From positions 1 through 30,960 of the IMG/VR virus record IMGVR_UViG_3300044611_001304: a stretch of DNA of 30,960 nt. One strand, written 5' to 3'. Numbering within the stretch: the stretch's first letter is position 1; every line of letters starts with the position of its first letter. Source of the DNA: a virus. Below are positions 1 through 30,960 of the stretch, in pieces. Both the position numbers and the translations under genes were made by a program. A model generated the notes under the pieces. It worked only from the letters and a program-made list of their open reading frames with translations. It was not told the origin of the DNA and searched no databases.

Positions 1-126
1 AGTGACAAACTGTTGGAAGAAACTAATTTGAAATTAGCATCAGTTCCAAGAAAACCAATCAATAAAATGCTCTTTACTTTGGATAGAGCAAATGTCCAAG
101 AGTGGAAGGAGTATTCTTATAGTTGA
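1..126 (+). CDS. C-terminal part of an unrecognised protein
   Basis: An open frame runs in from the left edge and stops at TGA 124-126, leaving the last 41 residues (ending EWKEYSYS). The fragment is polar and has no recognisable motif. The first promoter module begins two bases after the stop, so this is the last gene of its operon. The family cannot be judged without the upstream sequence. Confidence 0.6.
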   Translation, partial: SDKLLEETNLKLASVPRKPINKMLFTLDRANVQEWKEYSYS

Positions 127-127
127 T

Positions 128-185
128 GTGCCACTTGTGGAACCGTCCATCACCCTTCCCCATTGACGGGGAGGGGTGTTATACT
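128..185 (+). promoter_or_regulatory. Intergenic promoter module A (variant class)
   Basis: The module begins with GTGCCACTTGTGGAACCGTC, which has the left palindrome arm of the recurring modules but not the right arm. A second inverted repeat follows: CACCCTTCCCC (151-161) and GGGGAGGGGTG (168-178), 11-bp arms with one G-T wobble and a 6-nt loop. It directly abuts a -10-like TATACT (180-185). A hairpin or operator between the -35 and -10 positions suggests repression or activation at this site; that role is inferred. Confidence 0.6.
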
Positions 186-209
186 ATGTTCAACAAGCAA
201 AGGGGAGGG

Positions 210-332
210 ATGACTCCGAATTGGCAACACAACTCAGGAAAACAAAAGAATACTAAGGGTTCTTGTAAGGGAAAACTCAAAGCAAGAAAACAAGCACTTC
301 AACACATCAAACGCAAACTTAAACTAATCTGA
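210..332 (+). CDS. Small basic protein, unrecognised
   Basis: A 40-residue, very basic product (many Lys, plus Arg and Gln; C-terminus HIKRKLKLI). The ATG at 210 is preferred over an in-frame ATG at 186 because it follows a leader AACAAGCAAAGG that matches the leaders of other modules, and because 186 lies at the -10 element. The composition suggests nucleic-acid binding, but no family is recognised. Its stop overlaps the next start (TGATG), so it is the first gene of an operon reaching at least to 1102. Confidence 0.55.
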   Translation: MTPNWQHNSGKQKNTKGSCKGKLKARKQALQHIKRKLKLI

Positions 333-505
333 TGACTTATCAAAATCTTCTGGAGATTCTTCAGACTCTCACTCTGGAGCAGTTGAAGATGGATGTGTCA
401 ATTTATGATATTGGAAACGATGAGTTTTGTCCGATGAATGGTTTTCATTTTTCAGATAAAACTGTAGATGTCCTTGACCCTGAGCACCCTTACATTTCTT
501 TCTGA
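332..505 (+). CDS. Small hypothetical protein
   Basis: A 57-residue ORF starting MTYQNLLEILQTL and ending HPYISF. Its ATG overlaps the preceding stop (TGATG), the arrangement used throughout this region, which supports translational coupling. It is acidic with a short amphipathic N-terminal helix. No known family is recognised. Confidence 0.55.
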   Translation: MTYQNLLEILQTLTLEQLKMDVSIYDIGNDEFCPMNGFHFSDKTVDVLDPEHPYISF

Positions 506-507
506 TT

Positions 508-774
508 ATGTATCGCAACCTTGCTAATCTGAAACAACGGGTTGATGACCTGATTGCAACGTATGGTGAAGATGCCTATGTTGCTGCATTTGTTTTCAGT
601 CCTGCTGATGTATTCACTATGGATGAGAACTTTGTAGAGCAATATCTTCCAGATGAAGATGCCTGCGAAGTTCTTTATGAAGTTGGAAACACTAATTACA
701 TTTATGAAGTAATTGGTGAATGTATTGATGATGAAATTGCCCGTCTGAAACTCAAGCAAAGTATCAAGAAATGA
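508..774 (+). CDS. Small acidic hypothetical protein
   Basis: An 88-residue acidic protein (MYRNLANLKQRVDD...) with a helical, probably coiled-coil N-terminus and a Lys-rich tail. It starts two bases after the preceding stop and ends with an ATGA overlap into the next gene. No function is assigned. Confidence 0.65.
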   Translation: MYRNLANLKQRVDDLIATYGEDAYVAAFVFSPADVFTMDENFVEQYLPDEDACEVLYEVGNTNYIYEVIGECIDDEIARLKLKQSIKK

Positions 775-935
775 AAGAAGTCACTATCACCGTTAAACTC
801 CTTCTGCAAGATGACCAACCTTCTTGCGATTGGATTTATGAAAGTATCTACGAGCAACTGAATCACAATGAAGGAGAAGCAATTCTTGAGTATTATGATG
901 ATGAACCTGAAGTAAAAGTAGGAATAACTAACTGA
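771..935 (+). CDS. Small acidic hypothetical protein
   Basis: A 54-residue product. It begins with a beta-strand-like stretch (KEVTITVKLLL), then a helix, and ends EPEVKVGITN. It is joined to its neighbours by ATGA at the start and TGATG at the end, so it is translationally coupled on both sides. No family is recognised. Confidence 0.6.
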   Translation: MKEVTITVKLLLQDDQPSCDWIYESIYEQLNHNEGEAILEYYDDEPEVKVGITN

Positions 936-1102
936 TGAACTCTAAATCAATTACTTACATCTTTCTTGCTTTTATTGCTGTTCTTGGTTGGAATGCATTT
1001 CTAATTCAACGAGACCAAAAGATGTTTGCTGTTTATGATAAGCAAGTCAAAGAGTTTTGCAAACAACAAGCAGGTTGGCATCGAGAATGTAATCTTAAAT
1101 AA
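935..1102 (+). CDS. Small single-pass membrane protein
   Basis: A 55-residue protein with one hydrophobic segment at about residues 7-24 (around IFLAFIAVLGW), followed by a polar region with two Cys. This looks like a small inner-membrane or signal-anchored phage protein. The start overlaps the upstream stop (TGATG). Function is unknown; small early phage membrane proteins often act on the host envelope, but nothing here identifies a target. Confidence 0.55.
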   Translation: MNSKSITYIFLAFIAVLGWNAFLIQRDQKMFAVYDKQVKEFCKQQAGWHRECNLK

Positions 1103-1123
1103 GTAGTATAGTTTTGAATTCAA

Positions 1124-1318
1124 ATGTCTAAGATTTCATTTACTGAGGGATTGGAAGTTTATTATAAAGGAATCTTTGGTGTTGTAGATTTTGTCTGCGA
1201 CCAATATATCACTGTATGCGTCCGAAAATTTCCAAATGAAAGAGTCAGAAATGTTTGTTTAGTTGTGCATCCAACAGAGTTTTATAATATAAAATTAGCA
1301 AAGGAGTCTACAAAGTAA
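1124..1318 (+). CDS. Small hypothetical protein
   Basis: A 64-residue protein (MSKISFTEGLEVYYKGIFG...) predicted to be mostly beta strand, with an alternating hydrophobic pattern through VCDQYITVCVRKFP and VCLVVHP. It resembles small beta-barrel hypothetical proteins of cyanophages by general look only. It sits 21 bases after the preceding gene and directly before the late promoter of the tail-collar gene. Confidence 0.65.
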   Translation: MSKISFTEGLEVYYKGIFGVVDFVCDQYITVCVRKFPNERVRNVCLVVHPTEFYNIKLAKESTK

Positions 1319-1325
1319 AGTAAGT

Positions 1326-1353
1326 CATAAATACCTAAAAAGTGTAGGTATTT
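1326..1353 (+). promoter_or_regulatory. T4-type late promoter with overlapping inverted repeat
   Basis: CATAAATA at 1326-1333 matches the T4-like late promoter core and lies about 26 bases upstream of the tail-collar start. A perfect 9-bp inverted repeat, AAATACCTA (1329-1337) and TAGGTATTT (1345-1353), overlaps it. The 13-mer TAAGTCATAAATA at 1321-1333 recurs exactly before the tail gene at 30430, supporting a real late promoter. Confidence 0.7.
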
Positions 1354-1358
1354 CAATA

Positions 1359-2591
1359 ATGACTACAAGAGTTACTCTTATTGGTGATAATGCAGTAAAT
1401 AGTGGTTCTATTTTTAACGGTACAGTTAATTCAGAAGATTTGAATAACACTGCAGGTCAACAAGCAGTCACTACTGATACTATTAGAGATGGTGCTGTAA
1501 CTGCAACTAAACTACAAAGCAGTGCGAATAATGATGCCCAAAGGGCAGTCGGAACTAATCACATTCAGGATAAAGCAGTGGTTGCTGCTAAATTGGGAAA
1601 TGATGTAGAAGCATATCTTTCATTCCCACTCGGTGGAATTGTAATGTGGTCTGGTACTACACAACAAATTCCAGCAGGATGGTATTTGTGTGATGGTGGA
1701 ACTTATGGAGGTCTTAAAACTCCAGACCTAAGAAATAAATTTATTGTTGGTTCTATTGGAAATGGAACTGGAAGTGCTGCTGTTCCTAGTACTGGTCCTG
1801 GATTTGATGCAACAACAGGAGCAATAGCAAGAAATTATACAACGCACGATATTGGTGGTGAGACTGCACATAAACTGACACTTGCTGAGATGCCATCTCA
1901 CACTCATCCTTATAATCCTGGTATTAATAATGTAAATAATGATCCGTTAAAACTTCAAGGAAATAATTTGACGGCTCCAAGATATGGTAGTGACCCTAGA
2001 AATACAGAAACTGCTGGTGGAAATCTACATCACGAAAACAGACCACCATATTATGCACTTGCATACATTATGAAGTGTGAGTTTAGAGAAGGTTCAGTAG
2101 CAACTATTACATCAACTGTTCCAACATTACAAGAACTCAGATTGAATGGTCCTTTATATGATCAAGAGATGGATGGGGGAGCACAAAAAGGAAATGCAGG
2201 TGATGTATTAACTTCTCTTGGTGCTGGAAATGGTGTCAGATGGTCTTCATTTAACAATGGGGCAGTAGCTTGGGCTAATTTTTCTGGAGTCAATAAGGCA
2301 GTTGGCAGTGATGTCAAAATATCTTCATATAATATATCAAGTATAGTAAAAACTGCTCCGGGAGGATATACTGTATACTTTGCAAAATCTCTTCCTAGTG
2401 CTAATTATGCAATATCTGGTACAGTATCCTTTTTATATCAATGGCAAACTCTAACTGTAGTTCCTGGATCATTAACTAGAAATTCTTTTCAAATATATAC
2501 AAGTGGATATTCTACTAATAGTAACGGACAAATGAGTTTTTCAGGTACTGTTGATCTTGAATATAGTTCTATTATTGTGTATTCATTGTGA
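1359..2591 (+). CDS. Tail-collar domain protein (tail fibre/short fibre-like)
   Basis: A 410-residue protein. The N-terminal 90 residues are low-complexity and Asn/Thr/Ala-rich with repeated 'AVTATKL' and 'AVVAAKL' phrases, typical of phage fibre stems. Residues about 92-131 match the phage tail collar domain (GGIVMWSG, PAGWYLCDG, TPDLRNKFIVG). A second part of the same fold follows, with LTLAEMPSHTHPY and HHENRPPYYALAYIMK. The C-terminal 170 residues are beta-rich and may form the receptor-binding tip. It lies amid early-type small genes but has its own late promoter, which fits a virion host-recognition protein moved into an accessory region. Confidence 0.85.
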   Translation: MTTRVTLIGDNAVNSGSIFNGTVNSEDLNNTAGQQAVTTDTIRDGAVTATKLQSSANNDAQRAVGTNHIQDKAVVAAKLGNDVEAYLSFPLGGIVMWSGTTQQIPAGWYLCDGGTYGGLKTPDLRNKFIVGSIGNGTGSAAVPSTGPGFDATTGAIARNYTTHDIGGETAHKLTLAEMPSHTHPYNPGINNVNNDPLKLQGNNLTAPRYGSDPRNTETAGGNLHHENRPPYYALAYIMKCEFREGSVATITSTVPTLQELRLNGPLYDQEMDGGAQKGNAGDVLTSLGAGNGVRWSSFNNGAVAWANFSGVNKAVGSDVKISSYNISSIVKTAPGGYTVYFAKSLPSANYAISGTVSFLYQWQTLTVVPGSLTRNSFQIYTSGYSTNSNGQMSFSGTVDLEYSSIIVYSL

Positions 2592-2664
2592 ATTAAAATA
2601 TAAAATTCTTCAAAATAGCAAAATATAAAAAACAATAAATTTAAGTTTTTAATGTAAATAATAC

Positions 2665-2726
2665 TACTGTGCCACTCGTAGCACTGGCACAGTAAAGTCC
2701 CGCAGACCCCTCTGATGCCCTATAAT
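2665..2726 (+). promoter_or_regulatory. Intergenic promoter module B
   Basis: Perfect 10-bp palindrome arms TACTGTGCCA (2665-2674) and TGGCACAGTA (2685-2694) flank a 10-nt loop. A GCAGACCCC box follows, then TATAAT at 2721-2726. The leader ACACAAGCAAAGGAG runs to the next gene. The 70 bases before it (2592-2664) are AT-rich and show nothing else. Confidence 0.7.
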
Positions 2727-2752
2727 ACAGGGACACAAGCAAAGGAGACCAC

Positions 2753-3001
2753 TTGGCAGACCTTGATACTATCTTTAACTACACCACTTCCCGTTGGGAT
2801 TGGCACGAAGGTAATGTCAATCAAATGTGGATTCAAGAGATTGAAGAATCTCTTGATTGTTATCGTTATGTTGCTGTTGCTTACAATCCTCGTAAGAATG
2901 TGAGCACAGTAGTATCTGAACCTCGTTGCTATGCTGACACCTTGAACTGGGTTCGTAAGTATTGTGGTAATTTCTGTATTCTTCCTGAGTATTGCTACTG
3001 A
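2753..3001 (+). CDS. Small hypothetical protein with TTG start
   Basis: An 82-residue protein (MADLDTIFNYTTSRWDW...). The TTG start at 2753 is supported by AAGGAG at 2741-2746 and by its place just after the module B leader; no in-frame ATG gives a similar length. It is rich in Tyr, Trp and Cys (five Cys, three near the C-terminus) and has no recognised fold. Confidence 0.7.
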   Translation: MADLDTIFNYTTSRWDWHEGNVNQMWIQEIEESLDCYRYVAVAYNPRKNVSTVVSEPRCYADTLNWVRKYCGNFCILPEYCY

Positions 3002-3033
3002 TTCACACTTAAGTTAATCAATCATACTTCATT

Positions 3034-3411
3034 ATGACTTTCACCTTCCCTCGTCTGTCTGCTGGTGTTTACGAGATCCAGAAGGATTCTAACACTGTTG
3101 GATTCATTCGTAAAGTAAATGCTTCCAAGTGGATGGTTGTTGATGTTGTAGATACTCCTCAGCACGTTTGTAAGACTCTCAAAGAGGCAAAGAGTGCTGC
3201 TGAAAATCTTATCATCTTTGATGTTGACAACAATCAAGAAACTGTGTATAATGACTCTGTAGGGGTTGATAAGGTGAATGAAGAACTTAATGAGGTTGTT
3301 AAAGGGTCTTTGAGAACCTATAGGCAGATTCCTGGAACTGATGAGTTTAAGGAAGTTTCTCCTACTGAGTTTGGATTCCCTGAACCTACTCTTGAACCAA
3401 TTGAGTTCTGA
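3034..3411 (+). CDS. Hypothetical protein
   Basis: A 125-residue protein. Residues 1-70 read as a beta-rich domain (AGVYEIQKD, GFIRKVNASKWMVVD, then a helix KTLKEAKSAAENLI). An acidic, Pro/Glu-rich linker-like C-terminus ends in PEPTLEPIEF. It shares no clear motif with known enzymes. The last base of its stop is the first base of the next ATG. Confidence 0.7.
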   Translation: MTFTFPRLSAGVYEIQKDSNTVGFIRKVNASKWMVVDVVDTPQHVCKTLKEAKSAAENLIIFDVDNNQETVYNDSVGVDKVNEELNEVVKGSLRTYRQIPGTDEFKEVSPTEFGFPEPTLEPIEF

Positions 3412-3593
3412 TGTTTAAGTTTATTTTACATAAATTGTTTAATCAAAGAAAAATGCACGATTCTACTCTTGACCTGTTTTGTAATCATGAGTCTGCTGAG
3501 TATGCAGATGAGTTTGCAATATATGTAGAAGAACTTGCTTCAAAATATGAAGTGACTTGTGATTATATCATCCAAGAGTTTATCTTGGACTAA
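3411..3593 (+). CDS. Small hypothetical protein
   Basis: A 60-residue protein with a short basic N-terminus (MFKFILHKLFNQRK) and an acidic helical remainder. It starts in a TGATG overlap with the preceding gene, so it is coupled to it. It ends just before a strong terminator. No function is assigned. Confidence 0.55.
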   Translation: MFKFILHKLFNQRKMHDSTLDLFCNHESAEYADEFAIYVEELASKYEVTCDYIIQEFILD

Positions 3594-3610
3594 TATATAA
3601 TAATGCCTGG

Positions 3611-3679
3611 GTTGGGTGCAATCTTCACAGGTAAAGGAGCAGAAATGCTCCTTTTTAACTAAATAGTAAAGCACCCAAC
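3611..3679 (+). terminator. Intrinsic terminator nested inside a longer inverted repeat
   Basis: The inner hairpin has arms AAAGGAGCA (3633-3641) and TGCTCCTTT (3646-3654) with a GAAA tetraloop, running directly into a T tract, a textbook intrinsic terminator. It sits inside perfect 9-bp outer arms GTTGGGTGC (3611-3619) and GCACCCAAC (3671-3679). The outer arm ends 13 bases before the next ATG and could also control access to that start. Confidence 0.8.
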
Positions 3680-3691
3680 TTTAGAGCAGTT

Positions 3692-4228
3692 ATGCAAGTT
3701 TTAGATGTTAAATGCATCAATGAATCGTTAGGTATTGATGCACCAGACTTTTTATATTTTGAAGAAACTTCCTTTGTTGAAAAACAATGGACTTCTCCTT
3801 GGTTCAAAGGAAAACCGTGGAACAAAGGAATTTCTCATACCAAAGAAACTAAGAAAAAAATTAGTGAAGCATTAAAAGGAAGAATACCATACAATAAAGG
3901 TATTCCCCATACAGAAGAGACAAAAAGAAAAATAAGTATTGCAAACTTTGGTAAAACTTCTTATTGGAAAGAAAAAACTATACCCAAATCTTCCGTGGAA
4001 AAAATGAAGGCAACTAAAAAATTAAAAGGAAGTTATGTTGGTGAATGTAATCCTATGGCAAAAACTTATAGAATAACATTTGACAATGAAAACTTCATTA
4101 TGATAAAATCACTTCAAACTTGGGCCATTGAAAATGGCTACAAACCAACCAGTCTTAGAAACTTATATAATGGGAGACAAAAATCTCCACATAAAAATGT
4201 GATAAGTGTTTCAGTGGAGTTTATGTGA
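3692..4228 (+). CDS. NUMOD3-containing homing endonuclease derivative lacking a nuclease domain
   Basis: A 178-residue basic protein. Two tandem NUMOD3-like DNA-binding motifs are visible at about residues 39-61 (WNKGISHTKETKKKISEA) and 65-86 (YNKGIPHTEETKRKISIA), a pattern seen in GIY-YIG and HNH homing endonucleases. The C-terminal 55 residues (SLQTWAIENGY..SLRNLYNG) resemble the helix-turn-helix end of such proteins. Neither a GIY-YIG nor an HNH motif is present in the N-terminal 38 residues, so it is probably a degenerate or DNA-binding-only remnant. It stands alone between a terminator and a promoter module, consistent with a mobile insertion. No obvious Shine-Dalgarno is seen; T4-like homing genes often have occluded starts. 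Confidence 0.75.
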   Translation: MQVLDVKCINESLGIDAPDFLYFEETSFVEKQWTSPWFKGKPWNKGISHTKETKKKISEALKGRIPYNKGIPHTEETKRKISIANFGKTSYWKEKTIPKSSVEKMKATKKLKGSYVGECNPMAKTYRITFDNENFIMIKSLQTWAIENGYKPTSLRNLYNGRQKSPHKNVISVSVEFM

Positions 4229-4233
4229 CCTCT

Positions 4234-4291
4234 GTGCCACTTGTGGAACCGTCCAGAACTCTTCCCGAACGCACGGGAGGGGTGCTATAAT
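4234..4291 (+). promoter_or_regulatory. Intergenic promoter module C (variant class)
   Basis: This shares GTGCCACTTGTGGAACCGTC with module A and again lacks the right palindrome arm. A second inverted repeat, ACTCTTCCCG (4258-4267) and CGGGAGGGGT (4274-4283), with two G-T wobbles, immediately precedes TATAAT (4286-4291). It drives the helicase gene. Confidence 0.65.
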
Positions 4292-4321
4292 GTATGAATA
4301 CAAACGTTACTTGACTTATTG

Positions 4322-5557
4322 ATGCTGACTCTTCTTCCTTATCAACAACGTGCTCTGAAAGCAGTTCAGAACTCCATTAAAGGTTCTGTGTATATTCCTA
4401 CTGGTGGTGGGAAAACTGTTGTGATGATGGAAGATGCTCGTCAGAGGATTCTTAACGCACTGGAACCAATGACATTTGTTGTTGTTGCTCCTCGTATTCT
4501 GCTTGCAAATCAACTTTGTTCTGAGTTTGAAGCATATCTCAAGGACCAGAATGTTGCTTATATGCACGTTCACAGTGGTGAAACTCATCATCAATCCTCT
4601 ACACGTCCAGCAGACATTGCAGAATACAATGACACTGCAATCGGAAGTGGTAAGCATCAGTTTATCTTCACCACTTACAATTCGATTGGTCGGGTGAATG
4701 AGTCTGATATTGAAATTGATGTTGTGTATTTTGATGAAGCACATCATTGTGTGAAACCATCTAACTTTGTGGGTATTGCTCATACTTCATCAGTTGCAGA
4801 TAATGCTTATTTCTTCACTGCAACTCCGAAGTTTAATAACAGCACTGAGTCTATGAATAATACTGATGTGTATGGTAGTAATATCATCAGTATTCCTGCA
4901 CAAGAACTGATTGATGCTGGTAGTATTATTCCTCCCAAAGTTGTGCCTTATGAAGCACAAACCATTCGCACTAAAGAAAATGCTGCATTTGTAGATGCAG
5001 AGAACATTGTAGGTATCCTGTCAGAGATTTCTGATTGTGATGCACCTAAAGTTCTTGTTGCTGCTCCTAGCACCAAAGTAATCTGGGCAATGTTTACTGA
5101 GAGTGATTTGCTTCAACAACTCAATGATATGGGTTATACGATTATGCATATCACTTCTAAGCACGGTGCTTATATTGACAAACAGAAAGTGTCTCGTGAA
5201 GTCTTCTTTGAGAAGATGAATGAGTTTGGTGCAGACCCAGAAAAGAAGTTCATTGTGTTTCACTACAGCATCTTGTCTGAGGGTATGAACGTGCAGGGAT
5301 TGACTGATTGCATTATGCTTCGCAATCTTCCATTGATTGAAATGGCACAGACTGTTGGACGGGTTATCCGTATGCACGGTGATGACCGTAAAGCAATCGC
5401 AGATGGTAAGATGAAAGCAGGAGAGTTTGCTTTCTACAAGAAACCATTTGGCACTATCACGATTCCTGTTAATAACAACTATGGTGATAAGATTGCAAAG
5501 CAACTTCAAAATGTTGTGGATACTATCTTTGTGAAAGGTGAAGTTCTTGGTGTATAA
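4322..5557 (+). CDS. DEAH-box superfamily 2 helicase
   Basis: A 411-residue SF2 helicase/ATPase. Walker A is PTGGGKT at residues 26-32, the DEAH box (motif II) is at 138-141, motif III is TATP at 166-169, and a QTVGRVIRMH motif VI is near residue 350. An N-terminal LLPYQQRALKAV is a Q-motif-like element, as in UvsW and type III restriction-like helicases. It is shorter than T4 UvsW (about 500 residues) and I see no accessory domain, so I do not call it uvsW. A role in branched-DNA or replication/recombination processing is likely from the family. The ATG at 4322 is preferred to TTG at 4319. Confidence 0.88.
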   Translation: MLTLLPYQQRALKAVQNSIKGSVYIPTGGGKTVVMMEDARQRILNALEPMTFVVVAPRILLANQLCSEFEAYLKDQNVAYMHVHSGETHHQSSTRPADIAEYNDTAIGSGKHQFIFTTYNSIGRVNESDIEIDVVYFDEAHHCVKPSNFVGIAHTSSVADNAYFFTATPKFNNSTESMNNTDVYGSNIISIPAQELIDAGSIIPPKVVPYEAQTIRTKENAAFVDAENIVGILSEISDCDAPKVLVAAPSTKVIWAMFTESDLLQQLNDMGYTIMHITSKHGAYIDKQKVSREVFFEKMNEFGADPEKKFIVFHYSILSEGMNVQGLTDCIMLRNLPLIEMAQTVGRVIRMHGDDRKAIADGKMKAGEFAFYKKPFGTITIPVNNNYGDKIAKQLQNVVDTIFVKGEVLGV

Positions 5558-5584
5558 ATTATATTATGTGTCCCACATAGAATT

Positions 5585-5749
5585 ATGCCATTTACAAAGA
5601 AATTTCCACAGTCAGGAGAAACAACCCATATTCGGGTTCCAAAATGTTATGCAGAATTGATTGAAGAACTGATGGTAACGTTAGATGAACGATTTGATGT
5701 AGAGAAAGGAAAGCATCTGTTAAAGAAGTTTATACACAATCTTACCTGA
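5585..5749 (+). CDS. Small hypothetical protein with 'RVPKC' motif
   Basis: A 54-residue basic protein starting at ATG 5585. The centre reads HIRVPKCYAELIEELM, followed by a helical end. The layout (RVP, then a short helix, then LD, then a basic helix) matches the small gene at 16101-16262, so the two may be distant paralogues. A small DNA-binding or regulatory protein is possible but unproven. It is the second gene of the helicase operon. Confidence 0.6.
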   Translation: MPFTKKFPQSGETTHIRVPKCYAELIEELMVTLDERFDVEKGKHLLKKFIHNLT

Positions 5750-5764
5750 GTCTAATGATACGAT

Positions 5765-5822
5765 GTGCCACTTGAAAAGGTGGCACAATAAAGTTCCACT
5801 CTGCTCCCAGATGTCCTATAAT
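5765..5822 (+). promoter_or_regulatory. Intergenic promoter module D
   Basis: Perfect palindrome arms GTGCCAC (5765-5771) and GTGGCAC (5780-5786) precede TATAAT at 5817-5822. The usual GAGCACAGACC box is replaced by a divergent C-rich sequence. The left flank (AATGATACGATGTGCCAC) closely matches module J. It drives the restriction-modification pair. Confidence 0.65.
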
Positions 5823-5844
5823 GATGGAATCAAACAAAAGTCAA

Positions 5845-6462
5845 ATGCCTAAAACATTTAAGTATGATGTTTTTGCTATTATATCTGATTTAGATGTTAA
5901 TACTGGTGTTTCAAATTGGATTGATATTGATGAATTATCTTCTGCTTTTGTTGATGGTGGATTTGAACCAATACAACAAGGAAATGGAACCGGTATTGAA
6001 GGATCAGAGGGGGCACCAAGATTTTGTAATTGCAAACGATCTAAAAAACTTATTTGGGAATCTATCTTTGTAAAAGGGAAACTCAAGTCGGTAAGAGTAA
6101 ATGGATATAAAAAAGAAGATATAGTATCAACAACCATTCCTGCCAGTATTCGGAATGAGTTTGAAAATGTTAATATCTGTAATTGGACTTTGCTTCCTGT
6201 TGGTGGAAATAATATGTCTCTTCGTAAAGAGATAGATCATCGTTGGGGAAATAAACAAAAGCATAATCACAACGATGTTAGTGATTATCAAGTTGTTAGC
6301 AAATTGTTTAATGATTTCAAAAGACAGGAGTGCAAAAAGTGTATTGAAACTGGTGTAAGATATAAGCATCCAGAAAAAGAATTTGTTTTTGGTTGCCAAA
6401 CTTATGAAGATAACGTAGGATGTCAAGGATGTCCTCTTGCACAACCTGAACTTTACCGTTGA
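5845..6462 (+). CDS. HNH-family type II restriction endonuclease-like protein
   Basis: A 205-residue protein. The C-terminal half has an HNH-like (beta-beta-alpha-metal) active-site pattern: SLRKEIDHRWGNK at about 125-137, then DYQVVSKLFNDFKRQ at 147-161. It has paired Cys suited to bind zinc (C163/C166 and C184/C193/C196) and an ending CQGCPLAQPELYR like that of several HNH type II restriction enzymes. Next to it is an adenine methyltransferase, so the two look like an R-M pair. The ATG at 5845 is chosen because an earlier in-frame ATG at 5821 overlaps the -10 box. The cut site cannot be predicted. The alternative is a homing or other HNH nuclease. Confidence 0.7.
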   Translation: MPKTFKYDVFAIISDLDVNTGVSNWIDIDELSSAFVDGGFEPIQQGNGTGIEGSEGAPRFCNCKRSKKLIWESIFVKGKLKSVRVNGYKKEDIVSTTIPASIRNEFENVNICNWTLLPVGGNNMSLRKEIDHRWGNKQKHNHNDVSDYQVVSKLFNDFKRQECKKCIETGVRYKHPEKEFVFGCQTYEDNVGCQGCPLAQPELYR

Positions 6463-6467
6463 TTGTT

Positions 6468-6989
6468 ATGTCTTTAGATAGTGGAAAACTAATGTATTCT
6501 GCAGGAAATAATGATGAATGTTATACTCCTGCTTATGGTGTAACACCTATTATTAAGTACATTCCTAAAGATGCAAAAGTTTGGTGTCCATTTGATACTA
6601 AAGAGAGTGAGTTTGTAAAACAAATCTCGCAAACTAATAGTATAGAATACTCTCACATCAGTGAGGGAAAAGATTTCTTTACCTATGAACCATTCCATTG
6701 GGATGTAATTGTATCCAATCCACCATTTACAAATAAACGTAAGTTTTTTGAGAGAGCATTGTCATTTGGTAAACCATTTGCTTTGGTTATGACCAACACT
6801 TGGTTGAATGATAGTGCTCCAAAACAGTTGTTTAAGGATAAGGATCTTCAACTTCTTATGTTTGATAGGAGAATGAAATTCAATAGTCCTGATGGTAGAT
6901 CAAATGACAAGATTACATTCAGTAGTAGTTATTATTGTTGGAACTTTCTTCCTAAGCAAATCATTATGGAAGAACTTAAAGTTAGTTGA
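6468..6989 (+). CDS. EcoRI-methylase-like adenine-specific DNA methyltransferase
   Basis: A 173-residue protein with the amino-methyltransferase motif NPPF at residues 84-87 (WDVIVSNPPF), the expected N6-adenine motif IV. Upstream are ECYTP at 18-21 and VWCPFDTKESEFVK near 38-51, an S-adenosylmethionine-pocket equivalent seen in short EcoRI-methylase-like phage proteins. It starts 5 bases after the nuclease gene stop, so the two are co-transcribed. It likely protects phage or host sites from the adjacent nuclease. An internal ATG at 6492 is an alternative start. Confidence 0.82.
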   Translation: MSLDSGKLMYSAGNNDECYTPAYGVTPIIKYIPKDAKVWCPFDTKESEFVKQISQTNSIEYSHISEGKDFFTYEPFHWDVIVSNPPFTNKRKFFERALSFGKPFALVMTNTWLNDSAPKQLFKDKDLQLLMFDRRMKFNSPDGRSNDKITFSSSYYCWNFLPKQIIMEELKVS

Positions 6990-6990
6990 T

Positions 6991-7047
6991 GTGCCACTTG
7001 TAGCACTGGCACAGTAAATGAGCACAGACCCGTGGTTGTGGTATTAT
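6991..7047 (+). promoter_or_regulatory. Intergenic promoter module E
   Basis: Arms GTGCCA (6991-6996) and TGGCAC (7007-7012) are followed by AGTAAATGAGCACAGACCC. The -10-like TATTAT is at 7042-7047, 10 bases after the box. AGGAAG precedes the ATG at 7071. Confidence 0.65.
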
Positions 7048-7070
7048 AGTCTTATGGTTGAGGAAGTCCG

Positions 7071-7235
7071 ATGACTTACGTCCCGATTCAATCAAGTATT
7101 CCTTACTTGAAGGTTCCTGAGAACCGATTGAATCTTGCATTTAATTGGTATCAACGGCAGAAAGATCATCCATTGAACTTTCCGTGCTATTCTTATTGGA
7201 TTCAGCAATGTACAAATGATGGGAGTGATTACTGA
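7071..7235 (+). CDS. Small hypothetical protein
   Basis: A 54-residue protein, rich in aromatic and Asn/Gln residues (LAFNWYQRQKDHPLNFPCYSYW). The start at 7071 has AGGAAG 5 bases upstream. Its stop overlaps the next start (TGATG). No known family is recognised. Confidence 0.6.
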   Translation: MTYVPIQSSIPYLKVPENRLNLAFNWYQRQKDHPLNFPCYSYWIQQCTNDGSDY

Positions 7236-7417
7236 TGAAAATGCTTGAAAAAGTTCTGATGATTGAAGAAGTTTTGTCTGAGAAGCAACTGCTTGCTCTG
7301 CGTGATATTCTTTATTACTACAAAGAATCACAGTTGGAACTGTATGAGTATCCTCCCGAAGATACTCTGTTCACTAAGACTCAACAAGAACTGTTTGACA
7401 TCTTTAACATCAAATGA
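7235..7417 (+). CDS. Small acidic hypothetical protein
   Basis: A 60-residue, mostly helical, acidic protein (MKMLEKVLMIEEVLSEKQLL...). It starts in a TGATG overlap and ends in an ATGA overlap, so it is coupled on both sides in the module E operon. Function unknown. Confidence 0.6.
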   Translation: MKMLEKVLMIEEVLSEKQLLALRDILYYYKESQLELYEYPPEDTLFTKTQQELFDIFNIK

Positions 7418-7620
7418 CTTCTATTTCTTTTACCTCTGGTGAGTTGTTGGATATTATGTCCGCACTTGAAGAGAAAGAAAATGCTCTTCAACTTGCAGAG
7501 AATTATCAACTCTCTGCTTATTATATGCACCTTGGGGGTCAATTCCAACGGATTTATGATAAACTGCAGGAGTTTGTTCCTGAGAACCGAGTTGCCAATC
7601 TTGTCCTTGCTGTGAATTGA
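7414..7620 (+). CDS. Small helical hypothetical protein
   Basis: A 68-residue protein beginning MTSISFTSGELLDIMSALEEKENALQ. The sequence predicts a helical hairpin with coiled-coil character (heptad Leu/Ala in residues 10-35 and a second helix FQRIYDKLQEFV). It overlaps both neighbours by start/stop sharing. No family assigned. Confidence 0.65.
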   Translation: MTSISFTSGELLDIMSALEEKENALQLAENYQLSAYYMHLGGQFQRIYDKLQEFVPENRVANLVLAVN

Positions 7621-7889
7621 TGACTATGGAAACACACAGTCTGATTATTCTTTCTACTGCACACCTACATCCATTGGAAGCAGCAAAGATTGATGAATTT
7701 TCTTATGTTGGAAACAAAGAATGTGCTCTTGTTTCCACTGTTTCAGAGATGAGGGATTTCTATTATCAGGGTGGATTGGTTTGCTTGTGCGACCTGTTGA
7801 AATTGGTGCAAGAAAAATATAATGCAAAATATGTTCTCTTTGACCCTGATGCAGATACTACTGATGAGTTCAGGTATTATCAATGGTGA
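7620..7889 (+). CDS. Small hypothetical protein
   Basis: An 89-residue protein from ATG 7620 (MTMETHSLIILSTAHLHPLEA...). The ATG overlaps the preceding stop (TGATG), so it is preferred over an in-frame TTG one codon earlier. An alpha/beta pattern is visible (SLIILSTAHL strand, DLLKLVQEKYN helix, YVLFDPDAD strand end). No catalytic motif is clear. It ends the module E operon. Confidence 0.6.
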   Translation: MTMETHSLIILSTAHLHPLEAAKIDEFSYVGNKECALVSTVSEMRDFYYQGGLVCLCDLLKLVQEKYNAKYVLFDPDADTTDEFRYYQW

Positions 7890-7890
7890 T

Positions 7891-7948
7891 GTGCCAGTTG
7901 TAGCACTGGCACACTAAAAGAGCACAGAGGCACCAGATGCCTTATAAT
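7891..7948 (+). promoter_or_regulatory. Intergenic promoter module F
   Basis: Arms GTGCCA (7891-7896) and TGGCAC (7907-7912) are followed by ACTAAAAGAGCACAGAGGC, a slightly changed box, and TATAAT at 7943-7948. The leader ACACAAAGGAACTC precedes the ATG at 7974. Confidence 0.7.
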
Positions 7949-7973
7949 ACTCTCATACACAAAGGAACTCCAA

Positions 7974-8240
7974 ATGCTTGATGCCTTTACTGATTATCCT
8001 ATTGAAAAACTTGATGATATTGAATTTGAAAAAGCACCCATTCGTAAATGCACCATTCTAACTTGGGACAGAAATAAGTATTGTGATGTCCTTGTATATT
8101 TTGTAGATGAGGATGGTGATTTGCGAGGACACATTACTAACTTCAAGCAGTGGTATTTGTATAAGAATGAAGCACGACTTGATGATGGTATTCAATTTAC
8201 TGATGATGAACTGAAAACTCTTCCTTGGACTTGCCGATGA
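7974..8240 (+). CDS. Small acidic hypothetical protein
   Basis: An 88-residue protein with a central beta-rich segment (RKCTILTWDRNKYCDVLVYFVDEDGD) and acidic ends. AAAGGAAC lies about 9 bases upstream of the start. It ends in an ATGA overlap with the next gene and is the first gene of the module F operon. No known family. Confidence 0.68.
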   Translation: MLDAFTDYPIEKLDDIEFEKAPIRKCTILTWDRNKYCDVLVYFVDEDGDLRGHITNFKQWYLYKNEARLDDGIQFTDDELKTLPWTCR

Positions 8241-8419
8241 CTGCTATTGAAATTGATGAAATGATGAACCGAATGGAATCATTTGGTGGTTCATTTGTTG
8301 TTGCACTTGCTTATGCAATGCGAAAAGCAGACCCATCAAATAAAACTAGACTGATTCTTGCCTTTCCTGAGTATGTGAAAGAGTATGGACCAGAAAGTCA
8401 GTTTCCTGCATACGAATGA
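8237..8419 (+). CDS. Small hypothetical protein
   Basis: A 60-residue protein from ATG 8237 in an ATGA overlap (a longer reading from 8225 lacks a good start). The sequence MTAIEIDEMMNRMESFGGSF is followed by a helix with VVALAYAMRKAD and an acidic tail. It may be a small helical protein; no function is seen. Confidence 0.62.
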   Translation: MTAIEIDEMMNRMESFGGSFVVALAYAMRKADPSNKTRLILAFPEYVKEYGPESQFPAYE

Positions 8420-8604
8420 CAATGAAACCTAAGTTCCGTGCCGTATTAGAAATGGCAATAGAAGAAGGTGTAAGGTTTGGATACAATCGTGCTTTTAAGC
8501 ATAATTCAGAACCACACATTGATTCTATATCTGATAGTATAGTTACAGAAATCTTTAATTCACTTGACACTTGGTTTGATGACATCAACGACACTGAAAA
8601 CTAA
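8416..8604 (+). CDS. Small hypothetical protein
   Basis: A 62-residue protein (MTMKPKFRAVLEMAIEEGVRFGYNRAFKH...) in an ATGA overlap with the preceding gene. It is mostly helical with an acidic C-terminus. The pattern 'IEEGVRFGYNRA' is of the type seen in small phage proteins of unknown function. Confidence 0.62.
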   Translation: MTMKPKFRAVLEMAIEEGVRFGYNRAFKHNSEPHIDSISDSIVTEIFNSLDTWFDDINDTEN

Positions 8605-8605
8605 A

Positions 8606-9013
8606 ATGAATCCTGAAATTAAACAGAAATGGGTTGATGCTCTGCTTTCTGGCAAATACGAACAAGGCAGTGAGAAACTCCGTGGTGCAAATGGTTATTG
8701 TTGCCTTGGTGTTCTGTGTGACCTTTATTCACAAGAACAAAATAAAGAATGGGAGTTTAAGGGTTATTCAGAAAACTCTGAGGAAGAATCTCCAGATAGA
8801 ATGGACTATTGGTATTTTGAGGGTGAAAGTGAGTTTCTGCCAGACTCTGTAAGAGAATGGGCAGGAATGACATTCAAGAATCCTCAAGTGCGAGTTGATG
8901 TCTCACCTGAGGATGATGAAGATGAATGGTTCTATCACGATGAGATTGCCAATCTGAACGATTCAGGTTATACTTTTGAAGAACTTTCTAAACTAATCAA
9001 AGAACAATTTTAA
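8606..9013 (+). CDS. Conserved phage hypothetical protein
   Basis: A 135-residue acidic protein beginning MNPEIKQKWVDALLSGKYEQG. It contains NGYCCLGVLCDLY near residues 29-41, LPDSVREWAG near 78-87, and ends LNDSGYTFEELSKLIKEQF. This phrase order matches a widespread phage family of unknown function. ATG 8606 is preferred over an upstream in-frame start that would overlap the previous gene by 41 bases. The next gene's ATG shares the last base of its stop. Confidence 0.78.
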   Translation: MNPEIKQKWVDALLSGKYEQGSEKLRGANGYCCLGVLCDLYSQEQNKEWEFKGYSENSEEESPDRMDYWYFEGESEFLPDSVREWAGMTFKNPQVRVDVSPEDDEDEWFYHDEIANLNDSGYTFEELSKLIKEQF

Positions 9014-9195
9014 TGGAAGAACAAGACACTCTGAATCAAGGACGTATTCCTACTCATAAAAGTGTAAATATTGCATTTTTCTTTAATGATGAGATGGATG
9101 ATGGTGAAGTGAGAGACTTTATTGAACGTATGACCGAAAAGTATCATCATCCTGATGACATTGTGAAAGATTATGAATACTGGTATGATGAGTGA
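9013..9195 (+). CDS. Small acidic hypothetical protein
   Basis: A 60-residue acidic protein (MEEQDTLNQGRIPTHKSVNIAFFFNDEMDDG...). It shares one base with the preceding stop (TAATG). Residues about 32-60 are helical and rich in Asp/Glu and Tyr. No family recognised; it ends the module F operon. Confidence 0.6.
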   Translation: MEEQDTLNQGRIPTHKSVNIAFFFNDEMDDGEVRDFIERMTEKYHHPDDIVKDYEYWYDE

Positions 9196-9210
9196 GTCTA
9201 GTGTGAGACT

Positions 9211-9269
9211 GTGCCACTTGTAGAGGTGGCACACTACATTTCCCAAACCCCCTGTTGAGGTGCTACAAT
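9211..9269 (+). promoter_or_regulatory. Intergenic promoter module G
   Basis: Perfect arms GTGCCAC (9211-9217) and GTGGCAC (9226-9232). The downstream box is changed (CCCAAACCCCCTG) and the -10 is TACAAT at 9264-9269. It drives the ArdA-like operon. Confidence 0.65.
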
Positions 9270-9294
9270 GATTGCATTGAAGGTTGAGAAACCA

Positions 9295-9693
9295 ATGACC
9301 GAAACACAAGTTCAACTCAAAGAATCCACTGTAGAGTTCATTGATGAACTTGTCTCTGAAAATTATGCTCAAGATGACATCTATGATTTCATTGCTGAGT
9401 ATGGTGAAGATAATCTCACTCAGCATTATGTGAATTATGTTGAGATTGGTGAATCTTACTCATACAGGGCAGCAGACATCTTCATTGAAGAGTTTGGCAT
9501 TGACAATATAGAGAAGTTTGAAGATGCTTTCCGCGGAAGTGGATACGCATCTAAGGCAGACTATGCGGAACAATTCGTAACTGATTGTTATTGCATTGAT
9601 CTTCCTACTTTCATTGAGATTGACTGGGAAAATACCTTTGACAATCTTGATTGTGTTTATGTCAATGGTTTTGTTTTTGATACCCAATTCTGA
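9295..9693 (+). CDS. ArdA-like antirestriction protein
   Basis: A 132-residue very acidic protein. Residues 20-132 follow the ArdA pattern: DFIAEYGED (31-39), YVEIGESYSYRAADIFIEEFG (48-68), FEDAFRGSGY (75-84), YAEQF (90-94), and an ending DNLDCVYVNGFVFD. ArdA proteins mimic B-form DNA and block type I restriction enzymes; the strong negative charge here is consistent with that. ATG 9295 is chosen because an in-frame ATG at 9268 lies in the -10 box. It is shorter than plasmid ArdA (about 165 residues). Confidence 0.7.
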   Translation: MTETQVQLKESTVEFIDELVSENYAQDDIYDFIAEYGEDNLTQHYVNYVEIGESYSYRAADIFIEEFGIDNIEKFEDAFRGSGYASKADYAEQFVTDCYCIDLPTFIEIDWENTFDNLDCVYVNGFVFDTQF

Positions 9694-9696
9694 ACT

Positions 9697-9945
9697 ATGA
9701 AACTGCAATCTAAAGACGGTTCAATGGTGGTAGATTTCTACCCCATCAAAACACCTTTTGGTGATGTGTCTAAAGAATGGTGCTTAAAGATTCTTACCTT
9801 TATGGGTAAGACTCAATCTAAGAAGTTTCTTAATCGGGTTGAGATGCACCTTGAGATTCAAGAATATCTCAATCACACAATTCCTTATGAAGTTGTGGAT
9901 TTCAATACGATTCCACAACTTGCCAATCCATTTGCTACTGTTTGA
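9697..9945 (+). CDS. Small hypothetical protein
   Basis: An 82-residue mixed alpha/beta protein (MKLQSKDGSMVVDFYPIKTP...). It begins 3 bases after the ArdA-like gene, so it is co-transcribed with it. I see no motif; linkage to an antirestriction gene is suggestive only. Confidence 0.65.
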   Translation: MKLQSKDGSMVVDFYPIKTPFGDVSKEWCLKILTFMGKTQSKKFLNRVEMHLEIQEYLNHTIPYEVVDFNTIPQLANPFATV

Positions 9946-9947
9946 TT

Positions 9948-10157
9948 ATGTTGTATAAAGTTACTGACATTGAGTTTGATTTTGAGGATGAGGATGGTGA
10001 TGTCCTTCCTTATGATGAACAAGTCGCAGTTGCTCAATCAGTTCTTGATGATGTCTGGGAGGTTTATGATGAAGATGAACTTGCAGATTCAATTTCCGAT
10101 AAAACTGGTTGGTGTGTAAAGGCACTTGATTATGTTGAAATCTCTGATTGTTTCTGA
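9948..10157 (+). CDS. Small acidic hypothetical protein (cyanophage type)
   Basis: A 69-residue, very acidic protein: DIEFDFEDEDGD near the N-terminus and DELADSISDKTGWCVKALDY near the C-terminus. This combination resembles a small conserved cyanophage hypothetical family. ATG 9948 follows the preceding stop closely. It could be a DNA mimic, but that is a guess from charge. Confidence 0.62.
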   Translation: MLYKVTDIEFDFEDEDGDVLPYDEQVAVAQSVLDDVWEVYDEDELADSISDKTGWCVKALDYVEISDCF

Positions 10158-10193
10158 TTCTTACATCTGTCCCACATAGTCCAAGGTTGAGAT

Positions 10194-10250
10194 GTGCCAC
10201 TTGTTCTTCTGGCACACTAAACGAGCACAGACCCCAAAAGGTGCTATATT
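10194..10250 (+). promoter_or_regulatory. Intergenic promoter module H
   Basis: Arms GTGCCA (10194-10199) and TGGCAC (10210-10215), then GAGCACAGACCCC, then -10 TATATT at 10245-10250. The left flank AGTCCAAGGTTGAG is shared with module I. The gene downstream is 122 bases away, an unusually long leader. Confidence 0.68.
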
Positions 10251-10253
10251 AAA

Positions 10254-10284
10254 GGGGTGGTGAGGGAGGCAATAAGACCACCTC
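10254..10284 (+). promoter_or_regulatory. Leader hairpin with Shine-Dalgarno-like loop
   Basis: Arms GGGGTGGT (10254-10261) and ACCACCTC (10277-10284) pair over 8 bp with one G-T wobble. The 15-nt loop holds GAGGGAGG, a strong anti-16S-like sequence that is not next to any long ORF start. It lies in the leader just after module H. Confidence 0.5.
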
Positions 10285-10372
10285 GATAACGTCAACTGAC
10301 ATCTTGGCAAGTATGCTGTTATCAAACCTCATCACTTCTCACAAAAGTCCAACTTACTTTATTATTCTTAAA

Positions 10373-10585
10373 ATGACTGTTGCTACTCTGCCTGTTGATG
10401 TGATGGTTGGTATGCTCTGTAAGGGTGAAACCGGCAATGACATTCTGGATATTCTGAATGTTCTTGTTGCTGATCAAACTGAACTCACTCGTGAGCAAGT
10501 TTGTGAAGATCTGGGCATTGCTGATTGTCCCGAGAATGATGATGAGATTGAAGCATATATTGCCAATGCTACGGTTGCTGTCTGA
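10373..10585 (+). CDS. Small acidic hypothetical protein
   Basis: A 70-residue acidic protein starting MTVATLPVDVMVGMLCKGETGNDILDILN. It contains helical segments and an EQVCEDLGIADCPEN stretch. ATG 10373 is preferred over an in-frame TTG at 10304 because it gives the protein's natural start and leaves a leader hairpin intact. It has the look of a conserved cyanophage small protein; function unknown. Confidence 0.68.
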   Translation: MTVATLPVDVMVGMLCKGETGNDILDILNVLVADQTELTREQVCEDLGIADCPENDDEIEAYIANATVAV

Positions 10586-10596
10586 GTTTAATTTGC

Positions 10597-10620
10597 GGAA
10601 GAGGGTTTAATCCCTCTTCC
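10597..10620 (+). terminator. Terminator hairpin
   Basis: Perfect 9-bp arms GGAAGAGGG (10597-10605) and CCCTCTTCC (10612-10620) with a 6-nt TTTAAT loop, 12 bases after the preceding stop. The following sequence is only moderately T-rich, so termination may be partial. Confidence 0.65.
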
Positions 10621-10653
10621 TCTGTGGATTTAATTCATTTATCACTGATTCCA

Positions 10654-10842
10654 ATGTTTCTTTCCTGCCCTGTTTCTCTTGATCTGATTGATGCTGAGTG
10701 GTATCAGGATTTGGATAGTGCAAAAGAAGATGCTCTTGATTGGAGTGCAGAACTTTCTGGTGAGAATGTGATTGTTTATCAGGTACTTGAGGGTGAAGAT
10801 GGTGATTATGAGTTCAACAAACTCTATGCTATCTCTGCATAA
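10654..10842 (+). CDS. Small acidic hypothetical protein
   Basis: A 62-residue protein from ATG 10654 (MFLSCPVSLDLIDAEWYQDLDSAKEDALDW...). A GTG at 10624 would add 10 residues but lies directly after the terminator. The compact alpha/beta pattern (a helix with SAKEDALDWSAEL, a strand with ENVIVYQVL) resembles small cyanophage hypotheticals. Function unknown. Confidence 0.65.
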   Translation: MFLSCPVSLDLIDAEWYQDLDSAKEDALDWSAELSGENVIVYQVLEGEDGDYEFNKLYAISA

Positions 10843-10903
10843 GTTCAATATCAGGCAGTATTAAATTACTTCCTTTGATTGCTCTCACGTTCTTTCTTAA
10901 CTA

Positions 10904-11101
10904 ATGAAACAATCACAAAAGCACGAAATACGATTGTTCATTCTCACTCAACTTTGGGAGATGAATAATCTGCGGTGGAAACTTGATAAAGTTGCTGACA
11001 CTTATGACATTGAACCTTTGGAGGCAATGGAGTTTTTTGAGAATGAAGTAGAAAGAATCAATAAACTCTTCAACTATCCAGCAGAGCAACTCAATCGGTG
11101 A
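10904..11101 (+). CDS. Small helical hypothetical protein
   Basis: A 65-residue protein of two predicted helices (MKQSQKHEIRLFILTQLWEM..., LEAMEFFENEVERINKLF). It begins 61 bases after the previous gene, with no clear Shine-Dalgarno, and is the last gene before module I. No family recognised. Confidence 0.55.
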   Translation: MKQSQKHEIRLFILTQLWEMNNLRWKLDKVADTYDIEPLEAMEFFENEVERINKLFNYPAEQLNR

Positions 11102-11116
11102 GTCCAAGGTTGAGGT

Positions 11117-11174
11117 GTGCCACTTGTTGAACCGTCCCTAATGTCCCCCACTGGGGCACTGGATGCCCTATAAT
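11117..11174 (+). promoter_or_regulatory. Intergenic promoter module I (variant class)
   Basis: It begins GTGCCACTTGTTGAACCGTC, as in modules A and C, and lacks the right palindrome arm. A C-rich/G-rich stretch (CCCCCACTGGGG) sits where modules A and C have their second hairpin. TATAAT is at 11169-11174, then leader ACACAAGCAAAGGAACC. Confidence 0.65.
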
Positions 11175-11199
11175 ACAGAGACACAAGCAAAGGAACCTA

Positions 11200-11874
11200 A
11201 TGGATCGTCAGCAAGTCATCGCAAAGATTCAATCCATCCTGAAACTTCAGAATGGAACTTCTTTTGAGGGTGAGGCAGATGCTGCTGCCAAGATGATTGA
11301 TAAACTGTGCAAACAGTATGGTGTTACAATCAACGAGGCAACTGAAACTCAAGTTCTTGATGAAGAGTTTGTTTCTTTCAAGAGAATCAATGTTGCACTG
11401 ACCACTCTTGCCAATGCGATTGCTAACTTCTATGATGCAAAAGCATATATGAAGAATGGTGATTCCAAGTCTCTGCAAATCATCGGTAGTGAAGCACAAC
11501 AAATCCAAGTGCGACTCTATTATGATTACCTTGTTCAGGTGATGGAGAAAGAGGCAGAAGTTGCACATAAAGCAGAAAAGATTATGTGCGACATCAAAGG
11601 AACTGTCATCTCTCGTAGTTTCAAACTTAATTTCCGCAAGGCATTTGCAGATAAAGTTGCGGAACGTCTGAAGGAAATGAAACTCGCAGAGAACCGAGTT
11701 CACGATGATGCCGATGCAGTGAAGAATAAACTCTCCACGATGCGATTCGGACGTTCCAAGAAGATGAATGGTGCTAGTGGTGCTGGTGCTTATTCTGGTG
11801 CAAACGTAGGTGCTGGTGTTTCTTTGAATCGTCAAGCATCTGGTTCTGTTACCAAGCAACTCTGTGGTGTGTGA
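11200..11874 (+). CDS. DUF2786 domain protein
   Basis: A 224-residue protein. The N-terminal residues 5-48 (IAKIQSILKLQNGTSFEGEA, then MIDKLCKQYGV) match DUF2786, a short helical domain common in phages. Residues 65-170 are helical (ALTTLANAIANFYDAKAYM, IGSEAQQIQVRLYYDYLV) and resemble the domain often paired with DUF2786. The C-terminal 35 residues are Gly/Ala/Ser-rich and basic, likely disordered. Function is unknown; the start follows a good AAGGAAC. Confidence 0.8.
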   Translation: MDRQQVIAKIQSILKLQNGTSFEGEADAAAKMIDKLCKQYGVTINEATETQVLDEEFVSFKRINVALTTLANAIANFYDAKAYMKNGDSKSLQIIGSEAQQIQVRLYYDYLVQVMEKEAEVAHKAEKIMCDIKGTVISRSFKLNFRKAFADKVAERLKEMKLAENRVHDDADAVKNKLSTMRFGRSKKMNGASGAGAYSGANVGAGVSLNRQASGSVTKQLCGV

Positions 11875-11923
11875 GTTAAACACTCCTTCTTTCTTTTTTT
11901 CCTTTCTTTATTTCTCCAACACA

Positions 11924-12253
11924 ATGAAAATGTACCTGACTGTTCCTGAAATGAAAGTGATGTGGATTGTTGGTGCTGCCGAACGTCTTGCGACATTGGG
12001 TATGCTTTCTTCCGACATTCCAATGAAACTTTCTGCTGATGCAGTCGATTATTTTATTGAGATTGATAATCACCGCAATATTCTGTTTCCAGATGATTTT
12101 GAGATTGAACAAATCTTCAGAATCATTGCAAAAGCAGAGAATGAATGTGAAGTATCTGATGATGACATGAATCAAATCATCAAATTGATTCTTGAATATA
12201 AGAACAATCGCACTGAGATTGTGAAGTATGCACTGTCGCATCAGACTATCTAA
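11924..12253 (+). CDS. Hypothetical helical protein
   Basis: A 109-residue acidic helical protein (MKMYLTVPEMKVMWIVGAAERLATLG...). ATG 11924 follows a T-rich stretch and a CCAACACA leader. The region 60-105 reads as long helices (EQIFRIIAKAENE, MNQIIKLILEYKN). No motif identified. Confidence 0.7.
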   Translation: MKMYLTVPEMKVMWIVGAAERLATLGMLSSDIPMKLSADAVDYFIEIDNHRNILFPDDFEIEQIFRIIAKAENECEVSDDDMNQIIKLILEYKNNRTEIVKYALSHQTI

Positions 12254-12268
12254 GTCCAATGATACGGT

Positions 12269-12326
12269 GTGCCACTTGTAGTGGTGGCACACTAAAAGAG
12301 CACAGACCCCTCTGAGATGGTAGACT
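12269..12326 (+). promoter_or_regulatory. Intergenic promoter module J
   Basis: Perfect arms GTGCCAC (12269-12275) and GTGGCAC (12284-12290), then ACTAAAAGAGCACAGACCCC. The -10 position holds a weak TAGACT (12321-12326), the usual 11 bases after AGACCC. The left flank resembles module D. Confidence 0.65.
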
Positions 12327-12341
12327 GAACGGAGTTCAGAG

Positions 12342-12929
12342 ATGAGAGAAATGACTGCTTTCACCATCACTAAAAAGGGTCAAGAAATCTCTTTTGAGAG
12401 TAAGTTTGATTCTTTGGATGATGCAAAAGATTATCTTGCAAATAACATTAAGTATAATGATTTTGTAAGTGATCTTCTGTCGAAGAAGAAAGTTTCTGTA
12501 AAGCAGATTGCTTGGATGCACTATCTTGCAACTCAGGATGTGATTGATTCTGAAACTCCTGCAGAAGATGGAGATTATCTGAAACTGGTGAATATGATGT
12601 ATAATGCTGTGCAGAATAATGTTCGCAAACTTCAAGTGCGACTGCCTGGTATTACTCTTTCCACGGTGAATAAAGGTGTAAACATTGGTTGTGTTTATGT
12701 TTATGAAAACAATCAATACGTTGCTAAGATTACAACTTCTGGTTTTTTGATGGGTAATGTCTCCGATGATGTTAAAAATCTTCTGGAGGATGCCAATGAT
12801 AATCTTCTGCAACTTGCGAAGATTTATGGTCACGAATCTGGTTCTTGTTCAATTTGTGGTCGCAAGTTGGATAATCCTCTCTCTGTGCAAATGGGAATTG
12901 GACCGATTTGTGCAAAGCGGTTCGGTTGA
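12342..12929 (+). CDS. DUF6011-type zinc-finger protein
   Basis: A 195-residue protein. The C-terminal residues 167-195 (CSICGRKLDNP, then GIGPICAKRFG) match the DUF6011 type, with C169, C172 and C190 as visible metal ligands. The N-terminal half is alpha/beta with no enzyme motif seen. The start ATG 12342 follows GGAG by 7 bases. A nucleic-acid or protein binding role is likely but unproven. Confidence 0.78.
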   Translation: MREMTAFTITKKGQEISFESKFDSLDDAKDYLANNIKYNDFVSDLLSKKKVSVKQIAWMHYLATQDVIDSETPAEDGDYLKLVNMMYNAVQNNVRKLQVRLPGITLSTVNKGVNIGCVYVYENNQYVAKITTSGFLMGNVSDDVKNLLEDANDNLLQLAKIYGHESGSCSICGRKLDNPLSVQMGIGPICAKRFG

Positions 12930-12948
12930 GTTCTTTATTTGAAATAAA

Positions 12949-13158
12949 ATGAATTACGATGATTTTATGCACAATGCGAATCGTGCATACCTGGATCTAG
13001 ATGTAGAAGACCAACAACGGTATGGTCAGTTTCTGATGAATTATCTTCATCAACATCATCCAGACATTGTTGTTCCTGAAGAAGTTGATTGTTTCTACAA
13101 CAACAACAAAGTTCCTAACTTTCTTCAATTCATTCACTCCCTAGATTCCAATGTTTAA
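12949..13158 (+). CDS. Small hypothetical protein
   Basis: A 69-residue protein, His/Asn/Tyr-rich, starting MNYDDFMHNANRAYLDLDVEDQ. The helix with QQRYGQFLMNYLHQHHPD is the clearest feature. It follows the zinc-finger gene by 19 bases and overlaps the next start by 8 bases. No family. Confidence 0.62.
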   Translation: MNYDDFMHNANRAYLDLDVEDQQRYGQFLMNYLHQHHPDIVVPEEVDCFYNNNKVPNFLQFIHSLDSNV

Positions 13159-13399
13159 TCAACTTACGTTTGTTCCGCATGATATTCCTAATGCTGTTCA
13201 AGGAAAGTATAAGTTTTCCAATGGTTGGGAGATTAGTGTAGTTTCTGGTCCTGCTGGTTGTGGATTGTATGGTGTTATCAGTGACTTTACTTATGAAGTT
13301 GCAATCTTCCGACCGAATGGAAATATGACTGAAGATGTAAGTGGTTGGAATACTAAAGAAGAAGTATCTGCGATGATGTGGGTACTGTCTCAACTCTAG
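13151..13399 (+). CDS. Small beta-rich hypothetical protein
   Basis: An 82-residue protein (MFNQLTFVPHDIPNAVQGKYKFSNGWEISVVSG...). Several short strands with Gly turns (GYKFSNGW-like, GLYGVISDFTYEVAIF) suggest a small beta fold. It overlaps the preceding gene by 8 bases; no function seen. Confidence 0.68.
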   Translation: MFNQLTFVPHDIPNAVQGKYKFSNGWEISVVSGPAGCGLYGVISDFTYEVAIFRPNGNMTEDVSGWNTKEEVSAMMWVLSQL

Positions 13400-13410
13400 T
13401 CTCTTATACC

Positions 13411-13469
13411 GTGTGCCACTTGTTCTAGTGGCACACTAAATGAGCACAGACCCCAAAACCTGCTATAAT
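13411..13469 (+). promoter_or_regulatory. Intergenic promoter module K
   Basis: The most perfect palindrome in the set: 10-bp arms GTGTGCCACT (13411-13420) and AGTGGCACAC (13427-13436) with a 6-nt loop. Then TGAGCACAGACCCC and TATAAT (13464-13469). Leader ACACAAGCAA leads to the ATG at 13491. Confidence 0.72.
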
Positions 13470-13490
13470 AAGAGGACACAAGCAACTCAA

Positions 13491-13916
13491 ATGGACATTA
13501 TTCCTCCCGGTTATCAACTTCACATCACTTCATGGGAAAACGATGCTGATAATTACAATACTAAAATACTCTCTGGTCTGACCAAAGAGGATGTGCGGTT
13601 TTATATTCATTTTCTAAGTCATTTTAAGAGTCATAAACCTTACGGAAATGAGCATATTCAAGATTATCCGGATGCAGAAAAGATTGCAATTACCAACGCA
13701 TATGAGAAGTGTCGTCCAACTACTCCACAACTACTTGAAGATGTAGAAGACTCGATTGAGTATTGGAAAACAAATGATTATGCTTGTGATTGGGTAAATG
13801 AAACAGTTGGTATTTGGCATGAAGGTGAACTTTATCGAGTATTTGATAGTTGTGAAGTGTATCTAATTGATACTCCTATTCCGAATGCAACCGAGGAGTT
13901 TGTGGACGGTTACTGA
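13491..13916 (+). CDS. Hypothetical protein
   Basis: A 141-residue acidic protein (MDIIPPGYQLHITSWENDADNY...). It has an N-terminal strand/helix part (HITSWEND, VRFYIHFLSHFKSH) and a middle acidic helix. ATG 13491 is used; upstream in-frame codons lie within the module. Its 3' end runs into the degenerate module L: TGA 13914-13916 is immediately followed by TGGTACAC. No family recognised. Confidence 0.7.
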   Translation: MDIIPPGYQLHITSWENDADNYNTKILSGLTKEDVRFYIHFLSHFKSHKPYGNEHIQDYPDAEKIAITNAYEKCRPTTPQLLEDVEDSIEYWKTNDYACDWVNETVGIWHEGELYRVFDSCEVYLIDTPIPNATEEFVDGY

Positions 13917-13918
13917 AC

Positions 13919-13959
13919 TGGTACACTAAAAGAGCACAGACCCCTAAACCTGCTATAAT
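13919..13959 (+). promoter_or_regulatory. Partial promoter module L
   Basis: Only the right part of a module remains: TGGTACAC (13919-13926) in place of TGGCACAC, then ACTAAAAGAGCACAGACCCC and TATAAT (13954-13959). The promoter half and leader are nearly identical to module K (13441-13485), but the left arm is missing, absorbed into the preceding gene. Confidence 0.65.
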
Positions 13960-13981
13960 AAGAGGACACAAGCAAAGGAAA

Positions 13982-14173
13982 ATGACTTACATTCCTCCTC
14001 AAATTGGTGACATTAAAGTTTTCATTGGAGAAGGTTCAAATGGAACTTTTATTGTTCAGGTTGAAGAGTTCAAAGAAAACACTTTGCGAGGTGATGCTTA
14101 CTGGGTAACCAAAGTATTCAAAAAATACAAGAAACAACAAGACGCAATTAAGTTTGCTTCCCGTTTTCAATAA
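13982..14173 (+). CDS. Small hypothetical protein
   Basis: A 63-residue beta-rich basic protein (MTYIPPQIGDIKVFIGEG...). The leader AAGCAAAGGAA gives a good Shine-Dalgarno. A strand pattern (GTFIVQVEEF, YWVTKVFKKYK) with a basic C-terminus is seen; no family recognised. Confidence 0.65.
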   Translation: MTYIPPQIGDIKVFIGEGSNGTFIVQVEEFKENTLRGDAYWVTKVFKKYKKQQDAIKFASRFQ

Positions 14174-14196
14174 TCTCTCTCAACTCTAAAGTAGCA

Positions 14197-14352
14197 ATGG
14201 AAGACCAAGTTAAACTGCTAATGCAAAGAATCAAAGAACTCAAGAGTGAAAGAGACAATACACCGAAACATCAATCTCAGGTGATTGAATCCATTACTGA
14301 AGACATCAATTACTATCAGAATCAAATTAATTTTATGGTAAATGAGATGTAA
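14197..14352 (+). CDS. Small coiled-coil protein
   Basis: A 51-residue protein (MEDQVKLLMQRIKELKSERD...) predicted to be a helical hairpin or coiled coil, with heptad Leu/Ile in residues 5-20 and 30-50. ATG 14197 follows the previous stop by 23 bases. It is the last gene before module M. Function unknown. Confidence 0.6.
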   Translation: MEDQVKLLMQRIKELKSERDNTPKHQSQVIESITEDINYYQNQINFMVNEM

Positions 14353-14377
14353 TCTCACCCTGAGTCTCTTATACCGT

Positions 14378-14434
14378 GTGCCACCTGTAGCACTGGCACA
14401 GTAAATGAGCACAGACCCCTGGATGTGGTATATT
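14378..14434 (+). promoter_or_regulatory. Intergenic promoter module M
   Basis: Arms GTGCCA (14378-14383) and TGGCAC (14394-14399), then AGTAAATGAGCACAGACCCC and -10 TATATT (14429-14434). The leader starts AAAGAGGTGG, close to that of module H (AAAGGGGTGG). The left flank CTCTTATACCGTGTGCC matches module K. Confidence 0.7.
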
Positions 14435-14483
14435 AAAGAGGTGGAGGGGTCTGGTCCCATCCGAGTCCAATTCTTCATTCTTT

Positions 14484-14672
14484 ATGCAAACTCTTCAGAT
14501 GACTGCTGCTCAACGGATGGAAAAGCAATTCTTTATCAATTTCATTCAACTTGTGAATGATGTTCAAGGTAAGCAAAAACTTCCTTCGCAAATCAATTCC
14601 AATCGTAAATCTACCTGGATCAAACAAACACAGAATCCCAAGCAAAAGAAAGATGCTCTTGCTCGCATCTAG
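14484..14672 (+). CDS. Small basic hypothetical protein
   Basis: A 62-residue Gln/Lys/Asn-rich basic protein (MQTLQMTAAQRMEKQFF...). The second ATG (14499, MTAAQ) is an alternative start. Likely nucleic-acid binding by charge, but no family is recognised. Confidence 0.58.
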   Translation: MQTLQMTAAQRMEKQFFINFIQLVNDVQGKQKLPSQINSNRKSTWIKQTQNPKQKKDALARI

Positions 14673-14709
14673 TTCTTTCCTCTTCATCTGATCCACATAA
14701 ACATCACCA

Positions 14710-14883
14710 ATGTTGATTAAAACTGTTTTTGACGTTCAAACAAAACAACCTGGTTATGCTATTTGTGATCCCAAAACTGAACGATGTGGTTTTGTGACTT
14801 ACTTTATCACTAATGCTATTAAAGCAGGACAATGTAAGTCTTTTGATGAAGTGAAAACTCTGATTGCAAGCAGCAGCAATTGA
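14710..14883 (+). CDS. Small protein, possibly frameshifted
   Basis: A 57-residue ORF (MLIKTVFDVQTKQPGY...) that stops at TGA 14881-14883 after an AGC AGC AGC repeat. If the frame shifts +1 within GCAAGCAGCAGC, translation continues in a helical tail (AAAIDVFTELLNEIENES) to TGA 14924-14926, directly overlapping the next start, as is usual here. The short form may therefore be a frameshift or a sequencing error. No family recognised. Confidence 0.55.
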   Translation: MLIKTVFDVQTKQPGYAICDPKTERCGFVTYFITNAIKAGQCKSFDEVKTLIASSSN

Positions 14884-14915
14884 TGTATTCACTGAACTTC
14901 TGAATGAAATTGAAA

Positions 14916-15125
14916 ATGAGTCCTGAAACAATGATTATTCTTCAAAAAGAAAACCACGGGTGCATTTATACAATTGATCCTGATACAAATGAATTGTATT
15001 GTGCTCCTATCTACACTAACAACACTGTAAATCTTTCTGAGTTTGCACCTGTTGATCTTACATCAGAAGATAATGTAGATGAAATCCTAAACATTCAAAA
15101 AGAACTGATTGCTCTAATTAAATGA
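14916..15125 (+). CDS. Small hypothetical protein
   Basis: A 69-residue acidic protein (MSPETMIILQKENHGCIYTIDPDTNELYCAP...). ATG 14916 is used; an in-frame ATG at 14931 is possible. It overlaps the shifted reading of the preceding gene by 11 bases. It has a beta-rich first half and a helical C-terminus. No family. Confidence 0.62.
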   Translation: MSPETMIILQKENHGCIYTIDPDTNELYCAPIYTNNTVNLSEFAPVDLTSEDNVDEILNIQKELIALIK

Positions 15126-15421
15126 AACAAACAGTTAAAGATCTTATCAATCAACTTGAAAAACTTGATCCGAATGAAACAATCTTCTCAGTCATTTACA
15201 CTAAGCAGAATGTAAAAGAAGATCTGGAACATTATGATCACAATACAGGTGAAATTGTTTATCCATATAATGATGATCTAGCAGAACAAGTTCTTATCAA
15301 TCTAGATTGTTATGATGTAATCTATGAAACGATTTACAAGAGTGTAAGAGATGAAATGTCTTATCAAGTAGATCAACTCTCAAGAAAAGAAAACATTTTA
15401 TTTGAATCTGCATCTTATTAA
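15122..15421 (+). CDS. Hypothetical protein
   Basis: A 99-residue acidic protein (MKQTVKDLINQLEKLDPNETIFSVIY...). The start forms ATGA with the preceding stop. 'KQTVKDLINQLEKLDPNETI' resembles the N-terminus of many small phage proteins that act as helical adaptors, without a defined family. Alpha/beta content; function unknown. Confidence 0.68.
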   Translation: MKQTVKDLINQLEKLDPNETIFSVIYTKQNVKEDLEHYDHNTGEIVYPYNDDLAEQVLINLDCYDVIYETIYKSVRDEMSYQVDQLSRKENILFESASY

Positions 15422-15427
15422 ATCACA

Positions 15428-15583
15428 ATGACTGAAACATTTGTAAGGTTGAATGAAGATCAAATCAATCTTCTTCTTTATTGTATAGAGCAGCAAGAGT
15501 ATGAGTTTAATGATGATGAACAAGTTCTATGCGAAGCAATCATTGATACTTTCACCTCTGCTTTAGTAGAGATAAACACTTAA
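15428..15583 (+). CDS. Small acidic hypothetical protein
   Basis: A 51-residue acidic protein (MTETFVRLNEDQINLLLYCIEQQEYEF...) of mostly helical character. It starts 6 bases after the previous stop. It is the last gene of the small-gene region before the long non-coding stretch. Confidence 0.6.
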   Translation: MTETFVRLNEDQINLLLYCIEQQEYEFNDDEQVLCEAIIDTFTSALVEINT

Positions 15584-15846
15584 TCATAAGATGAAATAAT
15601 CATTTATAACGATAAAATGTTTTAATTGATAATTAAATTAAATGTATTAAAAAACATATGTTAGTGTTTTGTGTTGATATAATGATAGTGTTATAATAGT
15701 CTTTATATCCTCTTTATATCATCTTTAGACACTTATAAATGCCTCCAGGTCTTGTTGTCTAGGCCCGCATTATACCATAAGACCCAAAAAAAGTCAAGGG
15801 CATTACAGACACTCCTAGGGGTGGCACAAGACATATAGACAATGAA
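15584..15846. other. AT-rich non-coding stretch with -10-like boxes
   Basis: No convincing gene is seen. It holds two TATAAT boxes (15678-15683 and 15692-15697), a doubled CTTTATATC (15701-15709 and 15712-15720) and an inverted GGTCTT/AAGACC pair. A GTGGCAC site at 15821-15827 is half of the recurring module palindrome. Confidence 0.5.
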
Positions 15847-15883
15847 ACTCCTGAGACTCACACATCTTATGAGTCTCAGGAGT
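15847..15883. terminator. Strong terminator, long perfect hairpin
   Basis: Perfect 14-bp arms ACTCCTGAGACTCA (15847-15860) and TGAGTCTCAGGAGT (15870-15883) with a 9-nt loop, followed on the + strand by ATTTTATTAG. This is a convincing intrinsic terminator and marks the end of the early-type region; the symmetry would allow it to act on both strands. Confidence 0.8.
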
Positions 15884-15978
15884 ATTTTATTAGTTACTCG
15901 TAAGACTCATAGGACGCAGACACTTTGAGAAGTGGCACAGTGACTCGTGAGTCTCAGGCATTGTGCGGTAGACTTATA

Positions 15979-15994
15979 GGGTCGGGAGGGAGGG
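15979..15994 (+). other. G-quadruplex motif
   Basis: GGGTCGGGAGGGAGGG has four GGG runs with loops of 2, 1 and 1 nt, the pattern for a stable G-quadruplex. Nearby CTCCC and TCCC runs (16006-16019) could pair with it instead, so the two structures may compete. Confidence 0.6.
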
Positions 15995-16048
15995 AATATT
16001 ATAAAACTCCCAGAATCCCAGTGTTTATAATACTTTTCAGGGACATTA

Positions 16049-16100
16049 TAGTTTTGTCCCGAAACCCCCCATAAATAACCATAGTTTCGGGACAAAACTA
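16049..16100 (+). repeat. 17-bp perfect inverted repeat enclosing a late-promoter motif
   Basis: Arms TAGTTTTGTCCCGAAAC (16049-16065) and GTTTCGGGACAAAACTA (16084-16100) are exact reverse complements. The 18-nt loop contains CATAAATA at 16070-16077, the same core as the late promoters at 1326 and 30400. The right arm ends exactly at the ATG of the gene at 16101. Confidence 0.8.
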
Positions 16101-16262
16101 ATGAGACCCCAAAAGTATAAGAATTTAGGACCAACTGAAAGAATGAGAGTGCCTTTATGCAAAAAGATTGAGACATTATGTCAAGTATTAGACGAAAAAG
16201 TAGAACAAGGTTATGATGCCGTTGAGTTATTAGATTCGTTTATTGAGAGTATTAGTAATTAG
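16101..16262 (+). CDS. Small basic hypothetical protein
   Basis: A 53-residue protein starting MRPQKYKNLGPTERMRVPLCKK. It has a basic N-terminus and an acidic helical C-terminus (AVELLDSFIESIS). Its layout (RVP, a Cys, helix, LDE, then a helix) matches the small gene at 5585-5749. It is the only plausible gene inside the structured non-coding region and follows the inverted repeat directly, so the repeat may control it. Confidence 0.6.
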   Translation: MRPQKYKNLGPTERMRVPLCKKIETLCQVLDEKVEQGYDAVELLDSFIESISN

Positions 16263-16274
16263 TCAGAACGTGAT

Positions 16275-16315
16275 TGTGGAAAACCTGTGGAAGGTTCGTT
16301 ATACCCTGTGGAAAA
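16275..16315 (-). promoter_or_regulatory. Cluster of DnaA-box-like sites
   Basis: Two exact TGTGGAAAA sites (16275-16283 and 16307-16315; the reverse complement TTTTCCACA is the consensus reported for cyanobacterial DnaA boxes) flank a partial TGTGGAAGG (16286-16294). Their offsets of 11 and 21 bases (total 32) put them on the same helical face. This fits an origin-like DnaA array; binding is inferred. Confidence 0.5.
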
Positions 16316-16740
16316 CTATTCGTGTTAGAATCTCATTCGTCCTGAGAGTTCGTTATACATAAGAGTTCGTTATAATCATTCGTTGTGCTTATAGTATTAT
16401 AATATATTCGTCTTATAGTATAATAATATAATAGCAACGTTATGTTTGAGACCCCCCATAAGGTTTGCTATTTCAATCAGACAGTGCTATACTATTCGTT
16501 GTACACAGTTTCTGACATAAACTGATGTCGTCCTCTGAGTATCATAAACTCTCGGAGGAGTTCGTTATACAACCCCCCATAAGGTTTGTTATTCTTTTCG
16601 TCCTGTGCTATACAATTCGTTATACACAGTTCGTGATACAAACTGATGCCCTCCGTTCGTTTATACTAACCCCCCATAAGGTTTCGTATTAGAATTAAAC
16701 AGTAATGAATATAAACTATTCGTGATTGTTCGTTTATTAT
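16295..16740 (+). repeat. TTCGTTATA-type iteron array
   Basis: At least twelve TTCGT-headed sites occur here, including TTCGTTATAC at 16295, 16349, 16561 and 16616, TTCGTTATAA at 16366, TTCGTTGTGC at 16379, TTCGTTGTAC at 16495 and TTCGTGATAC at 16630. They are far denser than chance and do not lie in any gene. They are consistent with binding sites for a phage protein (replication initiator, partition or repressor). Confidence 0.7.
16451..16740 (+). repeat. Three direct repeat units headed by ACCCCCCATAAGGTTT
   Basis: ACCCCCCATAAGGTTT occurs at 16451, 16572 and 16669. The first two are each followed by the same string of motifs: TGCTATAC, TTCGTTGTAC or TTCGTTATAC, ACACAGTT, and AAACTGATG. 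The third unit is more degenerate. The spacing is 121 and 97 bases. The head itself contains a short AACC...GGTT inverted pair. Confidence 0.75.
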
Positions 16741-16744
16741 AATT

Positions 16745-16779
16745 AAACAGCACTGTTTGACAGTTATATTTTGTGTTGT
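16745..16779 (+). promoter_or_regulatory. Sigma-70-like promoter with palindromic operator
   Basis: TTGACA (16757-16762) is a perfect -35 hexamer; at 17 bases a fair -10 (TGTATT, 4/6) follows. A palindrome AAACAG (16745-16750) and CTGTTT (16753-16758) overlaps the -35, as an operator would. A leader of about 180 bases with A-tracts then leads to the gene at 16963. Confidence 0.5.
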
Positions 16780-16874
16780 TGTATTCTTATACCTAACCGA
16801 TGCCCCCTATATAAAATCAATGGGTCCTTCAAGGCTACACCGAACCGAAAACGAGAGAGTAATTGTCTTTCAAA

Positions 16875-16908
16875 TAAAAAAATTTTTCCAAAAAATTTTT
16901 CCAAAAAA
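16875..16908. repeat. Phased A-tract repeat
   Basis: AAAAAATTTTTCC is repeated twice in tandem and followed by a third A-tract. The tracts are about 13 bases apart. Such sequence is easily unwound and may be bent, as in origin unwinding elements; the role here is inferred. Confidence 0.5.
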
Positions 16909-16962
16909 GTTGAGGGCACAAGAACAAAAAATGATATATAAGTTTAGAATTTAATCAGAAAA

Positions 16963-17121
16963 ATGACAATGAGACTGGAGATTGATGATTACGAAAAAGA
17001 TCTAATAATTGATACAATTCAACATAGATTAGACACCGATAAAATTTTAGTAATCAATGATAGACTGAGAGAAGAACTTGAAGATCTTCTAAGGAAAGTG
17101 GAAGAAGATGAATACGTATAA
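16963..17121 (+). CDS. Small helical acidic protein
   Basis: A 52-residue protein starting MTMRLEIDDYEKDLIIDTIQHRLDTDK. It is a predicted helical hairpin with coiled-coil character (NDRLREELEDLLRKVEE). It is the first gene after the structured region and is overlapped by the next start by 14 bases. No family recognised. Confidence 0.6.
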   Translation: MTMRLEIDDYEKDLIIDTIQHRLDTDKILVINDRLREELEDLLRKVEEDEYV

Positions 17122-17278
17122 TATTTCAGTAAATGGAAATGAAATATTAAGTCAAGTGCCGCAGAATGATTTACAGGAAAATCTGAAACTTATCAGAGGA
17201 CTTGTATGGACATCTGGGGGAAATGATGGGGATATTACAGTATCTCTAAATAAGAATGAAAACCATTGCAATGAATGA
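17108..17278 (+). CDS. Small hypothetical protein
   Basis: A 56-residue ORF (MNTYNISVNGNEILSQVPQND...) overlapping the previous gene by 14 bases, with a purine-rich GTGGAAGAAG before the start. It has an alpha/beta pattern with a WTSGGNDGDITV strand. It resembles small phage proteins that sit before structural genes, but no function is evident. Confidence 0.58.
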   Translation: MNTYNISVNGNEILSQVPQNDLQENLKLIRGLVWTSGGNDGDITVSLNKNENHCNE

Positions 17279-17329
17279 TTTGTGGTGGTAGAATACTAAA
17301 GAACAGATTATTTTTCGCAATTATTTTTT

Positions 17330-18079
17330 ATGGCTAAAGGATTTACGGTAAAAGCAAAACTTCCGACAGGACCTGTGGAAGGAGAGTTTAATTTAGAAGC
17401 AGCAAAAGAAATGATCCGAGGCAAATCAATTGTCTTTTGTTTGCCTGGACGAGGAGTATCTTATCTGTATCTGAAGAATTTTGTTCAGTTGTGTTTTGAT
17501 CTTGTACAGAATGGTGCAAGTATTCAAATTTCACAAGACTACAGTTCAATGGTGAACTTTGCACGATGCAAATGTCTTGGAGCAAATGTTCTCAGAGGAC
17601 CCAAGCAGATTCCTTGGGATGGAAAACTACAGTATGATTATCAACTCTGGATTGACAGTGATATTGTCTTTGATACTGAGAAGTTCTATCGTCTTGTAGC
17701 AATGGACAAAGAGATTGCTGCTGGATGGTACTGCACTGAAGATGGTCACACCACATCGGTTGCCCATTGGTTACAGGAAGATGATTTCAGAAGCAATGGT
17801 GGTGTAATGAACCACGAGACACTGGAGACCATTCAGAAACGTCGTAAACCATTTACAGTGGATTACACAGGTTTCGGATGGGTTTTGATTAAGAAAGGTG
17901 TATTTGAGAATCTTGAGTATCCTTGGTTTGCTCCGAAGATGCAGGTCTTTGAATCTGGTGAAGTTCAAGATATGTGTGGAGAGGATGTTTCATTCTGTCT
18001 TGATGCAAAAGAGGCAGGATATGAGATTTGGTGTGACCCTTTGATTCGAGTTGGTCACGAAAAGACACGAATCATCTGA
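17330..18079 (+). CDS. Glycosyltransferase-like protein (GT-A fold)
   Basis: A 249-residue protein. The nucleotide-sugar/metal site is a DSD motif at residues 109-111 (LWIDSDIVF). Near the C-terminus GEDVSFCLDAKEAGYEIWCD (217-236) followed by VGHEKTRII matches the acceptor-side acidic motif and end of GT2-type transferases. Such enzymes occur in cyanophages and may modify virion, DNA or host surface glycans; the substrate is unknown. No clear Shine-Dalgarno precedes the ATG, which lies in a T-rich stretch. Confidence 0.75.
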   Translation: MAKGFTVKAKLPTGPVEGEFNLEAAKEMIRGKSIVFCLPGRGVSYLYLKNFVQLCFDLVQNGASIQISQDYSSMVNFARCKCLGANVLRGPKQIPWDGKLQYDYQLWIDSDIVFDTEKFYRLVAMDKEIAAGWYCTEDGHTTSVAHWLQEDDFRSNGGVMNHETLETIQKRRKPFTVDYTGFGWVLIKKGVFENLEYPWFAPKMQVFESGEVQDMCGEDVSFCLDAKEAGYEIWCDPLIRVGHEKTRII

Positions 18080-18100
18080 TAAGTGTCTAGAAGGTATTTC

Positions 18101-18168
18101 TTGACCTTCTTTGAAACGTTATGATAGAATGTCTCTATAAGGTTTGTATCGTCTTATAGAGGCATTTT
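18101..18168 (+). promoter_or_regulatory. Promoter immediately followed by a terminator (short RNA unit)
   Basis: TTGACC (18101-18106) and TAGAAT (18125-18130), 18 bases apart, form a good sigma-70-like promoter. It runs straight into a hairpin with 12-bp arms (18130-18141 and 18153-18164, one wobble) followed by TTTTTATT. Any transcript from it would be about 30-40 nt. The hairpin also ends the glycosyltransferase transcript. Confidence 0.6.
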
Positions 18169-18228
18169 TATTGGCTTGAGAGACTTTATAAAAACCCCCT
18201 TATAAAAACCGTTAGATGGAGAACTAAA

Positions 18229-18366
18229 ATGGCACAAAAGAGTCGGAAGGATATGAAGATTGAGAGTATTCCGAAGAATACTCGACAAGGTGAAGGTAGA
18301 AATACTAAATATGCTGCTACGAGTCGCAATGGGGCACGTAAGAAGTACCGAGGTCAAGGACGGTAA
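18229..18366 (+). CDS. Small basic hypothetical protein
   Basis: A 45-residue very basic protein (MAQKSRKDMKIESIPKNTRQ...) with a C-terminus rich in Arg/Lys/Gly (RKKYRGQGR). GGAG lies about 7 bases upstream of the ATG. It is likely nucleic-acid binding or a virion-associated basic peptide; it has the look of a small conserved cyanophage protein, but the function is not known. Confidence 0.7.
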   Translation: MAQKSRKDMKIESIPKNTRQGEGRNTKYAATSRNGARKKYRGQGR

Positions 18367-18368
18367 AT

Positions 18369-19007
18369 ATGGCTTATTTAAACCATAGTCTTCCAGATTG
18401 GTCCTGTTATATTCGTAATGAATTTCTTTTTAATCACAAGAAAGGTCACGGTGAAGTAACTAAATGTGATGTTCATTGTGTTGCTAGTATTGAAAAAAGA
18501 GTTCCTTTATTTGAGGCATTCCTTGAGAATGGCGTGAATTGGACTCGTAGACCTCTTCACGCATTTTGTTGGAAACCAGATGCAGAAATAGAACCTTTAG
18601 AGGATCTTATGTACTGGGACTGCTTTTCACCGTATGTTGATGTTCAAAAACGTGCCCGTCTTGCTGGATTGCAAGCAGAATTGATTCGTCCTGATGGAAA
18701 AAAAGTGATTGGGAGCTATATGTTTACCCTTGATTGGTCATGGGAAAATAAAGGAGTCACTGATCTTAATTTTTCAGAGACTCCTGAACATAAATGTGCT
18801 CATTTATTCAAGGTGGAAACTGGAAATTACTATGCATATCCAAACAATCGCATTATTTGGTATGATAATGCCTGGACTTTCAATAGAATTGACAAAAATC
18901 CAGGATATGAAATTGATTTGACAGTATATTCGGTTGAAAATAAAAGAAAAATCGAAACATCTGATCATTACATGTACGAAATTACAAATTTAAATCAAAA
19001 TAAATAA
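18369..19007 (+). CDS. Hypothetical protein of the late region
   Basis: A 212-residue protein (MAYLNHSLPDWSCYIRNEFLF...). It is Trp/Tyr-rich and beta-looking, with phrases such as YMFTLDWSWENKGVTDL and CAHLFKVETGNYYAYPNNRI. It starts 2 bases after the preceding gene. It resembles conserved cyanophage proteins found near the baseplate genes, without a known function. Confidence 0.72.
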   Translation: MAYLNHSLPDWSCYIRNEFLFNHKKGHGEVTKCDVHCVASIEKRVPLFEAFLENGVNWTRRPLHAFCWKPDAEIEPLEDLMYWDCFSPYVDVQKRARLAGLQAELIRPDGKKVIGSYMFTLDWSWENKGVTDLNFSETPEHKCAHLFKVETGNYYAYPNNRIIWYDNAWTFNRIDKNPGYEIDLTVYSVENKRKIETSDHYMYEITNLNQNK

Positions 19008-19028
19008 ATTTTTACTAAAGATATTGAG

Positions 19029-19370
19029 TTGAAACAGTTTTCGATGGGCAATCACCTTCTTTTGGAGGTTTATGATATAGAACACAATCTTCTGAATGAT
19101 GGTATTTCTCTTCAGGGGGTGATGGAACGTGGAATTGAACGTGCTGGAATGACTATTTTAAATATTTTTCAGCACTGTTTCTATCCTCAAGGAGTTACGA
19201 TTGTAATTGCTCTTTCGGAAAGTCATGTTTCGTGTCATACATGGCCGGAAAGAGGTTGTATTGCCATAGATGTATATACTTGTGGTGAAGGAAATCCAAA
19301 ATTAGTTGCACTAGAATTGTTGAAGTATTTTAATTCGGATAATTATAAACTTCGTCAGTTGGATCGTTAA
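19029..19370 (+). CDS. speD: S-adenosylmethionine decarboxylase proenzyme
   Basis: A 113-residue protein of the SpeD class that self-cleaves to a pyruvoyl enzyme. The cleavage site is in the motif ESHVSCHTWPE: Glu64/Ser65, with Ser65 becoming the pyruvoyl group. His70 and Cys85 (in VYTCGEG) match the catalytic His and Cys of the short bacterial type. The enzyme makes the aminopropyl donor for spermidine synthesis. It is an auxiliary metabolic gene known in cyanophages. TTG 19029 is used, giving MKQFSMGNHLLLE; ATG 19044 is an alternative. Confidence 0.92.
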   Translation: MKQFSMGNHLLLEVYDIEHNLLNDGISLQGVMERGIERAGMTILNIFQHCFYPQGVTIVIALSESHVSCHTWPERGCIAIDVYTCGEGNPKLVALELLKYFNSDNYKLRQLDR

Positions 19371-19431
19371 ATAATAATAGAGATAGCAACCTCTTTAAAA
19401 GTTCCGGTTTTACTAAAAACAGGAGTTGCAA

Positions 19432-19674
19432 ATGTCTTTTTATCAAATTGATAGAAATAAAGATTATATGAGAGAAATGTGGGGAACTACAAGTCTCATT
19501 ACTGATTACAATCAACAAAAAAATACAAAAAAAGTACTTCAGGAGATTATGCACGATCATGCACCAAAGCATGATTTTAAAAAACAAACTGAATTACACG
19601 AAAAGATCAGAAATGATGAAGATTATGATGATTGGAATTATGGTACAGAACCAGTCTATGGGAAAATTGTCTGA
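19432..19674 (+). CDS. Small hypothetical protein
   Basis: An 80-residue charged protein (MSFYQIDRNKDYMREMWGTT...), His/Asp/Lys-rich, with a helical KKVLQEIMHDHAPKHDFKK stretch. ATG 19432 has AGGAG 6 bases upstream, so it is preferred over a TTG at 19426. It lies between speD and gp25 in the late block. No family recognised. Confidence 0.68.
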   Translation: MSFYQIDRNKDYMREMWGTTSLITDYNQQKNTKKVLQEIMHDHAPKHDFKKQTELHEKIRNDEDYDDWNYGTEPVYGKIV

Positions 19675-19711
19675 AAAGTCTTATAGATATATAAAAGACA
19701 ATTAATCTTAG

Positions 19712-20113
19712 ATGCCAATTAGCATTTCAAGATCTTTTAAAGACATTAGTTTGTCTTTTTCACGTCATCCTGTTACAAATGATATTTTAATTTTAAAAAA
19801 TGAGGATGCAATTAAAAGATCTGTTCTCAATTTAGTTCAAACTCAAATTAGTGAGAGGTTCTTCAATAACTTATTGGGAACCTCTGTGAATTCTTCTTTG
19901 TTTGAACTTGCAACACAAGAAATAGAGATTATTTTAAAAAGAGAAATTGAAACTGTATTAAATAATTTTGAACCAAGAATTAGATTAAATAATATAGAGG
20001 TAGAAGTAATTGATGATTATAATGAATTGACCGTTAAAATTGTATATGACATTGTTGGACTACCATTACCACTACAGAATATAGAGTTTATTTTACAACC
20101 AACTAGAATATAA
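19712..20113 (+). CDS. gp25: Baseplate wedge subunit gp25
   Basis: A 133-residue protein matching gp25/lysozyme-like baseplate wedge proteins: an N-terminal SRSFKDISLSF, a helix around ILKNEDAIKRSVLNLVQTQ, RFFNNLLGTSV, and an ending VKIVYDIVGLPLPLQNIEF. Gp25 joins the wedges of the baseplate at the tube end. It is immediately followed, with a one-base overlap (TAATG), by gp6, the expected neighbour. Confidence 0.9.
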   Translation: MPISISRSFKDISLSFSRHPVTNDILILKNEDAIKRSVLNLVQTQISERFFNNLLGTSVNSSLFELATQEIEIILKREIETVLNNFEPRIRLNNIEVEVIDDYNELTVKIVYDIVGLPLPLQNIEFILQPTRI

Positions 20114-22005
20114 TGTCCTTCAATAACTTTACAAACTTAGATTTTAATGATTTAAGAACTCAAATTAAGAGTTATTTGAGAGCAAATGCAAATTTTACAG
20201 ATTTTGATTTTGAAGGATCTAATTTTTCTGTTTTAATTGATATTTTAGCATATAATTCTTACATTACTGCATTTAACACCAATATGGTGGTGAATGAATC
20301 CTTTATTGATAGTGCAACTCTTCGGGAGAATGTTGTTTCTCTTGCACGTAATATCGGATATGTACCAAGATCAAAAAGTGCATCAAAGGGAAAAATAAGT
20401 TTTTCCGTAAGCACACCTAGAGATTCTAGTGGTAATTTAATTTCAAAAACAGTTACTTTAAAGGCAGGAGTAGTTGCCTTAGGTGCTGTGGAGGGGGGAA
20501 ATTATATTTTTTCAATTCCAGAAGATAAAACAGTTGTTGTTGGAAATGATGGATTTGCAAATTTCACAGATGTTGAAATTTATGAAGGAACATTTTTAAC
20601 TAAATCATTTACAATTGACGATTCGCAACCAAATCAAAGATTTTTAATTCCAAATGCAAGTGTGGATACATCCACACTTCGTGTGAAAGTTACAAATGTT
20701 ATAAATGAAAAATATGAGTTATATAATAATATTTTTAAAGTAGACAAAACTTCAAAATTATTTTTAATACAAGAAGTTAGTGATGAGAAATATGAAATTG
20801 TATTTGGTGATAATATTTTAGGAAAAAGACCAATTAGTGGAAGTACCGTTCTTGTTTCCTATATTGTAACAAATGGAAAGGAAGGTGATGGTTGCTTTAA
20901 CTTTACATTTTCAGGAATTTTAGTTGATAATAATCAAACAGCAATCACAAGTGGAATTTCTTTAATTACCACAACTCAAGTATCAGAAAATGGTGACGAT
21001 ATTGAGTCTATTGATTCAATTAAATATCTTGGACCAAGAGTCTATGCCTCCCAGTATCGTGCAGTTACTGCAAATGACTATAAAGGATTAATCCCATCTA
21101 TTTTTCCAAATGTAGATACTGTTACTGCTTATGGTGGAGAAGAACTAGACCCACCAGAATATGGAAAAGTTTACATTTCAATAAAACCAAGAAATGGTAA
21201 ATTTTTATCTCAAATCTCAAAAAATGAGATTAAAAAGCAACTAAAGCAATATTCAATTGCAGGAATACAACCAGAGATTATTGATTTGAAATATTTGTAT
21301 GTTGAATTGGAATCCTCTGTATATTATGACAAAAGTTCAACTTCAAGTGTTACTGATTTACAATCTAGAGTTATTAATTCATTAAAGAGTTATGCAAAAT
21401 CAACAGAATTGAACAGTTTTGGTGGAAGATTTAAGTATAGTAAAGTTTCAACGTTAATTGATAGCACAAGCACTGCAGTCACTTCAAATATCACAAAAGT
21501 AAAAATAAGAAGAGATTTACAACCAGCACTCAATACTCTTGCAAATTATGAACTTTGTTTTGGAAATCAATTTCATATTCAAAAGTTAATTGATGGGAAA
21601 GGATATAACATAAAATCTACAGGATTTACTGTCAAAAATATAGCAGATAAATTATATTTAAGTGATACACCAAGGACAGATGAAGTTGGAACTATCTTTT
21701 TCTTTAGACTTGTGAATGGAGTTCCATTCATTGTAGTAAATAATGCAGGAGAAGTTAATTACAAAAAAGGAGAAATATTATTAAATCCAGTGATTATAAC
21801 TTCTTCGGATAATTCTTCGGGAATACAAATTCAAGCAATTCCGGAATCAAATGATATCATTTCTTTGAAAGATATATACTTAGAGATGGATACTACTACA
21901 CTTAAAGTAACTATGCTAGAGGATGTGATAACTTCTGGAGAAAATACCTCTGCAACAGAATATCCAGTCACATCTAGTTACAACAACGGAAATTATATAA
22001 GATAA
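20113..22005 (+). CDS. gp6: Baseplate wedge subunit gp6
   Basis: A 630-residue protein. The N-terminus (FNNFTNLDFNDLRTQIKSYL, then FTDFDFEGSNFSVLIDILAY, VNESFIDSATLRENVVSLAR) is characteristic of gp6-type baseplate J-like proteins, the inner wedge protein that drives sheath contraction triggering. Length fits T4 gp6 (about 660). The 1-base overlap with gp25 and immediate follow-on by the large structural gene are the usual cyanophage order. Confidence 0.9.
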   Translation: MSFNNFTNLDFNDLRTQIKSYLRANANFTDFDFEGSNFSVLIDILAYNSYITAFNTNMVVNESFIDSATLRENVVSLARNIGYVPRSKSASKGKISFSVSTPRDSSGNLISKTVTLKAGVVALGAVEGGNYIFSIPEDKTVVVGNDGFANFTDVEIYEGTFLTKSFTIDDSQPNQRFLIPNASVDTSTLRVKVTNVINEKYELYNNIFKVDKTSKLFLIQEVSDEKYEIVFGDNILGKRPISGSTVLVSYIVTNGKEGDGCFNFTFSGILVDNNQTAITSGISLITTTQVSENGDDIESIDSIKYLGPRVYASQYRAVTANDYKGLIPSIFPNVDTVTAYGGEELDPPEYGKVYISIKPRNGKFLSQISKNEIKKQLKQYSIAGIQPEIIDLKYLYVELESSVYYDKSSTSSVTDLQSRVINSLKSYAKSTELNSFGGRFKYSKVSTLIDSTSTAVTSNITKVKIRRDLQPALNTLANYELCFGNQFHIQKLIDGKGYNIKSTGFTVKNIADKLYLSDTPRTDEVGTIFFFRLVNGVPFIVVNNAGEVNYKKGEILLNPVIITSSDNSSGIQIQAIPESNDIISLKDIYLEMDTTTLKVTMLEDVITSGENTSATEYPVTSSYNNGNYIR

Positions 22006-22006
22006 A

Positions 22007-25000
22007 ATGTCAGAAGTTAAAAGAGTAAAAATCCAATCTTTTATTGAATCACAAATTCCAGAATTTTTAAATTCTGAATCTCCTCTGTTCAAAGAATTTT
22101 TAGAGCAATATTATATTTCACAGGAACATCAGACTGGTGTTACTGATTTAACAGTTAATTTACAAAATTATAAAAGCATTGATAATTTTAATAACGAAAC
22201 ATTTTACAGCACAGTTGGAATTTGTACTCTCACTTCTGATGTTGTGTCTTTTGATGATACGATTCTCGTCAATCATACAATTGGATTTCCCCAAAAATAT
22301 GGTTTATTGAAAATTGATAATGAAATTATTACATACACGGGAATTACAACAAATTCTTTTACTGGTTGTATTCGTGGTTTTTGTGGATTAGATAAAGATA
22401 ATACAAATGATTTATTTAAATTTTCTTCAACAGATACTTCAGACCATACAAAAAATTCACAGGTAATTAATTTAAATATTTTATTTTTTCAGGAATTATT
22501 TAAAAAATTCAAAACACAATTTTTACCTGGATTTGAAGATAGACAATTTGCAACTGGAATTAATTTACAAACAATATTATCAAGAGCAAAGGATTTTTAT
22601 ACTACAAAAGGAACTGATACTTCATTTAAAATTCTTTTTAGTGTTCTTTTTAATGAGTCAATATCTGTCATTAAACCACAAGACTATTTAATTTCTCCAT
22701 CATCAAATGATTATTTGATAACTAAAAATATTTTAGTTGAACAAATAATTAGAGATTCCACATTTAAAGTTTCGGATTCTACTTTAAGAAAAGAATTAAA
22801 AGGAAAAACAATATTTCAATCAACTTTAGATAATAAAACAGCAAGTGCATCAATTTATAATGTTGAATATAGACCAATAAATTCTGGAGATTTTATATAC
22901 AATTCGGTTGGATTTGACGAAACTGCACAAAAAAATTATATCACCAAGGATTTTTATGAAATTTCTTTAGATCGTACATCATTTATATTAAACTTTGAAT
23001 CTACTAAGAAAACAAAAGTTTTAGAAAATACATTCAAAAATTCAACTTCTATTTTAGTTGATTCTACAATTGGATTTAAAAAATCTGGAACTTTATTGAT
23101 TAAACCAAAAAATCTTTCAAATCCAATTGTTTTAACATACACTGATAAAACAATTAATGAATTTTTAAACGTAAGTGGTCTAACAATTGATTTAGATTAT
23201 GGTGCAGAAATAATTGAAGAAAATTTCTTATACACATATTTGGATGACGGATCAAAAATTGAATTCAGATTGATTAACATTATTAATGATATTGATTATA
23301 AAGAAACATCAAATTTAAGAGTAAATGATAAAATACAACTATCTTCATTTGGTATTGATTTAAATGACCGAATTGAATTCAATCAATGGATTTATAATGT
23401 ACCAACAACGCATCTCATAAAATCAGTAGATACAGGTAAAATATATTTGTATGAAAACATTAATTTATCTATTGGAGACCAAGTAGTATTATCTAATCCA
23501 GATTTAGTAGATGTACAAAATGTTACAGTAAGTATTGAAGAATTTGGTTTTAATGAATTTGGACCTTTTATATCAATAAAAGGTCCAAATACAAGCACAT
23601 TCAAAAAAACACATTTAACAAAAATCATTAATAAAGTTTCTAGTGATCAAAATTATTTTCCAAATGTTTCTATTTTTCCATCTTCAATTCAGAATACCTA
23701 CATTGATTATAATAGTGAAAATTTTTATGTTGCTTCTTCTGGACTCCCCAATTATGAAATTTATGCAACCGATAGAAAAACATTTGTTTCTGCAAATGTA
23801 AGTACGGGTTCAACTACAATTTTAAATTGTTCTAATCACAATTTATTTACTGGTGAAAAAATATATTATATTCAAAAATCTGGAAATGTTGGAATTAGAA
23901 CTTCTGCATATTTTGTAACAAAAGTAAATGACAATCAAGTAAAATTGTCATATAGTAATTCTGATTTATTCTCAAAAACTTATGTCCCAATAAAAAATAA
24001 TGTTGATGGTGATTATTTTGTTAAATTTGATTTTCAAAATAAATCATTAGGTAATCAAAAATTATTTAAAAAATTTAATTTAGTTAAAAAATTAAATAAA
24101 TTTTTTACAGATAATGATAAAAGTACTATAGATAAAGCCACTGGGATTTTAATCAATGGTGTTGAAATATTTTCACCGACTCTTTATGATGAAAATATTT
24201 ACTACGGAAAAATTAATTCAGTCATTGTTGAGAGTTCAGGAAAGGATTATGATGTTATTAATTTTTCTGGTTTAGAAGTTGATGATATTTATGGCACTGG
24301 TGCATCAGTAGAGGCAAATCTATCTGGAAGTCTGGATAAAGTAATATTATTAAATCCTGGAATTGGATATCCAAGAAAACCAAAAATTACTTTAGTTGGA
24401 GGAAATGGATCAGGAGCAGTTTTAGAGTCAAACTTAGTAAAAACTAAAATCGTATCAAAATTTAAACCAAGTTCCGCCATCAGCATTGGATCAAGCACAA
24501 TACAGTTTTTGACTAATCATAATTTTGATGACGGAGAAGAAGTATCTTATATTAATGATTCTAATGGAAATGTATCACCATTAATAAACAATTCAAATTA
24601 TTTCGTAGGTATAGTAAGTGCAACACAACTGAAATTATATAAAACTAAGGAAAATGCATTAGGAAAAAATAGTCCTATTACTTTCACTGGGATTGGTTCA
24701 GGAATACACTCTTTAAAAACCTTAAATTCAAAAAATACAATCACAAAAATTTATGTAAAAGAAAAAGGAAAAAATTATTCAAATAGATCGGTCAAAATAC
24801 CAAGTGATTTATCATCAAATAACCAAAATAATGGAATAAACACATTTGATGATTATATTTTTGCAAAAGAACACAATTTTAAAAATGAAGATGTAGTAAT
24901 ATACTCCACAAGTGGCACTTCAATATCTGGATTATCAACTCAAACAAATTATTATGTTACTGTAATTGATAGCAATAGATTTAAATTATCAGTTTTTGGA

Positions 25001-28000
25001 TCTTCTGAAAATCAAAGAATTAATTATGATAATAAAAAATATGTTAGGTTTTCTTCTGTAGGGGTAGGAACTCACATTTTCTCATATCCACCAATTCAAA
25101 TTGAAATTGAACACGTTTCTGGAATTGCAACTTCACCATCGGCAGAACCGATAGTTCTTGGATCAATTGAAAATGTTTTTATCACAAATGATGGAAAAAA
25201 TTATGGTTCTCCTGATACATTAAATTATCACAGAAAACCTAGAGTTGGAATTTTCAGTATTCTTTCTGAATGTATTCTAAAACCAGTTTTGTTGAATGGT
25301 TCTATTGTTGATGTTCAAATATTAAACTCTGGTAGAGGATACGGGAAAGACATTGATATAAAGATATTTGGCAAAGGAAAATATGCAGAATTATATCCAA
25401 TTGTAACAAATGGAAAAATAACAAGTATTAATATTTTGAATTCTGGTATAGGTTATGATGAAAAGACTACGTTACTTATTCAAAGAAGAGGTTTAGGTGC
25501 AAGATTTAGTGCCAATATTTTTGAATGGAAAATTAATCAAGTAGAAAAAAACAAAAAAATTATTTCACCCAATGATGGGGGTTTAATTGTACCTAGTAAA
25601 AACAACGAAACAACACTGGAATTTATTCATTTTTATCCACCAAAAAATCTAAGATTTAAAGTTAATAATTTTATTGATAAAGATAATAATGAAATCTTAC
25701 CAGACAATAATCAAAATCCATATAAAATTTTAGGGTGGGCTTACGATGGAAATCCAATTTTTGGACCATATGGAAAAGTTAATGGTGAGTCAAAATTATT
25801 ACAATCAAGCTATAAACTAAAAAATTCTGGTGAAATCGGAATTTCAATTTCAAATCAACTGAGACCCAATTTTGGATCAGGATTTTTTGTACAAGATTAT
25901 CTTTATGATAGGGGAACTGGAGATTTAGATGAATATAATGGAATGTTTATTAATGACAAAAATTTACCAAATATTAACTATGGTTACTTTTCAACGATTT
26001 CTAATGATGAAAAAGAACCACAGTATCCATATACAGTACCTTTGAATTTTAAAGATTTACCAATAGAAGAAAATTTTAATCCGTTATTTAATCAAGATTT
26101 TAATTTTGAATCCTTAGATATTGTTAGAAATATTGGACCTTATTATTTGAATTCAAGTAATTCTTCTTATGATTTAATTGATAAAATTGATTCAAAATAT
26201 AAACAAGAATTTATTGTTAAAGATATAAGTTCTTCTGGTATAACTTCAATTTCTATTTTTGAACCAGGTGATAATTATAAAGTAGGAGAATTAATTAAAT
26301 TTGACAGTAAATCTTCTGGTGGAAATTCAGTTTCTGCTGAGATTTCTAGGATAAAAGGAAAAAACGTATCAAATGTACAGGTTGGAATTTTAACATTTAC
26401 TGATGTAAATTTCATCACAAAGGGTGTTTCAATAAAAGGAATTACAAATCAACCACATAATCTAATTAGTGATGATGAAATCATTATATCCAATTTGTCA
26501 TCAAGTGAATTTAATCATTTGGAAGGAACTAAAAAAATATATGTTTTCCAAAACAGTGCAGGATTAGTAGAAAACCTAGAGAGTCAATCAGTTACTGGAG
26601 TGACAACATACGTTAAAGTTACCGATGTATCTGGATTTGAAGTTGATAATTTTATAGGAATAGGAACAGAAGTTTTAAAAATAATCAACATTTCTTCAAC
26701 GGAATCAAAATTATACGTAAATAGATTTGATAATTATTCTGGAATACACAGTGTAGGATTTGCAACTGTAACTTTGTTGCCAAATACATTTACATTTTCA
26801 ACTCAAAAATATGAAGATGATATAGTTGAAAATAAAACTGTTTATTTCAATCCAAGCAATACGATTGGAATTGGAACAACTGGTTCAATTTATTATAACA
26901 TAGTCGGATTTCAAACTGCTTTCGGAACTTTAAATGCAACAGGTCTCAGCACAGTTGGTGTAAATACTACTTTATTGGAAATTGGTGATTATGTATTTGG
27001 GACTAATATTCAAAATAACACAACTATAACATCAATTGGGATTGGTTCAATTACAATAACACCAGACCACACTCTTGGTGGTGGGATATCAACAAATTTA
27101 TTGACATTTTCAAGGAAAATATACGATAAAACTGTTCCAAGTCGTTCAATATACATACCAAGTCATAAATTTTATACTGGACAATCTATTACTTATAATG
27201 TTGGGTTGGTTGGAAATGGCATTGTGGTTTCTGAAACTGGGACAGGAACAACATTTAGATTAGCAAACAACCAAACAGTATATACAGTTAATTTAGGAAA
27301 AGATTATGTTGGTCTATCTACTTTAGGATTTACTACTAGTACTGGAATTGGAACGACACAAAATTCTTTATATTTTAGAAGTCCTATTGAAAATATTGGT
27401 TTGGCTCATTCTTTGACAACTCAATATGAAAAAATTAAGGGGAAAGTAAATAATTATTCAGTAGTCGTTTCAACTTCTCAAACACACGGTTTGCAAACAG
27501 GTGACAATATTAAATTTAATTTTGAACAAAGTAACACAAATACTATAAAATTAAGATACGACAAAGTAATTAGAAAAATAACTACAGAACTTATTGATTT
27601 TGACCCCTTATCGGGAATAAACACACTCACAAATGAAATTAATATTCCTGGAAATAATTTAAAAACAGGAGATAAGATTGTTTATTATACTAATGACCAA
27701 ACTTCTGTTGGTGGATTATCTACAAATGCTGTGTATTATGTTTTAAAACAAAATCCAGATAAAATTAAGTTATCAAGTTATCAATATGATGCTAATGTTG
27801 GAATTGCAATTACTTTGACTTCTGTTGGTTCAGGATTAACTCACAATTTTGCTCTCGTCAATCCACCAATCAATATTTTAAATGGAAATATAATATCCTT
27901 TGATTTAACTGATGGTAGTCTTTCAAATATGGATTTGAGACTATATGCAGATTCCAATTTTAGTAAAGAAATAGAAACATTCAAATATCTTAATTATGAC

Positions 28001-30397
28001 ACTAATAGAGTCAAAGAATTGAATACCAAGTTGTCTTTGCCAACTGAAATCTATTATAATTTAATTTCACTTTCTAAAAATGAAGATGAAAAAAATCAAT
28101 TGTCTTCAGATAAAGAAGTAAATGGATTCAATAAAATTAAAATAATCCCAAATAATATTAACACTTACCATTCTATAATAAAAACAGGAAATTCGCAGTT
28201 TAAATTTAATTTAAACGTTATTCCAGAACCACTCACATTTATTTCTGGATTATCAACATCATACTATGATACTGATTCAAAAAATGTTGTTGGTCCAATA
28301 TCAAATCTTAGAGTTAATTTTGGAGGAAGAGGATATAAGAAAATTCCAAAAATTTCTTCAATTACTACAACATCAGGAAAAGGTGCAGCATTAGAAGCAA
28401 AATCTTCTACTATTGGAAAAATAGAAAATTTAGAAAGAGTAAAAGATGGATTTGATTATCCAAGTGATACTACACTAAAACCTTTTTTAAGTGTTCCTGC
28501 TGTTGCTCAAATAGGAGATATTTCAAGAATAGAATATGTTGGTATTATAACTGGAGGAAATGGATATAATACTGCACCTACTTTAAAAGTTTTGGGGAAT
28601 AATAAAATTAAATTATCGGCCAAATTGCAAAGTGGTAGTGTAATTGGTGTTGATATTGTTGAGAATACTAATGATTTGATAACTCCATTGAGAATTGTAC
28701 CTATAAGAAATTCCAATGGTTATGAAATTGATAGTGTTGTTGCCTCCAATGATGGTTCTACTGTAACTTTAGAACTTCTTAATAATTCAGAATTATTTCC
28801 ACTAATTACAACTGGTTATGGAACAACTGATGTTGTATTTCCATTTACTGAAGGTGATGAAATTTTCATAGAAAACTGCAGGCAAGTGGATAGAACTAAA
28901 GATAATATAAACTCCAAAGATTATAGTTATAGATTTTTTACGGTAACTTCAGTGAGTTCTCAAAATTTTACTGTCACTTTTAGTATGACTGGTGTTAAAG
29001 ATTCATTGAATTTAAATCAAAATAATGGAGAATCAAATTATGAAAATGGATTTGGATATGGTTATGTAGTGAATAAAAAAGATATGGCCGTGTTTGAAAT
29101 GAATTTGGTTGATGATTTGAGTTATATTTCTGGAGAAAATGTTTTTGGATATGATAATAGAGGAAATTCAGTATTTTCTGCAAAAGTTGCAGAAAATGGT
29201 TGGGATAATGAAATTAACCAATTGAGAATGGTAGATGCAAAAGGAGAACTAGAAGTTGGAAATAAATTAAAAGGTGAAAAATCACTACTAAATGGAACAG
29301 TAAAAGACGTAAATAAATTTAATTTAAAAGCAAATCTAGGTGTCTCAAGAGATAAAGTAAATGAAAGCAAAAATCAAAGTGGATTTTTGAATGATTATTT
29401 ACAAAGACTCTCAGATAATTTTTATTATCAAAGATTTTCTTATGCAATTAAGAGTCAGATTTCTTATGATAAGTGGAAAGAACCAATCAAATCTCTAATT
29501 CATCCATCAGGATTTAAAGAATTTTCCGATTTAGATATTGTGAGTATTCCATCTTCAAATGTAAAAGTTGGAATTAGTAGTAATGATTTAAATCTTAGTG
29601 TTTTGATGGATAATATCCAGTCACTTTACACTAAAAATAATTTTACATTAGTTTTAGAAGATGATGATAATTTATTTGAAGATGGATCAATTGAAAGAAT
29701 TAATGTAGGTGCAGAAGAAGGAAATATTGCTGGAGTTGGAACTTTTGGTCCTATCTTTGGGGTTCCCCTCAAAGAGTATATTTTAAATAAAACAAATAAA
29801 GTTTTATTGATGAATGACATCAGTGATCAGTTTGATGGGTCAAATGATTACATTTCAATAGGAACTACCACAGCAACATTTAATGCTCTAAATCAATATT
29901 ATGTTGGAATTTCCACAGAAAATTTAAAAATAGGTGATTATATTGGAAATTCTGAATTTTTAATTCCAGAGGCAACATTAGTTGATGAAATTGGAATTAA
30001 CAGTATCAGAATAAATTTACCTCATCGTTTGCAAGTGGGAATTGATACGACTGATGTATCAATTAGAAGAAAATTACCTGGAAATAAAGTCGTAGGTAAA
30101 ACATCATTTGAACTCACATCTGGAATTAGTTCGGAAAAAGTACCATTATATTATCGTGAATTCAATTCTAATTCTTCCCAAATTTTGAATTTAGATAATA
30201 ATATAATCAATCTAAAGAGTCATAATTTCCAAACTGGTCAAAGAGTATTTTACAACCAATCAATTATATCTCAAACACCAGTTGGTTCTGCAACAACTGA
30301 AGTGGATAATGCGTTTTCATATAATGTTTCCAATAAATTTGATTCAAATACAATTATGAGATTTGATATGACCATATTCAAGTTTGATTCAAATTAA
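22007..30397 (+). CDS. Giant virion structural protein with YHYH-like domain
   Basis: A 2796-residue protein. It follows gp6 after one base, in the position of the gp7-like wedge gene, and I take it as a giant baseplate or tail structural protein. Residues about 1241-1350 contain a YHYH-like domain (ILGWAYDGNPIFGPYGK, then YDRGTGDLDEYNGMF). The sequence is Asn/Ser/Ile/Lys-rich and has many repeated phrases, such as G-x-GY (GIGYPRKP, GRGYGKD, GGRGYKKIP) and LS-type YYV motifs, indicating beta-repeat architecture. Its AT-rich codon use exceeds that of the early genes. I saw no frameshift, but a 2796-residue length could hide one. Confidence 0.85.
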   Translation: MSEVKRVKIQSFIESQIPEFLNSESPLFKEFLEQYYISQEHQTGVTDLTVNLQNYKSIDNFNNETFYSTVGICTLTSDVVSFDDTILVNHTIGFPQKYGLLKIDNEIITYTGITTNSFTGCIRGFCGLDKDNTNDLFKFSSTDTSDHTKNSQVINLNILFFQELFKKFKTQFLPGFEDRQFATGINLQTILSRAKDFYTTKGTDTSFKILFSVLFNESISVIKPQDYLISPSSNDYLITKNILVEQIIRDSTFKVSDSTLRKELKGKTIFQSTLDNKTASASIYNVEYRPINSGDFIYNSVGFDETAQKNYITKDFYEISLDRTSFILNFESTKKTKVLENTFKNSTSILVDSTIGFKKSGTLLIKPKNLSNPIVLTYTDKTINEFLNVSGLTIDLDYGAEIIEENFLYTYLDDGSKIEFRLINIINDIDYKETSNLRVNDKIQLSSFGIDLNDRIEFNQWIYNVPTTHLIKSVDTGKIYLYENINLSIGDQVVLSNPDLVDVQNVTVSIEEFGFNEFGPFISIKGPNTSTFKKTHLTKIINKVSSDQNYFPNVSIFPSSIQNTYIDYNSENFYVASSGLPNYEIYATDRKTFVSANVSTGSTTILNCSNHNLFTGEKIYYIQKSGNVGIRTSAYFVTKVNDNQVKLSYSNSDLFSKTYVPIKNNVDGDYFVKFDFQNKSLGNQKLFKKFNLVKKLNKFFTDNDKSTIDKATGILINGVEIFSPTLYDENIYYGKINSVIVESSGKDYDVINFSGLEVDDIYGTGASVEANLSGSLDKVILLNPGIGYPRKPKITLVGGNGSGAVLESNLVKTKIVSKFKPSSAISIGSSTIQFLTNHNFDDGEEVSYINDSNGNVSPLINNSNYFVGIVSATQLKLYKTKENALGKNSPITFTGIGSGIHSLKTLNSKNTITKIYVKEKGKNYSNRSVKIPSDLSSNNQNNGINTFDDYIFAKEHNFKNEDVVIYSTSGTSISGLSTQTNYYVTVIDSNRFKLSVFGSSENQRINYDNKKYVRFSSVGVGTHIFSYPPIQIEIEHVSGIATSPSAEPIVLGSIENVFITNDGKNYGSPDTLNYHRKPRVGIFSILSECILKPVLLNGSIVDVQILNSGRGYGKDIDIKIFGKGKYAELYPIVTNGKITSINILNSGIGYDEKTTLLIQRRGLGARFSANIFEWKINQVEKNKKIISPNDGGLIVPSKNNETTLEFIHFYPPKNLRFKVNNFIDKDNNEILPDNNQNPYKILGWAYDGNPIFGPYGKVNGESKLLQSSYKLKNSGEIGISISNQLRPNFGSGFFVQDYLYDRGTGDLDEYNGMFINDKNLPNINYGYFSTISNDEKEPQYPYTVPLNFKDLPIEENFNPLFNQDFNFESLDIVRNIGPYYLNSSNSSYDLIDKIDSKYKQEFIVKDISSSGITSISIFEPGDNYKVGELIKFDSKSSGGNSVSAEISRIKGKNVSNVQVGILTFTDVNFITKGVSIKGITNQPHNLISDDEIIISNLSSSEFNHLEGTKKIYVFQNSAGLVENLESQSVTGVTTYVKVTDVSGFEVDNFIGIGTEVLKIINISSTESKLYVNRFDNYSGIHSVGFATVTLLPNTFTFSTQKYEDDIVENKTVYFNPSNTIGIGTTGSIYYNIVGFQTAFGTLNATGLSTVGVNTTLLEIGDYVFGTNIQNNTTITSIGIGSITITPDHTLGGGISTNLLTFSRKIYDKTVPSRSIYIPSHKFYTGQSITYNVGLVGNGIVVSETGTGTTFRLANNQTVYTVNLGKDYVGLSTLGFTTSTGIGTTQNSLYFRSPIENIGLAHSLTTQYEKIKGKVNNYSVVVSTSQTHGLQTGDNIKFNFEQSNTNTIKLRYDKVIRKITTELIDFDPLSGINTLTNEINIPGNNLKTGDKIVYYTNDQTSVGGLSTNAVYYVLKQNPDKIKLSSYQYDANVGIAITLTSVGSGLTHNFALVNPPINILNGNIISFDLTDGSLSNMDLRLYADSNFSKEIETFKYLNYDTNRVKELNTKLSLPTEIYYNLISLSKNEDEKNQLSSDKEVNGFNKIKIIPNNINTYHSIIKTGNSQFKFNLNVIPEPLTFISGLSTSYYDTDSKNVVGPISNLRVNFGGRGYKKIPKISSITTTSGKGAALEAKSSTIGKIENLERVKDGFDYPSDTTLKPFLSVPAVAQIGDISRIEYVGIITGGNGYNTAPTLKVLGNNKIKLSAKLQSGSVIGVDIVENTNDLITPLRIVPIRNSNGYEIDSVVASNDGSTVTLELLNNSELFPLITTGYGTTDVVFPFTEGDEIFIENCRQVDRTKDNINSKDYSYRFFTVTSVSSQNFTVTFSMTGVKDSLNLNQNNGESNYENGFGYGYVVNKKDMAVFEMNLVDDLSYISGENVFGYDNRGNSVFSAKVAENGWDNEINQLRMVDAKGELEVGNKLKGEKSLLNGTVKDVNKFNLKANLGVSRDKVNESKNQSGFLNDYLQRLSDNFYYQRFSYAIKSQISYDKWKEPIKSLIHPSGFKEFSDLDIVSIPSSNVKVGISSNDLNLSVLMDNIQSLYTKNNFTLVLEDDDNLFEDGSIERINVGAEEGNIAGVGTFGPIFGVPLKEYILNKTNKVLLMNDISDQFDGSNDYISIGTTTATFNALNQYYVGISTENLKIGDYIGNSEFLIPEATLVDEIGINSIRINLPHRLQVGIDTTDVSIRRKLPGNKVVGKTSFELTSGISSEKVPLYYREFNSNSSQILNLDNNIINLKSHNFQTGQRVFYNQSIISQTPVGSATTEVDNAFSYNVSNKFDSNTIMRFDMTIFKFDSN

Positions 30398-30399
30398 GT

Positions 30400-30407
30400 C
30401 ATAAATA
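30400..30407 (+). promoter_or_regulatory. T4-type late promoter
   Basis: CATAAATA at 30400-30407, within the 13-mer TAAGTCATAAATA that is identical to the one before the tail-collar gene (1321-1333). It lies 23 bases upstream of the ATG at 30430. Confidence 0.7.
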
Positions 30408-30429
30408 ATCAAAAGAATTTCATTACCTA

Positions 30430-30960
30430 ATGGCAAGACTAGGGATATTTACTGGAACTACACCGAATGATGGTACTGGAGATACTTTGTCTCAAGGTGC
30501 AGTAAAGGTTAATAGTAATTTTCAAGAAATTTATACAGCAATTGGTGATGGGACAAATATCACAAATACAATTTCTTTTGCAACTACTTCAACTAATGTA
30601 ATTGGGGGAATTGCCTCAGTAACAAGTTTAAATGTTTCTGATGGTATTTCCACTGTTGGTTTTTTGACCGCAAATAACATCAATGTTGTCGGAATCATAA
30701 CTGCTTCAAGTTTTATAGGCAACTTAACAGGTACAGCAACTACGGCTAATAATGTAAGTTCTATTATTAACGTAGATACCACTGGTATTATAACTGCTTC
30801 AAGTTTTGTGGGTAACTTAACTGGAACAGCAACTACAGCAACTACAGCAGTTGGTTTAAGTACAACTTCAAGCATTAATACTACTGGTATTATAACTGCT
30901 TCAAGTTTTGTAGGTAACTTAACTGGAACAGCAACTACAGCAACTACAGCAGTTGGTTTA
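30430..30960 (+). CDS. Repeat-rich tail/fibre structural protein (partial)
   Basis: An open frame running off the right edge, 177 codons long so far. The N-terminus (MARLGIFTGTTPNDGTGDTL, then KVNSNFQEIYTAIGDG) matches the phrase found at the start of many phage fibre or baseplate proteins. It is followed by repeats of the unit TTGIITASSFVGNLTGTATT, 34 residues per unit in the last two copies. Such repeats build long fibre stems. The full protein is probably much longer. Confidence 0.82.
   Translation, partial: MARLGIFTGTTPNDGTGDTLSQGAVKVNSNFQEIYTAIGDGTNITNTISFATTSTNVIGGIASVTSLNVSDGISTVGFLTANNINVVGIITASSFIGNLTGTATTANNVSSIINVDTTGIITASSFVGNLTGTATTATTAVGLSTTSSINTTGIITASSFVGNLTGTATTATTAVGL
30781..30960 (+). 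repeat. 102-bp tandem repeat inside the tail gene
   Basis: The unit beginning ACTGGTATTATAACTGCTTC occurs at 30781 and 30883 (period 102 bp, 34 codons) and is nearly identical over its length; a diverged copy lies about 93 bp earlier (near 30691). The repeat encodes the fibre repeat above. Confidence 0.8.

Follow-up and report, generated by a model that had tools for sequence, protein, structure and literature searches.

Organization of the locus

The analyzed window is a 30,960-base IMG/VR virus fragment whose nearest nucleotide relatives are T4-like cyanophages, i.e. phages of ocean cyanobacteria. Inspection of the window confirmed both open reading frames of the pair considered here, a nuclease gene (5821/5845-6462) and a methyltransferase (MTase) gene (6468-6989). 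As the first-pass annotation had noted, the ATG of the latter (position 6468) stands 5 bases past the nuclease stop codon. The distinguished features of the locus are as follows.

4319..5557, + strand: flanking helicase gene (Pfam ResIII/DEAD, phrog_16), a context marker outside the cassette
5585..5749, + strand: left flanking gene, 54 aa, a context marker
5764..6989, + strand: whole predicted mobile cassette, 1,226 bp, from hairpin start to hairpin start, absent from relatives
5764..5787, + strand: left hairpin TGTGCCACTTGAAAAGGTGGCACA, 8-bp perfect stem, left cassette boundary (repeat families D1/D2/D5 and empty-site comparison)
5817..5822, + strand: TATAAT, taken as the -10 box of the cassette's promoter (by consensus only; conserved in contigs L004 and L043)
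5845..6462 (longest ORF from 5821), + strand: ICEA/NlaIII-family HNH-type nuclease gene (Pfam PF05315, conserved motif, dN/dS)
6468..6989, + strand: M.EcoRI-like adenine-type DNA MTase gene, 173 aa, SNPPF motif, phrog_799 (PHROG/Pfam matches)
6990..7044, + strand: right hairpin-promoter copy, the single copy retained at the empty site of contig L202
7071..7235, + strand: right flanking gene, 54 aa, a context marker

Upstream of the helicase gene, at positions 3692-4228, the window carries a NUMOD3-motif homing-endonuclease-like gene (PF07460, E=4.9e-16). The contig ends in a direct repeat (83% over ~178 bases; 30691-30960).

The ICEA-family nuclease gene

ICEA (PF05315) is the sole Pfam family matched by the nuclease (E=2.4e-14, 53.9 bits), and the match lies above the curated cut-off of 24 across most of the protein length (residues 16-213). 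The same profile matches the homologues encoded by contigs L004, L005, L081 and L102. The HNH-like motif EIDHRWGNK and the two CxxC pairs described in the first-pass annotation are present (C171/C174 and C201/C204, numbered from 5821). In eight homologues from viruses, the most divergent of them 35% identical, residues H140, D155, N164, K167, C171, C174, C201 and C204 are invariant, and the extended pattern EIDHRWG-x-K...D-x-Q...N-x-F/Y/L-K-R...CxxC...CxxC is largely conserved. The motif and the cysteines fit an HNH-type metal finger, in which these residues may have catalytic roles. Assignment of the HNH fold is based on the motif and the Pfam match, because the AlphaFold model (pLDDT 40) offers no usable fold; a search of the PDB for sequence relatives found none. 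Membership in a non-restriction HNH family had been named beforehand as a finding that would speak against a restriction nuclease. The protein falls in the restriction family ICEA (IceA1/NlaIII) and not among the general homing-type HNH proteins.

Two start codons are available in frame. The start at 5845, chosen in the first reading of the sequence, is likelier than that at 5821, since the TATAAT box (5817-5822) overlaps the upstream ATG, the 22-nt spacing between TATAAT and the ATG at 5845 recurs in other copies of the same element, and the homologue in L005 begins at the equivalent codon.

Using tblastn, no match to the nuclease was found among isolate phages and one was found among plasmids, an ORF of a Priestia plasmid. 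Pattern-limited scans of cellular genome contigs yielded no ICEA relatives by the same method, which is not evidence of their absence, and PADLOC gave no match to the nuclease. On the basis of its profile and motif, we regard the protein as a putative addition to the ICEA/NlaIII restriction family, carried by a phage.

The iceA1 alleles of Helicobacter pylori are mostly broken (PMC13340068), and the pair described here might likewise have decayed and no longer work as a restriction-modification (R-M) system. This is very improbable, as the reading frames are intact, the motif residues are invariant in the eight divergent homologues, and dN/dS among close nuclease homologues equals 0.12-0.24 (values for divergent ICEA pairs, whose dS is near saturation, are unreliable).

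The methyltransferase gene

The second gene of the pair encodes a protein similar to phrog_799 'DNA methyltransferase' (E=8.9e-36). Its relatives number 293 in viral contigs, and identity among cyanophage contigs reaches 81-94%. The earlier description of this protein as EcoRI-methylase-like with an NPPF motif holds in part: the motif is present as SNPPF, and the homologue from Thermus phage TMA (47% identical) scores above the cut-off of PF13651 (EcoRI_methylase; 28 bits, 1.8e-06), but the window protein itself matches this family weakly (E=0.0035, 17.2 bits, below the cut-off of 26.4). In the structural model a core is confidently predicted, with weak matches to SAM-dependent methyltransferases, several of which are RNA m6A enzymes; the motif, too, could be found in RNA MTases. 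Because of the nature of these structural matches, DNA adenine methylation is graded as likely and not higher. The protein is short, with no separate target-recognition domain visible, and its matches in PADLOC are weak.

Genes encoding ParB/DGQH-like proteins recur directly upstream of the MTase gene (L097:4576-5589, L096:3003-3935, L024:742-1755 and L323:539-1939), Thermus phage TMA included, where the gene encodes a ParB CE domain.

A PvuII-like gene in the nuclease slot

To survey the nuclease slot, defined as the region within 2.5 kb upstream of the MTase gene, 88 MTase loci were examined, comprising the best 80 of the 293 relatives and eight others. A PvuII-like gene was found in 67 of these loci, an ICEA gene in 11, both in one (L096) and neither in nine. 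Given the nine empty slots, the MTase can exist alone. In the 67 loci the PvuII-like gene is mostly contiguous with the MTase gene or overlaps it. In L096 (1841-4487) genes for an ICEA nuclease, a PvuII-like nuclease, a ParB-like protein and the MTase stand in a row, while in L044 a small HNH gene (3574-4005) separates the PvuII-like gene from the MTase gene.

When a profile of 14 PvuII-like sequences was compared with the PDB, PvuII ranked first (E=2.9e-5 with its tandem chain and 0.009-0.015 with single chains). As in PvuII, with which these proteins align over most of their length, the active-site D, E and K are conserved: D61, E70 and K72 are invariant and match D58, E68 and K70 of PvuII. 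However, the proteins reach at most 19.7 bits against PF09225, under the Pfam gathering cut-off of 25, and are therefore named PvuII-like only. A further difference from the PvuII system concerns the partner, which is not of the PvuII type (M.PvuII is an N4-cytosine MTase). The dN/dS values of the PvuII-like gene (0.09-0.19) and of the MTase gene (0.05-0.14), together with those of the ICEA gene, reveal from sequence comparison purifying selection on all three.

Two cultured phages carry the PvuII-like gene, in both cases labelled hypothetical. In P-TIM68 the gene (L007:3463-4008, AIR93420.1) adjoins the MTase gene, and in P-SSM2 (L103:2498-3004, PSSM2_100.1) the two lie ~6.6 kb apart.

The sister phage L043 shares the genomic context of the window, with matching DNA through the helicase gene. 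The similarity extends over the hairpin, promoter and leader (85% to window positions 5763-5850) and ends at the nuclease start codon; past this codon L043 has a PvuII-like gene (3507-4004), after which the match to the window resumes at the start of the MTase gene. Since the promoter/leader and the MTase gene match and the nuclease differs, the nuclease body has been exchanged with the promoter and MTase retained. In the MTase tree the ICEA label requires at least seven changes by parsimony, of which just two are forced by well-supported branches.

Linkage of nuclease and methyltransferase genes

One feature of type II R-M systems is the linkage of a nuclease gene with a DNA MTase gene. Among 13 viral contigs found with the nuclease as the sole query, the same MTase gene lies within 2.5 kb downstream of the ICEA gene in 11 (11 of the 12 testable contigs). 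Contig L006 ends inside the nuclease gene, so that the downstream gene is not on the contig. In the 126-kb contig L102 an N6_N4 MTase gene (PF01555, E=2.1e-38) overlaps the ICEA gene, replacing the usual partner. All 12 testable ICEA contigs thus have the nuclease gene with a DNA MTase gene, even if an unrelated one, as expected of a restriction enzyme. The region L102:3223-4561 is a second case of a putative phage R-M pair built on an ICEA nuclease, its MTase being unrelated to that of the window.

The proposal of a restriction nuclease paired with an adenine MTase, made in the first-pass annotation, is borne out as regards the nature of the pair, i.e. the ICEA family and the MTase linkage. 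Its view that complete R-M pairs are rare in phages does not apply here, with a PvuII-like gene upstream in 67 of the 88 MTase loci and an ICEA gene in 12.

Phage MTases may also act alone against host restriction, and the nuclease could be an accessory enzyme degrading host DNA at sites that the MTase does not share. The nine loci with an empty slot, the distance between the two genes in P-SSM2, and the related MTases of Thermus and Fusobacterium phages, which adjoin other genes, agree with such an arrangement. In cyanophages, however, the ICEA and PvuII-like genes lie directly upstream of the MTase gene, often overlapping it, and a nuclease with a short site would ruin the phage's own genome if it lacked cognate protection. 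We therefore consider this explanation unlikely.

Hairpin-promoter elements and empty sites

The early region of the window contains, between genes, at least nine copies of PeSL-like hairpin-promoter elements (at 5764, 6990, 7890, 9210, 10193, 11098, 12268, 13412, 13902, 14377). They follow the pattern TGTGCCACTTG...TGGCACA...TATAAT, and some copies are more than 90% identical. The single promoter proposed earlier for the pair is represented by the hairpin and the TATAAT box, recognized by consensus, but sigma-70 promoter and terminator scans did not single out the site, as the cassette promoter was not above chance.

The pair is absent from seven contigs, several of which may represent one phage (L195-L197, L199 and L202-L204), whose helicase genes are 95-99.5% identical to that of the window. 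In these contigs the right 54-aa gene starts ~0.3 kb past the helicase gene, compared with ~1.5 kb where the cassette is present. The empty site of L202 retains one hairpin (TGTGCCACTTG...TGGCACA) and the window has two, from which it follows that the cassette is a unit of 1,226 bp, extending from 5764 to the start of the second hairpin at 6990. Thus a module bounded by repeated stem-loop and predicted promoter sequences is present or absent among relatives, as in PeSL cassettes. The insertion contexts of the pair differ, with separate ones distinguished in the window and L004, in L005, in L081 and L092, in L094 and L095, in L096, and in L097.

Near-identical phages with empty and filled sites would also be produced by a homing-like element, in which a free-standing HNH nuclease spreads by cutting the insertion site of relatives that lack the cassette, with the MTase as a passenger or resistance marker. 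Other HNH and NUMOD3 genes do occur in these phages (window 3692-4228; HNH genes in L044 and L097). Phage homing endonucleases are recognized by the absence of a cognate MTase (PMC6449724), whereas here the pairing with an MTase is nearly universal. Moreover, ICEA is a restriction family, the cassette occupies several unrelated contexts and not one fixed site, and the same slot is also taken by an unrelated PvuII-like nuclease. Homing accordingly appears improbable, slightly more so than a solo MTase with an accessory nuclease.

Site composition of the phage genomes

CATG is the most depleted palindromic 4-mer of the window by z-score, with 11 occurrences against ~104 expected (0.11, i.e. ~nine-fold depletion). 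This was rejected as proof of the nuclease target, because empty-site relatives are equally depleted (0.02-0.11 of expected) and PvuII-like loci similarly so (median 0.15). In isolate cyanophages CATG reaches 0.41-0.91 of the expected count, a weaker depletion. The shortage of CATG characterizes the phage clade and gives no firm pointer to the target of the cassette; since relatives without the cassette are as strongly depleted, some other pressure, such as host restriction or other phages, seems to act on CATG in this clade. Depletion of AGCT, considered as a sign of targeting by the PvuII-like nuclease, was rejected too, as it was seen in all cyanophages tested.

Proposed function and comparison with known systems

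The explanation that we consider likely, with fair confidence, is that the pair is a minimal type II R-M system forming a mobile cassette of T4-like cyanophages, in which non-homologous endonucleases are interchangeable. The cassette is probably employed against unmodified host DNA or the DNA of rival phages. Soon after infection its own early-type promoter would drive the nuclease and MTase genes together; the MTase would mark phage DNA at the recognition site of the nuclease, and the nuclease would cut DNA lacking the mark, i.e. the host chromosome and/or unmodified genomes of competing phages. The cassette would insert at the repeated hairpin-promoter elements, and the promoter and MTase gene would stay in place as the nuclease body is swapped for an unrelated PvuII-like one.

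Since the two kinds of nuclease share an MTase partner, they would, most simply, both cut the site that it protects. A more specific form of the proposal, which we put forward tentatively and hold to be rather less probable than not, is that a single MTase serves unrelated ICEA (HNH-type) and PvuII-like (PD-(D/E)XK) nucleases, which replace each other in place and hence have the same cut site (convergent isospecific enzymes), and that the cassette serves competition among phages, spreading by way of hairpin-promoter elements as it cuts unmodified co-infecting genomes. If the R-M reading is true, the coexistence of filled and empty sites in near-identical phages points to ongoing conflict among phages. 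The exchange of nuclease genes suggests that phages may trade DNA weapons as interchangeable parts.

HpyIM and M.NlaIII belong to an MTase type other than the EcoRI-methylase-like one. As in the NlaIII and iceA1-hpyIM systems, the window nuclease belongs to the ICEA family and its gene immediately precedes one for an adenine-type MTase; unlike these systems, the cyanophage pair is phage-borne and mobile, and its partner MTase is EcoRI-methylase-like. IceA1 of H. pylori is a restriction enzyme, a CATG-recognizing isoschizomer of NlaIII (PMC2816704; PMC13340068). The H. pylori locus beside hpyIM holds unrelated alternatives, iceA1 or iceA2, at one place (PMC13340068). Two unrelated alternatives likewise share the cyanophage slot beside the MTase gene, but here the alternative is a recognizable PvuII-like PD-(D/E)XK protein.

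With PeSL cassettes the window shares repeated promoter/stem-loop elements around small modules subject to gain, loss and shuffling. The shuffling of genes in T4-like phages has been attributed to PeSLs (Arbiol 2010; Comeau 2014, both cited in PMC4503421), although PMC4503421 itself was doubtful that the mechanism applied to the S-PM2 ORFs under study there. The window differs in its cargo, a predicted R-M pair, and in the additional exchange of the nuclease body by itself.

Virus-encoded restriction endonucleases with cognate MTases are found in Chlorella viruses (CviAII and others), where they are thought to degrade host DNA. The window pair is similarly virus-encoded and consists of a predicted nuclease and MTase, but Chlorella viruses infect eukaryotic algae, and hairpin-bounded cassettes with nuclease replacement are not known from them.

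The proposed novelty is a mobile R-M cassette in which ICEA-family and PvuII-like nucleases can replace each other; the open-access literature searched contained no report of such a cassette, which is weak evidence of absence. If the proposal is true, complete unannotated type II R-M systems are common in abundant marine cyanophages, including the cultured P-SSM2 and P-TIM68, and a single MTase with interchangeable unrelated nucleases provides a natural experiment in which the gain or retention of specificity by restriction enzymes can be studied. The idea is directly testable in P-TIM68, which is in culture. In this phage a separate N6_N4 methylase gene is located just upstream of the PvuII-like gene.
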